From the NCBI GenBank assembly GCA_020350725.1, contig CP070719.1, positions 2,057,855 through 2,121,854 on the forward strand: a stretch of DNA of 64,000 nucleotides, given 5' to 3'. Made by a program: the position numbers and the translations under genes. Every line of letters starts with the position of its first letter. Positions within the stretch are counted from its first letter, which is position 1. This DNA is from a bacterium (GTDB taxonomy: Bacteria > BMS3Abin14). Shown here in pieces: positions 1 through 64,000 of this stretch. Below the pieces are notes generated by a model. It saw only the letters and a list, made by a program, of their open reading frames with translations, did no database searches and was not told the DNA's origin.

Positions 1-573
1 GGCGGCTGACAGGAGGCTTTCGAGGAGGCGGTCGACCCTCTCGACCTCCCTGAGGATGATCCCGCAGTGCTCCGCCAGCGGATGGTCGTCACCCAGCTCC
101 AGACGGAGGAGCTGGGCGGCCCCCTTTATGCCGCCGAGAGGATTCTTGATCTCATGGGCCATGCCGAGGTTGAGGGTCGCCAGAGTCGTAAGGTGATCGG
201 CCCTGCGGAACGAGCGGTCGATCTCCCTCAGCAACGTCTCGTCCCGAGCGAGAACGACCGCCCCCTGTGTGGTGCCGTCAGGCTCCTGGAGGATAGAGAC
301 GCTCAGGGAGAGGAAGAACTGCTCTCCGTCGGCGTTGGTCAGTTCAAAATCCCTCTGGGTCATGGATCGGCCCCCGCCAATGGCGGCGCGGATCAGATCC
401 GCCAGGTCCGGGTTGCGGGGAAAGATCTTCTCCACCTCCGTGCCGGCCATGGATCTCTCCGATCTGCCAAGGAGACGCTCTCCGGATGGGTTCAGCCTGA
501 CGAGACGGCAGTTGGCGTCGAACAGGAAGAGGCCTTCCGTCAGGCTGGGTATGAGGTGGGCTTCGACGGACAA
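1..573 (-). CDS. ntrB: NtrB-like PAS sensor histidine kinase (3' end outside window)
   Basis: The minus strand reads an open frame of 191 residues that runs off the window edge. Residues about 8-115 look like a PAS domain. Residues 136-154 are a histidine-kinase H-box with the phospho-acceptor His140 in MAHEIKNPLGGIKGAAQLL, which is very close to the NtrB signature. No membrane segment is visible, so a cytoplasmic sensor is likely; the ATPase domain lies outside. I chose the TTG start at 573 because GGAG lies 6 nt upstream; a GTG at 585 is the alternative. NtrB usually pairs with an NtrC sigma-54 activator, which would lie beyond the edge. Confidence 0.8.
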   Translation of the reverse strand, partial: MSVEAHLIPSLTEGLFLFDANCRLVRLNPSGERLLGRSERSMAGTEVEKIFPRNPDLADLIRAAIGGGRSMTQRDFELTNADGEQFFLSLSVSILQEPDGTTQGAVVLARDETLLREIDRSFRRADHLTTLATLNLGMAHEIKNPLGGIKGAAQLLRLELGDDHPLAEHCGIILREVERVDRLLESLLSAA

Positions 574-591
574 TGAGTGCTCCACGAAAAG

Positions 592-746
592 GTATTCAGA
601 ATTCAGTATTCAGGATTCAGTATGGGAATACCGATCGATTAACGATCATTCCGATGATTGGATCGGACTTTTATTATAACAGAGTCGAGGGAGAACTTGA
701 TTCCTTAAGAGTCAAAGCTGAATACCGACTACTGACTACTGAATAC
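592..746. repeat. Inverted heptamer-array element 1 (TTCAGTA word)
   Basis: The left arm (592-619) is four consecutive 7-mers of the type GTATTCA/GAATTCA. The right arm (719-746) is four 7-mers of the type TGAATAC/TGACTAC, the reverse complement of the left word. The core is about 100 bp. The right arm contains the stop codon of dus (736-738). The core carries an extended -10 promoter reading into the kinase gene. Confidence 0.8.
673..681 (-). promoter_or_regulatory. Extended -10 promoter for the kinase gene
   Basis: The minus strand reads TGTTATAAT, a perfect extended -10 element. It lies about 100 nt upstream of the kinase start. No good -35 is visible, which is usual for extended -10 promoters. 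It sits between the two arms of array element 1. Confidence 0.45.
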
Positions 747-1728
747 TCAAAGATTTACCTTCAAGTCCCAGAAACGCCTCAGCCATCTTCACGATCTCAC
801 CCGGATCGTCGATGCGGTTGACCTCCCGGCGGAAGGAGGATCCGTTGGGGTAGCCTTTTGTGTACCAGGCCAGATGCTTTCTCAACTGCCCCACGCTCCT
901 CCTGCCGGGGAAAGCCTCGAGGAGCAGAGAGATATGGATTGCCATGAGGTCCCTGCACCAGGCCGTGTCCACGGTCTCACCGGTCCACTCCAGATCAGAG
1001 CTGATCTGCCGAAAGATCCATGGCTTTCCCAGGGCGCCCCGGCCGATCATGACCGCGTCGCATCCGGTGATCCTGAACATCTCCTTCACTCCCCCGGCGT
1101 CGACGACGTCGCCGCTGCCCAGGACCGGGATGGTAAGGGATTCCTTCAGGTGGCCGATGCACTCCCAGCGGGCACGACCGGAAAATCCCTGGGTCCTGGT
1201 CCTGGGGTGAAGAGTAACCGCGGATGCCCCCTCATCCTGCAGGATTTTCCCCAGACGGATATAGTTCGACTCATCGTCAGTCCAGCCGAGGCGGATCTTG
1301 ACCGTCACCGGTACGGATATCGATCTGACGACACGGCTGACTATAGCGGAGGCTCTGTCCGGTTCCCTCATGAGCTGAACACCGCTGCCGCTCTTGAGCA
1401 CCTTCTTCACCGGACAGCCCATGTTAATGTCGATGATGTCCGCACCCCTGTCCTCGAGAAAGGCGGCCGCGAGTGCCATCTCCTCGGGGTCCCGTCCGAA
1501 GATCTGGGCCGCGACCGGATGCTCCTCCCGGGCGAAATCCGCCATTTCACGGGTCCTTCTGTCCCCGTGCTTCAAGGCTTTAGCGCTGATCATCTCCGTG
1601 GACGATGAACCCGCCCCCCCCAGGCGGCAGACCCGACGGAAAGGTCCGTTGGTGATGCCGGCCATAGGAGCGAGGATCAAGGGCGGAGAGACAACGACGG
1701 ACCCAATAATGAGTTTCTTCAGTTCCAC
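736..1728 (-). CDS. dusB: tRNA-dihydrouridine synthase (DusB type)
   Basis: FMN-dependent enzyme that reduces uridine to dihydrouridine in the tRNA D-loop. The 330-residue length fits the family. Visible signatures are the FMN-barrel start LAPMAGITNGPFR (about 20-32), the catalytic-Cys motif NMGCPVKKV, VTVKIRLGW, HPRTRTQGFSG and the phosphate-binding end GCDAVMIGRGALGKPW. The start is GTG with GGAGG about 10 nt upstream. The last residues (SIQ) and the stop codon are encoded by a heptamer array, so the original C-terminus may have ended slightly earlier. Confidence 0.93.
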   Translation of the reverse strand: MELKKLIIGSVVVSPPLILAPMAGITNGPFRRVCRLGGAGSSSTEMISAKALKHGDRRTREMADFAREEHPVAAQIFGRDPEEMALAAAFLEDRGADIIDINMGCPVKKVLKSGSGVQLMREPDRASAIVSRVVRSISVPVTVKIRLGWTDDESNYIRLGKILQDEGASAVTLHPRTRTQGFSGRARWECIGHLKESLTIPVLGSGDVVDAGGVKEMFRITGCDAVMIGRGALGKPWIFRQISSDLEWTGETVDTAWCRDLMAIHISLLLEAFPGRRSVGQLRKHLAWYTKGYPNGSSFRREVNRIDDPGEIVKMAEAFLGLEGKSLSIQ

Positions 1729-1757
1729 TTATTTATTTCCTCCGGGTCCGTCATCCG

Positions 1758-1854
1758 GGTGAAAGAGTGGGAGAGGAGGAGGAACAGTTTAGAGTAAAGG
1801 GCAAAAAGTATAGTGCTTTCCTCTCCCCCTTACCCCAATCTCCCCTTCACCCCC
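1758..1854. repeat. Inverted purine/pyrimidine array element 2
   Basis: On the plus strand a purine-rich arm (1758-1803, GGGAGAGG-type words) is followed about 12 bp later by a pyrimidine-rich arm (1815-1854, CTCCCCCTTACCCC-type words). They are roughly reverse complements with a 7-8 nt rhythm. The element fills most of the gap between the cytochrome gene and dus. Confidence 0.55.
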
Positions 1855-1856
1855 TC

Positions 1857-1890
1857 GTGTTCGGAACAGATGTTTGTCTATTCCGAACAC
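1857..1890 (-). other. Inverted repeat across the stop of the selenoprotein gene
   Basis: Perfect 10-nt arms GTGTTCGGAA and TTCCGAACAC are separated by 14 nt. One arm encodes the last residues before the stop at 1878-1880. No T-tract follows, so it is not a standard terminator. It may protect the mRNA 3' end or be part of array element 2. Confidence 0.5.
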
Positions 1891-3389
1891 ACCAGCCCCC
1901 GGTCCCGTAAAAAATCAAAATCGTCATCCTGTTCGGGGGTATGGCAGGTCCTGCACATAGTGGCCTTCGGGGTCCTGATCAGTCTGTAGAGCTTCGGTGA
2001 CGAGGCGTGCAGGGAGGCCATTCCATGGCAGGCTTCGCATTGAACCCCCAGCAGGTCCTCCCTGGGCAGGGCCGGAGAGTAGCCGGTCGGCTGCAGATAG
2101 CCGGTGACGTGGCAGGGAAGGCAATCAGGGTCAGCATCGGCTTCCAGGGGGCGAAGGGATTCAATGGCTGTGGCATGATCCGTTCCCTTCCAGAACTCCA
2201 CTCGGCCGCGGTGGCAGTCGATGCAGGTGTCGGTACCGATGTACCTGTCGCGACCGGCATCCGTCACCTCCTCGTACACTTTTCCGACGGCCTCCTCCTT
2301 GAGGGAGAGCCTGTACTCACGGATCATGCCGGCAATCTCCGGATCATCGGGGAAGGATGACGTGAGGGAGATCATGTCTCCCTCATACCGTGTCTTGGAA
2401 AGAAGTTCCTCCAGCTCCCTCTCCAGCTCTTCGTCCCCTCCGCCTCCCCTCTGCAGCCTGCGCCCTTCGATCTGCCTTTTCAGGTAATCGATCCTTCTCC
2501 CGATGGCCCACCCGTCGTGGCCTGGCCCGAGGTCCAGGAGCAGACTCCCGACAGCCCGGCCCTGGAAGTAGCCGGATGTGACGAGAGTGGCGCCGACCTC
2601 CTGGGGGCTCTTCAGCCACGTCTTGGACCTCCCTCCGATGATGACGTCGACACCGCCGCCGACCTCAGCCAGCAGCCTGTCCTGCCGATAGCCGATGTGG
2701 GTCAGGGCGATCACGAGGTCGCATCGTTTTCTCAGGTCGGGGACGATCTCGGAGGCGGCTTTCAGAGGGTCGTCCACCCAAAGCCCCGGAGCCCTTTTCT
2801 CCATGAGGGATATGTCAACCTCCCTCGAGGTCAGACCGAAGATCCCGACCCGGGTCCCTCCTGCCGCTATGATAACGGAGGGTGTGAAGGCGGGCGAGCC
2901 ATCGGCTTTCCTTATGTTGGCCGAGAGAAAGTGGATGTCCGTGGATTGGACCAGCTCGGCCAGGTTGTCCCTGCCGAGATAGAGGTCGAACTCGCCGATG
3001 GCGGCTGCCTGATAGCCCATCCGCTCCATTGCGCGGAGCACCAGACGTGCTTTTCTCATCGTCTGAGTCAGGCCGGCCTCCGTGGGGGGGGTTTCGGAGA
3101 AGAGGTTCCCCGAGTCGAGGATGAGGGTGGGGATCCCGTCTGCGATCTCTCTTTGGATGAATGTGGCGCGGCGGGGCAGACCCCCCACCTGGGCTGTCTT
3201 TCAGCCGCACGGGTCCAGGGCACCGCCCGCATCACCGGTGAAGAGAATCCTCACCGGTCCCACAGCAGTCCGATCCTTCGCCGTACAGCTCCACTGCGAT
3301 ACGGCGAGACCGAGGGCGATGGCGACGGTGAGGACCAGGTGAAAATGGAACCGGGACGGCAGTCTGTCGGCAATGTTCGGACGTGACAT
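1878..3389 (-). CDS. Putative selenoprotein: metallophosphoesterase-like domain with C-terminal tetrahaem cytochrome c
   Basis: The frame is open from ATG 3389 to TAG 1878 except for one TGA at 3201-3203, giving 503 residues if the TGA is read as Sec63. An N-terminal hydrophobic segment (about 15-35) ends in Cys, so the protein is exported and possibly a lipoprotein. Residues about 54-330 resemble UshA/5'-nucleotidase-type proteins. The motif DPCG-Sec followed by GGLPRRAT matches the PCGC...GGL(A/P)RRA pattern I know from cytochrome-linked members, so UGA sits where they carry Cys. Four haem motifs follow: CIDCH (389), CLPCH (423), CEACH (451), CRTCH (479). The canonical GNHE metal motif is degenerate (GEFD). 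GGAGG lies inside the end of the upstream gene, implying coupling. Function is unknown; an exported redox role is inferred. Confidence 0.8.
3170..3203 (-). promoter_or_regulatory. Bacterial SECIS element after in-frame UGA
   Basis: After the UGA (3201-3203) come 18 nt and then GGUCUG (3177-3182) as the apical loop of a 7-bp stem: GGUGGGG (3183-3189) with CCCCGCC (3170-3176), including one U-G pair. As I recall it, E. coli fdhF has the same 18-nt spacing and the same GGUC loop recognised by SelB. No other stop interrupts the frame. Confidence 0.8.
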
Positions 3390-3394
3390 CCCGG

Positions 3395-4588
3395 TCAGAA
3401 CCCTCCTAGTACCTGTCGAATCCCGGGCAACTGTTCCGGGGTGGGAGGGGGAACGAAGGCAATGGACCAGCCCCTGTCCCACAAACTCGTCAGGGCGTTC
3501 ATCAACTCTCCCGGAGGAACGGGCTGGCCGGTCCTCCAGTCCTGCGTCTGGAATTTTAGAATAATCCGGGTCCTGTGTTCAAGGTGGCCTTCTGCAGCAG
3601 CCAGGGACCTCTCCAGGAGGGCGAGGACCCCGGGAAGCCCCAGGCCGAGTTCCTCCTGGATCTGTCGATGGTAGAGCATGACGGCGGTGTAGGTGGGTCC
3701 GTCCCTGAGAGCGGACTTGAGGTCATGGGCAAGCCAGAGCCTTCCGTTCTCCGGATCGGTTATGGTCTCGTAGGTCAGGTTGATGGCCACCTTTATGTCG
3801 CGATTAGCGGCGGTAGCCGACTCTTCCAGCTTCCTGGCGAGGGCCAGGATCCTCTTTGTCTTCCACCCGATCCACGGTTGGAATCGGCGATCGGCCCTGA
3901 GATATCTTCGACCGTCCTCCCCTCGAACCGACCTCAGGTGGCGGTAGGGAAGGGATGTCTCGCCCGTCTCCTTCCGGTAGCGATCCAGGTTCGTCACCGA
4001 GAAACCTTCCGTCATCCTCGAGGCCAGATCGTCCTGAAGCAGGATCCCGTCGACACCGGTAGCTGCCAGGTCCATGAAAAGTCCCTGGAGATATGGTTCC
4101 ACAGCGGCGTTCAGGATGTCCAGGTCGGAGTTCGTCCGCAGGGTGCGGTCCTCCGGGTCAAAGAGGACATCCCGGGGGATGGACGGGTTTCCGAAGCGGG
4201 CTTTCCTGGTGACCATCCAGGCGTACACCTTCATGCCCTCCTCCCTGCAGACGGCAGCGAAGGGGGAGATGATGTCCTGAATGACCGGGGCGCGCTCGGT
4301 TGGAAAATAGACTCCCTGGGCGCCGGAGGGCACAGGACCGGCCGGAAGGTGGGGTCGGTCGCCGGGAAGGTGGAAGGACCGGACAATGACCGTGTCGAAC
4401 CCGGCTCTTCGATAAAGCCGCAGGCGGGACCGGATCGATGGTATGTCCTTCTCTTCGATAACAAGAACCTGGACGGCCCTGACCCTTGACGGGTCCTCGG
4501 CGGGCGGGGCTGAGAGAGCGGGAGCTGTCCACAGGGTCAGGGTGGCCAGGAGGAAAACAGCCGTCCGAACCCTATCCGAAGGCTGCAT
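3395..4588 (-). CDS. Secreted glycoside-hydrolase-like protein (PgaB C-terminal domain type)
   Basis: 397 residues with a signal peptide (about 8-26, ending ALSA). The body looks like the barrel domain of PgaB, the poly-N-acetylglucosamine hydrolase/deacetylase. Supporting motifs are YRRAGFDTVIVRSFH, GMKVYAWM and TGVDGILLQDDL, whose acidic pair matches the conserved catalytic region of that family. The N-terminal deacetylase domain of PgaB is absent. The gene overlaps the end of radA by 17 nt and its last codons supply the SD of the selenoprotein gene. A general exported polysaccharide hydrolase is equally possible. Confidence 0.65.
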   Translation of the reverse strand: MQPSDRVRTAVFLLATLTLWTAPALSAPPAEDPSRVRAVQVLVIEEKDIPSIRSRLRLYRRAGFDTVIVRSFHLPGDRPHLPAGPVPSGAQGVYFPTERAPVIQDIISPFAAVCREEGMKVYAWMVTRKARFGNPSIPRDVLFDPEDRTLRTNSDLDILNAAVEPYLQGLFMDLAATGVDGILLQDDLASRMTEGFSVTNLDRYRKETGETSLPYRHLRSVRGEDGRRYLRADRRFQPWIGWKTKRILALARKLEESATAANRDIKVAINLTYETITDPENGRLWLAHDLKSALRDGPTYTAVMLYHRQIQEELGLGLPGVLALLERSLAAAEGHLEHRTRIILKFQTQDWRTGQPVPPGELMNALTSLWDRGWSIAFVPPPTPEQLPGIRQVLGGF

Positions 4589-5924
4589 TCAGGGCGTCCT
4601 CGAGCGTTTTCACCGGGATGGTCTCAAGACCTTTGACCTGCGGCGTCTTTTTTCCCGGAACCAGGGGGACGATCGCTCGGGTCAGCCCCATTCTGGCCGC
4701 CTCCCTGAGGCGACCAGCCATGTGCGGCACCATGCGTATCTCGCCCGAAAGTCCGAGTTCCCCGCAGAAACCGGTTTTCGGCCGAACCGGTATCTCTCTA
4801 ATACTGGATGCCAGGGCCACGGCGATGCCCAGATCCGTGGCCGGCTCAGTGAGCCTCAGGCCTCCCGCCACGTTGACGAAGACATCCATGGAAGCCGTCG
4901 GGATCCCCGCTCTTCGGTCGAGAACAGCGAGGATGAGAAGAACCCTTGACAGGTCGGAGCCCGACACGGTGCGCCTGGGGTTGGGAAAGGCTGTGGAGGA
5001 AGCCAGGGCCTGAACTTCGACCAGAAGGGGTCTGGTCCCCTCCATGACCATGACCGATGCCGATCCCGGAGCGGGTCTCTCCAGGGGCGGCAGAAAGTGG
5101 CGGGAAGGGTCTGAAACCTCGACCAATCCCTGCTCGGTCATCTCGAGGAGGGCGATCTCATTCGTGGAACCGTAGCGGTTTTTCACAGCCCTGAGGATCC
5201 TGTGCGAGTAGGAGTTCTCACCCTCGAAGTAGAGAACGGTGTCCACAAGGTGCTCGAGGGCCCGGGGTCCCGCCAGGGAACCCTCCTTTGTCACGTGGCC
5301 GATGAGCCAGACCGAGACATCCTGCTCCTTGGCCAGGGCCGACGCCTCGGTGGCGATCTGACGGACCTGGCCGATGCTTCCGGAGGATCCGGAAAATTCA
5401 GGGTGATAGAGGGTTTGAACGGAATCCAGGACCAGGGCGGCCGGTTTGACCGAGGTCACGACATCCTTGATGCCGGAGAAATCGGTCTCAGCCAGAACCA
5501 TGAGACCGTCGGAGGTGGAACCGACCCTCTGGGCGCGGGCCTTTATCTGTTTCAGGGACTCCTCCGCCGTGACGTAAAGGGCTTTCCTGCCCTCCCGAGA
5601 GAGACCCGCAACCACCTGGAGGAGCAGGGTCGATTTTCCCACTCCCGGATCACCACCGATGAGAATGACTGAACCCGGCACCATACCGCCGCCCAAAACG
5701 CGGTCCAGCTCCGGATAACCCGTGCCGAGGCGGTGGGACGAATCGTCGGGGACCTCTGCCAGGGCCAGGGGTTGGGGGGTGGACCGGCCTTTCCCGGCGG
5801 CCGATGTCGTGCGGAGTTCCTCGATGACGGAACCCCACGTCCCGCAGTCGGGGCATCTCCCCATCCACTTCGGCGAAGCCGCCCCGCACTCCTGGCAGAT
5901 GAAAGCGGTCGTCCTGCGGGCCAT
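4572..5924 (-). CDS. radA: DNA repair protein RadA (Sms)
   Basis: RecA-related ATPase that promotes branch migration during recombinational repair. The 450 residues show the full family layout. An N-terminal zinc finger has C10/C13/C24/C27, the Walker A is GGDPGVGKST near residue 92, and the RadA-specific KNRYGSTNE motif is present. A C-terminal Lon-like domain contains GELGLSGEIR. The gene follows the mce gene by 5 nt. Confidence 0.97.
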   Translation of the reverse strand: MARRTTAFICQECGAASPKWMGRCPDCGTWGSVIEELRTTSAAGKGRSTPQPLALAEVPDDSSHRLGTGYPELDRVLGGGMVPGSVILIGGDPGVGKSTLLLQVVAGLSREGRKALYVTAEESLKQIKARAQRVGSTSDGLMVLAETDFSGIKDVVTSVKPAALVLDSVQTLYHPEFSGSSGSIGQVRQIATEASALAKEQDVSVWLIGHVTKEGSLAGPRALEHLVDTVLYFEGENSYSHRILRAVKNRYGSTNEIALLEMTEQGLVEVSDPSRHFLPPLERPAPGSASVMVMEGTRPLLVEVQALASSTAFPNPRRTVSGSDLSRVLLILAVLDRRAGIPTASMDVFVNVAGGLRLTEPATDLGIAVALASSIREIPVRPKTGFCGELGLSGEIRMVPHMAGRLREAARMGLTRAIVPLVPGKKTPQVKGLETIPVKTLEDALNAAFG

Positions 5925-5929
5925 CGAGA

Positions 5930-7453
5930 TCAGGGGAGGCCGCTGCCGGCCAGGAGGTATTTAAGGTCGTCGTCCACGAAGGAGATGCCGAAGCCGATCA
6001 AGAGGTTGGGATCCTGACTTTGATGGATGATATCGTCGACGCCGAGGTCGATGTGGAAGAAGTTCCAGAAACGGTAGGACATGGTCAGGGTCAGGCGGGG
6101 ATTCTCGTCCCGGTCGAGGTCGAAAGCGTCGAATGAGAAGACCAGATCGTCGTCGAGGTTGTACCGGTCGAGCCCTAACCCGAAGCTGGACTCGATGTAT
6201 CCGATGCGAAAGACGGTGTCATAATAACGCTTGCCGAGCTCGAGGGAGAACTTGAGGTCATCTTTGGTCCTGAGCTGTTCTGTCTCCGTGATGGTCGTCG
6301 TCGGCCCCGGGAAGGTGGTGGTCACAGTCGATGTGTTGGTCCAGGTCCTTTCACCCTCGGAATCGTCCACGACCTCCAGGCGGTAGAATTTGTGGGGATT
6401 GGGATAGAAATCGAGGGTCAGGTATCCCTTTGTTCCACTGACTTCGGTGAGATACGCTCCATGCAGGTCCACGTTGATCTTCAGTTCATCGGCCTTTTTG
6501 GCCGATTTCTGCATGATCCTCAGGGTGTCATTGAGATTCTCGTAGGTCTCGTCCTCGTTGATGAGCTTTCCCACGGTCCCTTCTCCGTCCTCGATCCGTT
6601 TGGCGACGGTCCTGATGGAGTTGAGGGTTTCCTCCAGGGTCTCGGCATCCCTCTGGATCTGCTCGATGGTCTTCCTCACCCCCTCCCGGTTTTCGGTGAT
6701 GACGCCGGACACCTGATCGGCGGCGACCTCGAGCTTTTCGGCGAGGCGGGGGACGTTGTCCCTCATGCTCGCCGTGACTTCCCTGATATTTGACAGGGAC
6801 GCCCGGATGTCATCCCCTCCCTCATCGGCCATGTCACCCAGTTGGGCGGTGAGCCTGTCCAGACTGGTCAATATGTTGTCCACCTTTTCCCGGTTGTCGA
6901 CCACCATGCGGCTGAGATTGGAGGACAGTTCCTTTGTGTTTGACAGGATCTCGGAGAGAGAGTGCTCCCCCTCGGGCGTCCCGATGACCTTTCTCAGGCT
7001 GGAAAGGATCGTCGACAGGTCCTTCCCGGCGGTTTCCAATGACTCGAGGAGGCTGTCGAGATCGGGCCCCGGCCTCGTGTCGGTTATGGTCTCCCCGCGG
7101 CCATAGTATTTCTCGGCGGTGCCGGGGGTTATCTCCACGTACTTGTCGCCCAATATACCCTGGGTCCTGATGGACAGGGAGGCATCGCGGTCGATACTGC
7201 GGCCCTCCTCGATGAGCAGGATCACCTTCGCGTGTCGGTCGATGACCTCGATGTCCCTGACCCGACCGATGGTAACGCCCACCATGCGCACGGGGGCGTT
7301 CTCCTCCAGACCGCTGACGTTTTTGAAGACAGCCTGGAGTTCGTAACCACGCTTCTCCCCGAGGTGGGTCACCTGCATGGTGCCGTACATGAAGACGAGG
7401 ATGCCCGCGAGGACCACCGCTCCGACACGTGCTTCTGTCCCGAATTTGGACAT
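5930..7453 (-). CDS. MCE-family lipid-transport protein (MlaD-like) with long C-terminal domain
   Basis: Substrate-binding subunit of a Mla-type ABC system moving phospholipids between inner and outer membranes. An N-terminal membrane anchor (about 9-27) is followed by the MCE domain (about 38-120, with VRMVGVTIGRV and ILGDKYVEITPG). A long helical/coiled-coil stretch spans about 130-330. The last about 170 residues alternate hydrophobic and polar residues with aromatic ends (ELGKRYYDTVFRIGYIE, LTLTMSYRFWNFFHIDLG), which looks beta-rich and outer-membrane-like. MlaD of E. coli is only about 180 residues. A good SD (GGAGAG) precedes the ATG. mlaE and mlaF are upstream. Confidence 0.85.
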   Translation of the reverse strand: MSKFGTEARVGAVVLAGILVFMYGTMQVTHLGEKRGYELQAVFKNVSGLEENAPVRMVGVTIGRVRDIEVIDRHAKVILLIEEGRSIDRDASLSIRTQGILGDKYVEITPGTAEKYYGRGETITDTRPGPDLDSLLESLETAGKDLSTILSSLRKVIGTPEGEHSLSEILSNTKELSSNLSRMVVDNREKVDNILTSLDRLTAQLGDMADEGGDDIRASLSNIREVTASMRDNVPRLAEKLEVAADQVSGVITENREGVRKTIEQIQRDAETLEETLNSIRTVAKRIEDGEGTVGKLINEDETYENLNDTLRIMQKSAKKADELKINVDLHGAYLTEVSGTKGYLTLDFYPNPHKFYRLEVVDDSEGERTWTNTSTVTTTFPGPTTTITETEQLRTKDDLKFSLELGKRYYDTVFRIGYIESSFGLGLDRYNLDDDLVFSFDAFDLDRDENPRLTLTMSYRFWNFFHIDLGVDDIIHQSQDPNLLIGFGISFVDDDLKYLLAGSGLP

Positions 7454-7596
7454 GAACTCTCCAGTGATATACTCATATCCGGGAGCCGGGGGAAAAGACT
7501 GCCTCTTCAGGGAGTTGGATCCGCCCGGCTCGCAGGTTACCGCTGATAGGTTACATTCTCATAATGTTACCAGATTTATCCGGGCTTCTGAAATCT

Positions 7597-7680
7597 CTAT
7601 TCACCGGTTTTCAATCCCCCATCTCTGATCTCTGATATCCAATTTCCAATACCTGATTCCCGGTCTCGAATGGCCGCTTC
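7597..7680. repeat. Single heptamer array 3
   Basis: The plus strand shows words such as ATCTCTG, ATATCCA, ATTTCCA and ATACCTG in 7-nt phase, immediately downstream of the mlaF stop. I see no clear inverted partner before the mce start. It forms part of a 240-bp mlaF-mce gap. Confidence 0.55.
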
Positions 7681-7694
7681 CCGGCCTCGTCTTC

Positions 7695-8465
7695 CTACTC
7701 GCCCAATTCATCGGTGATCGGACCCTGCGCCTGCCCATGTATGAACTGCTGCACGTAAGGGTTGTCACTGCTTCGGATCTCGTCGGGAGTCCCGTCGGCG
7801 ATGATCTTACCGCGGTAGAGCATGGCGATCCGGTCGGCGATCTTGTAGGCGCTGACCATGTCGTGGGTGATCGTGATGGAGGCGACATGCAGTTCCTCCC
7901 GGAGGCTGATAATGAGATCGTTGATGGCGTCGGCTCTTATGGGATCTAAACCGGTGGTGGGCTCATCGTAAAAGATGATCTCGGGTTCTACGGCGATGGC
8001 CCTGGCCAGGCCCACCCGTTTGCGCATACCACCGGAGAGCTCAGACGGCATGAGGTCGAGGATCCCGGGAAGGCCTACCATGCGGAGTTTTTCCTCGGAG
8101 AGATGCCTGATCTCCCTCTCGCTGAGGCGGGAATGCTGTATGTAGGAAAAACCGACATTTTCCCAGACCGCCAGGGAATCAAAAAGGGCGGCATACTGGA
8201 AGAGCATGCCGAACTTCCTCCTCACGTTGTCCATTTCGCCAGGGTTGAGCCCGGTGATGGACTTGCCGTCGATCTCGATTGTTCCCCCATCGGGTGTCAG
8301 AATGCCGATGATGCACTTGATCAGGACGCTCTTTCCGACACCGCTTCCTCCGATCACGACAACGCTCTCCCCGGGCCACAGGTCGAGATTGACGCCGTCG
8401 AGGACGACTTTGTCACCGAAGGACTTGCTCAGGTCCCGGACCCTGATCTTGGGAAGGCCGTCCAT
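7695..8465 (-). CDS. mlaF: Mla-type ABC transporter ATP-binding protein
   Basis: 256 residues. ATPase that energises phospholipid transport with the MlaE permease. Walker A is GGSGVGKSV, the ABC signature is LSGGMRKRVGLARA, and Walker B with the catalytic Glu is IIFYDEPTTGLDP. The GGMRKR form of the signature is typical of MlaF. I chose ATG 8465 because it overlaps the mlaE stop by one base (TGATG). The open frame extends far upstream but lies inside mlaE there. Confidence 0.93.
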   Translation of the reverse strand: MDGLPKIRVRDLSKSFGDKVVLDGVNLDLWPGESVVVIGGSGVGKSVLIKCIIGILTPDGGTIEIDGKSITGLNPGEMDNVRRKFGMLFQYAALFDSLAVWENVGFSYIQHSRLSEREIRHLSEEKLRMVGLPGILDLMPSELSGGMRKRVGLARAIAVEPEIIFYDEPTTGLDPIRADAINDLIISLREELHVASITITHDMVSAYKIADRIAMLYRGKIIADGTPDEIRSSDNPYVQQFIHGQAQGPITDELGE

Positions 8466-9268
8466 CAGAACAGGAGAGCGGTCAGAAAGTAATTGGAAAT
8501 GAGGATGAGGATAGAGGCTCCTACCACGGCCCGCGTGGTCGCTTTGCCCACTCCCTCGGCCCCTCCGGTGGTGTAAAAACCCATGTGGCAGCCCACCAGG
8601 GCGATGATCATTCCGAATACGGCCGCTTTGAGGAGCCCGATCGTGATGTCCGAGAATTCCAGGTATTGCAGGGTCCGGTTGATGTAGCTCGTACTGCTGG
8701 CGCCCAGGATGGTGACGGCGACCACATAACCGCCGATGATCCCGATGATGTCGGCAAATATGACCAGAAACGGAAGCATGACCAAAGACGCCACGAACCG
8801 GGGCACCACAAGGTAGTGAACCGGATCGGTGGCGAGAGTGATGAGGGCGTCGATCTGCTCGGTCACCCTCATGGTGCCCAGTTCGGCCGCCATCGCGGAC
8901 CCGACCCGGCCGGCAACCATGATACTGGCGAGGACCGGACCGAGTTCCCTTGTCATGGAAAGAGCGACAACGGTCCCCACCAGTCCCTCGGCGCCGAACC
9001 TCTTGAAACCGCTGTAGGTCTGGAGAGCGAGGACCGCTCCGGTGAAGATGGCTGTGATCAGGACCACGGGAAGGGATCGAAAACCGATCTCCTCCATCTG
9101 CTGTGTCGTCAATCGGACCGGGAAGGGTCCCTTGAAGATACTGCGGATCACCCTGGTGAAGAGGATAGTGCCCTGGCCGCTCTCCTGGAGATAGACGAGG
9201 CTGCGCCTGCCGATCCATTCCAGGACCTGCACGGGGTTCATGGAGCTGCGGCGGCGTTCGTTGGCCAT
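8465..9268 (-). CDS. mlaE: Mla-type ABC transporter permease
   Basis: 267-residue inner-membrane permease of the MlaE/YrbE family. Signatures include GQGTILFTRV, ITAIFTGAVLALQTYSGF, MTRELGPVLASIMVAGRVGSA and MAAELGTMRVTEQIDAL. About five to six membrane segments are visible. The ATG at 9268 follows a heptamer array directly and has no visible SD. An internal ATG (MNPVQV) 27 nt later also lacks one. Confidence 0.94.
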   Translation of the reverse strand: MANERRRSSMNPVQVLEWIGRRSLVYLQESGQGTILFTRVIRSIFKGPFPVRLTTQQMEEIGFRSLPVVLITAIFTGAVLALQTYSGFKRFGAEGLVGTVVALSMTRELGPVLASIMVAGRVGSAMAAELGTMRVTEQIDALITLATDPVHYLVVPRFVASLVMLPFLVIFADIIGIIGGYVVAVTILGASSTSYINRTLQYLEFSDITIGLLKAAVFGMIIALVGCHMGFYTTGGAEGVGKATTRAVVGASILILISNYFLTALLF

Positions 9269-9272
9269 AGAA

Positions 9273-9503
9273 GATCAGTATTCAGAAGTCAGTATTCAGG
9301 ATTCAGAACAGATTATTAGCACAGTGGCCACGAAGATAAATAAGATAAAGTCTCCTCATCGAGGGGAGCAGCGAAACAGCCTTGCATTCCCTCAATCCTT
9401 CATCCTGTCCGGGTTATTTCTCCGAGTTCTCTGTGGTTTTGCTTTATCTGAATTCTGAATTCTGAATACTGAATACGGAATGCTGGATACTGACTACTTA
9501 ATC
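9273..9503. repeat. Inverted heptamer-array element 4 (TTCAGTA word)
   Basis: The left arm (9273-9307) has five 7-mers of the type ATTCAGT. The right arm (9448-9503) has eight 7-mers of the type CTGAATA, the reverse complement. The core of about 140 bp reads on the minus strand as CCACAGAGAACTCGGAGA-like sequence, itself repetitive in style. The element spans the whole gap from the alr stop to the mlaE start. Confidence 0.85.
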
Positions 9504-10657
9504 TATCCGTCGAGATAAAAACGAGGAACCCGCTGCGAGATCCCGCAGTAGATCTCGTAATTGATCGTCGCGGCCAGTTCGGCCAGCTCCTCGGCGGTGA
9601 TCGCCTCCTGTCCCTGGCGGCCGATGAGAACGACTTCGTCGCCCGGGCAGGCCTCCCCGTTTCCGGTGATGTCCACCATGATCATATCCATGGTCACCCT
9701 GCCCACGACCGGAGCCCTCCTGCCGGAGATGAGGACCTGGCTGCGGTTGGTGAGGCAGCGGGGGTAACCGTCTGCATAACCCACGGCAACGGTGGCGATA
9801 CGGGATGGTCTGGCCGTGACAAAATCATGTCCGTAGCTGATACCCGTTCCCGCGGGCACATCCCTGACCTGCAGGATGCGGCTCTTCCAGCTCAGGACCG
9901 GCGCCAGGTTACCTTTGTCGATGTGCTCCGATGGCGAGGAGCCGTAGAGCATCAGGCCTGGCCTGCCGGCCGAATCCTCGGGGAATTTCGAGGTAAGGAT
10001 GGCGGCGGAGTTCGGCAGGTGAAAGGTGATGTTTGAGAACCCCCTTTCCGCGATGCTGTCCTGAACGGCCTGAAACCTTTCCACCTGAATGCTCGTGACC
10101 TCGGGATCTGCCAGGTCCGCATTGGCGAAGTGGGTGTAAACTCCAGTGAGCCGGATGCCCGGGAGGTCCCGGATGATCCGGGCCGCGTCGGCAGCCTCTT
10201 CCCAGGGAACACCCAGCCTCGTCATGCCCGTGTCCACTTTGAGGTGGGCATTCACCGTGACACCACGCTTCACGGCGATGTCGGACAGCTGTTTGGCCAT
10301 GTCGAGGTAGGGAATCGACAGGGCCAGATGCCACCTGAGGGCGGCATCCAGTTCGGAGGGGACAGTTCTCCCCATGACCAGGATATCGCCTTCGATGCCC
10401 GCTTCGCGGAGGTCCCTTCCTTCCGCCACCGTTGCAACACCCAAAATCGCCGCCCCTTCCTCGAGGAGGGTGCGGCCCACTTCGGCCGCTCCGTGGCCGT
10501 AGGCGTTGGCCTTGATGACGGAGATGATCGGTGTCTCCTTCGGAAAGGCGTCTCTGGCCACCCGGAAATTGTTCCGCAGGGCGTTGAGGTCCACCTCAAC
10601 CCAACAGGTATCCTTCTCCGTCCGGATTCCCTTGCGCCGGCCAGTCATCGACATCAC
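9503..10657 (-). CDS. alr: Alanine racemase
   Basis: PLP enzyme making D-alanine for peptidoglycan. 384 residues, normal for the family. The PLP-lysine motif is SVIKANAYGHG near residue 47. LKVDTGMTRLG and GYADGYPR are conserved active-site and substrate-pocket segments, and VGRVTMDMIMVD is the C-terminal domain signature. It starts 4 nt after the dnaB stop, so the two are probably co-transcribed. Its stop codon touches heptamer array 4. Confidence 0.96.
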   Translation of the reverse strand: MMSMTGRRKGIRTEKDTCWVEVDLNALRNNFRVARDAFPKETPIISVIKANAYGHGAAEVGRTLLEEGAAILGVATVAEGRDLREAGIEGDILVMGRTVPSELDAALRWHLALSIPYLDMAKQLSDIAVKRGVTVNAHLKVDTGMTRLGVPWEEAADAARIIRDLPGIRLTGVYTHFANADLADPEVTSIQVERFQAVQDSIAERGFSNITFHLPNSAAILTSKFPEDSAGRPGLMLYGSSPSEHIDKGNLAPVLSWKSRILQVRDVPAGTGISYGHDFVTARPSRIATVAVGYADGYPRCLTNRSQVLISGRRAPVVGRVTMDMIMVDITGNGEACPGDEVVLIGRQGQEAITAEELAELAATINYEIYCGISQRVPRFYLDG

Positions 10658-10661
10658 CCGT

Positions 10662-12005
10662 TCAGAAGGCCTCCCGGTCTGAGATATCTTCGAACCGGGT
10701 GTATTTGTCGAGCCAGGTGAGTTTCCTGGTTCCCACCGGACCGTTCCTCTGCTTGCCCACGATGATCTCCGCGACGCCTTTGTCCGGTGAGGTCTTATTG
10801 TAGAATTCGTCCCTATAGATAAAAATGATCACGTCGGCATCCTGTTCGATAGCTCCCGATTCACGGAGATCGGCCAGAATGGGCCTCTTGTCCTGCCGGT
10901 TTTCGACGGCCCTGTTCAACTGGGACAGGGCGACCACCGGCAAATTGAGTTCCTTGGCAAGGGCCTTGAGGGAGCGGCTGATCTCCGAGATCTCCTGCTC
11001 TCTGCTGTCGGACCGGGTTCTCCCCCTCATGAGCTGCATATAGTCGATAATGACCAGGGAGAGGCCTTTTTCGGCCTTGAGCCGGCGCGATTTCGCCCTC
11101 ATCTCCATGACCGTAATGGCGGGCGTGTCGTCGATGAAGATAGGTGAGTCGGAGAGGTGACCGGCGGCGCGAGTGAGCTTTGGCCAGTCGGTACTGCCGA
11201 GAAAGCCGCTGCGCAGCCGATGGGCGTCTATGCGGGCCTCGGAGCAGAGCATCCGCGTGACAAGCTGTTCCTTCGCCATCTCAAGGCTGAATATGGCCAC
11301 GGGAAGTTTGTGGGATCCCGCAGCGTTCTGAGCGATGTTGAGGCAGAGCGCCGTCTTGCCCATGGAAGGACGACCGGCAACGACGATAAGGTCCGCGGGC
11401 TGAAAGCCGGAAGTGAGTTCATCGATATCCTTGAAACCGGTGGGAACACCGGTGACGTGTTCCTTGCGTTCATAAAGGGTCTCGATGGTCTTGAAACTGC
11501 TCTTGACGATCTCCTTCATGGAGAAAAAGCCGGAACCGATCCTCTTGTCCGAGATCTGGAAGATCCTTCGTTCGGCCTGATCGATGAGTTCGTCCAGATC
11601 TCCGGCTGCCTCGAAACAGTCCTCGACAATTTCTGTGGAGGTAGAGATGAGATCGCGGAGAATGGATTTTTCCTTGACGATCCGGGCGTAATGGGCCGCA
11701 CCGGCCGATGTGGGCACGCCCTCCACCAGGGAGGGGATGTAGGTGGCCCCTCCCACCTTTTCCAGAAGGCCGTCGGTCCGCAGGGCGTTGGTGAGGGTGA
11801 CGAGGTCGATGGGTTCACCCCTCTGGTTCAGGTCGAGCATCGAACGGAAGATGATGCGGTGTGCTTCCTGATAGAAGGCCTGCGGATCCAGGACCTCCAT
11901 GACACTGTAGACGACCTCGTTGTCCAGGAGGATGGCCCCCAGAACAGCCCTCTCCGCCTCCAGATTCTGGGGCGGGATCTTTCGGAGGTCGAGGTCGTCA
12001 GCCAT
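10662..12005 (-). CDS. dnaB: Replicative DNA helicase
   Basis: 447 residues. Hexameric 5'-3' helicase of the replisome. The N-terminal domain starts with IPPQNLEAERAVLGAILLD. The RecA-like domain has Walker A VAGRPSMGKTALCLNIA, Walker B SLVIIDYMQLM and the arginine-finger region SREQEISEISRSLK. No intein is seen. The ATG lies 5 nt after a TATAAT box (see the promoter entry), so the transcript could be leaderless. It follows the rpsF-ssb-rpsR-rplI block, a common order. Confidence 0.97.
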   Translation of the reverse strand: MADDLDLRKIPPQNLEAERAVLGAILLDNEVVYSVMEVLDPQAFYQEAHRIIFRSMLDLNQRGEPIDLVTLTNALRTDGLLEKVGGATYIPSLVEGVPTSAGAAHYARIVKEKSILRDLISTSTEIVEDCFEAAGDLDELIDQAERRIFQISDKRIGSGFFSMKEIVKSSFKTIETLYERKEHVTGVPTGFKDIDELTSGFQPADLIVVAGRPSMGKTALCLNIAQNAAGSHKLPVAIFSLEMAKEQLVTRMLCSEARIDAHRLRSGFLGSTDWPKLTRAAGHLSDSPIFIDDTPAITVMEMRAKSRRLKAEKGLSLVIIDYMQLMRGRTRSDSREQEISEISRSLKALAKELNLPVVALSQLNRAVENRQDKRPILADLRESGAIEQDADVIIFIYRDEFYNKTSPDKGVAEIIVGKQRNGPVGTRKLTWLDKYTRFEDISDREAF

Positions 12006-12010
12006 GGGAC

Positions 12011-12016
12011 ATTATA
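12011..12016 (-). promoter_or_regulatory. TATAAT box immediately upstream of dnaB
   Basis: The minus strand reads TGCTATATAAT and then 5 nt before the dnaB ATG. With normal -10 to start-site spacing, transcription would begin at or next to the ATG. No clear -35 is present in the array sequence upstream. Confidence 0.4.
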
Positions 12017-12032
12017 TAGCACATACAGGATA

Positions 12033-12200
12033 ATTAGAGATCAGAGATTCGAAATTAGAGAATAGAAAATGAATATTAGAAAATAGAAATTGGAAAAATT
12101 GAGATGGAACATTTATAGAGGCCCATAGACGGTGTGATCCTCTAATGCTCCAATGGCCTAATCCTCCAATGTTCTTCTCCTCTGATCTCGATGTTCTAAC
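12033..12200. repeat. Inverted array element 5 (ATTAGAG word)
   Basis: The left arm (12033-12110) has about ten 7-mers of the type ATTAGAG/AATAGAA. The right arm (12139-12200) has about seven 8-mers of the type GCTCCAAT/CCTCTAAT, which read ATTGGAGC/ATTAGAGG on the other strand. The core is about 28 bp. It fills the gap between the rplI stop and the dnaB start. Confidence 0.8.
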
Positions 12201-12215
12201 CACGTCTTCCCGGTC

Positions 12216-12671
12216 CTACTCCTCTTCCTCCTCCTTGACAACGATGACCTTGAGGACGGCCGAGACGTCACGGTGGACCTTCACGGGGACCTCGAACTCG
12301 CCGAGCTCTTTGATGGCTTCCTCAAGCAGGATCTCCCGCCGGTCAACCTGGATGTCGTTCTGGTCAAGGGCTTCGGCGATGTCCATGTTGGTCACCGACC
12401 CGAAAAGTCTGCCTGTTTCTCCCGCTTTTCGTGAGAAGGTGAGGGAGGCGCTTCCGATCTTCTCGGCCAGGGACTGAGCGTCTGAAACAGCCTTTGCCTT
12501 CTTGCCCTCGATAATCTTGACATGGTGCTCCTGGGCCCTGAGGTTCTTTGACGTGGCCGCGACAGCCAGTTTTTGGGGGATGAGGAAGTTGCGGGCGAAC
12601 CCCTTTTTGACCTCAATGGTGTCTCCCATGCTGCCGAGATTGTCCACATCTTCCAACAGAATAACTTTCAT
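12216..12671 (-). CDS. rplI: 50S ribosomal protein L9
   Basis: 151 residues, the usual size. The N-terminal signature MKVILLEDVDNLGSMGDTIE and GFARNFLIPQKLA are diagnostic. The C-terminus ends in a run of five Glu. It stands in the rpsF-ssb-rpsR-DUF2232-rplI order common in this kind of genome. Confidence 0.97.
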   Translation of the reverse strand: MKVILLEDVDNLGSMGDTIEVKKGFARNFLIPQKLAVAATSKNLRAQEHHVKIIEGKKAKAVSDAQSLAEKIGSASLTFSRKAGETGRLFGSVTNMDIAEALDQNDIQVDRREILLEEAIKELGEFEVPVKVHRDVSAVLKVIVVKEEEEE

Positions 12672-12687
12672 GTCTCTGCTCCTTTGT

Positions 12688-13653
12688 TCAGGTCGATGGA
12701 GTTCCTTCCATTTTATGAGGGAAACGCCTCCTCAAGTCAAACCAGGTGTCGAAGAGGCCCACCAGTGCTATCCCCACGATGAGAAACATGGGGAAATAGA
12801 CGGCCAGAAAAATTATGATCAGCACCCGGAGGAGGGGAGAAACGGACCATTTTCTGTAGAGGTGTCCGAGGACAGCCATGCCCTGAATCCCATAGAGAGT
12901 GCCGAGGGGGATCATGAGGTTGATGCCGAAGTCCCTGGGAAACCCCTCTCCGGTCAGGATGAGGATCGACAGAAGGGCAAATACCCCGATAAAGGGAAAG
13001 GGGATCGCCCATCTGGACAGGTAGAGAGCCCCTTCCATGTTCATCAGCCCGGCGGAGATCAACCAGCTCCTGATGAGAACAGTGAACAGGACCAGCAGCA
13101 CCATCAGGGTCGCCAACCATATCCCGATAAAGAGGCGCTTCCAGATGCCCAGGATCCATTCCACCTGGGCTCTCTGCTCGGCGGGCAATGAGTCCATCCC
13201 CGATATCGTCCCCATGAGATCGGTCATGCTGCCGACGGTTTCGCCGTAAAGGACCGCAGGGCCCTTGCCGGTGATGAGGCTGTAGGCGATGAGAGCGGCA
13301 CAGGCGGTGAGAGCGATCAGGCCGAGACCCTTCAGGACGCCGATGTGGGGAGCTTCTGTACTCCTCACCGCCCAGGTGATCCCGACGCAAAGGGGCAGGG
13401 TCTCGACCAGGAAGTAAGCGCCCGGCCCCGGTCCCTGGGCAATGGAAGTGACAAGCGCCACCAGCATGACGGCCACGCTGCCCTCCGGTATGTTTCGCCT
13501 GCACATCCCGTAGGCCAGGGGGAGGGGTGTCAGCATCCCGATGGCACCGCCTAACCCTGGAAAGAAACCCTGAACCGCCAGGGGGATCAGGGACAGACCA
13601 AAGAGGCGCAACCAGAGGGAAAGGGCACTCCCTCGGACAGCCTCGTCCATCAA
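12688..13653 (-). CDS. DUF2232 polytopic membrane protein
   Basis: 321 residues with about eight hydrophobic segments (for example about 10-30, 35-55, 60-80, 105-130, 175-200, 215-235, 245-265, 275-300). Its position between rpsR and rplI is the usual place for DUF2232 (YybS-like) genes. The family has no established biochemical role. It may relate to membrane-coupled ribosome or replication functions only by context. Confidence 0.75.
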   Translation of the reverse strand: MMDEAVRGSALSLWLRLFGLSLIPLAVQGFFPGLGGAIGMLTPLPLAYGMCRRNIPEGSVAVMLVALVTSIAQGPGPGAYFLVETLPLCVGITWAVRSTEAPHIGVLKGLGLIALTACAALIAYSLITGKGPAVLYGETVGSMTDLMGTISGMDSLPAEQRAQVEWILGIWKRLFIGIWLATLMVLLVLFTVLIRSWLISAGLMNMEGALYLSRWAIPFPFIGVFALLSILILTGEGFPRDFGINLMIPLGTLYGIQGMAVLGHLYRKWSVSPLLRVLIIIFLAVYFPMFLIVGIALVGLFDTWFDLRRRFPHKMEGTPST

Positions 13654-13665
13654 GCTCTCAGCTCC

Positions 13666-13896
13666 CTAACGTTCGACGGTGAAGGGCAGAAAAGCTATGT
13701 TGCGGGCCTTTTTGATGGCGGCCGTGAGCATCCTCTGGTGCTTGGCGCAGTTGCCGGATATGCGGCTCGGCAGTATTTTACCCCTCTCCGTGATGTATCG
13801 CTTAAGGCTTTTGACATTTTTGTATTCAATGTGATCCACACTGTCGACACAGAAGTGGCAGACCTTGCGACGTCGTGAAAATCTCTTCTTCATCAT
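13666..13896 (-). CDS. rpsR: 30S ribosomal protein S18
   Basis: 76 residues. The motif [19 protein letters not shown] is diagnostic. The N-terminal VCHFC together with GNCAKH forms a possible zinc-binding version of S18. S18 binds 16S rRNA together with S6, whose gene starts this operon. Confidence 0.96.
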
Positions 13897-13984
13897 GTTC
13901 TTGATCTCATCCTTTCTTTACTCTCCGCCGGGATGGGAACAGCGCATCGGTCCGGCCGGCGCCGACCCATCACTCTGTCCGGAC

Positions 13985-14395
13985 CTAAAAGGGGATGTCG
14001 GAGTCGTCGAATTCAGGGGGGCTGTCCAAGCCGCTCCCTGCAGGGCCCTCAGGTTCGCTTCCGCCCCGGCCGCCGCCCAGGAATTCGAAGCTTTCACCGA
14101 TGACCTCGACTTTTGACCTTTTCTGGCCGTCCTCCGTTTCCCAGCGCCGCTGCTGAAGCCGGCCCTCGACCAGGATGGGGCGACCCTTGCTCAGGTACTC
14201 GCCCACAACTTCAGCGCGCCTGCCGAAGAACGTAATGTCAAAAAAGGACGTCTCCTCTTTCTTTTCATCACCCGCCTTGTAGGTTCTGTTGACGGCGATG
14301 GCAAAGCTTGCCACGGCCGTACCGCTGGGGGTGTAGCGAAGCTCGGGATCCCTGGTCAGGTTCCCCGCCAGGATTACGCGGTTAAAATTGGCCAT
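13985..14395 (-). CDS. ssb: Single-stranded DNA-binding protein
   Basis: 136 residues. The N-terminal OB fold begins [22 protein letters not shown] Gly-rich linker follows residue about 110, and the acidic tip DSDIPF recruits repair and replication partners. It lies 1 nt after the rpsF stop, in the classical rpsF-ssb-rpsR unit. Confidence 0.97.
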
Positions 14396-14396
14396 A

Positions 14397-14750
14397 TCAA
14401 CTTTCCTGTATGGTTAGTGTGGGATCCTCGAGGAGCTGGGGGGCGACCTTGGCCGTCTTCTCGATGGAATCCACCTTCACGGTCATATACCGCATATTCT
14501 GATCACTGATCCTGAGGTTCCTCTCCAGTTCACTGACGGTTCCCGCTTCGCCGGTGTAGAGGAAATAGGCGAAAATCCCCTTTGGCTGTCCCTTCACCTT
14601 GTACGCCAGTTTCCTCAATCCCCAGCTCTCGGATTTGTGGACCTCCCCCCTGTTCTCGGAGATCAGCGCGGCGTACTTTTCGATGGTTGCCTGCACCTCA
14701 TCCTCGGTGAGGTCGGGATGCAGGATGCAGATGGTCTCGTAGCCTTTCAA
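14397..14750 (-). CDS. rpsF: 30S ribosomal protein S6
   Basis: 117 residues. The signatures are [38 protein letters not shown] and [17 protein letters not shown]. It is the first gene of the rpsF-ssb-rpsR-DUF2232-rplI-dnaB-alr run. A strong SD (AAAGGAGAGTC) precedes the ATG. S6 can autoregulate such operons together with S18 through a leader RNA. Confidence 0.97.
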
Positions 14751-14775
14751 TTCATGACTCTCCTTTCGGGCTACA

Positions 14776-14796
14776 GCCCCCCGCCACCGGGAGGGC
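14776..14796 (-). promoter_or_regulatory. Hairpin in the rpsF leader, possible S6:S18 site
   Basis: On the minus strand GCCCUCC pairs with GGGGGGC around a 7-nt loop, directly upstream of the rpsF SD. S6:S18 leader motifs occur at this place in many bacteria. I cannot confirm the conserved bulge from sequence alone. Confidence 0.3.
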
Positions 14797-14856
14797 CGGC
14801 TCGGGGAGCAAGGAGTTTATGGTTTGCCCACGATCGGGCGCTGTGATGGAAGGAGG

Positions 14857-14885
14857 TATTTAACATAATTTGTATCTTATATCAA
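14857..14885 (-). promoter_or_regulatory. Probable sigma-70 promoter of the rpsF operon
   Basis: The minus strand has TTGATA (14880-14885), a 17-nt spacer, then TAAATA (14857-14862). It lies in an AT-rich island of an otherwise GC-rich region, about 110 nt upstream of rpsF and just downstream of array element 6. Confidence 0.5.
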
Positions 14886-14917
14886 GAAACGGGGTGGAGC
14901 GTGTACGATGGAAGAGG

Positions 14918-15116
14918 AGTCTGTATTTAGAAGTCAGTATTAAGTATTCAGGATTCAGTTGGAAAACCCAAGCAGAAGTGGTACGGGAAAATAGCCAGAA
15001 TAGGACGGGATTAAAGTAATAAGAAATAGAGTGGTCTATTTTTCAGTTCATTTGTCTTAACTAATTGATCTTGGTGGCAAAAGATTTATTCTGAATTCTG
15101 AATACTGACTGCTGAA
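14918..15116. repeat. Inverted heptamer-array element 6 (TTCAGTA word)
   Basis: The left arm (14918-14959) has six 7-mers of the type ATTCAGT/AGTCAGT. The right arm (15089-15116) has four 7-mers of the type TTCTGAA/TACTGAC. The core is about 130 bp and AT-rich. The right arm encodes the C-terminal residues of the DUF951 protein. With the rpsF leader it makes up the 335-bp gap 14751-15085. Confidence 0.85.
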
Positions 15117-15274
15117 TCCTTTCTCACCACCGCCTTTTCAAACCGCTTCCTCTCCATCCTCACCACCGCACCGCAGCCGCTGCAGCGCAGGACCACCTCC
15201 GGACCCAGGCGGATCAGATTGAACTCCTTCGATCCGCAGGGGTGATGTTTTTTGAGGGTGACCTTGGTTTCCAA
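15086..15274 (-). CDS. DUF951-family small protein
   Basis: 62 residues. The core KKHHPCGSKEFNLIRLG followed by LRCSGCGAVVRM matches DUF951, a small presumed zinc-binding protein known mainly from Gram-positive bacteria. The four cysteine/histidine positions (HPCG and CSGC) could bind zinc. The TTG start lies right next to array element 7 with no good SD. The tail VSIQNSE is encoded by array element 6. Function unknown. Confidence 0.7.
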   Translation of the reverse strand: METKVTLKKHHPCGSKEFNLIRLGPEVVLRCSGCGAVVRMERKRFEKAVVRKDSAVSIQNSE

Positions 15275-15478
15275 TAAGGAATACCCGATCCGTGATCAGC
15301 TAACACTTAATGAAGGCCATATTATCGATAACTGTATTTTACGGTCCAGTTCCTGTGCCGGGAACATACGAGAATCGCTTCCAACTGTTACTGAATCGAA
15401 TAGAGTATACTTCAAATTACGGATTACGAACCACAGATCACGGATCCCTGATGGACGATTACCTTTCCACTTTCCACT
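15273..15478. repeat. Inverted heptamer-array element 7 (GATCACG word)
   Basis: The left arm (15273-15300) has 7-mers AATACCC, GATCCGT and GATCAGC. The right arm (15415-15478) has GATTACG, ATCACGG, ATCCCTG, then TTCCACT twice. The arms are partly reverse complementary (GATCCGTGATC against GATCACGGATC). The core of about 115 bp is AT-rich. The element lies between the DUF951 gene start and the hppA terminator. Confidence 0.7.
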
Positions 15479-15491
15479 CGCGAACGGCGAC

Positions 15492-15530
15492 AGAAAAACA
15501 GAGGGCCCGACCATCAGGGTCCGGCCCTCT
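15492..15530 (-). terminator. Rho-independent terminator of hppA
   Basis: The minus strand shows an imperfect 13-bp stem (AGAGGGCCGGACC with GGTCGGGCCCTCT, one mismatch) and a 5-nt loop, followed by GTTTTTCTG. It lies 33 nt after the hppA stop. Confidence 0.9.
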
Positions 15531-15563
15531 GCGATAATTCCGATTGAAACGTTGCCGTTTGCG

Positions 15564-17569
<2,006 letters not shown>

Positions 17570-17573
<4 letters not shown>

Positions 17574-18148
17574 AGCTCCTCCTCTATGTCTTCCGTTTTT
17601 ATAGTTACAGGTTCCATCTCCCCCTCGGAGATGATCCTCCCAGCCAGATCGGCGGCGGCGTTGACCATGCGGTTTACGACGGGTAGCTCCTTATCGCTGA
17701 ACCCGGACAGGACATAGGAAACATTGTCGTCCTGGTGCTCCGGTCTGCCGATGCCGATCCTAATCCTGTGAAAATCGTCAAAGCCCAGGCTGCTTATGAT
17801 AGAGTCCATTCCCCTGTGACCGGCGCTGCCGCCCTTTCTGCGATACCTGACGGTACCCAGCGGGAGATCCATGTCATCGACCAGGACAAGGATCCGCTGC
17901 CCGGACAGGTTCTCCGCCTCGACGACGGGAGCCAGCACGGCCCCGCTCCGGTTCATGAAGGTCAGGGGTTTGACCAAGAGGACCTGCTCATTACGGTATC
18001 GACCCCGCCCCTTGGCCATCACTCCTCGGCGCGTAACGATGTTGATCCCCCACCGCTGGGCGATGAGGTCCAGGACCTTAAAACCGAGATTATGCCTGGT
18101 TTTCTCGTATTCCGGACTGGGGTTTCCCAGCCCTGCGATAAGCCACAT
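17570..18148 (-). CDS. pth: Peptidyl-tRNA hydrolase
   Basis: 192 residues, normal length. It recycles peptidyl-tRNA released from stalled ribosomes. The motifs are [20 protein letters not shown] with the catalytic His in [24 protein letters not shown] and [11 protein letters not shown]. It follows rplY, a very common pairing, and overlaps hppA by 4 nt. Confidence 0.97.
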
Positions 18149-18169
18149 TCGTAAGCCGGCCGGGGAGAT

Positions 18170-18853
18170 CTATCCCTCCTGGATCTCTTCCTTCTCCTCC
18201 GGTTCTTCCTGTTCTTTGCCCTTTCCTATGACCTCAGGCTCGGCCAGAGCTTCTTCCTCTTCCACCTCCTCGACCGCTTCCTCCTCAACCCTGGGCGCGA
18301 CGACGGTGATTATGGTGAAGTTGACGTCATGGGGAATAGTGACCCCTTCCGGAGGGGAAAGGTCTGCCACGTGGACCACATCGCCGATCTGCAGTTCGCT
18401 GATGTCGATAACGAGGGAATCCGGGATCTTGCCGGGAAGACAGGTGACCTCGAGTTCCCGGCGCTTGAACTCGAGGATGCCCCCCATTTTCACTCCCTCG
18501 GATTCGCCGGTTGTCTCTACCGGCACTTTGATGGTGATGTCCTGATCCAGGGCTATCTCCTGCAAGTCAACGTGGTAGATAGCATCCCTATAGGGGTGCC
18601 TCTGGAGTTCCTTAATGAGGACATTCCTCTCGAAGCTGTCCTTCCCTTCCTGGATCTCGAGCCTTAAAATGCTCGTCGTGGCATGGCCCTTGGCAATGAG
18701 ATATGTCAGGTCGTCGGCGTTCAGGGAGAGGGCGGTTCCCTCCATCCCCTGGCCGTACAGGACGGCGGGGATCCTCCCGCTCCGGCGCAGTTTCCTGGCC
18801 ACCCCCTTGCCGGTTCCATCCCGGAGTTCCGCATTCAGTTTCAAGGATGCCAT
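18170..18853 (-). CDS. rplY: 50S ribosomal protein L25 (Ctc form)
   Basis: 227 residues: an N-terminal L25 5S-rRNA-binding domain (RRSGRIPAVLYGQG) and the C-terminal TL5/Ctc domain (VPVETTGESEGVKMGGILE). An acidic Glu-rich tail starts near residue 190. The prs-rplY-pth order is widely conserved. Confidence 0.96.
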   Translation of the reverse strand: MASLKLNAELRDGTGKGVARKLRRSGRIPAVLYGQGMEGTALSLNADDLTYLIAKGHATTSILRLEIQEGKDSFERNVLIKELQRHPYRDAIYHVDLQEIALDQDITIKVPVETTGESEGVKMGGILEFKRRELEVTCLPGKIPDSLVIDISELQIGDVVHVADLSPPEGVTIPHDVNFTIITVVAPRVEEEAVEEVEEEEALAEPEVIGKGKEQEEPEEKEEIQEG

Positions 18854-18882
18854 TGGTGCATTTCCTCCTTATGTACCCTCTC

Positions 18883-19824
18883 TCAGACGAAGAGGGAGCT
18901 GACGGATTCGTCGTTGTGTATCCTGCGTATCGCTTCAGCCAGAAGCTTGGCCACGCTCAGCTGGACGATCTTGTCGCATTGCTGTGCCTCGGGTTTAAGA
19001 GGGATCGTGTCCGTGATGATGATCTTGTCGGCTAGGGACTTGGACAGACGTTCGATGGCCGAGCCCGAGAAGACCGGATGGGTGGCACAGGCCAGGATCG
19101 ATTCAGCGCCCGCTTTTTTCAGGGCGTCGAGCCCCTGCACGAGGGTACCCCCCGTGTCGATCATATCGTCCACCACGATGACGGGTTTATCCATGACGTC
19201 CCCGATGATATGCATCACTTCGCTTACGTTGGGTCCGGTCCTCCGCTTGTCGATGATCGCCAGGCCGGCACCGAGCCTCTTTGCAAAAGCCCTCGCCCTC
19301 TCCACTCCTCCCGCGTCCGGCGAAACAACCACCGGTTCCTCGAGCTGGAGGTCCTTCAGGTACGAAAGAAGGACCGGAGCGGCAAAGAGGTTGTCCACGG
19401 GGATGTCGAAGAACCCCTGGATCTGACCGGCATGAAGGTCCATGGACAGAACCCGGTTGGCGCCCGCTACGGTGATGAGGTCCGCCACGAGTTTGGCGGA
19501 GATGGGGGCTCGCGGTGTGACCTTGCGATCCTGACGGGCGTAGCCGAAATAGGGAATGACCGCCGTGATCCTCAGAGCAGAGGCCCTTTTCAGGGCGTCG
19601 ATGAGGATCAGCAGCTCCATGAGATTCTTGTTGCCGGGGGTGCATGTCGGTTGAATGACGAAGGTGTCCGCCCCCCGGATGTTCTCGGCGATCTCAACCA
19701 GTATCTCGCCGTCCGAAAACTCCCGGACGACAGCGTTTCCAAGGGGCTCATCCAGATGTCTGCAGATGGATTTGGCCAGTTCCTGGTTGGCGTTACCTGT
19801 GAAAATCTTGATTCGATTGGCCAT
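18883..19824 (-). CDS. prs: Ribose-phosphate pyrophosphokinase
   Basis: 313 residues. It makes PRPP for nucleotide, His and Trp synthesis. Signatures are [38 protein letters not shown] and the PRPP loop [13 protein letters not shown]. Its ATG follows the tRNA-Gln gene by about 40 nt on the same strand. Confidence 0.97.
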
Positions 19825-19863
19825 GATAGTTGATCCAGCGGTCGTTACATTCCGGTAGTATGC

Positions 19864-19938
19864 TGGCTGGGGCGGTAGGATTCGAACCTACAGATGCGGG
19901 ATCCAAAGTCCCGTGACTTACCATTTGTCGACGCCCCA
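19864..19938 (-). tRNA. tRNA-Gln(UUG)
   Basis: 75 nt with encoded CCA. The acceptor stem TGGGGCG/CGCCCCA is followed by discriminator G. The anticodon stem CGGGA/TCCCG surrounds loop CTTTGGA with anticodon TTG (19904-19906). The T-arm is GTAGGTTCGAATCCTAC. It sits between spoVG and prs, a typical place for tRNA-Gln in several bacterial groups. Confidence 0.96.
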
Positions 19939-20089
19939 GAAAGGGTACCGGGCAAATCCTTGCCCGCCCTCCTCAGTTAATCTCTCTCGCATCCGGCCGG
20001 GCAGGAAGAACCGTCCCCGCCGGATAGGAACTCTCCCTTGAACAGATCCTCATCACCGTGTGAGACGATCCTGCGACGGTACGGAGCTT

Positions 20090-20644
20090 CTATTCCTCGT
20101 AACCGAAAGCTTTTTCGGGATCCTCGGTGCGCTCGACGGTTGGGTTGTCCGTCGGGTTTTTTTCCTCGTCCTCCGGTGGCGTCCCGTCCTCATCGGCACC
20201 GGCCGAGACCTCCGCCGGGTTGTCCTCATCGGCACCGGCCGAGACCTCCGCCGGGTTGTCCTCATCGGCACCGGCCGAGACCTCCGCCGGGTTGTCCTCC
20301 TCGGAGACCGGGTCCTCGGAGCCCTTCCCTTCGTCGGGTTCAAGGGAGTCGTATTCTGCCGTGTCGGATTCTCTCGGGAGAGCGGCTCCGGCGGCTGCCT
20401 CCCTCTCATATACTTCAAGGACGGCGTCCTCGATCATCTTCCTCGTCTCGCTGTTCAAGGGATGGGCCACGTCCCGGAACGTCCCGTCCTTCCGTTTCTT
20501 GCTGGGCATGGCTATGAAATATCCCTTGTTACCACTGATGACCTTCAGATCCCTCACGATAAAACAGTTGTCGAAGGTGACCGTTGCGTAGGCCTTGAGC
20601 TTCTCTTCTTCCACCGGGAATACTTTGACGTCCGTGATCTTCAT
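20090..20644 (-). CDS. spoVG: SpoVG-family regulator with long acidic repeat tail
   Basis: 184 residues. Residues 1-95 are the SpoVG domain (MKITDVKVFPVEEEKLKAYA, FIVRDLKVI, RDVAHPLNSETR), a small site-specific nucleic-acid-binding protein with regulatory roles. The rest is an acidic, Pro/Glu/Asp-rich tail with three identical 12-residue units (DEDNPAEVSAGA), roughly doubling the usual length. I chose ATG 20644 because AAGGAAGG lies about 7 nt upstream; a GTG 6 nt earlier is the alternative. ispE is upstream, as in many genomes. Confidence 0.93.
   Translation of the reverse strand: MKITDVKVFPVEEEKLKAYATVTFDNCFIVRDLKVISGNKGYFIAMPSKKRKDGTFRDVAHPLNSETRKMIEDAVLEVYEREAAAGAALPRESDTAEYDSLEPDEGKGSEDPVSEEDNPAEVSAGADEDNPAEVSAGADEDNPAEVSAGADEDGTPPEDEEKNPTDNPTVERTEDPEKAFGYEE
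20187..20294. repeat. Three exact 36-bp tandem repeats inside spoVG
   Basis: Units start at 20187, 20223 and 20259 and are identical in my reading. A diverging fourth begins at 20295. Each encodes 12 residues in frame (DEDNPAEVSAGA), so copy number can vary without frameshift. Confidence 0.9.
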
Positions 20645-20650
20645 CCCCAC

Positions 20651-20986
20651 ACCTTCCTTTGCCAGTTGTTGAACTTTTAGATAATCTCACAGAAAATCGC
20701 TGAAACGATTTTCGTGAGACGGAGGATGGCTGCCCCTCCCCCGCCATGAGAAGAAAATGCAACTGGTTTTGCCCCACCCCCGAAGTTACTCTGCTGTCTC
20801 GAGCGGTCCTGGACGGAACGGAGCCGCCGGCAGGTCCGGTTCAGGCCGCCGTCATCAGCGGATGACGCCCATCGAGGCTGCGCAGCAGGTAATGGATTGA
20901 CCCGATCCCCACCCCGCCCGCACCAGAGTCCCGGCGGCTTCGCTGGGTCGACATGGCCCGCAGGTCTCCCAAAGTCAAATCCGCAG
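20651..20986 (-). other. 336-bp gap between ispE and spoVG with a hairpin
   Basis: No ORF or known RNA recognised. A hairpin at 20686-20718 pairs CTCACGAAAATCG with CGATTTTCTGTGAG (one bulge) about 40 nt upstream of the spoVG start. A smaller stem GTCATC/GATGAC lies near 20855. It could be a leader, attenuator or small RNA; I cannot decide. Confidence 0.4.
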
Positions 20987-21844
20987 CTAGTCGAAGATGG
21001 GCAGGACGGACCAGGCTTTGAACCCGTCTCCCCTGATTCTCCTCGCTGCTCTCTCGGAAGCCGCCCTGTCCTCAAAAAGGCCGAAAACGGCAGACCCGCT
21101 CCCGGACATCAGCGATGCCCTCGCCCCGTAGGTCAGGAGCAGCTCCTTGCACTGAGCGATCACCGGATGATCCTGAAGCACGGAGTCCTCGAGGTCATTG
21201 AACAGGAGATCGCACCATCGGTCCGGTGGCGGGTGACCGTCCACGGTCCCGTAAGGTTTTGAAATCGTATAGTTACCCGGAATTTTTGTCAAACGGAAAT
21301 TGGAATAGGCTTCTTCCGTGGATACGGGAAATCCCGGATAGACGATCACGTAAACAGCGTTGAGCCCGAACCCGGCGGGTCGGACGATCTCACCCCGTCC
21401 TGTTATCACAGCCGGAGATGGATGAAGGAAGAGGGCGACATCCGAACCCAATCGTTGGGCCATCCGAAGGGTCATCTCCCTCTGAGGGACAAGATCCCAG
21501 AGGAGAGAAAGCCCCATCAGGACGGCGGCGGCATCGCTGCTTCCTCCCCCAAGTCCCCCGCCATGGGGGATTTTTTTCTCCAGGTGGATACCGATGCCCG
21601 TCGTGACATCCATGGTCTCCCTGAATATCTCAGCGGCACGATAGGCTATGTTTTCGGGGCCCGTCGGCAGATCGCTGTCGCTGCACGAAAGCTCGATCCC
21701 GCCTCCAGGGTTCTCGCTCAGCGTGATCCTGTCGTACAGACCGACCTTCTGGACCAGGCTCTCTATTTCGTGGTATCCATCGGGCCTCTTGGCCAGGATA
21801 CGGAGAGTGAGGTTCACCTTGGCGGGGGCCAGGATGGAGATCAC
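20987..21844 (-). CDS. ispE: 4-diphosphocytidyl-2-C-methyl-D-erythritol kinase
   Basis: 285 residues. GHMP-family ATP-dependent kinase of the MEP isoprenoid pathway. The motifs are APAKVNLTLRI, PDGYHEIESL, the phosphate loop IPHGGGLGGGSSDAA and SLMSGSGSAVFGLF. The GTG start overlaps the stop of the DUF4292 gene (GTGA). Confidence 0.96.
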   Translation of the reverse strand: MISILAPAKVNLTLRILAKRPDGYHEIESLVQKVGLYDRITLSENPGGGIELSCSDSDLPTGPENIAYRAAEIFRETMDVTTGIGIHLEKKIPHGGGLGGGSSDAAAVLMGLSLLWDLVPQREMTLRMAQRLGSDVALFLHPSPAVITGRGEIVRPAGFGLNAVYVIVYPGFPVSTEEAYSNFRLTKIPGNYTISKPYGTVDGHPPPDRWCDLLFNDLEDSVLQDHPVIAQCKELLLTYGARASLMSGSGSAVFGLFEDRAASERAARRIRGDGFKAWSVLPIFD

Positions 21845-22623
21845 CGGTAGGACTCCAGGTCTTTCACAAATATGCCCGGGGGAACGGGGGACCGAAAGGG
21901 ACTTTCGTCCATTGTTGTCCGAAAGTGGACCTGATCCAGTTTTACCCTGAGGGTGGACTCGGCCGAAACAAAGGTGAACCTGAGAGGGTGGTGAGGAGGT
22001 CTTTTGTCGAAGGTCGTCACGTACCGCCCGCTCCTGGATTCAAGGGTCGTTTCGGAAAGATAAAGAGTTCCCTTCCGCGATCGCCGGAAGAGATATCTCG
22101 TTACCCCGCGCTCAGGATCCCTCAGATAGAGAACGGCTCCGCCCGACGTGGTCTCATAAGCCGAGGCGGTTTTTCCTTCCTCCCGGGGCAGGGATCCCAG
22201 GAGAATGTGGGGCAGGGTAGCCGTGTTCAGGGGAAAGGGAAAGGGGAGGTAGGGAGAGAGGGAGAGCCCGTCTCTTGTGGTTCGGTAGGCTTTTGCATCC
22301 TCAGGATAGTAGGCCCAGATATGTTGTCCGTCGCTGGCCATGAGGAGAAGGGTACTCCCAAGCCAACCGGGGACTTCCAGTCGAAATCTCCCCGGGTGGG
22401 AAACGAGTAGATAGGCCTTTCCCTTGAAATGCCTGTCCTCCCCCTCGAAATCCATGTGGATCGTTGCGGTAAGCCCCTCGGCGAGAGTTTCTCTCGATTC
22501 CAGGATGAATAGAAGGGGATCGGAATCCATCGAGCCCACATGCCTGATCGATCCGGGACCGGCACAGGCCGAAAGGATCACGACGATGAGGAGCAGGATC
22601 CAAGGAACCGAACCTTTTCTCAT
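21841..22623 (-). CDS. DUF4292/LolA-like outer-membrane lipoprotein
   Basis: 260 residues. A lipoprotein signal peptide ends in the lipobox LSAC near residue 19. The body has the half-barrel pattern of LolA/LolB/DUF4292 proteins: FKGKAYLLVSHPGRFRLEVPGWLGSTLLLMASDG, then an interrupted series of strands. Such proteins often act in lipoprotein or lipid carriage. ATG 22623 overlaps the TPR gene stop (ATGA), and the gene overlaps ispE, so the three genes are probably one operon. LolB itself is a possible alternative. Confidence 0.7.
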   Translation of the reverse strand: MRKGSVPWILLLIVVILSACAGPGSIRHVGSMDSDPLLFILESRETLAEGLTATIHMDFEGEDRHFKGKAYLLVSHPGRFRLEVPGWLGSTLLLMASDGQHIWAYYPEDAKAYRTTRDGLSLSPYLPFPFPLNTATLPHILLGSLPREEGKTASAYETTSGGAVLYLRDPERGVTRYLFRRSRKGTLYLSETTLESRSGRYVTTFDKRPPHHPLRFTFVSAESTLRVKLDQVHFRTTMDESPFRSPVPPGIFVKDLESYR

Positions 22624-24353
22624 GGTGTTTCCGGCTGGGGAGTCAGCTGCTCGAGCTTCTTGCGGATTCGATCGTTTTCCGGAGCGATCTCGAGGGCCAT
22701 GGTCCAGAACTCGGCCGCCTTCCGGAAATTCCCCAGGCTGTTGTACACATCGCCCAGGTGGTCTAGGACGGTCATGTCGTTGGACATGAACTCGTATGCC
22801 TCGAGCAGTTTCGAGAGGGCCTCCTCGTAGCGCCCCATCCTGAAGTAGATCCAGCCGAGGCTGTCGATGATGTAGGCGGCGTCGGGTTTGAGGGAAAGGG
22901 CTCTCTCCACGAGCTCGAGGGCCTCGTCGAGCCGGATCCCATTCTCGGCCCACGTGTAGCCCAGGTAGTTCATGGCATCGAAATGGGATGGATCCACCTC
23001 GATGGTCCTCCGCATGGTTTCCTCCATCTTGGAAGGATTTCCCGCCTTGTCGTAAACGATGCCGAGTTGATAGAGGATGGCAGGATCATCCTTATTCTCC
23101 TTGAGGCCTTCCGCGAGGACCTCGATAGCGTCTTCGTAGCGTTCGAGGCCGGCGAGGATCTGTGCCCTGAAGGTTGTGAGAGACACTTTGTTGGGGGCAA
23201 GCGCCATCCCTTTTTCCAGGCTTTGCAGGGCTTCCTCCCGCCTGTCGAGGATGTCGTAGATAACCGCGAGATTGAGGTAGGGCTCGTATCTGTCCGGCAT
23301 GAGGCGGGCCGCCTCCTGAAAGGAGCCGATGGCTTCCTCGTACAGCTTGAGCTCCCTCTGGAGGGTTCCCACCTGCCAGACGATCTCGAAGTTGGGCGGT
23401 GATGATTCCATCACCCGCTTGAAGACGTCGAGCGCCTCTTCGTACTTCTCCATCTGGGCCAGGACGAGGCCCGTCATCAGGAGGGCGTTGAAGCGATCCG
23501 GATCCTGGTCAAGGATCATGTCGAGCTGCTCCTTGGCCTCGGGATACCTCTCCTTGTTCATAAGGAGGTGGACCAGGAGCTCGCGCACGCTGATCTCCTC
23601 GGGGTTGTTCTCCAGGTAACCCCGGTACAGGGCGATTGCCTCATCAACGCGCCCCTGTTCCTCGTAGATCTTTCCCAGATCGCTGACTGCGGAGATGAAG
23701 GAAGGATTCAGCTCAAGGGCTTTATTGAGTGACTCCAGGGCTGCTTCTGTGTTGTTGCCGAAGGCCTGCAGTCGCGCCATGTAGTAATGGGCGACGGCGG
23801 CGTGGTCTTCCTGCCGGGACAGCGACACAAGAGTCTGCATGGCCATGTCGGGCTGTCCCATGTCCTGGTAGAGATCGGCCAGCATGATGTAGGCATTGGT
23901 GTTTTCCGGGGCCAGCTCGATGGCCCTCTCGAGGTGTGAGGCCGCTTGGGGGAGATCCTTTCTTTCCAGGAGAAGTTTCCCCTTGATGACGTGGACCTCC
24001 GAACGTTCAGGGTTGATTCGAAGGACTTCATCGATAAGCCTTTCGGCATCGCTGTGCCTTCCCTCGTTGAGGTGGAGGTCGATCAACTCCATGAGGATGA
24101 ATTCGGACTCGGGATCCTTATCATGGGCTCTCTCCAGATGGATGACGGCTTGGTCCCGGCGGCCCTCGGCCAGGGACATCATTCCCATGATAAAGCTGCT
24201 GTACGCCTCGGCCAGACTGTCGGTCGGGATGGGCGGATGGGAGACCACCGGCGGATGCCCTTCGGGCAGTTCAGGACGGTCGGTGGCAGGCTGTGTGCCG
24301 GCACATGCCTGAAGGAGGGAAAAGGCCAGGAAAATAATTGCCATTGTTCTCAT
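22620..24353 (-). CDS. TPR-repeat lipoprotein
   Basis: 577 residues from ATG 24353. The N-terminus MRTMAIIFLAFSLLQAC is a lipoprotein signal with Cys at residue 17. The rest is a nearly continuous array of about 14-15 tetratricopeptide repeats (for example NPERSEVHVIKGKLLLERKD, NPSFISAVSDLGKIYEEQG and SLGWIYFRMGRYEEALSKL). It is probably an envelope scaffold. Co-location with the DUF4292 lipoprotein suggests a shared outer-membrane job, but no specific function is visible. Confidence 0.85.
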   Translation of the reverse strand: MRTMAIIFLAFSLLQACAGTQPATDRPELPEGHPPVVSHPPIPTDSLAEAYSSFIMGMMSLAEGRRDQAVIHLERAHDKDPESEFILMELIDLHLNEGRHSDAERLIDEVLRINPERSEVHVIKGKLLLERKDLPQAASHLERAIELAPENTNAYIMLADLYQDMGQPDMAMQTLVSLSRQEDHAAVAHYYMARLQAFGNNTEAALESLNKALELNPSFISAVSDLGKIYEEQGRVDEAIALYRGYLENNPEEISVRELLVHLLMNKERYPEAKEQLDMILDQDPDRFNALLMTGLVLAQMEKYEEALDVFKRVMESSPPNFEIVWQVGTLQRELKLYEEAIGSFQEAARLMPDRYEPYLNLAVIYDILDRREEALQSLEKGMALAPNKVSLTTFRAQILAGLERYEDAIEVLAEGLKENKDDPAILYQLGIVYDKAGNPSKMEETMRRTIEVDPSHFDAMNYLGYTWAENGIRLDEALELVERALSLKPDAAYIIDSLGWIYFRMGRYEEALSKLLEAYEFMSNDMTVLDHLGDVYNSLGNFRKAAEFWTMALEIAPENDRIRKKLEQLTPQPETP

Positions 24354-24384
24354 GTGAAGGAGTACCTCAAGATAGAAAAATAAT

Positions 24385-24480
24385 TTCAGGGTCAAAATTC
24401 AGATTCCGGGGTCAGGGTTTTCAACCCGGGATCCGAAAGCCAGAGTACAGATCCAATTTCCGCTTTCTAATCCCTGTTCC
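24385..24480. repeat. Array element 8 between tsaD and the TPR gene
   Basis: Loose 7-nt words (GGTCAAA, ATTCAGA, TTCCGGG, GTCAGGG) are followed by ATCCAAT, TTCCGCT and TTCTAAT words. The central GGTTTTCAACCCGGGATCC includes a small inverted segment. The tsaD C-terminus (GNRD) and stop lie in it. It is weaker than elements 1, 4 and 6. Confidence 0.5.
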
Positions 24481-25519
24481 CCGGCCCTTTTCCCCTTTTC
24501 AGGGCCTTGGTCGAGTAGGCGTTGATATCCATGATCTCGGTACCCGCCTCGGCCCTCTTCCTGAATCCCAGGGCGGCGATCATTGCGGCGTTATCCGTGC
24601 AGTAGGATGGCGGCGGAAAGTGGACCTCGAATCCGCTCTCGACCCCCACCCTCGACATCCGTTCCCTGAGTGCTGCATTCCTGGCGACGCCGCCGACCAC
24701 GATGAGATGGTTGACGCGATGCAGTCTGACCGCCCCGATGCATTTTTCCACAAGAACATCGATCACGGCCTGCTGAAAACTTGCCGCCAGGTCACTGGTG
24801 GAGAGAGGCAGGCGAGCCCGCCCCTCACCTGTTGTATCAAGGTAACCATGTCGTCCCAGGTATGTAAAGAGAGCGGTTTTAAGTCCGCTGAAGGAGAATT
24901 CCAGCCGATCCGTTCCGGAAAGCGGTCTCGGCAGCTGCAGAGAGGCTGGATCCCCGTCCCTGGAAGCCGTCTCGATGGCAGGCCCCCCGGGGTAACCGAG
25001 ACCGAGCATTTTAGCCGCTTTGTCGAGGGCTTCTCCCGCGGCATCATCGAGGGTCGTCCCGATAATCCCGATATCGTCCGGTGAGGACATGTGGAAAAGG
25101 GTCGTGTGGCCGCCGGAAACGACAAGGGCGACGGATGGATAAGGGGTGCCTCCGGCCAGGTCGAGCGTGGCCAGATGCCCCTGAACATGGTCCACGGGCA
25201 CGAGAGGAAGGCCGGTGAGAAAGGCGGCGCCCTTGGCGAAGGACAGCCCGACAAGAAGGCTTCCGATGAGTCCGGGGCCTGCCGTGACCGAGATCAGATC
25301 CATGTCCCCGATGGAGCAGGCCGCCCCCTCGAGGGCGCGGTGAACGACTCCGACGATATTCTCCAGGTGCCCTCGGGAAGCGATCTCCGGGACGACTCCT
25401 CCGAACTGCCCGTGAACATTATCCTGGGATGATACCACCGATGAGAGAACCTCAGCGCCGTCTCTGACCACGCCGGCCGCCGTATCATCACAGGAGGTCT
25501 CAATGCCGAGGACCAGCAT
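24467..25519 (-). CDS. tsaD: tRNA N6-adenosine threonylcarbamoyltransferase
   Basis: 350 residues. It transfers the threonylcarbamoyl group to A37 of ANN-decoding tRNAs with TsaB/TsaE. Motifs are VLGIETSCDDTAAGVV, VVPEIASRGHLENI, metal ligands in VDHVQGHLA, ALVVSGGHT, and the nucleotide site LGLGYPGGPAIE. I chose ATG 25519 since GGAGG lies 9 nt upstream and the protein begins at the conserved position; it overlaps the upstream gene by 20 nt. Confidence 0.96.
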   Translation of the reverse strand: MLVLGIETSCDDTAAGVVRDGAEVLSSVVSSQDNVHGQFGGVVPEIASRGHLENIVGVVHRALEGAACSIGDMDLISVTAGPGLIGSLLVGLSFAKGAAFLTGLPLVPVDHVQGHLATLDLAGGTPYPSVALVVSGGHTTLFHMSSPDDIGIIGTTLDDAAGEALDKAAKMLGLGYPGGPAIETASRDGDPASLQLPRPLSGTDRLEFSFSGLKTALFTYLGRHGYLDTTGEGRARLPLSTSDLAASFQQAVIDVLVEKCIGAVRLHRVNHLIVVGGVARNAALRERMSRVGVESGFEVHFPPPSYCTDNAAMIAALGFRKRAEAGTEIMDINAYSTKALKRGKGPGNRD

Positions 25520-26318
25520 AATCAAGACCCTCCTCGAGGGATATCCATAGAATGCCTCGTTTCTCAGCTTCGGATGCCAGTCTGCCGAGGGCCGCTGCGG
25601 TCTCGACATAGGGGTGGCCGATGCCGATAGCCCAGCCTCTTTCCTCGGCGTCGTCGAGGAGCCGGTCCGCCTGCTCGTCGATGGCCTCCGCAGTCTGAAT
25701 ATTGTCAAGGAACACGCTGCGTTCCGCGGTGGGAACGTCCATGGCGGAGGCGAGCGCAAAGCCGACACTGTCCGGTGAGGTTCTGCTGTCGATGAAGATC
25801 AAACCCCTGTCCCGGGCCAGCCGCAGGATCTCGGACATGACCCTCCTGTCCTCGGTGGCCTTCGATCCCATGTGGTTGTTGAATCCGACCGCGCGCGGAA
25901 CCACCTTGAGATCCTCCTCCAGGACTCTGGTGATCTCGTGGTTCTCCATGGAGAGCAGGATCGCTCCCTGTCCCGGATCCGTGTCAGGGTAGCCTTTGGG
26001 CTCCATGGGAAGGTGCATCAGGACGGTCTTCCCCCTCCTGAAGGCCTCCTCGGCCAGTTCGGCCGAGTGGGGTCGGTGGGGCAGGAAGGAGAGGGTCAGT
26101 GGATATTCCAGGTCGAGGAACGGTTCGGCGGCAATCCGGCTGTGTCCCATGTCGTCGATGATAACGACGATCGCCTTTACCTCCAGTGGTGGAAAGGGCA
26201 CAGAGAGTTCAGGAGGGCCGGTCGGGTATCGTTCGCCCCGGGGTGGGATCCGCTCCGGGCGGGTCAGCAGCAACAGAACCGCTGCCGACAGGGCAACGGC
26301 GATCAGGATCGCCGTCAA
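25500..26318 (-). CDS. Divergent polysaccharide deacetylase (YibQ type)
   Basis: 272 residues from TTG 26318, with an N-terminal membrane anchor (about 3-20) and a periplasmic domain. KAIVVIIDDMGHS, FNNHMGSKAT and GIGHPYVETAAAL carry the Asp, His and His positions expected for the divergent deacetylase family. No SD precedes the TTG. The frame stays open upstream through a Lys-rich stretch to a CTG at 26393 that has GGAG upstream, so a longer form with a basic cytoplasmic head is possible. It lies between ctpA and tsaD; the ctpA-YibQ-EnvC grouping is common in proteobacteria. Confidence 0.82.
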   Translation of the reverse strand: MTAILIAVALSAAVLLLLTRPERIPPRGERYPTGPPELSVPFPPLEVKAIVVIIDDMGHSRIAAEPFLDLEYPLTLSFLPHRPHSAELAEEAFRRGKTVLMHLPMEPKGYPDTDPGQGAILLSMENHEITRVLEEDLKVVPRAVGFNNHMGSKATEDRRVMSEILRLARDRGLIFIDSRTSPDSVGFALASAMDVPTAERSVFLDNIQTAEAIDEQADRLLDDAEERGWAIGIGHPYVETAAALGRLASEAEKRGILWISLEEGLDYAGPRH

Positions 26319-26382
26319 AGGAACATCGCGCGGCCTGTTTTTCCCTTTCCCCTTTTTCCTCTTTTTCTTTTCTTTTGAGGGT

Positions 26383-27738
26383 TTACCGGCCAGAGCCCTG
26401 CTCCGTTACCTGGCCATCATCGGCCGCCTGCATGCTCCGGTAGAGGTCAAGGCCCTTCAGCAGGTCCACCGCCCTCATGAGCTGGTCGTCCTCCTCCGGG
26501 TCTTCGGGAATGAGATCAACGGGAGGAGTCTGATCTTCGTCATCGCTGTCGGATCGCTCCTCCACCTGTTCGTTGTCGAGGCGGCCCTCGAGGTCCCTCT
26601 CCCTCAGATGGCCCATAGATTTTCCGTTCCTGTTCCGGACGATGATGTCCGGTTCGATACCGGTGTTCTGGATGGACCTGCCGCTCGGCGTGTAGTATTT
26701 TGCCGTGGTCACCCGCATCCCGGAGCCGTCCTCAAGGCGGTAGATGGTCTGAACGGATCCTTTGCCGAATGAGTTCGTCCCGAGGAGGATGGCCTTTTTG
26801 TAATCCTTCAGAGCGCCCGCCACGATCTCCGAGGCGCTGGCCGAACCGCCATTGATGAGAACGACGATGGGGTAATCGGGCTCACTGCTCTTCGAGTTGG
26901 CCTTGTAGTCGAGGTTCTGGTTTTTGAGCCTCCCCTTGGTCGAGACGATGGTGCCGGTGTCGATAAATCTGTTGGCCAGGTCAACAGCGGCCATAAGCAA
27001 TCCGCCGGGATTGTTCCTGAGGTCGATGATCAGCCCCTTGAAGGTCTCTCCCTTTTCCTTGTGGATCCTCTCGAGGGCGTCGTCGAATTCCTTGGGGGTC
27101 TTCTTCTGGAACTGTGTCACCCTGATATATCCGACGGCCTCGTCGATGTCCTTTGTCTTCACGCTGACGATGGGAATAACGTCCCTCGTTATGCTGAATT
27201 CGATGGGTTCCTTTTCTCCCTTTCGGACGATCGTGATGGTCACATCAGTCCCTTTGGGACCCCTCATGAGCTTGACGGCTTCCATGAGGGTCATGTCCTT
27301 GGTCGGTTTACCCTCGATCATGAAGATCTTGTCGCCGGCAAGGATGCCCGCTCGATAGGCGGGCGTGTCGTCGATGGGCGCGATCACCGTCAGGACCTCT
27401 TCCCGGATGCCTATGGTGATGCCGATCCCCTGAAACTCTCCCGCGGTATCGATCTGCATCTCCTTGAACATGTCCGGATCCATGAAGGAGCTGTGGGGGT
27501 CGAGGGTGCGGAGCATACCCCTGATCGCTCCCCGGACCATTTCCTGGGCATCCGGTTCCTCCACGTAATTCTGCTGGACGAGGGATAGGGCCTGGGAGAA
27601 TATCTTTACCTGTTCATATGAGGAGCTGTCAAAAGCCTGGGCGTTTTGGACAGGGCTTCGGTTGTCCAATGTGAACCCGAACAGGAGCAGCAGGGCAATG
27701 AGGACTCCAATCTTCAGCCCGTGTTTGTATTTCATCAA
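26383..27738 (-). CDS. ctpA: C-terminal processing peptidase, S41 family
   Basis: 451 residues. Periplasmic serine protease with a signal anchor (about 8-26). The PDZ domain is near 95-175 (GIGITIGIREEVLTVIAP). The catalytic Ser is in NGGSASASEIVAGAL and the Lys in FGKGSVQT, forming the Ser-Lys dyad. A 60-residue acidic tail (SDSDDEDQTPPVDLIPEDPE) follows. It lies downstream of ftsE-ftsX-envC, matching the common envC-ctpA-deacetylase arrangement. Such proteases trim envelope or cell-wall enzymes. Confidence 0.95.
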   Translation of the reverse strand: MMKYKHGLKIGVLIALLLLFGFTLDNRSPVQNAQAFDSSSYEQVKIFSQALSLVQQNYVEEPDAQEMVRGAIRGMLRTLDPHSSFMDPDMFKEMQIDTAGEFQGIGITIGIREEVLTVIAPIDDTPAYRAGILAGDKIFMIEGKPTKDMTLMEAVKLMRGPKGTDVTITIVRKGEKEPIEFSITRDVIPIVSVKTKDIDEAVGYIRVTQFQKKTPKEFDDALERIHKEKGETFKGLIIDLRNNPGGLLMAAVDLANRFIDTGTIVSTKGRLKNQNLDYKANSKSSEPDYPIVVLINGGSASASEIVAGALKDYKKAILLGTNSFGKGSVQTIYRLEDGSGMRVTTAKYYTPSGRSIQNTGIEPDIIVRNRNGKSMGHLRERDLEGRLDNEQVEERSDSDDEDQTPPVDLIPEDPEEDDQLMRAVDLLKGLDLYRSMQAADDGQVTEQGSGR

Positions 27739-27906
27739 ATATGCCTCCTTGTGTTCATGAAAACCTGTAAATGCTCGAAGATGTCCATCCTGGTACCTGC
27801 GCCGTTCCTATCCTAATGAAGAAAGATGTGTGGCAGGGTTCTTGATGTCTCCCATATGCGGTGATGCTGAGTGGGGGATCCGTCCGACGATCATCAATCG
27901 GATCCC

Positions 27907-29067
27907 TCAGAGTACCTCAGCAAACCACTGCTTCGGGTCGAGCGGTTTGCCGTGTTTTCGTATCTCAAAGTACAGAGCGGCTCCTTCGAGGGACCCGCTG
28001 TCACCCGCCAGGCCGATCACCTCGTCCGTGTCCACTTCCTGGCCGACCTCTACATGGATGGCCGAGAGGTGGCCGTAGAGAGTGTAATAACCGCCTCCGT
28101 GGTCGAGGATGATGATCCTGCCGTATCCCCGGAACCAGTCCGCGTAGAGGGCCTTGCCCTTGAAAACCGATCGAACAGGTGTGCCTTCAGCGGAGCGGAT
28201 CGTCACACCCCTCGACAGGGTATAGGTGTTAAACCGGTCGTTCCGGTTTTTTCCGAAATCGACGATGATCTTGCCGGAAACAGGACTTTTGAGAGCCCCC
28301 TTCAACATGGAGAAGGGAGAGTCGCCCGTTTCGGCCTGGCGCTGAAGGGCCTCGATCAGCCTGATCAGCCTCTGAGACGAATTCTCCAGTTCCTCTGCGA
28401 GACGGGAGTATTTTTCCTTCTCGTTCCTCACCGATGCCAGCAGCAGATCCCTGGATCGCTTTCTCCGGGACAGGGAGGTCAGATCGGATTCAAGGTCTTT
28501 CCGGGTTGAGATCAAGACAGTTCTCTCATCGAGGAGCCTGTTCCTGTGCTGCTTCTCCAGGTTGAACAGATCGGTGGCGTTTCTGAAGAGATCTGAATCG
28601 TATCTGGCTACCTTTTTCAGGTAAAAAAGACGGTGTCCGAGGTCCTCGAAACCGGTGGAGCCAAATATGACCTTTAGATAACTCACATTACCTGCTTTGT
28701 AAAGAGCCTCCGACCTGGAGACGAGACGCTTTCGGGCCTCGTCACGTTCCTTCCTGATCCTGTCCAGGGAGCTCTCGGTCTTCCGGATCGCGACCACCTG
28801 CTCCTGCTCCTTGCCGCGGAGGAGATTGATCTTCTCTTTGAGCAAAGCGATCTCTCTGTCCAATTCCTCCAGTTCGCCGAGGACCGAGCGCTCCTTTCTC
28901 TCGGAAGACCTGACCCGGTCTCTCGCCCCCTCCATTCTCTCCTCCATTTCTCTCAGCTCTTTTCTGGACTCCTCGAGGGATTCCGCCACGTCGCTCTGGG
29001 CCGGGACAGGGGCGGGTATCAGGACCATAGACAGGAGCAGGAAAAGGAGAAGGACTCTTGTCGTCAT
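27907..29067 (-). CDS. envC: EnvC-like murein hydrolase activator
   Basis: 386 residues. A signal peptide (1-24, ending VPAQ) is followed by a long coiled coil (about 28-250) and a C-terminal LytM (M23) domain (about 265-386). The LytM domain keeps DHGGGYYTLYGHL. The first zinc ligand is replaced (IIVDFGKN) and the usual GPHLHFE is AALYFE. The enzyme site is therefore degenerate, as in EnvC, which activates amidases rather than cutting itself. ATG 29067 overlaps the ftsX stop (ATGA), so FtsEX-EnvC is one operon. Confidence 0.88.
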   Translation of the reverse strand: MTTRVLLLFLLLSMVLIPAPVPAQSDVAESLEESRKELREMEERMEGARDRVRSSERKERSVLGELEELDREIALLKEKINLLRGKEQEQVVAIRKTESSLDRIRKERDEARKRLVSRSEALYKAGNVSYLKVIFGSTGFEDLGHRLFYLKKVARYDSDLFRNATDLFNLEKQHRNRLLDERTVLISTRKDLESDLTSLSRRKRSRDLLLASVRNEKEKYSRLAEELENSSQRLIRLIEALQRQAETGDSPFSMLKGALKSPVSGKIIVDFGKNRNDRFNTYTLSRGVTIRSAEGTPVRSVFKGKALYADWFRGYGRIIILDHGGGYYTLYGHLSAIHVEVGQEVDTDEVIGLAGDSGSLEGAALYFEIRKHGKPLDPKQWFAEVL

Positions 29068-29954
29068 CTGGAGAATCTCCCTACGGAGGCAAGGCTGCCG
29101 AGCCCTCCCAGGAGCATGCCCCCGATGAGTATTCCCGCTATGGTTCCGGTGGGGAGAAAGTCCACTGAGGCCATCCCCAGTGCCTGGAAGAAGGCCGGAT
29201 CCAGCTGCGAAGACATGAACCGGAAAGCGAAGATGAGCAGGGCAATGGACACGAGTGATCCTGCTGCGCCCTGAATGAGTCCCTCGATGAGAAAAGGTGT
29301 CCTGATGAACCATTCCGTCGCCCCCACCATGCGCATGATCTCAAGCTCATCCTTCCGCGCCATCACGGTGAGTTTGATGGTATTGGATATGATGAAGATC
29401 GCTGCCAGGGAGAGGATCCCGCCGAGGATTGCGGCGCCGAGGTTCAACGCCGACACAGCCCGTTCGAGCCTCTGTATCCAGTCCTGACCATAGGTGATCT
29501 CCTCGATAATGGGATCATCGCCTATTCTCGAAAGAATGGCATAGATCCCTTCCGCGCTTCGAAAGGATGTCTGAGGGGTCAGACGCAGGCTGGCCGGTAT
29601 GGGGTGTTCCTCGAGGCCATCCAGGAGATCGTCCTCCTCCTGGAGCATGGCCCGGAATTCCTCCAGGGCCTGGTCCTTCGTGACGAAGGTGACCGACTCG
29701 ACCTCGGGAAACGAGGCGAGAGAGTCCTGAAGAGCGTGGATATCAGCCAGGTCGGCCCCGTCTCTGACGTAAATGGTGATGCGGACTTCGGTCCTCCACC
29801 GGTCGATGACCCTGTCAAGGTTGTGCGTGAGGAGCAGGTAGCCCCCCACGAGGAAGAGGCTCAGGGCGATGATCCCTGTCGTGATGGTGCTCACGACCCA
29901 GCTCTGGCGGAGGTTGTTAAGGGCCCTGATCAGTGAGGAAATGAGGCGGGTCAA
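29064..29954 (-). CDS. ftsX: Cell division protein FtsX
   Basis: 296 residues. ABC-like permease of the divisome that relays FtsE ATP hydrolysis to EnvC. A first membrane segment near 22-45 is followed by an extracytoplasmic loop with TIYVRDGADLADI and VTKDQALEEFRAML. Three C-terminal segments follow, with ISNTIKLTVMARKDELEIMR. I chose TTG 29954, with GGAGGGG about 9 nt upstream and overlap with the ftsE stop (TTGA). Confidence 0.92.
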   Translation of the reverse strand: MTRLISSLIRALNNLRQSWVVSTITTGIIALSLFLVGGYLLLTHNLDRVIDRWRTEVRITIYVRDGADLADIHALQDSLASFPEVESVTFVTKDQALEEFRAMLQEEDDLLDGLEEHPIPASLRLTPQTSFRSAEGIYAILSRIGDDPIIEEITYGQDWIQRLERAVSALNLGAAILGGILSLAAIFIISNTIKLTVMARKDELEIMRMVGATEWFIRTPFLIEGLIQGAAGSLVSIALLIFAFRFMSSQLDPAFFQALGMASVDFLPTGTIAGILIGGMLLGGLGSLASVGRFSR

Positions 29955-30619
29955 GGCGTTGTTCCCCCTCGGAGGATCCTCCCACCCTCCAGTTGGATCA
30001 TCCTCTTGCCCAGCGAGTGAACCATTTCCAGATTGTGGGTGGCGACTACGACAGTCGTTCCCCTTGCATTCACGTCCGTGAAGATCTCCATGATCCGCCT
30101 GCTCGCCTCGGCATCCAGACTGCCCGTCGGTTCGTCTGCGATGAGGATAAGCGGTTCGTTGACGAGGGCTCGGGCAATAGCCACTCTCTGCTGCTCGCCT
30201 CCCGAGAGGGTGAGGGGGTTGGCCCTCATCTTGTGGTGGATCCCCAGCCGCTTGAGCATCAGCCACACCCGGCGGCCGATATCCCTTCTGGGGATGCCGA
30301 GGACTTCGAGGGCCAGGGCGACATTCTCGAAAACGTTTCTGTTCGGGAGGAGTTTGAAATCCTGAAAGACGACCCCTATTTCACGCCTGAGGACGGGTAT
30401 CTTTGCCGCGGGAAGCCTGGCGATATTCCGTCCGTGAACCAGGACCTGACCGCTGGTGGGACGCTCGTCGGCGAAGATCAGTTTCAGGAGGGTGCTCTTG
30501 CCTGCCCCGCTCGGTCCCGTTATAAAGACGAAGTCACCTTTCGGGACATGAAGATTGGTGTCCTGAAGGGCGGGGACGTCTTTCTGGTACCATTTGCTGA
30601 CGTGAAAGAGCTGGATCAT
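29951..30619 (-). CDS. ftsE: Cell division ATP-binding protein FtsE
   Basis: 222 residues. Walker A is [11 protein letters not shown], the signature is [14 protein letters not shown] and Walker B is [13 protein letters not shown]. The N-terminal [12 protein letters not shown] and [18 protein letters not shown] are typical FtsE. It is the first gene of the ftsE-ftsX-envC set. Confidence 0.96.
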
Positions 30620-30668
30620 GGGTTGGGGTAGAAAATGAAGGGCAAGGACGGGCTTATCGGCAGGCCGA

Positions 30669-31217
30669 TCATTCCTCCTCCACCTCGGACGCCAGATATT
30701 CGAGAATTACCTGGTCGAGGTTCTTCTCCCTGAAGGTTTCCCCGGGTTTCGGCGCGAGGCTCTGGGACGCCTGACCTGAGCCAGACGGCGGCGGCCCCGG
30801 CGTTTTTTGGCCTGGAGGACCTGCATTGAGCGCCGGTTCCGGTGGGGAGGGGAGCGTACCTGAAGGTAGCTCCCGGGGAGAAACGCTCTCGGCTGTCCGA
30901 TCTCCTGACGGGAGAGACGGCCCCTCCGATCGTTCCGGGGAAGAGGTCCCTTGCGGAGGACCTGCCGTTGCGGACAGACTTCCATTCTTGACCGCCTTGA
31001 TCATGGCATGGTGCTGATCCTCCAGTATCTTCCTGAGCTCCGACATAAAACCCTCGGTGCCGACGATCTGGGCATAGCTCGTTTTCTTGGAGGCGAGAAT
31101 CCTGCCTCCCTGATAGACGAGGCTGACGATGAAGGGGTTATTCTCTCCTCCGTCCTCCGTCTGGATGTGATAGGTTTTTCCCTGGTGCGTAATGTCTGTG
31201 TTGTAGCCTGTGAGCAT
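30669..31217 (-). CDS. Conserved hypothetical protein with Pro/Ser-rich tail
   Basis: 182 residues. The N-terminal 80 residues (GYNTDITHQGKTYHIQTEDGG, NPFIVSLVYQGGRILASKKTSY) form a beta-rich domain that I recognise as recurring in deltaproteobacterial-type genomes without an assigned function. Residues about 80-160 are a low-complexity Pro/Ser/Gly linker. The last 20 residues (NLDQVILEYLASEVEEE) are a short acidic helix. It ends 50 nt before ftsE. There is no signal peptide, so it should be cytoplasmic. Confidence 0.7.
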   Translation of the reverse strand: MLTGYNTDITHQGKTYHIQTEDGGENNPFIVSLVYQGGRILASKKTSYAQIVGTEGFMSELRKILEDQHHAMIKAVKNGSLSATAGPPQGTSSPERSEGPSLPSGDRTAESVSPRELPSGTLPSPPEPALNAGPPGQKTPGPPPSGSGQASQSLAPKPGETFREKNLDQVILEYLASEVEEE

Positions 31218-31288
31218 GGCTGTCGGCCCGTCCTCCGTGATCTCATCGTTACCGCAATTGAGTAATTATATATCTCCCACCGCTTACT

Positions 31289-32218
31289 TCAAGACCTTTG
31301 AGCAGCTTTGCTGCCACCGTAATCCAGGAGATCACCGACGACGATCTGGGCAACGGGTGACAGGCTTCGGAAGGTGGGGGTGACCAGAAAGAATCCCCTT
31401 CGAATATCCATGCCTTCGATCTCAAGGCGAGCCAGGCGTCCCTCTGAGAGTTCCTTTTCAACCGTAAGACGGGACAGGAAACCCGCTCCCATACCGGCAA
31501 GGACCCCCTCCACAACGGCCCTCGTGCTTCCAAGCGTAGCCGACCACTTGATGCCGTCGGGGCTCAGACCCGCCCTCTTCAGGTAACGCTCCACCGTCAA
31601 CTGGGTGCCGGAGCCTGCTTCACGCCGGATCAGGGGCAGATCAGCGAGGTCGTTCAGGCTGAGGCGGGAGGGGATACTCTCCCCGTCACCGGGATCTGAG
31701 TCGGCTCTGACGAGGATGATCTCGTCCTTGACCAGCAGTTTCGATGTCAGGGCAGAGTGCGACGATTCGGTGCCCGAGACCCCGATCGCAGCATCCCCGG
31801 ACGCCACCCTCTCCATGACCATCTGAGAGTCCCCCACGGTCAGGGTGAGTTCCACCTGAGGGTATTCCCTGGCAAATCCGGCAAGCCACCGGGGAAGGAG
31901 ATATTCGCCCGGTACGGTACTGGCAGCGATGCTGACCCGACCCTTGACCTCGCCGAGGTATGTCTGGACGGCTTCGAGGGACTGGTCGCACAGATCGAGG
32001 ATCCTTCGGGCGTAATCGGCAAAGACGACTCCGGCTGGCGTCAGGGTGACGGCCTTGCCGGCCCGGTCGAGCAGCCTGACGCCGATCTCGTCCTCCAGAT
32101 TCCGGATGTGAGTGCTCAGGGTGGGCTGGGTGATCCGTGCTTCCCTGGCGGCCTTCGAAAATCCCCCGTGTCTGGCTACCAGCATGAGTGCCCTGATCTG
32201 TCTGAGGTCGAAGCTCAT
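31289..32218 (-). CDS. LysR-family regulator, resembling the selenium-metabolism-associated group
   Basis: 309 residues. A winged helix is at 1-60 (GGFSKAAREARITQPTLSTHIRNLEDEIGVRLLDR) and a CysB/CbbR-type effector domain is at about 90-300. The stretch VSIAASTVPGEYLLPRWL and RREAGSGTQLTVERYL resembles LysR proteins annotated as selenium-metabolism-associated. That link is from memory and unverified, but it fits the selC and UGA gene in this window. It overlaps metH by 4 nt (ATGA). Confidence 0.82.
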   Translation of the reverse strand: MSFDLRQIRALMLVARHGGFSKAAREARITQPTLSTHIRNLEDEIGVRLLDRAGKAVTLTPAGVVFADYARRILDLCDQSLEAVQTYLGEVKGRVSIAASTVPGEYLLPRWLAGFAREYPQVELTLTVGDSQMVMERVASGDAAIGVSGTESSHSALTSKLLVKDEIILVRADSDPGDGESIPSRLSLNDLADLPLIRREAGSGTQLTVERYLKRAGLSPDGIKWSATLGSTRAVVEGVLAGMGAGFLSRLTVEKELSEGRLARLEIEGMDIRRGFFLVTPTFRSLSPVAQIVVGDLLDYGGSKAAQRS

Positions 32219-34632
32219 GAGCCGCCGTGTGCCCCCAGGAGCTCCAGGAACCGGGTGACCGCCGCGGTCGCATCCGCCGCATAGCCGTCTGCACCGATCT
32301 CGGAGGCGAACTCCGCTGTTACTGCCGCACCACCCACGACCACAGGCATCTCAAGGCCGGCACCCCTCATGGCCTGGATGGCTTCCTTCATCTTTACCAT
32401 GGTGGTGGTCATCAGGGCCGACAGACCGACGGCATCGCACTTTTCCAGCTCGGCCTGGCGGACGATCTCCTCCGCAGGGACGTTTTTCCCCAGGTCCACC
32501 ACGGTAAATCCATGGTTTTCCAGGAGGGTGATGACGATATTTTTCCCTATATCGTGGACATCTCCTTCCACAGTCGCCATGAGGATTTTTCCCCTCGAGG
32601 CGACGTCTTCCGCCTTAAGCCTCTCTCTCACCGGCTCGAATGCGGCTTTCATCGCTTTGGCGGACATGAGAACCTGCGGGAGAAAATACTGATTGCTGGC
32701 AAACCTCTCGCCGACGACGGACATGGCTGGAATGAGGATGGTTTCCCCCAGTTCCATGGGGGCTGTTCCCCCCTCGAGCAGTTTTTTCGCCAGTTGGCCG
32801 GCTCCCTCCGGATCGCCCTCGATGACGGCTTTCCGCAGGGCCTCCTCCGAAGACATGCCTTCCCCTTTCGCCTCTCCTCCCTGTTCCTGCTCGACCGGAG
32901 AATAAAGCCTGATGTAATCCCTGGCCTGCACGTCCTGGTTCAGGATCACCCTTGACGCCGAGACAATGCCCATGGAGGTCTCGTGGAAGGGATTGATGAT
33001 CGCCGCGGAGAGCCCGGCCGATGCGGCCATGGCCAGGAAGGCGGCATTGAGGTTTTCCCTCGCCGGAAGGCCGAAAGAGACATTGCTGACGCCGAGAACG
33101 GTGTTAAGACCGAGTTCCTCCCGGACCATCCTCAGGGCGGCCAAAGTCTCGCGGACCGTTTCCTGCTCAGCCCCTGCTGCGAGGGTCAGACAATCAATGA
33201 CCAGGTCCGACGCGGGGATGCCGGATCGGACTGCGGCATCCAGGATCCTGCGGGCGATATTCAGCCTGTCCTCGGCCCTATGGGGTATGCCTGTCTCGTC
33301 CAGAGTCAGACCCAGGACAGCGGCTCCATAGCGCGCTGCCATGGGCAGGACGGCGTCGAGGCTGTCCTTCTCTCCCGTCACGGAGTTGATCAGGACCTTT
33401 CCGTCGGCGGCCTTAAGCCCCGCCTCGATGACTTCCGGTTTTGGAGAATCGATGCTCAGGGGGACCGCTGCCCCCTGCTGGACGGCGAGGACGGCTTTCC
33501 TCATGGCATGGGTCTCATCCACACCCGGAACTCCGACGTTGACATCGAGCATCTGGGCTCCCGCCTCCACCTGTCGGCGGGCTTCTTCCCGATACAGATC
33601 CAGCTTCCCCGATCGGACAGCCTCAGCGAGCGCCTTGCGGCCGGTGGGGTTGAGACGCTCACCGATGGTCCGCAGGGAGCTGTTGCCGCCGAGGAAGAGC
33701 ACCTGTCCCCTGGCCGAAAGCCTCGTCGCTCCCGGGTCCGTCAGATACCTCGCGGACCTGGAGGCCAGCCCATCCAGCTTCCCCCGGAGACGGGCGATGT
33801 GTTCCGGTGTCGTGCCGCAGCAGCCGCCAAGGATCCCCGTGCCCAAACCGAGGAAGTCCTCGGTGAAACCGGCGACCTCGTCCGGTGTCGCCGGGAAGAT
33901 CGTCCTGCCCTCCTCCAGCCGGGGCATCCCCGCGTTGGGTAGAGCCACCAGGGGGAGCTCGGTTACGGATGCCATGCGGCTGAGAACACTGAGGATGCCT
34001 TCGGGTCCCAGGCTGCAGTTAGCCCCTAAGGCGTCCACGCCAAGCGCCTCCAGGGTCACGGCCGAGGCCTCGGGGGAGCCGCCGAGCAAGGTCGCCCCAT
34101 TGGGCTCAAAAGTCATGAGGGCAACGATGGGGATGTCTCCCAACGAGCGGGCGGCGATGACACCGGCCCTGAGTTCCTTGATGTCCGTGAAGGTCTCGAA
34201 GATGATCAGGTCGGCGCCCGCGTTGACCATGGCACCGATCTGCTGTGAGAAGATGTCCAGGGCCTCCTCGAACTCCAGGTCACCCACAGGGGGGAGGAAC
34301 CGGCCCGTAGGGCCCACGCTGCCCGCCACAAAGGCCCTGTCACGGGCGGCCTCCTTCGCCACCCTGACGGCGGCCGCGTTGATCTTTTCCGTTTTGCCGG
34401 CCAGACCGAAGGACGCCAGTTTGACCCTGCTTCCACCGAAGGTATTGGTCTCGATGATGTCCACGCCGGCGTCCAGATAGGCCCGGTGCACCGCATCAAC
34501 CTCGCCGGGATGGTCCAGGTTGATGGCTTCGGGACACTGGCCGGGCTTGAGGGACCCGGCCTGCAGCATGGTCCCCATGGCGCCGTCGCAAAGCAGGGTC
34601 CTCTCCTTCAGGGCGTTTCGAAAACTATTCAT
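32215..34632 (-). CDS. metH: Cobalamin-dependent methionine synthase lacking the activation domain
   Basis: 805 residues. Homocysteine-binding domain 1-300 with zinc Cys residues in GANCSLGPE and GGCCGTTPEHI. The methyltetrahydrofolate domain is about 330-590 (GERLNPTGRKAL, LDVNVGVPGVDE). The B12 cap and Rossmann domain is about 600-805, with the cobalt-ligand motif GDVHDIGKN. The AdoMet reactivation domain of E. coli MetH is absent, as in many anaerobes. I chose ATG 34632, with GGAAGG upstream, over an earlier ATG at 34698. It is transcribed away from the aminotransferase. Confidence 0.93.
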   Translation of the reverse strand: MNSFRNALKERTLLCDGAMGTMLQAGSLKPGQCPEAINLDHPGEVDAVHRAYLDAGVDIIETNTFGGSRVKLASFGLAGKTEKINAAAVRVAKEAARDRAFVAGSVGPTGRFLPPVGDLEFEEALDIFSQQIGAMVNAGADLIIFETFTDIKELRAGVIAARSLGDIPIVALMTFEPNGATLLGGSPEASAVTLEALGVDALGANCSLGPEGILSVLSRMASVTELPLVALPNAGMPRLEEGRTIFPATPDEVAGFTEDFLGLGTGILGGCCGTTPEHIARLRGKLDGLASRSARYLTDPGATRLSARGQVLFLGGNSSLRTIGERLNPTGRKALAEAVRSGKLDLYREEARRQVEAGAQMLDVNVGVPGVDETHAMRKAVLAVQQGAAVPLSIDSPKPEVIEAGLKAADGKVLINSVTGEKDSLDAVLPMAARYGAAVLGLTLDETGIPHRAEDRLNIARRILDAAVRSGIPASDLVIDCLTLAAGAEQETVRETLAALRMVREELGLNTVLGVSNVSFGLPARENLNAAFLAMAASAGLSAAIINPFHETSMGIVSASRVILNQDVQARDYIRLYSPVEQEQGGEAKGEGMSSEEALRKAVIEGDPEGAGQLAKKLLEGGTAPMELGETILIPAMSVVGERFASNQYFLPQVLMSAKAMKAAFEPVRERLKAEDVASRGKILMATVEGDVHDIGKNIVITLLENHGFTVVDLGKNVPAEEIVRQAELEKCDAVGLSALMTTTMVKMKEAIQAMRGAGLEMPVVVGGAAVTAEFASEIGADGYAADATAAVTRFLELLGAHGGS

Positions 34633-34682
34633 TGTATCACTGCCTTCCCCTGGTCGGGCGGTCCTGACCGCCGATGAACCGT

Positions 34683-34701
34683 CTATTGATTTTATCAATA
34701 G
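34683..34701. promoter_or_regulatory. Palindromic operator-like site upstream of metH
   Basis: CTATTGAT-TTT-ATCAATAG is a perfect 8-bp inverted repeat. On the minus strand it lies just downstream of GCTATACC, a plausible -10, so it would overlap the metH transcription start. The position suits a repressor site; a hairpin role is possible. Confidence 0.5.
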
Positions 34702-34730
34702 GGTATAGCACAGATGATTCGGTTTAGAAA

Positions 34731-34840
34731 TGCAGATTCAGGACCTGAGATTCGAGATGGGAGAGTGAAAATAAGTCCGGGACCCGCCGTCAGGAACGGT
34801 TCCCGGCTCCCGGCTTCGGGATTCCGCATTCCATTTCGTC
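34731..34840. repeat. Array element 9 in the metH/aminotransferase gap
   Basis: The left arm (34731-34768) has CAGATTC, GAGATTC and GAGATGG words. The right arm (34800-34840) has CCCGGCT twice, then CGGGATT, CCGCATT and CCATTTC in 7-nt phase. The arms partly complement each other. Together with the palindrome and promoter they fill the 278-bp divergent gap. Confidence 0.5.
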
Positions 34841-34850
34841 TCCCCTTACG

Positions 34851-34879
34851 TTGACATAGTGTCGATGGTTTCTTACCAT
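34851..34879 (+). promoter_or_regulatory. Sigma-70 promoter of the aminotransferase gene
   Basis: TTGACA (34851-34856), 17-nt spacer, TACCAT (34874-34879). About 25 nt of leader would remain before the ATG at 34911, with the SD GGAG about 5 nt before it. Confidence 0.65.
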
Positions 34880-34910
34880 ACGGCAACCGTCTCTTGAGAT
34901 TGGAGAAAAT

Positions 34911-36068
34911 ATGACCTGGCAGCCGTCCGGCCGTTCGGCGGGCATTCCGCCCTTCATCGTCATGGATGTCCTGGAGCGGGCCCAGCACCTGGAGCGGGAG
35001 GGACGCTCCATCATCCACATGGAGGTCGGCGAGCCCGATTTCGACACTCCGGAATGCGTCCGCGAGGCCGCCATCAGGGCCATCAGGGAAGGTGATACCC
35101 ACTACACCCACAGCCTCGGCCTTCTCGAACTCCGCGAGGCGATCAGCGAGCACTACCGCCGCCGTTACGGGGTCGATGTCGATCCGGGAAGGATACTGGT
35201 GACGTCGGGCACTTCACCGGCCCTCTTTCTCATCTTCTCCGCACTGCTCGAGGCGGGTGACGAGGTGGTGATGACCGATCCTCACTACGCCTGTTACCCC
35301 AACTTTGTCTCCTTCCTCGGCGGGCGACCCGTCTTTCTGCCGGTTTTCGCCGAGGGAGGCTATCAGCCCGACGTGGCGGAAATGAGGAGACGGCTCGGCC
35401 CGAAGACGAAGGCCATTCTCATTAACTCCCCGGCCAACCCCACCGGGGCAGTCGTGTCTCCTCAGGCCCTGAGCGGGATCGCCTCGCTGGGGCCTCCCGT
35501 GGTATCGGACGAGATCTATCACGGCATCACCTACGGAGAGCCCGAGCACTCGGTCCTGGAATTTTCGGATGATGCCTTTGTCCTGAACGGTTTCTCCAAA
35601 CTGTACGCCATGACCGGATGGCGGCTGGGTTATGTCATAGTACCGGCACGGTTTCTCCGGCCGATGCAGAAGATGCAGCAGAATTTCTTCATCTCAGCCG
35701 GAGCGTTCGTCCAGAGGGCGGCCATTGCCGCGCTGACGGAGGCCGGCGAGGTGGTGAGGAGGATGGTCGGCATCTACGGCGAAAGGAGGGAGGTGCTCCT
35801 GAAGGGGCTGCGTGACGTGGGCTTTACCATACCGGTCGATCCCCAGGGAGCATTCTACGTTCTGGTCGACGCCCGCCACCTGGAGAGCGACTCCTACCGG
35901 CTCGCCTTCGATATTCTGGAGAGGGCCGGGGTCGCCGTCACTCCCGGGATCGACTTCGGCCAGGCCGCCGAGGGCCACCTCAGGTTCTCCTACGCCAATT
36001 CCAGGGAGAACCTCGAGGAGGGGATCCGGAGGCTGGCGGGATATATCCGGGAGGCCGGCCGTGCATGA
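34911..36068 (+). CDS. PLP-dependent class I/II aminotransferase
   Basis: 385 residues, fold type I. HMEVGEPDFDTP is the N-terminal arm. INSPANPTGAVV contains the conserved Asn, SDEIYHGITYG the PLP-nitrogen Asp and Tyr, and NGFSKLYAMTGWRLGY the Schiff-base Lys. LRFSYANSRENL carries the substrate-carboxylate Arg. It belongs to the aspartate/aromatic aminotransferase group; substrate cannot be fixed from sequence. It has its own promoter and overlaps the following lipoprotein gene by 8 nt. Confidence 0.92.
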   Translation: MTWQPSGRSAGIPPFIVMDVLERAQHLEREGRSIIHMEVGEPDFDTPECVREAAIRAIREGDTHYTHSLGLLELREAISEHYRRRYGVDVDPGRILVTSGTSPALFLIFSALLEAGDEVVMTDPHYACYPNFVSFLGGRPVFLPVFAEGGYQPDVAEMRRRLGPKTKAILINSPANPTGAVVSPQALSGIASLGPPVVSDEIYHGITYGEPEHSVLEFSDDAFVLNGFSKLYAMTGWRLGYVIVPARFLRPMQKMQQNFFISAGAFVQRAAIAALTEAGEVVRRMVGIYGERREVLLKGLRDVGFTIPVDPQGAFYVLVDARHLESDSYRLAFDILERAGVAVTPGIDFGQAAEGHLRFSYANSRENLEEGIRRLAGYIREAGRA

Positions 36069-36684
36069 TCCCCGAAGGAGGAGGCTGACGGAGGTCCTCG
36101 CCGCAGGGCTGGCGACGATCCTGTCCGTGGCGGCGTTTAACGCGTGCTCCTCCGGTCAGATTCGGGATTTCGTCCTTCGCCCCCCGACCGGTCAAGGACC
36201 CTTTCCTGAGGTGATCGTGAACGGCGTCCGGGTCGGTGCCGAATATCTGGACGACACCTCCCTCAGGGAGTACCTGCAGAGAGAGGGTCGCGAGAACCTC
36301 AACCAGGGGATCCGGGAGACCAATACCGTCCCCTTCCTGATCTCCGTCCGCAACGGAACGGAAAGCGATGTGGTCTTTGATCCGCGGGGGACACATCTGG
36401 CCGGCAGCGGCAACGTCGTGCTGAAGCCCCTGGATTACACCGACGTCTACATGCGGCTGAAACGTGGGAGGGCGCGGCAGGGCATTCTGCAGGGTCTCAA
36501 GGACATCGTCCTGAGCAGCCCTGTGTCCCTCGACCCGGGCGATAAGGTTGAAGGTTTCCTCCTCTTCGCCAGGCCGGAGGCCGTGAAGACGGAGGTCACA
36601 CTTGCTCTCGATGGGATCTACATCGACGGTGAACCCACCGAGGCCAAACTCAGCTTCGAGGCCGTCGCCCGGGAGGGTAACTGA
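36061..36684 (+). CDS. Putative exported lipoprotein
   Basis: 207 residues from GTG 36061, chosen because GGGAGG lies 6-7 nt upstream. Basic N-terminus RRRR, hydrophobic segment about 12-28 and then AFNAC, an imperfect lipobox. The mature part (VIVNGVRVGAEYLDD, NTVPFLISVRNGTESDV, VSLDPGDKVEGFLLF) looks like a beta-sandwich accessory protein. No function recognised. Overlap with the aminotransferase gene suggests co-transcription. Confidence 0.65.
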   Translation: MHDPRRRRLTEVLAAGLATILSVAAFNACSSGQIRDFVLRPPTGQGPFPEVIVNGVRVGAEYLDDTSLREYLQREGRENLNQGIRETNTVPFLISVRNGTESDVVFDPRGTHLAGSGNVVLKPLDYTDVYMRLKRGRARQGILQGLKDIVLSSPVSLDPGDKVEGFLLFARPEAVKTEVTLALDGIYIDGEPTEAKLSFEAVAREGN

Positions 36685-36693
36685 TCGGGACCC

Positions 36694-36963
36694 TCAGGAA
36701 CCCCTGACCAGTCTGAGGATTTCCAGCGCTCTGGGATCCTTGATGCAGTAGATGGACAGACCACCCTCCCGTCTCAGAGAGAGGATGCCCCTGGACCGGA
36801 GGATGCCGAGATGCTGTGAGATGTTGGACTGCTTCAGTTCCAGCTTCTCACCGATGTTGGTGACGCAGTGACCCTCCCGCTCCAGAAGTTCCATGATCCT
36901 GATCCGGGTGGGGTGCGCGAGGGCTTTGAGGTATTCGGCCTGAATGGCTCGATCCTGGTCCAT
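36694..36963 (-). CDS. ArsR-family transcriptional regulator
   Basis: 89 residues from ATG 36963, with GGAGG about 8 nt upstream; an earlier ATG at 36993 lacks that support. The winged helix is EYLKALAHPTRIRIMELLE followed by LKQSNISQHLGILRSRGIL. Two cysteines (GHCVTN and IYCIKD) could take part in metal or thiol sensing, but the classical CVC motif is absent. It converges on the lipoprotein gene with 9 nt between the stops. Effector unknown. Confidence 0.88.
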   Translation of the reverse strand: MDQDRAIQAEYLKALAHPTRIRIMELLEREGHCVTNIGEKLELKQSNISQHLGILRSRGILSLRREGGLSIYCIKDPRALEILRLVRGS

Positions 36964-37103
36964 TCCCGATTCCTCCTGATTGCTCAATGTCATAGGGATC
37001 GATCGGTACCCCTGTCCACCGCTCCTGTGCGAAGGGACCCGGGCGGTGCCTTCGCATACCCCTTTCTTAACAAATATTAGAATATAATAATAATCCTGTC
37101 AAC

Positions 37104-37130
37104 AGAAAAGCCACGCTCCGGGCGTGGCTT
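37104..37130 (-). terminator. Rho-independent terminator after tatA
   Basis: A 9-bp perfect stem AAGCCACGC/GCGTGGCTT with a 5-nt loop, followed on the minus strand by TTTTCTG. It ends the tatA transcript before the ArsR gene. On the plus strand the T-tract is poor. Confidence 0.85.
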
Positions 37131-37155
37131 ATTGATCCGGTCCGTTCGCCGACGT

Positions 37156-37353
37156 TTACCTGGTCTCTTCCCCCTCGTCCAGCTCCTTCTTCTCCGGCGT
37201 CACGTCGATCTCGTCGGCGCCGCTGGTCGCCCGTTTGAAGTTTTTGATCCCCTTACCAAGCCCGGCGCCGATCTCGGGAAGTTTTCCCGCTCCAAAGATG
37301 ACGAGGACGATCAGCAGGATAAGAATCAGTTCGGTCACGCCAAATCCAAACAT
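37156..37353 (-). CDS. tatA: Twin-arginine translocase subunit TatA
   Basis: 65 residues. One N-terminal membrane helix ([17 protein letters not shown]), the [21 protein letters not shown] hinge and amphipathic helix, and a charged tail. It forms the pore for folded-protein export. TatC is not in this window. A terminator follows 26 nt downstream. Confidence 0.95.
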
Positions 37354-37417
37354 CTCAAGAGCCCTCTTTGCCTAACGAGATTGCCGGCCGCCAGCGCCTG
37401 ACGTTTTCCCTTCACTG

Positions 37418-37840
37418 TCAACAGGATATCAGATCTTTTACCCGTCTGACAAGCTCTACCGGATTGGTTGATTTTGACACGTACAGTATCCTGGAGAATC
37501 CCTTCTGATGCTGCTCCCGGCCTTCATCCGGCCTTTCTTCCTTAATGGTGGAACTGTAGACGACGAGGATGCTGTCCCTCCTGTTGGGTCTGTCGTTGAC
37601 GGCAAGAAGGAAACGTGTTCCGCCGTACTCCGGCATGATCCGATCAAGGACGACGAGGTCCGGGATAATGGTGCCGTACAGTTTGAACCCCTGCCTGCCG
37701 TCCGCGGCCGTGTAACACCGGCAGCCCTCTTCGTCGAAGGCTCTGGACAGTGCCGTCCGGTAGAACTCGTCGTCATCGATGACAAGGACAACGGGGTCAC
37801 GCATGTTCCGCCGGCCGGCGGATCGTGGTGGTCGGGCCAC
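37418..37840 (-). CDS. Single-domain response-regulator receiver protein
   Basis: 140 residues from GTG 37840, where GGTGA lies 6 nt upstream; ATG 37804 (MRDPVVLVIDDD) would give the bare domain. The acidic pair is in VIDDDEFY, the phospho-acceptor Asp in LVVLDRIMP, and the Lys in YVSKSTNP. The usual Thr/Ser switch region is VVYSST. No output domain is present, and the loop before the Lys is longer than usual. The only close partner is rplC, 2 nt upstream. Confidence 0.85.
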   Translation of the reverse strand: MARPPRSAGRRNMRDPVVLVIDDDEFYRTALSRAFDEEGCRCYTAADGRQGFKLYGTIIPDLVVLDRIMPEYGGTRFLLAVNDRPNRRDSILVVYSSTIKEERPDEGREQHQKGFSRILYVSKSTNPVELVRRVKDLISC

Positions 37841-37842
37841 TG

Positions 37843-38526
37843 CTATTCACCGTCAGATTCGGTTTCCGGCGGCGGCGGAGTGCTCTCCGTTTGGGGTTTT
37901 TTAATGGCCTTTTTGATGATCAGGAGGCCGTTTTTTGCCCCCGGCACCGGCCCCTTGACCGCTATAAGGTGCTGGTCCTCCCGAACGTCGACCACCTTGA
38001 GGTTCTGCACGGTCGCCTTCCGGTTTCCCATCTGCCCGGGCATCTTTTTTCCCTTGAAGACGCGGGAGGGATCGGCGGATGCCCCGATCGACCCGGGCCC
38101 CCGCTTGCTCTCGTGGGTGCCGTGAGTGGCCTTGAAGCCGGAAAATCCGTGTCGCTTCATGACCCCGGCGAAACCCTTGCCTTTGGATGTCCCGGAGATG
38201 TCGACGACATCCCCAACCTTGAAGATGCCGGCGGTGATGACCTGTCCCAGTTCATACAGATCGGGGTCGGATACGGTGGCCTCCCGCAGGTACCGTTTGG
38301 GGCTGCTGGCCGATTTCTCAAAATGCCCCTTGGCCGGCTTTGTTGTCCGCTTTTCCTTCCGCTCCCCAAAACCCAGCTGGATGGCGTTGTAGCCTTCCTT
38401 TCGTTCTGACTTGATCTGAGTCACGGTGCAGGGACCGGCCTGGATGAGGGTGACGGGTACGGCGTTGCCGAGATGGTCGAAGATCTGGGTCATGCCCAGC
38501 TTCCTGCCCAGGATGGTGTTGCTCAT
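37843..38526 (-). CDS. rplC: 50S ribosomal protein L3, outside an S10 operon
   Basis: 227 residues. GRKLGMTQIFDHLGN, KGKGFAGVMKRHGFSG, THGTHESKRGPGSIGA and RVFKGKKMPGQMGNRKATVQN are diagnostic. A 15-residue Pro/Glu tail follows. Neither rpsJ nor rplD flanks it; the neighbours are a receiver protein and a VWA protein. It has its own strong promoter. It could be the relocated sole copy or an extra copy. Confidence 0.96.
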   Translation of the reverse strand: MSNTILGRKLGMTQIFDHLGNAVPVTLIQAGPCTVTQIKSERKEGYNAIQLGFGERKEKRTTKPAKGHFEKSASSPKRYLREATVSDPDLYELGQVITAGIFKVGDVVDISGTSKGKGFAGVMKRHGFSGFKATHGTHESKRGPGSIGASADPSRVFKGKKMPGQMGNRKATVQNLKVVDVREDQHLIAVKGPVPGAKNGLLIIKKAIKKPQTESTPPPPETESDGE

Positions 38527-38597
38527 GGTATGTCCTCCTGACTATCTTATCCGCCCGTCTGTGCGAACGAATGGTTTAGCGGGGAAAGCAGCAAGGT

Positions 38598-38626
38598 TTA
38601 ATACCCTAATTACGCCTGTCCGTCAA
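38598..38626 (-). promoter_or_regulatory. Sigma-70 promoter of rplC
   Basis: The minus strand has TTGACG (38621-38626), a 17-nt spacer and TATTAA (38598-38603). It lies about 70 nt upstream of the rplC ATG, and the SD AGGAGG is present at the gene start. Confidence 0.7.
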
Positions 38627-38705
38627 GGAAACAGGAGGGACCTTCACGGGACTGTCGTTCCCTGTCCGTCCTGCCCGCGCCGCCTGCTCCGGGGGGCGGT
38701 CATCT

Positions 38706-41144
38706 CTACGCGACCCGGAAGAGGGATTCGAAGACGAGGAGGCAGACTGCGGCAAGGATCAGCAGACGGAAGAGGGCGGCGTCCTTGAGGTGTTCGGTCA
38801 TCGAGGTGCTGGACTCGAACGCCACCTCCGCCGCGTCCATCCCCCCCCGGTCCCTGTCCTTGGCCGGCGTTGAGGAGGCCAGCCCTGCACCGGCCCAGTT
38901 CCGTCCTTCCCCTCCATCCCCCAGGGATATTTCCGCGACCAGCGCTCCCTGCCCGGGATCCTCGATAAAGGCGTTGAATATTCCCGGTGCCGCCTCCTGG
39001 AACGATAGGGGGACAGGATCTCCCCGGCGGTCAAAGTAGTGACCGGCCGGAAGGCTTCCGCTGTCGTCCCTTCCCTCTGCCACGTCAAGGGAGATCCCTC
39101 CCTGCAGTTTGGAGGCGAAGACCTCCGCATCTCCTCCCGGTGACGGGGCGATCGCCGCCAGGATCCCGTCCCAGATCCGGCTTCCGTCCTCCGTCAACCA
39201 GTCCCTCGCCAGGAGAGCTCCGTTATCCGCGTTGAATACGGCGACCGTGCTGGTGCCGATCCTCCAGCTGGCCAGGAGGGGATAGCCCAGCTCCGTCCAG
39301 CTCAGGAGAGCCGCGCCCGGTTTGAGGGTGGTCAGGGTCTGGCCTTCCACGTCGGGCCCTGCCTCCAGGGACGGGAAATCCACCGAGGAAAAGAACACCT
39401 TCATGGGCTTCCGGATAACCGGACTGTCCTCAATCTGGTCCAGATCCTCAAGGAAGAAACCGGGTATGTCCCTGATGTCGGTGGCCAGGTAGAGGAAGCC
39501 CCCCGCCTCCTCCGCGAACCTGTTGAGGAAGGGGATGTGTTCGTCCCTGGTCGTTCCGATGCCCACGAGACTCATGGTTATGCCTGACTCACGGAATTCA
39601 CCGAGGATATCCCAGACCGAGCCGATGCCCGTCACCTCGTACTCGTCCACATCGGCCGTGTCCAGGAGAACCAGGACGTGTTTGATGTCCGTGTCGAGAC
39701 CCTCGAATCCGTTGAAGGCGGCCCGCAGGCCTGAGTAGAGATTGATGCCCCCGCTGAGGGCGCCCATCCTCTCTATGCGTCTTATCTCTCTTTGGACGTC
39801 CCTGTCGGCGGTGGGATGAAGGATCCAGTACGGGGAAAAATCCACGCCCAGAACGCCGAGCCTGTAGCTGTCCGCCATGGCCGTGGCAAGGTTGACCAGA
39901 GCTCTCTGGGCCATCTCGATCTTGCGGGGACCGCCCGCTTCCTGGCGCCGGTACATGCTGAAGGAGGTGTCGACCACGGCCACGACCGCCAGGGTCCTGT
40001 CTCCCATCTCACCCCTGTCCGCTGTCAGGAGGACCGGCAGAACCCGCTCGAAGGGATACCCATCATCGCGGCCCCCGGTCTGGGGGGGGATGAAGAGAAG
40101 CGCCAGGTTCCTGCGGGTCAGGTTGTCGACGATGCGCCCGGTGACGCGGTCGCCCAAGACGCTGTCGGGGATGGCGTCGAAGATCACCAGATCCCCATCC
40201 TCCATTGAGTCGAAGGGGTCCGTCCGGGTCGAGAGAAGGGACGTGTGGGGAAGGGGACGGACCCTGTATCCCCTCGACCGGAGTGATTCCATGAGGGGCT
40301 TTCGGGATCCGGCCAGGGAGATGTAATGAATGTCCGGTCTCTCGGCCGCCCTGAAAGTGGTTGCCTCCCGGTGGACCGTGTTTCCCTCGTTGTCGAGGAT
40401 GTGGAGACGAACGGAGTGCTCACCTGTACCGTCCGTCTGGACCGTAAAGGTCATCCTCCCGTCCCGGCTGCCGCCGTCGGAGGGGAGATCCCTGGATCCC
40501 TGAAGCGCGTTGTCGATGTAAAGCTGGGCTGTCCCGGGCGGTTCCCATCGGGAGAGATCGACGGGTATTTCGAACGGGATGCCGGCGAAGACCGAGGGAG
40601 CAGGGTCCAGATACCCTGACGATGTGCCCACGGGAGGCGGGATCTTAACCCTCAGGACCCGGCCCCGCGGCCGGTCGACAACGGGCTGGAACCGATCCCC
40701 CAGGCCGGTGTAGAGGACCAGGGTGGATGTGCCCTTGCCCGCCAGAGCCCAATCCGTCCACAGCCGCCCGCTCGCTCTTCGCGTGAAGCCTGACACCGGC
40801 ACCTCCAGGATGGTCATCTGCTCATCCCAGGCCCATGGCCGGGTGACGATGCTCCCGACGCGGACGTCATCGCTGACTGCCCGGCCCTTGGCCACCAGAT
40901 GGCGGATGTCGGATGCCAGGCGGGGATCATCGAGCGTGTCCTGGTCGGTGGCGATAACGACGGTGTGGTGCTGCCGGGAATCGAAAACACCCGAGAAGGC
41001 CAGAACGGCCAGCAGTCCCAGTGAACCGGCGCGCAGGATGGCGAGGATCCACGAGCCGAGGGGAGAGTGATAGGCATCCCGGCCGGCGATGAAGAAGGCG
41101 AGGGCCGCGGACAGTACGATTGTGGTCGCCAGGGCAAATATCAC
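38706..41144 (-). CDS. Membrane VWA-domain protein of the MoxR cluster
   Basis: 812 residues. Two membrane segments at about 3-20 and 33-54 and one at the extreme C-terminus. A von Willebrand A domain begins near 385 with the MIDAS motif VDTSFSM (391-397) and continues to about 560 (KHVLVLLDTADVDE). The region before it (about 200-350) resembles the amidotransferase-like domain of large membrane VWA proteins. It is the last gene of the cluster and overlaps the previous gene (ATGA). Probable role: metal-dependent envelope protein assembly with the MoxR ATPase; substrate unknown. Confidence 0.78.
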   Translation of the reverse strand: MIFALATTIVLSAALAFFIAGRDAYHSPLGSWILAILRAGSLGLLAVLAFSGVFDSRQHHTVVIATDQDTLDDPRLASDIRHLVAKGRAVSDDVRVGSIVTRPWAWDEQMTILEVPVSGFTRRASGRLWTDWALAGKGTSTLVLYTGLGDRFQPVVDRPRGRVLRVKIPPPVGTSSGYLDPAPSVFAGIPFEIPVDLSRWEPPGTAQLYIDNALQGSRDLPSDGGSRDGRMTFTVQTDGTGEHSVRLHILDNEGNTVHREATTFRAAERPDIHYISLAGSRKPLMESLRSRGYRVRPLPHTSLLSTRTDPFDSMEDGDLVIFDAIPDSVLGDRVTGRIVDNLTRRNLALLFIPPQTGGRDDGYPFERVLPVLLTADRGEMGDRTLAVVAVVDTSFSMYRRQEAGGPRKIEMAQRALVNLATAMADSYRLGVLGVDFSPYWILHPTADRDVQREIRRIERMGALSGGINLYSGLRAAFNGFEGLDTDIKHVLVLLDTADVDEYEVTGIGSVWDILGEFRESGITMSLVGIGTTRDEHIPFLNRFAEEAGGFLYLATDIRDIPGFFLEDLDQIEDSPVIRKPMKVFFSSVDFPSLEAGPDVEGQTLTTLKPGAALLSWTELGYPLLASWRIGTSTVAVFNADNGALLARDWLTEDGSRIWDGILAAIAPSPGGDAEVFASKLQGGISLDVAEGRDDSGSLPAGHYFDRRGDPVPLSFQEAAPGIFNAFIEDPGQGALVAEISLGDGGEGRNWAGAGLASSTPAKDRDRGGMDAAEVAFESSTSMTEHLKDAALFRLLILAAVCLLVFESLFRVA

Positions 41145-42865
41145 GGCACCGCCCCGCTATCGTAGGCCTCCGCCAGGGAGAGATAGACCAAGGTGAGGAT
41201 GGCGGCCAGCAGGAGCCAGGAAGCCAGGTCGACCCTCTCGGGCCGGTCTGCGCCGCCATCCGGAAGGTGCATCAGGGAGAGGTCAGGGACGGTTATATAC
41301 CCGGCCTCTCCTGTTATTCCGGCGCACAGAAGGTTCTGCGTCCAGGGTTCGCCATGCCCGTCATCCGTGGCGGAGGGGAGGTATTCCCCGCATTCCGCCT
41401 TGCTGCCCCAGACGACGGGAGTGGTGCCCGACAGCCACTCGAGGGAATCCCGCAGGAGGATGATGAAGGAGGGGTCGAGGAAGATCCCTCCCCCCAGTGG
41501 ATCGAACGTCCAGACCATCATCCGCTTCCGGGAATGGCGCCCGGCGATGATCAGGGGCACATCCCCGGAACGGGCCAGCACCCTGTAGTCAGGCGGACTC
41601 AGAAAGCCGATCACCCTCGAGGGACGGAAATTCTGGAAACGCACATTGCGTGTCGCCGGATGGGTCCTCTGGAATACCGCTCCTGCAGGCCTCTCACGGT
41701 ATCGGTCGAACCTGAACCCGAGGAAGTCCTCCGTCGGCCTGATCACCAGGGAAGGCCTCTCCAAGGATCCCTCGGGTGAGGAACCGAGGTAGATGTCGAC
41801 GCTTGGCCGGGTCGAGGAGGACGGACCGTCGATGATCCGGAATCCGTCGTGGGATCGGACCGCGTCCAGGATAAAGGGATGGATCTCGCCACGAAGGCCG
41901 ACAGAGATCGTCCGCTGTTCCTGAACGAACGCGGACACGGAGTTGTCGTCCGGGAGGGTGTCCTCGATCTCCAGACGGAGAGTCACCGGGCCTTCGGTCA
42001 GGTCAAGGTCCCGCTCGTGATAACGGGCCAGGCCCCGGTCGTCCAGGTCGATCGAAAAAGAGATCGGGTCGGCGGTGGACGTGATCAGGGAGGCCGTCAG
42101 GCGCTGAACGGGGATACCGGCGGATCCGATGCGGAAGAAGAGATCGAACTTTCCCTCGGAACCGGGCGACGGGCTCAGATCGAAGGACGTGATGCCGGCG
42201 TTACCGGTGAGGATATCCTTGACCGGGGAGAAATGGATGATGTCTATCATGTCCTCTGCAGCCGCAGCCGTCCTCCATTCGTGGTCTCTGGGCGAGATCG
42301 GGATGATGCCCTTGAGGGGACGGTCGCGGACGATTTCCTCGATCACCTCCAGGAGCGAGGCGACGGAGGGTGCAGTCGCGGAGGGGCGGACCCGGGTGAT
42401 CATGCGCCTCAGGTCCCGTCGGCTGACATGCGGAAAGAGTTCCGGCTCGGGAGCCGACGTCATCAGGGTAATGGAGTCCCGGGATGGAATTTTCTCCAGC
42501 AGATTTCCCAAACCCTCCCGAGACCTGTCCTGAAGAGTTCTCGCCTGGTAGGTGGCGTTCTGGGTGTAGGGGTTGTCGAATACGACCAGCCATTCCCCGT
42601 CCGATCTTCCCCCGGTCACCACGTGCGTCCCGTTGAAGGCCAGGACCAGCAACAGCAGGGCCGCCCCATTGAGGATGATCCTGAGCTTCCGGCTCAACCG
42701 GAACAGACGCGGCGGCCTTCTGCCGTATCTCCTGAGGGCGGTTTCGATGACGGGAAGAAAGGACAGGGATACGGGCTTTATCCGGGTCACCCTGAAGCGA
42801 TAGAGCCAGAGGAAGGGGAAGAGAAGGAGGAGCAGGAAGCCCTGATGTGTGTCAAAGCCGATCAA
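41141..42865 (-). CDS. BatA-N-terminal-type membrane protein
   Basis: 574 residues. The N-terminus (GFLLLLLFPFLWLYRFRV, then LRIILNGAALLLLVLAFNG) matches the BatA/aerotolerance N-terminal membrane domain. A long extracytoplasmic region and one C-terminal membrane helix (LASWLLLAAILTLVYLSLAE) follow. The VWA metal site expected of BatA is not obvious (VFDNPYTQN), so this copy may be structural. The TTG start overlaps the DUF58 gene by 14 nt. Confidence 0.7.
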   Translation of the reverse strand: MIGFDTHQGFLLLLLFPFLWLYRFRVTRIKPVSLSFLPVIETALRRYGRRPPRLFRLSRKLRIILNGAALLLLVLAFNGTHVVTGGRSDGEWLVVFDNPYTQNATYQARTLQDRSREGLGNLLEKIPSRDSITLMTSAPEPELFPHVSRRDLRRMITRVRPSATAPSVASLLEVIEEIVRDRPLKGIIPISPRDHEWRTAAAAEDMIDIIHFSPVKDILTGNAGITSFDLSPSPGSEGKFDLFFRIGSAGIPVQRLTASLITSTADPISFSIDLDDRGLARYHERDLDLTEGPVTLRLEIEDTLPDDNSVSAFVQEQRTISVGLRGEIHPFILDAVRSHDGFRIIDGPSSSTRPSVDIYLGSSPEGSLERPSLVIRPTEDFLGFRFDRYRERPAGAVFQRTHPATRNVRFQNFRPSRVIGFLSPPDYRVLARSGDVPLIIAGRHSRKRMMVWTFDPLGGGIFLDPSFIILLRDSLEWLSGTTPVVWGSKAECGEYLPSATDDGHGEPWTQNLLCAGITGEAGYITVPDLSLMHLPDGGADRPERVDLASWLLLAAILTLVYLSLAEAYDSGAVP

Positions 42866-43748
42866 ACCGGGAGGCCCCCCTGTCGGGCATGAGGCAGTCC
42901 GTCACGATCTCCTCGAAGGATTGATCGAGATCGTAGCGCAGGAAGGGGAAACCGAGCCTGCGGAAGCGATCGGCTGTGCGATTCAGAAAACGGCGGGCCT
43001 CCCGTTCGGCCCTTCTCAGGGCGCGGTAACCCACCAGCTGGGTGACACTGTCGCCCGTCTCAGGATCGGAGATCCTCAGGTAACCCCTCTTTCTGAGGCT
43101 GGTCTCCTGCGGATGGAGGATCTGTACCGCGGTGGTCCGCACCTCGGATGACCTGAGGTACTCAAGGTCCACGTCGAAGGACGTCAGGTCGATGAAGTCG
43201 GATATGATAAAGAGCCTGGCCCTCTTCGCCTCGGACATCCTGACGAAGGCGTGGAGGGTCCTGTGGAGGTCCGTGACACGGCCCGTTCCGGAGGACGCCA
43301 GCGCATGGAGGAGCACCATGGGCTGGCCCCGCTGACCCTGGTGCTCCTGATAGGACGTGATGCCGTCGGCCCAGGAATAGTGAGTCACCTTGCCCCCCGC
43401 CGCGATCATTATGTAGGCGAGGGCGGCCGACACCTGGAGGGCCCTTTCCAGCTTTTCCTCCGACGGATGTCTCATCGATTCACTGGCGTCGATGAGAAGG
43501 TGCAGGGCGCCCTCTTCTTCCCGGAGCATCGATTTGAGGTAGAAGCGGTCCAGGCGGGCATAGAGGTTCCAGTCGATATATCTGGTGTCGTCCCCGGGCG
43601 CGTAGGGGCGATGGGACTCCACCTCCGGACTGATACCGAAACCGGTCAGGTTCGGCCGCGGCAGTTCCAGCCTCCGTATGCCGGGCAATAACCTGTTCTT
43701 CAGTGCCTCAAGCCTCCGGAGGAATTCCGGTTCAATCAGAGTGGTCAA
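42852..43748 (-). CDS. DUF58 domain protein
   Basis: 298 residues. The DUF58 core RPYAPGDDTRYIDWNLYARLD and LHLLIDASESM (VWA-like MIDAS) are clear. LFIISDFID and a C-terminal FPFLRYDLDQSFEE complete the fold. DUF58 proteins accompany MoxR ATPases. The TTG start is preceded by AGGTG. It lies 11 nt after moxR. Confidence 0.9.
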   Translation of the reverse strand: MTTLIEPEFLRRLEALKNRLLPGIRRLELPRPNLTGFGISPEVESHRPYAPGDDTRYIDWNLYARLDRFYLKSMLREEEGALHLLIDASESMRHPSEEKLERALQVSAALAYIMIAAGGKVTHYSWADGITSYQEHQGQRGQPMVLLHALASSGTGRVTDLHRTLHAFVRMSEAKRARLFIISDFIDLTSFDVDLEYLRSSEVRTTAVQILHPQETSLRKRGYLRISDPETGDSVTQLVGYRALRRAEREARRFLNRTADRFRRLGFPFLRYDLDQSFEEIVTDCLMPDRGASRFDRL

Positions 43749-43759
43749 GAGACACCTCG

Positions 43760-44773
43760 CTAGTACGTCCTTCTCAGGTCCTGGAATGCCGACTGGAGCA
43801 GGATGTCGGAGTTGACCTTTTCCAGGTCCGCCTCGAAGCCCAGGACGAGGCGGTGGCGCAGGGACGGGAGATAGTTCTCCTCCAGATCATCGATGGAGAG
43901 GTTGATCCTTCCGGCGAGAACCGCCGACACCCTGGATGCTGCGATCAGGGCGATAAGCCCACGGGGTGACGCGCCGTGTTTGACGAATTTCCGAATATCC
44001 GAAGGGGCGGATGGGAAGTCCGGATGGGTCCTGCGGATGAGCTGCGAGGCGAATTCGTACACCCGGTCGGTGACGGGGAGGCTGCACAGTGCCTCCCGTA
44101 TCTCGAGAATACGATCCCTCGACAGGACCTTGCCGACGGGGAGCTGGCCCATACGGCAGGAGCCGTTCGTCCGGCCGATCGCGGTCAGTTCCTCCACGCT
44201 GGGAAAGGGAACGCTCAGCTTGAAGAAGAACCGGTCCAGCTGGGCCTCCGGAAGGGGATAGGTCCCCGCCATCTCGATGGGGTTCTGGGTGGCCAGGGCG
44301 AAGAAGACGTCGTCCAGAGCGTGACTCTCCCCGAAGACCGATACCCGGTGCTCCTCCATGGCCTCAAGGAGGGCTGACTGGGTCTTGGGACTGGCCCTGT
44401 TGATCTCGTCAGCAAGGAGGATCTGGGTGAAGACGGGGCCCCTCTCGAAGCGGAAGTGGCGTCCCCCCCGGTCATCCTCTACGATGATGTTCGTCCCGGT
44501 GATGTCCGCGGGCATGAGATCGGGGGTAAACTGAATGCGGCGGTACCTGAGGTCCAGGATCTCGGACATCGTCTTGACCATAAGGGTCTTGCCCAGTCCC
44601 GGAACACCCTCGAGGAGGACATGGCCGCCTGAGAAGAGGGCCTTCAGCATGAACCGCAGGATATCCGTGTTGCCGACAATCCGTTTGGAGAACTCACTCT
44701 CGATCTTCTCCATGTCATGCCTGATCAGGGTCAACTTTTCCGGGAGTTTCTCTACTCTGTCTTCCTTGCCCAT
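43760..44773 (-). CDS. MoxR-family AAA+ ATPase
   Basis: 337 residues. Walker A GVPGLGKT near 57, Walker B ILLADEINRASPKTQSALLEAMEE, sensor ALATQNPIEMAGTYPLPEAQLDRF, and a C-terminal lid with GASPRGLIAL. MoxR ATPases act as chaperones that load metal or mature partner complexes together with VWA proteins. It overlaps the previous gene by 22 nt. Confidence 0.95.
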   Translation of the reverse strand: MGKEDRVEKLPEKLTLIRHDMEKIESEFSKRIVGNTDILRFMLKALFSGGHVLLEGVPGLGKTLMVKTMSEILDLRYRRIQFTPDLMPADITGTNIIVEDDRGGRHFRFERGPVFTQILLADEINRASPKTQSALLEAMEEHRVSVFGESHALDDVFFALATQNPIEMAGTYPLPEAQLDRFFFKLSVPFPSVEELTAIGRTNGSCRMGQLPVGKVLSRDRILEIREALCSLPVTDRVYEFASQLIRRTHPDFPSAPSDIRKFVKHGASPRGLIALIAASRVSAVLAGRINLSIDDLEENYLPSLRHRLVLGFEADLEKVNSDILLQSAFQDLRRTY

Positions 44774-45876
44774 GTCTGAAGCTCCTCGTGGAATTTCTGC
44801 AGGTGTTCACGGTACCTGGCAGGATAGCGGGACGGGTCGTAGCCCGGGATGTCCGGAACGTAGCGCTCGCTCTTCGGTGCCAACTGGTCGGTCATCCATG
44901 GAAGGAGTCCGAAGAGGTGTTCCGGCTGGTCGAACAGGGAGGCGTCCAGGGATGGTTCAGCCAGGAGTTTCGGCGGTACCGGCTCGTTGAGGCTCTCGCT
45001 GACGGGATTGGACTGGATCGGTTCGTTCTCCAACGTGCCGTCAGCGGGTGCCTCGGCGGCATCCTGTCCGTCCACCTGATCCCCGGGTTCGTGGCCGGAG
45101 CCTCCGGTCCTGCCGGTCGCTTCCTCATCCCCGGGCACTCCGGCTTCCTGTTCCGCGTCACCCGATGGATCCGGAGGGAGACCGCTGTCAGCTCTCTCTG
45201 CATTATCCTTTTGCTCCGGTGATGCCGTCCGATCGCCGTCGTTACCCTCCTCTGTCGTCCCCCCTCCCTGCCGGTCCGCATCCTCCGTCAGGCTGCTTCG
45301 GCTGCCGGTGGTGAATCGGGCTGTGGGGTCCAGTATCCGGATCGTGGTCCGGGTCAGTGTTCCCGGCGGTCGGTACTCGGCGTTCATGTACAGGAACACC
45401 AGGACGAGGAAGACCGGGAGGGAGGGAAGAAGGAGCGGGGGGACCCGGACACGGAGGAACCTCTTCAGGTGGAGGAAGTCTACGGACCGCAGGCATTCCT
45501 CCGCCTGGGCTGCCCTGATCTCGTCGGCGACTTCAGGGGCGGACTGATACCAGAAAAAGCTGTAGAGCCGGTCCTGAAGGCGGAAGCGCCGGTCGAGGTA
45601 GGTGACGAATCTCCCCCGGCGAAGCCTGGGATACTCCCTTATCATCAGGACGATAATAAGGAATTCCAGAAAAAACGGGACATGAAAGGACCATCGAAAG
45701 AGAAGGTATGTGACGAAGGCCAGTAAATCGAGGAGGATGTCGGCGGCGATGGAAACGGCAAGGATATCGAGCAGCCTTCGAAAGGTGTAGTGCAGTCGAA
45801 GGCGGCTGATCTTCCCTCGTAATGCTGAGACGGGGTCGGGTGGAACGCTGACCGCTCCCCGGAGATTTGAGATCAC
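44752..45876 (-). CDS. Membrane protein of the MoxR cluster, DUF4175-like
   Basis: 374 residues. Two membrane segments (about 36-58 and 66-85), a cytoplasmic loop (RFRLQDRLYSFFWYQSAPEVADEIRAAQAEE) and a third segment (about 150-168). A long acidic low-complexity region follows (about 195-300), then a conserved-looking C-terminus (ERYVPDIPGYDPSRYPARY). The layout recalls DUF4175 proteins found beside MoxR clusters, but I am not certain. GTG start overlapping the preceding gene (GTGA). Confidence 0.6.
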   Translation of the reverse strand: MISNLRGAVSVPPDPVSALRGKISRLRLHYTFRRLLDILAVSIAADILLDLLAFVTYLLFRWSFHVPFFLEFLIIVLMIREYPRLRRGRFVTYLDRRFRLQDRLYSFFWYQSAPEVADEIRAAQAEECLRSVDFLHLKRFLRVRVPPLLLPSLPVFLVLVFLYMNAEYRPPGTLTRTTIRILDPTARFTTGSRSSLTEDADRQGGGTTEEGNDGDRTASPEQKDNAERADSGLPPDPSGDAEQEAGVPGDEEATGRTGGSGHEPGDQVDGQDAAEAPADGTLENEPIQSNPVSESLNEPVPPKLLAEPSLDASLFDQPEHLFGLLPWMTDQLAPKSERYVPDIPGYDPSRYPARYREHLQKFHEELQTWARKTE

Positions 45877-46307
45877 GGCTGAAAGAGTGTGGAATACTGT
45901 AATTTGATGTGGGTGATATATTCTTCCGTCAATGCCTGGCTGGTAACTGTCGTCTCCATGATACCTCTGCTTGAGCGGGTGGAAACCGAGACCGCAGGGT
46001 CGCTCCCCCAGAGTTCTTTGACGAGCCTCTGAAGGGCGCTCTGCAGGAGGTGTCCCGGATATTCCTCGCCGATAGGGGAGGAGAAAGAGAGCTTGTAGAG
46101 TCGATCCCGGTGGTCGAACTCCGGTTGAATATTGAATATGGCGGAGCCCTCGATCGTGTACTCGCCCGCTTCGGTTAGTCTCCAGATCTGGCCTATCTCC
46201 TCGCGTGTCATGCCCATCTTCACCCCGAAGAGGCTGAACTCCTGGGCCGGACTCGGGGCTGGAGCGAGTAGGATCACCAGGGCTGTCGAGAGGATAACGG
46301 ATCTCAT
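45873..46307 (-). CDS. Small exported hypothetical protein
   Basis: 144 residues with a signal peptide (1-21, ending SPAQ). The mature part FSLFGVKMGMTREEIGQIW resembles the start of small periplasmic proteins that track a MGMT-x-E-E helix. The rest alternates strands and helices. First gene of the MoxR cluster, directly downstream of selC and its terminator. Function unknown. Confidence 0.6.
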   Translation of the reverse strand: MRSVILSTALVILLAPAPSPAQEFSLFGVKMGMTREEIGQIWRLTEAGEYTIEGSAIFNIQPEFDHRDRLYKLSFSSPIGEEYPGHLLQSALQRLVKELWGSDPAVSVSTRSSRGIMETTVTSQALTEEYITHIKLQYSTLFQP

Positions 46308-46443
46308 TGAGGCCCCTTAGGCCATGCTGCCGGGTGTTGGATCAACCACGGGATGGAACCGTGAGGTCGTCATGTCTGAAAAAGTGTTCCCGGGCTGCGT
46401 ATTTCATCACAATTGGGAAATTCTGTCCAGCGGATGAAGCTCT

Positions 46444-46591
46444 GAATCCAGCATCCAAAATCCGAGATCCGGAATGGGAGCCATCGTGCCTCGGCTTGAA
46501 TGAGCCTGTACGAGGTTCCGTCAAGGATACCGCCGCGAAATGAAAGGGAATGTTTCAACGGGATCAATGTTGGATTTTTGATGCTGGTTCC
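46444..46591. repeat. Inverted heptamer-array element 10 (ATCCAAA word)
   Basis: The left arm (46444-46478) has GAATCCA, GCATCCA, AAATCCG and AGATCCG in 7-nt phase. The right arm (46570-46591) reads on the other strand as GGAACCAGCATCAAAAATCC, matching the left arm. It accounts for most of the 332-bp gap 46308-46639; the remainder is the selC terminator and about 130 bp in which I see nothing. Confidence 0.7.
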
Positions 46592-46596
46592 TGAGT

Positions 46597-46631
46597 AAAA
46601 CCCGCCCTTCCCGGGAAGGAAGGACGGGCTT
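46597..46631 (-). terminator. Rho-independent terminator of selC
   Basis: On the minus strand AAGCCCGTCCTTCC pairs with GGGAAGGGCGGGTT (14 bp with two G-U pairs) and is followed by TTTTACT. It lies 9 nt after the tRNA-Sec 3' end. Confidence 0.85.
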
Positions 46632-46639
46632 GTCCTCCT

Positions 46640-46737
46640 TGGCGGAAGTGCATGGGAATCGAACCCACCATACCGGGTTTTAGCCGGCATCACTGGATTT
46701 GAAGTCCAGGAGGGCCACCAGTGCCCTGCGCACTTCC
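46640..46737 (-). tRNA. selC: Selenocysteine tRNA (tRNA-Sec, UCA)
   Basis: 98 nt with encoded CCA (46640-46642). The acceptor stem has 8 bp, GGAAGTGC/GCACTTCC, as in bacterial tRNA-Sec. The anticodon loop CTTCAAA carries TCA (46700-46702), which reads UGA. The variable arm is long, between the anticodon stem and the T-arm GGTGGGTTCGATTCCCA. It has its own promoter and terminator. Confidence 0.97.
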
Positions 46738-46745
46738 AATGGGAG

Positions 46746-46773
46746 AGTATAGGGAAGGGGAGTGGACTGTCAA
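46746..46773 (-). promoter_or_regulatory. Sigma-70 promoter of selC
   Basis: The minus strand has TTGACA (46768-46773), a 16-nt spacer and TATACT (46746-46751), 8 nt before the mature tRNA 5' end. Near-consensus. Confidence 0.85.
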
Positions 46774-46865
46774 GGGAGCAGCTCTGTCACGGGACGCTGA
46801 TCGCCCTCTGATGGCAAGAGCCGGGTTCCGGGTCTCGGTCTTCCGGGGGAGAACAGGGGGCGGCC

Positions 46866-46894
46866 TTGACAGATAAACCGCAAAGTGTTAATCA
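46866..46894 (+). promoter_or_regulatory. Sigma-70 promoter reading away from selC
   Basis: TTGACA (46866-46871), 17-nt spacer, TAATCA (46889-46894). Predicted start near 46901, upstream of the small ORF at 46918. Confidence 0.55.
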
Positions 46895-46917
46895 GCACTC
46901 AACGGTGCACCGATCCC

Positions 46918-47097
46918 ATGACCGCCAATCCATCGGCGTCTGTTTACAATTTCGGAGCCTCAATGTCCCCTGAAGAACTGCTCATCCGGGTGTATGAGCT
47001 CATCGATCACTGTTTTGCCAGCGGTTTGGACCTGGGCCAGGTGCTCGGGGAGGTCGAGGAGTTCATAGCCTCCGTGGAGAGGGAGCGTCGCGCCTGA
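46918..47097 (+). CDS. Small hypothetical protein
   Basis: 59 residues from ATG 46918, or 44 from ATG 46963, which has CGGAG 6 nt upstream and is the better-supported start. The shared part MSPEELLIRVYELIDHC and LGEVEEFIASVERERRA is helical with regular hydrophobic spacing. A near-consensus promoter precedes it. It converges on uvrA. No family recognised; it could be a small regulator or a spurious ORF. Confidence 0.4.
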   Translation: MTANPSASVYNFGASMSPEELLIRVYELIDHCFASGLDLGQVLGEVEEFIASVERERRA

Positions 47098-47194
47098 CGC
47101 ACCGGCCGACCAGGAGCCGGTCCCGGTCTTGCCCTCACGGCAGCGTCCAGGCACGCCCCCTCGGTCACTCATGCCTCACTACCGTGTCCCTTCT

Positions 47195-50050
47195 CTAATT
47201 TCCAACCTCCAATTTCCCATTCCCGTGCATCCTCCCCAGCACTTTCCTCAGGAACTGCCCGGTGTAGGACCCCTTCGCGTCCGCTACCTCCTCGGGCGTC
47301 CCGCTGGCGAAGAGATAGCCACCGGCGTCTCCCCCCTCCGGACCGAGGTCGACGACGTGATCGGCGCATTTGATGACCTCCATGTTGTGCTCGATGACGA
47401 TCACCGTGTTTCCCCTCTCCACCAGGTTGTCGAGGACGGAGAGGAGTTTTCGCACGTCGTCGAAGTGCAGGCCGGTGGTCGGTTCGTCCAGAATGTAGAG
47501 CGTCCGCCCGGTGTCCCTCTTCGACAGTTCCTTGGACAGTTTCACCCTCTGTGCCTCACCTCCCGACAGGGTGGTGGCGGGCTGACCGAGCCGGATGTAG
47601 CCCATCCCCACGTCCTGAAGGGTCCTCAGCCTTCTGGCTATGGCCGGGACGTTGGCGAACAGTTCCGCGGCCTGATTGACGGTTCTGTCCAGAACGCCGG
47701 CTATGCTGACCCCCTTGTAGGCGATCTCCAGGGTCTCCCGGTTGAACCTTCTTCCGCCGCACACTTCGCACGTCACGTGTATGTCGGGCAGAAAATGCAT
47801 CTCGATCCTCTTGACGCCGTCTCCCTGACATGCCTCGCAGCGTCCCCCCTTGACGTTGAAGCTGAACCGGCCGGGCCTGTAGCCTCGCACTCGGGACTCG
47901 GGAATCTGGGAAAACAGCTCGCGTATGGGTGTAAAGGCCCCTGTATAGGTGGCGGGATTGGACCTGGGAGTCCTGCCGATGGGAGACTGATCGATGTCGA
48001 TGACGCGGTCGATAAACTCCGCCCCGGTGATACCCTCGTGTTCGCCGGGCGGTTCGGCCATGGATGACTTCCGCCTCGCCAGGGCCCGGTACAGGGTGTC
48101 GATGACCAGGGACGACTTTCCGGATCCGGAAACGCCGGTCACGCACGTCAGGGTTCCCAGGGGGAACCGGACATCGATCCCCTTGAGGTTGTTGTGGCGC
48201 ACGCCCCTGATCTCAAGGGTTCCTTTGAGATTCGGCTGTCTGCGTCGGGCAGGTACCTCGATGGACAGTCTTCCGGAAAGGTATTTCCCCGTCAGGGATT
48301 CGGTGGACTTAAGAATGGTGGCCGGTTTCCCTTCGGCCACAACCTCCCCCCCCCGGATACCGGCCCCGGGACCCATGTCCAGGACATGGTCAGCCTTGCG
48401 TATGGTTTCCTCGTCGTGCTCCACCACCACCACCGTATTGCCCATGTCCCTCAGTTGGGTAAGTGTGCCGAGCAGCCTGGCGTTGTCCCTGGGGTGGAGG
48501 CCGATGCTGGGTTCGTCGAGGATATAAAGGACGCCCACGAGGCTGGAGCCGATCTGGGTAGCCAGCCGTATACGCTGTCCCTCACCTCCTGACAGGGTGG
48601 CCGACGGTCTGTTGAGGGTGAGGTATTCCAGGCCCACGTCCATGAGGAAATTGAGGCGCTCCTGGATCTCCTTTAGGATCCGGGAGGCGATGGACATCTC
48701 CCTTTCCCCGAGGTCAAGGTTTCGAAAGAAGCTGACGGCCTCTCCGATGGAGAGCTCGGTGGCTTCAAAGATGTTCCTCTCTCCCACCTTCACGTGCAGG
48801 CTTTCCCGGCGGAGCCTGGCACCCCCGCACTCGGAGCATGGCCTGTTCCCCATGTAGGCCTCGATCTCCTCGCGCACCGCATCGGACGTTGTCTCCATAT
48901 AGCGCCGTCTCAGATTGGGGATGACCCCCTCGAAGGGTTTGCGGGTTCTCCAGAGCTGGTTCTGGTCCTGGTACCTGATGGTGACCTCCTCGGACCCCGA
49001 CCCGTTCAGGATGACGTGCCTGATGACCTTGGGAAGCTCTTCGAAGGGTGTGTCGAGTTCGAATTGGAAGTGTTTGGAGAGGGATTCCAACAGCTGGAAA
49101 TAGAACATGCTGCTTCGCTTCCGCCAGGGAGCGATGGCTCCTTCCCTGATGGAGAGGGTGGGGTTGGGGACCACCAGTTCCGGATCGATGACGCTTGTCG
49201 TACCCAATCCGCTGCATTTGGGACAGGCCCCTGTGGGGTTGTTGAAGGAGAAGAAGCGCGGCGAGATCTCGGGATAGCTGATCCCGCACCTGGTGCACGC
49301 CAGGTTCTCCGAAAAGACCATCTCCTCTCCTTCCGGAAGAGAGACGTACAGGACCCCGTCGCCCATCCGGAGGGCCAGTTCAACGGAGTCCGCCATCCGG
49401 TTTCGAACCCCTTCCTTGCGGACGAGGCGGTCGACGACCAGTTCGATGTCGTGTTTCCTCTTGCGGTCCAGGACGATATCCTCGTCAAGGCTTCGGATCT
49501 CTCCGTCGACCCTGACGCGGAGAAAGCCCTGCCGCCGGAAGCTCTCCAGTTCTTTGCGGTATTCCCCCTTACGCCCCCTCACGATCGGGGCGAGTATGGT
49601 CATTCGAGTCCCTTCCTCCACGTCCATCAGGCTGTCGAGGATCTGCTCCGAAGTCTGGGCCTCGATCCGCTGGCCACAGGAGTAGCAGAAAGGGACACCG
49701 ATACGGGCGAACAGGAGTCTGAGGTAGTCATAGATCTCGGTCACCGTGCCGACGGTGGACCTGGGATTCTTGCTCACCGTCTTCTGTTCGATGGATATGG
49801 CGGGGGAGAGCCCTTCGATGGAGTCCACGTCCGGCTTTTCCATCTGCTCGAGGAACTGGCGGGCGTAGGCGGAGAGGGATTCCACATATCTGCGCTGGCC
49901 CTCAGCGTACAATGTGTCGAATGCGAGGGAGGACTTGCCTGATCCGGAAACCCCCGTGATGACAACGAGAGAGTCCCTCGGTATCTCCACCGTGATGTTC
50001 TTCAGGTTGTGCTCGCGTGCTCCCTTGATGAGGATCGAACGGGTTGCCAT
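47195..50050 (-). CDS. uvrA: Excinuclease ABC subunit A
   Basis: 951 residues. DNA damage recognition ATPase of nucleotide-excision repair. Both Walker A motifs ([20 protein letters not shown] and [18 protein letters not shown]) are present. Zinc modules [11 protein letters not shown]...CPKC and CEACQGDG...CEVC are intact, as are both ABC signatures ([29 protein letters not shown]). The last nine residues (GKLEVGN region) come from a heptamer array, so the tail is lineage-specific. Confidence 0.98.
47198..47226. repeat. Heptamer array at the uvrA 3' end
   Basis: The minus strand reads GGGAATG, GGAAATT, GGAGGTT, GGAAATT in 7-nt phase across the final uvrA codons and stop. No inverted partner is obvious downstream. 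Confidence 0.6.
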
Positions 50051-50381
50051 GTCCTTCCGGGACCTCCCTTCGGGTATTCATTCCGGCCCGCGGGCCAATC
50101 CTAAATGCTATCACAGGGTTTTAATGTTCCGAAAGCGAAAAAGGCAGGGATCGGAAATGTCCCATTGAAAGCCCCTTGAGAAGTATCCGGTCCCCTGCCT
50201 GGACAATGGGGATCGGATGAAGATCGGTTTACAGTTTATGGTTTAACGTTTACAGTTGAATCTCGCTTGATCTGGTGGTTACCAACGGAACCTGTTCCAA
50301 TCTTCATGTTGCAGGTTAAAATCAATTTCGTGGAACCTTTACCCTTTAACCTTTATCCTTTTCCCTTTAACCTCTATCTCT
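50051..50381. repeat. 331-bp uvrA-oppD gap with two heptamer arrays
   Basis: The first array (50227-50261) is GTTTACA, GTTTATG, GTTTAAC, GTTTACA, GTTGAAT. The second (50334-50381) is AACCTTT, ACCCTTT, AACCTTT, ATCCTTT, TCCCTTT and so on, and ends exactly at the oppD ATG. Unlike other loci these two are not inverted. A hairpin pairing GGCAGGGATCGG (near 50142) with CCGGTCCCCTGCC (near 50190) lies between uvrA and the arrays. Confidence 0.7.
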
Positions 50382-51368
50382 ATGACCGCACCCCTGCTCG
50401 AAGTCAGAGGCCTCACAACCGCCTTCCGGACGGAGGAGGGCGAAATCCGCGCCGTCGATGGGGTCTCCTTCGCCATCACCAGCGGTAAGATCCTGGGCCT
50501 GGTCGGGGAATCGGGCTGCGGCAAGAGCATGACGGCTCTGAGCATCATGCGCCTTGTTCCGCCGCCGGGACGGATCGTCTCGGGTCAGGTCCTGTTCCGG
50601 GGGAGGGATCTCCTGACTATGGGTGAAGCTGACATAAGGTCCCTGAGGGGGGACCGGATATCCATGGTCTTCCAGGAACCCATGAGCGCCCTCAATCCCG
50701 TCTTCTCCATCGGTGACCAGGTTGCAGAGGTCCTGCGCGTCCACCGGGGTCTGGACGGCAAGGAGGCCATGGGTGAGGCCGAGAGGCTGCTCGAAAGGGT
50801 GGGTATTCCCGATCCCGCCCGGAGGATAAGCGACTATCCCCATCAGATGTCGGGCGGCATGCAGCAGAGGGCGTTGATCGCCATGGCGGTCGCCTGCGAG
50901 CCCGAGGTCCTCCTCGCCGACGAGCCGACGACAGCTCTTGATGTGACGGTCCAGGCCCAGATCCTCAGGCTTGTTGAGGCGTTGATCAGCGAGGGGGAAC
51001 GGGGAGCGCTCCTGATCACCCACGACCTGGGGGTGGTGGCAGAGGTGGCCGACGCCGTCTGCGTCATGTACGCAGGGTCCGTGGTCGAGGCGGCCCCCGT
51101 CCAGGACCTGTTCGACGATCCGGGGCATCCGTATACCATCGGCCTTATCCAATCCCTGCCGACGCCCGGCCGGAGAAGCTTCCACGCCATCCCCGGCAAC
51201 GTGCCCGACCTGGCCGATCTGCCGGCCGGCTGTCGTTTCCACCCCCGATGCCCCAGGGCCCAGAAGATCTGTTCGGAGAGAGAACCCGACCTTGACGGGA
51301 CTGCGGGGAGACTCGTGAGGTGTTTCTATCCCGGCAGGGAACATGCCGCCATGAAAAGGATGATCTGA
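50382..51368 (+). CDS. oppD: Oligopeptide/dipeptide ABC transporter ATPase (OppD/DppD type)
   Basis: 328 residues. Walker A GESGCGKSMT, signature MSGGMQQRALIAMA, Walker B VLLADEPTTALDVTVQAQ. The C-terminal oligo_HPY region has LPAGCRFHPRCPRAQKIC with the cysteines that bind an iron-sulfur cluster in such proteins. There is no SD; a pyrimidine heptamer array abuts the ATG. No permease or binding protein is nearby. Confidence 0.9.
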   Translation: MTAPLLEVRGLTTAFRTEEGEIRAVDGVSFAITSGKILGLVGESGCGKSMTALSIMRLVPPPGRIVSGQVLFRGRDLLTMGEADIRSLRGDRISMVFQEPMSALNPVFSIGDQVAEVLRVHRGLDGKEAMGEAERLLERVGIPDPARRISDYPHQMSGGMQQRALIAMAVACEPEVLLADEPTTALDVTVQAQILRLVEALISEGERGALLITHDLGVVAEVADAVCVMYAGSVVEAAPVQDLFDDPGHPYTIGLIQSLPTPGRRSFHAIPGNVPDLADLPAGCRFHPRCPRAQKICSEREPDLDGTAGRLVRCFYPGREHAAMKRMI

Positions 51369-51370
51369 AG

Positions 51371-52336
51371 GTGCCGTTACCTGAGCTGTTAACCGTCGAG
51401 GGACTCTCGAAGGTCTTCCCCGTCAAGGGAGGAGTGTTCGGCAAGATCGTGGGGGGGATCAGGGCCGTCGACGACGTTTCCTTCCGGATCATGAAGGGAG
51501 AGGTCTTCGGCATGGTGGGTGAATCCGGGTGCGGGAAAACGACCCTCGGCAGGATGATCCTCGGCCTCCTCCCAGCCAGTTCAGGCAGAGTGATATTCGA
51601 CGGGGATGAGATCACCTCCCTGGACCGGGCGGAGATGAGACCTTTCCGGCGCAGGATGCAGATCATATTTCAGGATCCCGTCGGTTCCCTCAACCCCAGG
51701 AAGACGGTGGGCTCCATTGTCGGTGAACCCCTTCGGGTTGCCCGGAGAAGCGGTGAGTCGGTCCCGGCGGAAGTGGAGGAGATTCTCAGGACCGTCGGTC
51801 TCCCGGAGGGGAGCGCTCACAGGTATCCCCACGAGTTCTCGGGCGGTCAGAGGCAACGCATCGGTATCGCCAGGGCCCTCATTCTGAGGCCCGATTTTCT
51901 CCTCGCCGATGAGCCGGTTTCTGCCCTGGACGTCTCCATCCAGGCACAGATCCTGACCCTCCTCGTGGATCTGAAAACCCGTTTTTCCCTGACCATGATG
52001 TTCATTTCACACGATCTGAGGGTTGTGCGCAGCCTCTGCGACAGGGTCGGGGTGATGTATCTTGGCCGCCTTGTTGAGGTCGGTGCCGCGGAGGAGTTAT
52101 ACTCCCGTCCCATGCATCCCTACACGGAGGCCCTCATTGAGGCCATTCCCGAACCCGACCCCTCCATCCGGAGGAGGAGCGAGGGTGCCGAGGGGGAGAT
52201 GCCGAGTCCGTCGGATCCACCGCCGGGCTGTCACTTCCACACACGATGCCCCCTGAGGATCGACCGCTGTTTCCACGAGATCCCGGCCCTCACCCCAAGG
52301 GGGGAGGGCCGGCTGGCGGCGTGCCATGTGAGATGA
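51371..52336 (+). CDS. oppF: Oligopeptide/dipeptide ABC transporter ATPase (OppF/DppF type)
   Basis: 321 residues from GTG 51371, 2 nt after the oppD stop. Walker A GESGCGKTTLGRMILGL, signature FSGGQRQRIGIARALI, Walker B FLLADEPVSALDVSIQAQ, and the C-terminal PGCHFHTRCPLRIDRC cysteine motif. It forms the ATPase heterodimer with OppD. Membrane and binding subunits must be encoded elsewhere. Confidence 0.9.
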   Translation: MPLPELLTVEGLSKVFPVKGGVFGKIVGGIRAVDDVSFRIMKGEVFGMVGESGCGKTTLGRMILGLLPASSGRVIFDGDEITSLDRAEMRPFRRRMQIIFQDPVGSLNPRKTVGSIVGEPLRVARRSGESVPAEVEEILRTVGLPEGSAHRYPHEFSGGQRQRIGIARALILRPDFLLADEPVSALDVSIQAQILTLLVDLKTRFSLTMMFISHDLRVVRSLCDRVGVMYLGRLVEVGAAEELYSRPMHPYTEALIEAIPEPDPSIRRRSEGAEGEMPSPSDPPPGCHFHTRCPLRIDRCFHEIPALTPRGEGRLAACHVR

Positions 52337-52349
52337 AGTGATGAAACAG

Positions 52350-52469
52350 GGGGAAAGGTTAAAGGAGAAAGGGGAAAGTTACAGCGCGATCGATCCAGTC
52401 AGCGGACTTTCCCGATACTTCATTGAAAACCCGTTACAGAGCCCTTTCCCCTTTCCCCTTTCCCCTTTT
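52350..52469. repeat. Inverted heptamer-array element 13 (GGGGAAA word)
   Basis: The left arm (52350-52384) is GGGGAAA, GGTTAAA, GGAGAAA, GGGGAAA, GTTACAG. The right arm (52442-52469) is CCCTTTC three times and CCCTTTT. The arms are reverse complements with a core of about 57 bp. The arms begin 13 nt after the oppF stop and end 9 nt before the hemW ATG, which has no SD. Confidence 0.85.
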
Positions 52470-52478
52470 TAAAATAGC

Positions 52479-53606
52479 ATGATCTACCTCCCCGAACCGT
52501 TGGCCGGCTGCGCTGTCTACATCCACATACCCTTCTGCGCAAACCTCTGCCCCTACTGTCACTTCTACCGCCGGGCGCCGGATGACGGGATGGGAAGGAA
52601 TTATCTCAAAGCTCTCGTGTCGGAGATGGACTCCCTGGCGGGGGTGCTTTCGGCCTGTGCTGTGAGGACCGTTTACGTCGGGGGAGGGACACCCACCCTC
52701 ATGCCTCCCTCCTTCTACCGCAGCCTGTTCGAGGAGATGGGCAGGCGTTCGGATATGGGCGGTCTCATCGAGGCCACCCTCGAGACAGACGGGAGAATCA
52801 GCGAGGATGCCCTGAGAGGTTATGCCGGTGCGGGTTTCAACCGGATCAGCATCGGGGTGAAGGCTTTGAGCCCCTTTCACCGGAGAGTCCTTGGAGTCGA
52901 TCCAGGCATCGAGAGCATTACCGGGTTCGTCAGCCGGGCCAGGGAAGCGGGATTCAGCTCCGTGAGCTGTGACCTTATGTACGGGTTCGAGGGTCAGCGA
53001 AGGGAAGATCTCCTGGTAGACCTTCAGGCACTCGCTGTGGCCGGTGCGGACCACCTATCCCTTTACGCCCTGGAGCAGAGGGAGCACGCGGGACCGAGGG
53101 AGGACCACGGGGATGAGACGGCCAGGATGTACAGGGTCCTGCGCCGGCGCCTCATCGCCGAGGGTTACCGACAATATGAGATATCGAATTTCTCAAGGGA
53201 GGGGCACGAATGCCTTCATAATTTGAACTACTGGTGCGACGGGGATTACATAGGGCTGGGCCCTTCCGCCCACAGCGCCATGTCCGGGGGCGGTATCAGG
53301 AAGCGGTGGTGCAACCCTGCTGACCTCGACGCCTACATCGCCGACCCGGCGGCATGCCGTTTGGATCTCTCCTCCCAAGGCCCCGAGGCAGCGCCCAGGG
53401 AAGCGCTCATGATGGCCCTCCGGCTGACTCAGGGCGTGAATTCCCACAAATTTACTGCGAGATACGGAGTGGCTCCAACAACTGTTCTGGGACCCGCTCT
53501 CAGGGAATTTGAGGATTGCGGATTGATAAAAACGAGCCAGGGAAGGATTCGCCTGACCACCAGGGGGATCCTACTGTCAAATGAGCTCTTTGTCCGTCTC
53601 CTCTGA
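52479..53606 (+). CDS. hemW: HemW-like radical SAM protein (HemN family)
   Basis: 375 residues. YIHIPFCANLCPYCHFYR holds the CX3CX2C iron-sulfur motif, with His in place of the usual Asp after the third Cys. VYVGGGTPTLMP, RISIGVKALS (Gln of the usual GVQS changed to Lys) and YEISNFSREGHECLHNLNYW are HemW landmarks. HemW is a haem chaperone rather than a coproporphyrinogen oxidase. Placement before hrcA-grpE-dnaJ is classical. No SD precedes the ATG. Confidence 0.85.
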   Translation: MIYLPEPLAGCAVYIHIPFCANLCPYCHFYRRAPDDGMGRNYLKALVSEMDSLAGVLSACAVRTVYVGGGTPTLMPPSFYRSLFEEMGRRSDMGGLIEATLETDGRISEDALRGYAGAGFNRISIGVKALSPFHRRVLGVDPGIESITGFVSRAREAGFSSVSCDLMYGFEGQRREDLLVDLQALAVAGADHLSLYALEQREHAGPREDHGDETARMYRVLRRRLIAEGYRQYEISNFSREGHECLHNLNYWCDGDYIGLGPSAHSAMSGGGIRKRWCNPADLDAYIADPAACRLDLSSQGPEAAPREALMMALRLTQGVNSHKFTARYGVAPTTVLGPALREFEDCGLIKTSQGRIRLTTRGILLSNELFVRLL

Positions 53607-53698
53607 CCGGGAACCGTGAACTGTAAGCTGTATTTTAACCCCTTGCCCAAAATGGCCTCTCTGGTTAACTTACCAGTGATCGCGGGGAGGCGCTCGCC

Positions 53699-53728
53699 GC
53701 CCGCCCGGGAAGGGTCCCGGAGGCGGGC
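53699..53728 (+). other. Strong hairpin between hemW and hrcA
   Basis: GCCCGCC-CGGGA pairs with TCCCG-GA-GGCGGGC around AGGG: 12 bp with a 2-nt bulge. No T-tract, so termination is doubtful. No CIRCE inverted repeat (TTAGCACTC-N9-GAGTGCTAA) is seen in the 231-bp gap. Confidence 0.5.
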
Positions 53729-53837
53729 ATGGTGAGGGCCAGAATTGAGTCCCACGCGGAAAACGGCGATGTGAAGGAGACATGTTCCAGGAAAATGGTA
53801 AATCCTGTTCCGGCCTTGATGGCCAGAGATCGAGATC

Positions 53838-54884
53838 GTGGATGAGAAGCTGACACAGGAGCGCCATCGCAACGTTCTGATGGCTGTCATCCACACCTAT
53901 ATCGCCGCCGCCGAACCGGTGGGGTCAAAGACCGTCGCGGACAGGTATCAGTTCGGTCTCAGCCCGGCCACGATCCGCCACGTCATGGCCGAACTCGAGG
54001 AGGCCGGTTTTCTCGCCCAGCCGCACACTTCGGCCGGCCGGATCCCCACGGAGAAGGCCTACCGTTTCTATGTCGATCTCATAAAGAGCGCCCAGGAGGT
54101 CTCGGATATGCAGGTGAATCGGTTCCGGGATGCCCTGATGGACCATAGCGGCGGGGTGGAGGGACTCCTGCGCAAAACGTCGAAGATGCTGTCGAATTTC
54201 TCCCACTATACCGGGATCGCCCTGCCGCCCGGACAGCGGCGAAGCGTGTTCAGGAGGGTCAGCTTTGTCAGGATCGGACCCGGGACGATCCTCGCCGTTC
54301 TCGTCTCGCTCTCGGGCGTCACCCAGAACCGACTGGTAAAGCACGGTGAGGATTTCAGCCAGGACGCCCTCGACAGCATGTCACGCTTCCTCACCGATCG
54401 CTTCAGGGGAATGGGGCTCGAGGATATGAGGCGACAGTTGGTGGGTGATATCAGGAAGGACAGGGAGAATTTCGACCGAACCATGACCGTGGCCCTCCAG
54501 TTGGCCGAGCATCTCTTCGAAGAGGACGAAACCGAGGACATCTATGTGGAGGGAAGCTCGAATATCCTTGACCTTCCCGAGTTCTCCCAGAACCTCAAGA
54601 AAATGAGGCACCTCCTCCAGACGCTCGAGGAGAAGAAAAACCTCCTCGTTCTTCTGGACGAGACGATCAAATCAGAGGGTCTGACAGTCCTCATCGGTTC
54701 TGAGATGGGGATTGAGAGGATGCGCGACATCAGTCTCGTGGTGTCACGGTACGGCCGTGGTGACGTCCCGCTGGGGACGGTCGGCATCATCGGTCCGTTG
54801 CGCATGGACTACTCGCAGGTGATCCCTCTGGTTGCCTCGGCGGCGAACGCGGTCAGTGAGAGCCTGTCGTTATCGGAGCTCTGA
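53838..54884 (+). CDS. hrcA: Heat-inducible transcription repressor HrcA
   Basis: 348 residues. The winged helix is at 1-75 (TYIAAAEPVGSKTVADRY, LSPATIRHVMAELEEAGFLAQPHTSAGRIPTEKAYRFYVD). The dimerisation domain follows, with IGSEMGIERMRDISLV and GTVGIIGPLRMDYSQVIPLV. It represses chaperone genes through CIRCE sites and is folded with help from GroEL. GTG start. Confidence 0.96.
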   Translation: MDEKLTQERHRNVLMAVIHTYIAAAEPVGSKTVADRYQFGLSPATIRHVMAELEEAGFLAQPHTSAGRIPTEKAYRFYVDLIKSAQEVSDMQVNRFRDALMDHSGGVEGLLRKTSKMLSNFSHYTGIALPPGQRRSVFRRVSFVRIGPGTILAVLVSLSGVTQNRLVKHGEDFSQDALDSMSRFLTDRFRGMGLEDMRRQLVGDIRKDRENFDRTMTVALQLAEHLFEEDETEDIYVEGSSNILDLPEFSQNLKKMRHLLQTLEEKKNLLVLLDETIKSEGLTVLIGSEMGIERMRDISLVVSRYGRGDVPLGTVGIIGPLRMDYSQVIPLVASAANAVSESLSLSEL

Positions 54885-55124
54885 CGGTCCTATGGGCGAT
54901 CGGAGCGAGGGAACAGGCGGTCGGAACCCGGCGAAGATCGGGACAGGGCCGAATCCACGGGACCGGAGAGTTTTCCCTGAACCGACTGCCGTGGACTAAG
55001 GGATCCGCAGGGTAATCCGCAGGCGAATGTGAAGCTGCGGGCTGCGCACCCTCTGGGTACATTGGTTTTCAAGAGGATGGACCGGGGTAATTGTTTAAAA
55101 CAGGTCACAAGCGGAGGAACGGAT
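54885..55124 (+). other. 240-bp untranslated stretch between hrcA and grpE
   Basis: Long for an operon gap. It holds a tandem 9-mer (ATCCGCAGG twice near 55010), several GC-rich inverted segments and no convincing ORF. I do not recognise RNase P, tmRNA or 6S RNA in it. It could be a leader or processed RNA. Confidence 0.35.
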
Positions 55125-55751
55125 TTGAGCGGAAGAAAAAGGGATATCTCAACCGGTGCAAAGGATCTCGATAAGGATAGTAAAAACCGCACGGAGATCG
55201 TCATCGATGAGGGCAATGGAGGAGGTCAGGAAGGAACGGCCGCTGAGGGCAGCGTGACCATTCCCCTGGCGGAATACGAGGGACTCAGGGCTGCTGTTGA
55301 AGACCTCAAAGACAAGTATCTGCGTGTGGCGGCTGATTTCGATAATTTTCGCAAGCGCATGGAGAGGGAGAGGGAGGATATCATCTGTTATGCCAACGAG
55401 AGGCTCATCTCAGACCTTCTTCCCATCCTGGACAACCTGGATCGGGCGCTGGAATCGGCCGGCGGTGAGCTGAAGGAACAGGGGATCCTCGAGGGAGTGC
55501 GGATGATCTCGGGACAACTCCACGGCATCCTGGAACGGTGCGGCCTCGAACCGGTCCCAGGCATCGGTGAACCGTTCGATCCTTCCCATCACGAAGCGGT
55601 GGGAGTCCTTCCTTCAGGTGAGCACAAAGAGGGTACCGTGATCGCCGAGCTGCAGAGGGGGTACAAGCTCAAGGGCAAGGTCGTTCGGGCGTCAATGGTC
55701 CACGTCGCCGGTGACGGTAATGGCGATGCCGGAAAGGACGGCGACCGATAG
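55125..55751 (+). CDS. grpE: Nucleotide exchange factor GrpE
   Basis: 208 residues from TTG 55125, chosen because GGAGG lies 7 nt upstream; ATGs at 55029 and 55077 lack an SD and would give atypical leaders. The coiled-coil region LAEYEGLRAAVEDLKDKYLR and RVAADFDNFRKRMERERED is diagnostic. The beta-wing has FDPSHHEAVGVLPSG. Co-chaperone of DnaK. It ends at the base before the dnaJ ATG. Confidence 0.93.
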   Translation: MSGRKRDISTGAKDLDKDSKNRTEIVIDEGNGGGQEGTAAEGSVTIPLAEYEGLRAAVEDLKDKYLRVAADFDNFRKRMEREREDIICYANERLISDLLPILDNLDRALESAGGELKEQGILEGVRMISGQLHGILERCGLEPVPGIGEPFDPSHHEAVGVLPSGEHKEGTVIAELQRGYKLKGKVVRASMVHVAGDGNGDAGKDGDR

Positions 55752-56873
55752 ATGGCCGGTAAGAGGGATTATTACGAGGTCCTCGAGGTCGACCGTAACA
55801 CCAGCGAGGAGGACATCAAACGGGCCTACCGTCGCCTGGCGATCCAGTATCATCCCGACCGAAACCCCGGAGACACCCGGGCCGAGGAGAAGTTCAAGGA
55901 GCTCAGCGAGGCGTACGCTGTCCTGTCCGACGATGAAAAAAGAAGGGTATACGATCAGTACGGGCACGCCGGCCTTGCGGGAAACGGGGGCTTCCCCGGC
56001 GGATTCGATTTCAGCGGGTCCTTCACCGACCTCTTCTCCGATCTCTTTCAGGACTTCTTCGGTGTCGGCCGACCAGGCGGCCGGTCCCGGGGTATCAGGG
56101 GTGAAGATCTGAGATATCGCATGCGGATCACCTTCGAGGAGGCGGTATTCGGGACCGAGCAGCAGATCCACTACCCCCATCTGGTGGAGTGCGACCGGTG
56201 CCTTGGAGACGGTCTGGAGCCGGGACATCAGCCCGCGACCTGCAGCGTCTGTTCCGGAAGAGGCGAGGTCCGTTTCCAGCAGGCGTTCTTCACCATGTCC
56301 CGCACCTGTCCGAACTGCGGCGGCAGCGGTCGGATCATAGAGAACCCGTGCAGCAAATGCCGCGCGGACGGCCGGGTTCGTGAAGAGAAAGCCCTGACCG
56401 TCAAAGTTCCCAAGGGAGTGGACAACGGAACAAGGCTCAGGCTGAGAGGCGAGGGAGACGCCGGCCTCCAGGGAGGCCCGCCCGGCGACCTTTTTGTCGT
56501 TCTCGAGGTGGAGGAACACCCCTTCTTCATCAGGGAAGGATACGACATCGTCTGCGAGACCCCTCTCAGGATGGAGACGGCCGCTCTGGGCGGCACCGTT
56601 GAAATACCCACCCTGGATGGTCCCGTGGAACTGAAGGTGCCCGCCGGGACACAGCCGGGACAGGTGTTCAAATTCAAGGGCAAGGGCATCCCCCGTCTGC
56701 ACGGGTCCGGGCGTGGAGATCTGTTCATCCAAGCCGCGGTCCGCATCCCCCAGAAGCTCAGCCGGAGGCAGAGAGAGATCCTCAAGGAGTTCGAGGGCCA
56801 CGAAAAATCGGGAGCCTACAGGGATGTCCTTGAATACAACAGAAAAATGGAAAAATATTCGAAACAGGGATGA
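55752..56873 (+). CDS. dnaJ: Chaperone protein DnaJ
   Basis: 373 residues. J-domain (1-70) with HPD in IQYHPDRN. A Gly/Phe region (about 75-115) follows. The zinc domain has four CxxCxGxG-type repeats ([32 protein letters not shown]; Ala replaces Gly in the last), then the substrate-binding C-terminal domains. Stimulates DnaK. dnaK is not between grpE and dnaJ. Confidence 0.96.
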
Positions 56874-56902
56874 AGGAATCGAGGATCAGACCTAGAGCCC
56901 TG

Positions 56903-57113
56903 GAGCATTAGAACAATAGAGGATTAGACATTAGATCAATAGAGGATTAGACATTAGAGCATTAGAAGATTAGACCATGGTAACCCCTGGATGTTTCAAG
57001 ATCTATCTTCCCATCCCTTATTTTCAATGATCCGATACTTAAATCTATAATCTCCAATGCTCTAATGCTCTAATACTCCAATGCTCCAATGTCCGCTGAT
57101 CTAATACTCTAAC
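56903..57113. repeat. Inverted array element 14 (ATTAGAG word, 8-nt period)
   Basis: The left arm (56903-56972) is about nine 7-8-mers of the type GAGGATTA/GACATTA, including an exact 22-bp direct repeat at 56914-56935 and 56937-56958. The right arm (57041-57113) is ATGCTCTA twice, ATACTCCA, ATGCTCCA and similar, the reverse complement. The core is about 68 bp. The rest of the 488-bp gap to the chemotaxis gene contains a possible promoter (TTGTCC, 16 nt, TATGAA) and nothing else I recognise. Confidence 0.85.
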
Positions 57114-57361
57114 TTTTCATTTCTAACCCCCCAGCCCTCTTTCCCCCCGTTCAAGATCCACATTTCCCAAATCCTCCTTTGTCCGACGGCGATGTTATGG
57201 TATGAATAACCAGGAGGGCGGACCTGTAAGTTATTGCTTTCACAAGGGAACATCCTGAGCACACCTCCACAATACCAGGCGGCAAACGTGGTGAGCCCGC
57301 GGGAAAAAACGGTAACGGCGGGATCCAGTTTCAGAGGCGTTACTTTAAGGGAGAATCAAGG

Positions 57362-59545
57362 ATGGATCAGGGGACTGAAAACCTGGAGACGATGGAGGAG
57401 CTCCAGATCCAGGAAGAACGGATCGGAGAGGGCGGCGGTCCCGGCGGGAAGGGCAGCGGCAGAACCGCCGCTGAGGCCGCCGGAGGGGGGATCACCATCG
57501 CCTGGAAGATAACCGGTGTTGTGATCCTCGTCATGTTCGTCCTGGCCACCTTCAATATCTTCTTCACCAGGAGCAGGTTCAGGAGGGTCATGGAGAGCGA
57601 GTTCGAGAGCAAGGGCAGGACCATCGCCTCTTCCCTGGCGACCTCGAGCGAGGATAAACTGTTCAGCGGTAATCTGGACGTCGTTCAGAACCTGGTGGAG
57701 GGCTCCAGTGAGATCCACGGCGTCCGGTATATCTTCGTCACGGACAGGAAGGGAGAGGTGGTTGCCCACACCTTCGGCAACGACTTTCCAGGGGATCTGA
57801 CCGGTGTCAACCCGGTCGCAGGCGAGGAGCCCTTCAGGATCGAGGAGCTTGACCTGGCGTCGGTGGGAAAGGTCATGGATATCGCGGTTCCCATTCTCTT
57901 CGGTGCGGCGGGCACCGCTCACGTGGCAATGGACAGGAGTATCATCGCCAATGAGATCAAGCAGATCACCAGCCGGCTCGTCATCCAGTTCACCGTGGCC
58001 TCCATCCTTGGCATCATCCTCCTTCATGTCGTGGTCAAGTTCCTCCTCCGGCATCTCTCCACCGTCCATCTGGTGCTTCAGAGGGTAGGGGAGGGAAACC
58101 TGATGGAACGGGTGAAGGTCCCGACGCGGGACGAGTTCCAGACCCTGGGAAACCAGCTGAATTTCACTCTCGAGGGGCTCGGGCGGATGATCCTCCGCGT
58201 CCGTCAGGCCTTCGAGAGCATCTCCCGGGCAAACGAGAACATCTCCCGGATCTACAACGACGTTCTCGAGGGAACCGAACAGCAGGCGAGCCTGGCAACG
58301 GAGACCATGGAATCGGTGACCCATAACAAGAAGATGTCCGACGAGATCACACAGGGTATCCACGTCCTCGAGAATTCGGCCAACGACAGCTTCACCAGCA
58401 TCATGGAGATGGGCGCCTCCATCGAGGAGGTATCCTCCATGACCGACTCCCTTTTCCGATCGGTCAACGAATCCAACGAGGCTATCGAGAACATGTCGGC
58501 CTCCATCACCGAGATCTCGCAGACTCTTCTCTCCCTCTCCAACGCTGCCGACGAGATGGCCAGTTCCATGAACGAGATGGGTGTGAGCATCCAGCAGGTC
58601 CGGGAGAATGCGGAGAGCACCGTCGAGGATGCTGTCCAGATGACCCAGGTTGCGGAGGAGGGCGTGCAGGTGTCCCGGAGCGCGATGGAGGGCACCCTGG
58701 CCATCCGGGAGAGCTCCTCCCAGGTGAGCCAGCTCATCTCCATCGTCACGGAACGAATAGAGGAGATCGACGAGATCCTCAGCTTTATCACCGATATAAC
58801 GGGGAAGACCAATCTTCTGGCCCTCAATGCCGCCATTATTGCGGCCCAGGCCGGAGCCCAGGGGAAGGGGTTCGGAGTGGTAGCCGACGAGATCAACGAG
58901 CTCGCCCAGAACACCAAGGCGCAGACCAACAGGATCTCCAGTGTCATCCAGGGTATCCGTGAGGAGGTCACGAGGACCGGCCAGGCCGTTGAGGAGTCCA
59001 ATCAGAGGGTCGAGGACGGTGTCCGGCTCTCCGAGCACGTCACAGCCGCCCTGGAGAAGATCACCGACAGCACCAACCTCGTGTCCCACCGGGTGGAGGA
59101 GATCGCCCGGACGACCTCCGAGCAGGCCAACACGAGCAGCCGGGTAATGGAGACCACCGAGCACCTGTCCAATTCCGTGAAAAGCATCCGGGAGGCGGGT
59201 CAGAGCCAGGCACAGAGCAGCGAGAAGCTGCTCGAGATGTCCCGCCGGATCCAGCAGGTGGCCCAGAAGGTCAAGACGAGCATGGAGGAGCAGAGCTCCA
59301 CCAGCCACCAGATCAACAACGACCTGACCCGGATCACCGAAACCGTTCGGAATATAAGCGAGTCGACGGACATGCAGGTGGTCAACGGCAACAAGGTCTA
59401 TCAGGTCGCCGAAGATCTCACGGGCATCATCGAAAGAAACAGGGAGGCCGTCCACGGTCTGCAGGAGGTTATCTCCGATCTCTCCGAGAGGATGGATTCC
59501 CTTCAGGACGGTCTCAAGCTGTTCCTCGTCGAGGTGAAAGGTTAA
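57362..59545 (+). CDS. Methyl-accepting chemotaxis protein
   Basis: 727 residues. A 45-residue Glu/Gly-rich cytoplasmic head precedes the first membrane segment (about 48-68). A periplasmic PAS/CACHE-like domain spans about 75-195 (VRYIFVTDRKGEVVAHT) and the second membrane segment about 205-228, followed by HAMP (about 228-280). A long signalling coiled coil has the hairpin tip TNLLALNAAIIAAQAGAQGK, where Ile-Ile and Gln replace the more usual Glu and Arg. SD GGGAG about 8 nt before ATG. Ligand unknown. Confidence 0.93.
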   Translation: MDQGTENLETMEELQIQEERIGEGGGPGGKGSGRTAAEAAGGGITIAWKITGVVILVMFVLATFNIFFTRSRFRRVMESEFESKGRTIASSLATSSEDKLFSGNLDVVQNLVEGSSEIHGVRYIFVTDRKGEVVAHTFGNDFPGDLTGVNPVAGEEPFRIEELDLASVGKVMDIAVPILFGAAGTAHVAMDRSIIANEIKQITSRLVIQFTVASILGIILLHVVVKFLLRHLSTVHLVLQRVGEGNLMERVKVPTRDEFQTLGNQLNFTLEGLGRMILRVRQAFESISRANENISRIYNDVLEGTEQQASLATETMESVTHNKKMSDEITQGIHVLENSANDSFTSIMEMGASIEEVSSMTDSLFRSVNESNEAIENMSASITEISQTLLSLSNAADEMASSMNEMGVSIQQVRENAESTVEDAVQMTQVAEEGVQVSRSAMEGTLAIRESSSQVSQLISIVTERIEEIDEILSFITDITGKTNLLALNAAIIAAQAGAQGKGFGVVADEINELAQNTKAQTNRISSVIQGIREEVTRTGQAVEESNQRVEDGVRLSEHVTAALEKITDSTNLVSHRVEEIARTTSEQANTSSRVMETTEHLSNSVKSIREAGQSQAQSSEKLLEMSRRIQQVAQKVKTSMEEQSSTSHQINNDLTRITETVRNISESTDMQVVNGNKVYQVAEDLTGIIERNREAVHGLQEVISDLSERMDSLQDGLKLFLVEVKG

Positions 59546-59738
59546 AGGGTAGCCCCTACTCCCTATCCCCATTGACCGGAATTCATCCCTTGTGCCCCCC
59601 TGACGTATGGTGAGGATCGCTTACGATCCCTGCCTTTTCCGGGTGACGGACTCAGACCTTCACCGCCAGCATCTTCCCTTGCAGGCAGTCAGGTCCGGGA
59701 GTATCTTTTAGGATATGCACCCTGGAGAGGAGAGAACC

Positions 59739-60794
59739 ATGAGAACCCGGTGCATCGCCGCCTGCTGTGCCGTCCTCGCGTGCCTGCTCACGCAGCTGTC
59801 ACAGGCGCAGAGCGTCGGCACCCTTACCGACCCGAGGGAGATCCATCTCCGGAACGTCCGTCAACTGACCTTCGGGGGCCAGAACGCGGAGGCCTATTTC
59901 TCCCACGACGGGAATAAGATCATCTTCCAGTCCACCAGGCCTCCCTACGGATGTGATCAGATCTTCATCATGAACAGTGACGGAAGCGACGTTACGCGCG
60001 TGTCATCAGGGGAGGGGAGGACCACCTGCGCCTTCTTTCTGCCCGATGGGAAGCGGTTCATCTACGCCTCGACACATCTCGCCGACAGCGCCTGTCCGCC
60101 GGAGCCCGACCGAAGCCGAGGTTACGTCTGGCCGCTCTACCCGTCATTCGATATCTTCTCGGCCGGAACGGACGGCACGGATCGGGTCCGGCTGACGGCC
60201 GTGGAGGGTTATGACGCCGAGGGAGCGGTCTCGCCCGACGGACAGAGGATCGTCTTCACCTCGGTGCGGGACGGAGACCTGGAGCTCTACACGATGGACG
60301 TGGACGGATCCGACGTCAAACGCCTGACCCGCAGGGAGGGCTTCGACGGCGGCCCCTTCTTCTCCTGGGACGGCCGCTACATCGTTTACCGCAGCCACTA
60401 CCCCGATACGGCTGAGGAGCGGGATGACTACAGGTCCCTCCTGTCCCAGGATCTGATGAGACCTTCCAGGGCGGAGATCTTCTACATGAAAGAGGACGGG
60501 TCCGATCAGACAAGGGTGACCAGCGACGGTTCGGCCAATTGGGCCCCCTTCATGCACCCCGACAGCAGGAGGATCATCTACTCGTCCAACAAGCACGACC
60601 CGGAGGGGAGGACCTTCTCCCTGTACATGATCAACCGGGACGGCAGCGGCGACAGGAGGATCACCTTCGGGGCCCGCTTCGACGCATTCCCTATGTTCTC
60701 GCGGGATGGAAGGAGGCTCGTGTGGTGCTCCACCAGGAACGCCCGGGGACCCCGCGAGTTCAACGTCTTTGTAGCGGACTGGATGGATCAGTGA
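59739..60794 (+). CDS. Exported TolB-like beta-propeller (PD40) protein
   Basis: 351 residues from ATG 59739, with AGGAG 6 nt upstream; an ATG 24 nt earlier is less likely. A signal peptide (1-25, ending SQAQ) precedes about six PD40/WD40-like TolB repeats, for example NAEAYFSHDGNKIIFQSTR, GAVSPDGQRIVFTSVRDGD, FFSWDGRYIVYRS and DAFPMFSRDGRRLVWCSTR. Probably periplasmic; likely a partner of the downstream peptidase, inferred only from adjacency. Confidence 0.85.
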   Translation: MRTRCIAACCAVLACLLTQLSQAQSVGTLTDPREIHLRNVRQLTFGGQNAEAYFSHDGNKIIFQSTRPPYGCDQIFIMNSDGSDVTRVSSGEGRTTCAFFLPDGKRFIYASTHLADSACPPEPDRSRGYVWPLYPSFDIFSAGTDGTDRVRLTAVEGYDAEGAVSPDGQRIVFTSVRDGDLELYTMDVDGSDVKRLTRREGFDGGPFFSWDGRYIVYRSHYPDTAEERDDYRSLLSQDLMRPSRAEIFYMKEDGSDQTRVTSDGSANWAPFMHPDSRRIIYSSNKHDPEGRTFSLYMINRDGSGDRRITFGARFDAFPMFSRDGRRLVWCSTRNARGPREFNVFVADWMDQ

Positions 60795-60814
60795 AGTGGG
60801 AATGTATCATCCGG

Positions 60815-61076
60815 TCCAGAATCCAAAGTCCAAGATCCCAAAAGAAAAACATGAAAGACAGCCTGCTGTTAAAACCAGGAAAAAGAAACCGACGTAATAA
60901 ATTTGGGGATGCTGACCTTGAAAAAACCGTTTCGAAGACCAAAAGCCTTTGCCCAGGCACTCCGCGAAAGTCGAAAAGGTTTTACCGGACAAGCACAGAA
61001 CCATCTACCTAAGATGGTCCGGAGAGAGACGTGTGGTTTGGGGTTTTGGATTTTGGGTTTTCGATTTTCTATTTTT
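60815..61076. repeat. Inverted heptamer-array element 15 (CCAAAAT word)
   Basis: The left arm (60815-60849) is TCCAGAA, TCCAAAG, TCCAAGA, TCCCAAA. The right arm (61035-61076) is GGTTTGG, GGTTTTG, GATTTTG, GGTTTTC, GATTTTC, TATTTTT. The words are reverse complements. The right arm lies inside the next gene and encodes part of its signal peptide. Confidence 0.85.
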
Positions 61077-64000
61077 CACTCTCTTCCCGTCTGCTGGATC
61101 GCCATCCTTCTTTCTGCAGCCCCTGCCTGGGCGGTGATCCACCACAAGATCGATGTCACCCTCTATCCCGGTGAAAACCGTTTCGAGGCCTCGGACGTGG
61201 TGTCCTTCCGGGACCCCGATCAGCGGAAGGGCATGGAGGACATCAGATTTCGGCTCCACCCGGGTCTCGACCCCCGTAGACTCGAGTCATCCACCCCCCT
61301 CGAGAGGGTTAGAACAGGGAGGGATTCCGGATCCTACATTATTGAACCCGTCGCCGGCGAGACCGGATTCGCCATTCAATACGGTGGTGTCATCAATCAC
61401 CCCCTCCAGGCTGTCGGTGAGGAGTACGCCAGGGGGCAGCAGGACACGGTGGGCAGCATCGGTCCCGAGGGAGTCTACCTGGATGGCGGCTCGGGTTGGT
61501 ATCCCCGTTTGCCCGGCGATGAGAGGATCACCTTCGACCTCACCGTGAACATGCCCGCGGGATGGAGCGCGGTGAGCCAGGGCACCCGGACACGGCAGGA
61601 ACAGAATGTTGAGAATACAGTCGTCCGGTGGGTGAGCGATGCCCCGCAGGGTGCCATCTGGCTGCTGGCGGGCCGCTACAGAGAGTATCTGAAACAGGTC
61701 GGGGACGTCACGGCCATGGTATTCTTGCGCGAGCCCGACGAAGATCTGGCCGGCAAATATCTCGAGGCTACCGGGGAGTACGTCGGCATGTATGAACGCC
61801 TGATCGGGAAATATCCATACGGCAAATTCGCCCTGGTAGAAAATTTCTGGGAGACCGGTTACGGCATGCCGTCCTTCACCCTTCTGGGACCCCGTATCAT
61901 CCGATTTCCGTTTATCATCGAATCGTCCTATCCCCACGAGATCCTCCACAACTGGTGGGGCAACAGCGTGTTCATCGATTACGGTGCGGGCAACTGGGGG
62001 GAGGGACTGACGGCGTACCTTTCGGACCACCTGCTCAAGGAGCAGAAGGGCCAGGGCGGCTCCCACCGGCAGGAGACCCTGCAGAAATACGCCGATTATG
62101 TCCTCCAGGGCCGGGACATCCCCCTCACGGCTTTCCGTTCGCGACACGGTTCGGTGACCGAGGCGGTTGGCTACGGAAAGACCCTGATGGTCTTTCACAT
62201 GCTGCGCCTCGCGATCGGGGACGACCTCTTCCGCGAGGGTCTGAGGAGGTTCTACGCGGACAACCTTTACCGTACGGCCGACTGGCAGGACCTGAAACTG
62301 TCCTTCGAACAGGTTTCCGATCAGGATCTCGACTGGTTCTTCGACCAGTGGGTGGAGAGGACCGGGTCCCCGCGCCTTGAACTGGAGGGGGTGAGGTCCG
62401 AATCGAGGGATGAAGGCGGGTACCGGCTGTCGATGCTTCTCAGACAGGTCCAGCCCGGCGATGCCTACCGGATGGGAATCCCCGTCGCAGTGACCATGGA
62501 GGGGCAAAAGGATGCTCGGCAGCTTTTTCTGGAGATGAAGGACAAGGAGCAGACCTTCGAACTCCCTGTCAGGTCAAGACCCCTCCGGGTGGACGTGGAC
62601 CCCGAGTTCGATCTTTTCCGCAGGCTTGACAGGCGGGAGGTCCCGCCGGCCCTCACACAGGCCTTCGGGGCGGAAAAGGCGGTGATCGTTCTGCCGGCGG
62701 AGGCCGAGCCGGATCTTCTCGAGTCCTATCGCTCCCTGGCCCAGTTCCTGGTCCGGACGGGACCGGGTGGCGTAAAGATCTATGAGGACAAATCCCTGGA
62801 GGGACTTCCCACCGACGCCTCGGTGTGGATCCTGGGGTGGGAAAACCGTTTGCTGGCAGCGATCCGGGGTGCTTTCGCTGATTACGGGCTCACCTTTAAA
62901 GGCGGACAGGCCGGGGGGGTGAGTTTTGACGGCCCGACCGGAACGGTATTGGAAAGGGATTCCAAGGCGGTGGTCCTGGCCGGCCGACATCCGGGAAATC
63001 CGGACCTGGCCGTGCTGTGGATCGCAGCGGACAATCCGGCCGCCCACGCCGGCCTTGCCCGCAAGCTGCCTCACTACCACAAGTACAGTTACCTCGGATT
63101 CCAGGGAGATGAACCGGATAACGTGGTCAAGGGACGCTGGCCGGTGGTGGGCTCCCCCCTGACCAACGTTCTGGACGGCGAGACGGATCCGGGTGGGTCT
63201 GTGCCCATGGCGGACTTGGCCGCCAGGGAACCGGTCATCGACCGGCCTGTCCCCTGGTCCAGGGGGAAAATGGTGTCCACCGTGAGTTACCTGGCTGCCG
63301 ATGACCGGAAGGGGAGGGGCTTCGGCACCCCTGAATTGAAGGAGGTCTCTGAGTATATCGCTCAACGGTTCCGGGAGTACGGCCTTGAACCCGGAGGCGG
63401 CGAGCCGGGGAGTTATTTCCAGGAGTGGACCGGCCCGGGGGGGGAACTGAACCTCGAAACATCCATGAGGAACGTCGTCGGCGTCGTTCGGGGCACCGAT
63501 GCCGGGTGGCGCGGCCAGAGCGTCGTCGTCGGCGCCCATTATGACCACCTGGGCATGGGTTGGCCAGGCGGCCTGACAATTAACCGGGGCAGGATCCATC
63601 CCGGCGCCGACGATAACGCGAGTGGGGTGGCGGTGCTTCTCGAACTGGCCAGGGTGATGGCTGGTGGTGAGCGGCCGAAGCGATCCGTCGTGTTCGTTGC
63701 CTTCGCCGGCGAGGAGGACGGCAAGCGCGGTTCGAAGTACTACACCGCGAACGCGAAAAAGTACCCGGCGGAAGGCATCATGGGGATGGTCAACCTGGAT
63801 ACGGTGGGTCGCCTGGAAGAGGGCAGTCTCCTCGTCCTGGGGGCGTCGTCGGCCGCGGATTGGGTCCACATCTTCAGGGGCGCCGGCTACGTTGCCGGCG
63901 TGGATGTAAGAACCGTGGACGAGGATCTGGACTCCAGCGACCACATCAGCTTTCAGGAGGCCGGCGCGCCGGCGGTCCAGCTGTTCACAGGGGCCCACGC
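61014..64000 (+). CDS. M1-type aminopeptidase fused to an M28 peptidase (3' end outside window)
   Basis: At least 995 residues, frame open to the window edge. A signal-peptide-like N-terminus (about 8-40, ending PAWA) precedes an M1-like domain (about 41-520): zinc motif HEILHNWWGN near 310 and the third ligand in WGEGLTAYLSD. The M28 domain starts near 760 with GAHYDHLG, PGADDNASGVAVLLELA, FAGEEDGKRGSKYY and NLDTVGRL, the two-zinc site. Both active sites look complete. ATG 61014 has no SD. An exported two-step peptidase is inferred. Confidence 0.85.
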   Translation, partial: MVRRETCGLGFWILGFRFSIFHSLPVCWIAILLSAAPAWAVIHHKIDVTLYPGENRFEASDVVSFRDPDQRKGMEDIRFRLHPGLDPRRLESSTPLERVRTGRDSGSYIIEPVAGETGFAIQYGGVINHPLQAVGEEYARGQQDTVGSIGPEGVYLDGGSGWYPRLPGDERITFDLTVNMPAGWSAVSQGTRTRQEQNVENTVVRWVSDAPQGAIWLLAGRYREYLKQVGDVTAMVFLREPDEDLAGKYLEATGEYVGMYERLIGKYPYGKFALVENFWETGYGMPSFTLLGPRIIRFPFIIESSYPHEILHNWWGNSVFIDYGAGNWGEGLTAYLSDHLLKEQKGQGGSHRQETLQKYADYVLQGRDIPLTAFRSRHGSVTEAVGYGKTLMVFHMLRLAIGDDLFREGLRRFYADNLYRTADWQDLKLSFEQVSDQDLDWFFDQWVERTGSPRLELEGVRSESRDEGGYRLSMLLRQVQPGDAYRMGIPVAVTMEGQKDARQLFLEMKDKEQTFELPVRSRPLRVDVDPEFDLFRRLDRREVPPALTQAFGAEKAVIVLPAEAEPDLLESYRSLAQFLVRTGPGGVKIYEDKSLEGLPTDASVWILGWENRLLAAIRGAFADYGLTFKGGQAGGVSFDGPTGTVLERDSKAVVLAGRHPGNPDLAVLWIAADNPAAHAGLARKLPHYHKYSYLGFQGDEPDNVVKGRWPVVGSPLTNVLDGETDPGGSVPMADLAAREPVIDRPVPWSRGKMVSTVSYLAADDRKGRGFGTPELKEVSEYIAQRFREYGLEPGGGEPGSYFQEWTGPGGELNLETSMRNVVGVVRGTDAGWRGQSVVVGAHYDHLGMGWPGGLTINRGRIHPGADDNASGVAVLLELARVMAGGERPKRSVVFVAFAGEEDGKRGSKYYTANAKKYPAEGIMGMVNLDTVGRLEEGSLLVLGASSAADWVHIFRGAGYVAGVDVRTVDEDLDSSDHISFQEAGAPAVQLFTGAH

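Follow-up and report, generated by a model that had tools for sequence, protein, structure and literature searches.

Gene and protein layout

We analyzed a 64,000-nucleotide stretch of bacterial DNA (the window), which carries on its minus strand a gene with an in-frame TGA (Table 1). The gene runs from an ATG at 3389-3387 to a TAG at 1880-1878, and translation of 3389-1878 through the TGA gave a joined product of 503 residues with selenocysteine (Sec) at position 63. The initial annotation had placed this gene at 1878-3389; those coordinates stood, and we add the minus strand, which had not been given. Around the TGA the protein reads DPCG-U-KTAQVGGLPRR, and the domain following the N-terminal hydrophobic segment begins ...VRILFTGDAGGALDPCG-U-KTAQVGGLPRRATFI....

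Table 1. Features of the selenoprotein locus and the tRNA-Sec gene, with positions in the window.
Feature	Positions	Strand	Evidence
UshA-like tetrahaem selenoprotein gene	1878..3389	minus	read-through translation; NF041198 326 bits, cut-off 275
Shine-Dalgarno AGGAGGG, 5' of ATG	3401..3407	minus	sequence
N-terminal hydrophobic signal/anchor helix, residues 12-34, then Cys35	3288..3356	minus	sequence; helix 12-34 in predicted model
UshA/5'-nucleotidase-fold domain, residues 46-296, most metal ligands lost	2502..3254	minus	PDB profile matches 2z1a, SoxB, UshA; Foldseek; ligand table
UGA for Sec63, motif D-P-C-G-U	3201..3203	minus	TGA in 8/8 same-family members and L048; Cys in 21 distant homologues
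SECIS hairpin, 7-bp stem GGUGGGG/CCCCGCC, 6-nt loop GGUCUG at 3177-3182	3170..3189	minus	sequence, bSECIS criteria, codon conservation
Tetrahaem cytochrome c554-type domain	1920..2243	minus	PF13435 E 3.5e-16; motif positions
Four CxxCH motifs	2211-2225, 2109-2123, 2025-2039, 1941-1955	minus	motif positions
tRNA-Sec (selC)	46640..46737	minus	ARAGORN; RF01852 74.2 bits

The N-terminal hydrophobic helix agrees with the earlier proposal of an exported protein, and the 503-residue product is probably exported and membrane-anchored. Profile matches of the N-domain to 2z1a (E 3.5e-26), SoxB (E 3.1e-15) and also UshA, together with predicted-fold matches by Foldseek (E down to 8.9e-23; mean pLDDT of the models 68.7 and 81.0), supported the phosphoesterase-like assignment and specified it as UshA-type. 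Model confidence was low at loop residues 63-65 and in much of the haem domain, with residues 425-455 worst. In the C-terminal domain, CxxCH motifs at residues 389, 423, 451 and 479 and the Pfam match are as expected for the four c-type haems originally proposed. This domain resembles cytochrome c554 (PF13435; PDB 1bvb; E 2.8e-16), but here it is fused to a UshA-type domain.

Membership of a catalogued selenoprotein family

The window protein matched NF041198, named "UshA-like (seleno)protein, UshA_like_PCGU" in NCBIfam, with 326.2 bits against a curated cut-off of 275 (318.5 bits in the genome search). The match covered two stretches of the 519-position model, 16-272 and 346-518, leaving positions about 273-345 between them unaligned; the haem region lies within the model, at positions about 345-518. 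A P-C-G-U or P-C-G-C motif was found at the active-site loop of the N-domain in the window protein and its relatives. Given the score, the motif and the haem region, we see no essential difference from NF041198. The related NF049981 (UshA-like (seleno)protein family 2), listed as CxxU (PMC13188914), has a similar UshA-type N-domain, but scored 61 bits against a cut-off of 140, and its 262-position model matched the N-domain only.

UshA-like CxU selenoproteins were reported in 2008 from Global Ocean Sampling data (PMC2398784), and UshA-like selenoproteins also appear in two reviews (PMC9312934; PMC13188914), the latter naming NF041198. The window protein has its UshA-type domain and CxU motif in common with the UshA-like (COG0737) selenoprotein described by Zhang and Gladyshev (2008; PMC2398784), but that paper names no cytochrome domain (the word "cytochrome" has no occurrence). 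The suggestion of a new-looking, undescribed family was thus not upheld; the window protein is a new member of the catalogued family NF041198 rather than a new kind of selenoprotein.

Conservation of the in-frame TGA

The source genome is 2.78 Mb in a single contig and is listed as 100% complete. We compared twelve genomes of the same phylum, this one included, all from one taxonomic family. An NF041198 gene scoring over the cut-off was present in eight of them, and all eight genes had exactly this TGA. The other seven proteins were 45-59% identical to the window protein and collinear with it on both sides of the TGA, making a sequencing error or a decaying gene very unlikely, and supporting the initial reading of the TGA as lying between two halves of one protein.

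Distant homologues came from a scan of genome contigs and belonged to Armatimonadota, Planctomycetota, Myxococcota and one Gammaproteobacterium. Among these 22 members the Sec column held Cys in 21 and a TGA in one (L048), as anticipated by the proposal that Sec replaces the last Cys of a PCGC motif. The alignment that had been suggested as a check, of the 503-residue protein with its homologues, showed Cys or Sec in this column without exception. The nine Sec forms clustered on the tree (support 93/83). From these comparisons the gene appears to encode a selenoprotein, with selenium inserted as Sec at the in-frame stop.

Three short C554 paralogues also matched with a TGA or TAG (L011, L024 and L040); they were rejected as selenoproteins, these codons being normal ends after the last haem.

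Selenocysteine machinery and the SECIS hairpin

A search of the genome for selA, selB and selD found all three, and the tRNA-Sec gene lies within the window as first noted. Genes selA and selB adjoin each other at about 670 kb, apart from the tRNA-Sec gene. Gene selD (G000:C1:1315718-1316350, L081) carries an in-frame TGA of its own (LVQAAG-U-AAKLGP) and is itself a selenoprotein gene. Among the relatives, one genome (G011, 98% complete) has selB and no NF041198 gene over the cut-off; in another (G010, 78% complete), the draft assembly contains the gene with the TGA but no full-length selB.

The hairpin with a GGUCUG loop was seen as described, with 18 nt between UGA and loop. E. coli fdhF has the same loop sequence at the same spacing. 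Published bSECIS criteria specify a loop of 3-9 nt, a stem of 4-16 bp, a G within the first two loop bases, a distance of 16-37 nt from the UGA and a minimum free energy of at most -7.5 (PMC13188914); the window hairpin, with its 6-nt loop, 7 bp, GG, 18 nt and -16.8 kcal/mol, lies within all of these limits. Its stability was not above chance (z -0.66 against dinucleotide shuffles), and in most relatives stability was not significant against synonymous shuffles. Stability alone is unremarkable because the peptide VGGLPRR largely forces the hairpin, and we rejected it as proof of a SECIS element.

Codon usage was more informative. Synonymous codon homogeneity under the hairpin was 0.67 against 0.31 expected, with none of 20,000 amino-acid-matched draws as high; this test used codons of invariant residues in eight relatives that are not independent, and the figure is indicative. 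Synonymous conservation was about two-fold higher in the hairpin codons than in the rest of the gene. Stem codons GGG and CCC were each kept in 8/8 relatives, and the loop codons varied. At one stem pair five relatives had G-C, two had A-U and one had G-U; this single covarying pair was not significant (51 of 500 shuffles were equally good). The useful SECIS signal is synonymous codon conservation rather than stability, and with the published criteria it supports the proposed bacterial SECIS.

These results bear on two other readings of the TGA. Were it an ordinary stop, or a sequencing or assembly error, the reading frames would belong to a broken gene or to two genes, and a GTG start just downstream at 3188 does open a 436-aa frame. 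That frame, however, has no signal peptide, which haem attachment needs, and the eight separate genomes that share the TGA conserve both halves in frame; with a Sec system in the genome and the codon constraint in the SECIS, we regard this reading as very improbable. Near-cognate read-through, with UGA read as another amino acid such as Trp, draws on the open frame only, and would have to contend with a column that is Cys and never Trp in distant homologues, with selC in the window and selA and selB in the genome, and with the SECIS-like hairpin after the UGA; it is more improbable still.

Loss of most metal ligands

The 5'-nucleotidase/SoxB metallophosphoesterases bind their metals through a set of DxH, GD, GNH, H and GHxH/Q ligands. 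We mapped the UshA metal ligands and catalytic His onto the alignment. The full ligand set was absent from the window protein, which keeps only Asp53 (of DxH) and His231; the other metal-ligand and catalytic-His columns hold Gly55, Asn95, Glu133, Phe134, Arg254 and Lys256. Over 30 homologues, Sec and Cys forms alike, the replaced columns varied freely. Invariant in these 30 proteins were C61, G62, C/U63, G69, G70, R73 and the haem residues. This places the conserved function in the haems and in the CGC/U motif, whose loop directly follows the former DxH ligand. The window protein thus shares the fold of SoxB thiosulfohydrolase and the 5'-nucleotidases but differs from them in lacking most dinuclear-metal ligands and in having a CxU motif and four haems.

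The protein could still be a metallophosphoesterase, a nucleotidase or SoxB-like hydrolase in which C-G-U binds metal and the haems have another role. Kinship in fold and sequence, the retention of Asp53 and His231 and the capacity of selenolate to ligate metal speak for this, but the majority of metal-ligand positions hold other residues in the Sec and the Cys forms, and conservation centers on CGC/U and the haems, so that we consider it unlikely. The initial annotation had left the choice open between a C-x-Sec redox site and a metal site; with most dinuclear-metal ligands lost, we favor redox over metal-dependent hydrolysis, and the suggested metal site is not supported.

Gene neighborhood

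In the window lineage, the gene has radA (and in some genomes a GHL13 gene) on one side and dus on the other, housekeeping genes that gave no functional clue in these relatives. In 11 of the 16 Armatimonadota loci examined (L053:798-2429, L056, L057, L058, L059, L060, L061, L065, L067, L068 and L079) and in one planctomycete (L072), an ORF with a CGC motif lies upstream of the Cys-form gene, and its end overlaps or adjoins that gene, an arrangement suggesting a partner protein. This ORF was a DUF1573 protein in all three cases tested by profile, and resembles the OS_HP2 (seleno)protein NF041425, below its cut-off. Judging from gene order, the CGC-motif/DUF1573 protein is a possible partner of the Cys form. 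The source genome also encodes, at another locus, a distant DUF1573-like protein that has a CGC motif (L095). One copy, on a contig labelled as a Methanoregulaceae archaeon (L063), is near-identical around the motif to that of a Fimbriimonadaceae locus (L056), and this contig is probably mis-binned.

Proposed function

Our computational results show the Sec decoding signals, the family, the fold, the loss of metal ligands and the haem motifs. In the mechanism that we propose, the hairpin 18 nt after the UGA at 3203-3201 would direct its decoding by SelB and Sec-tRNA. The N-domain keeps its 5'-nucleotidase/SoxB fold and probably no longer binds two catalytic metals; C-G-U on the first active-site loop may form a selenenylsulfide/selenol redox center in their place. 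Electrons would pass between this C61-U63 center and the C-terminal cytochrome-c554-like domain with its four c-haems. We hold it highly probable, taken as a whole, that this is an UshA-like PCGU selenoprotein with decoded Sec, a retired phosphoesterase fold, a CxU redox center and haems.

The likeliest chemistry is thiol/selenol redox at C61-U63 with electrons passing to or from the haems. Overall, the protein is most likely a periplasmic redox enzyme of the selenol/thiol kind, built on a retired phosphoesterase scaffold and connected to four c-haems. Its substrate is perhaps an oxidized thiol or sulfur compound, a selenium compound, or a partner protein. A wider proposal, in which a phosphoesterase scaffold without its metal center became a periplasmic CxU/CxC redox enzyme with a tetrahaem wire, and with a DUF1573-type CGC partner, the product of the upstream gene that overlaps it, at least in Armatimonadota, is tentative, and we put it at somewhat below even chances.

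The locus adds to a catalogued family a well-supported, complete-genome example from a poorly sampled bacterial lineage. The conservation pattern, in which metal ligands are gone while CGC/U and haems do not vary, offers a specific hypothesis for the function of this family that can be tested. If true, the redox enzyme with a DUF1573-type partner would constitute a new pathway of haem-linked thiol/selenol redox chemistry.
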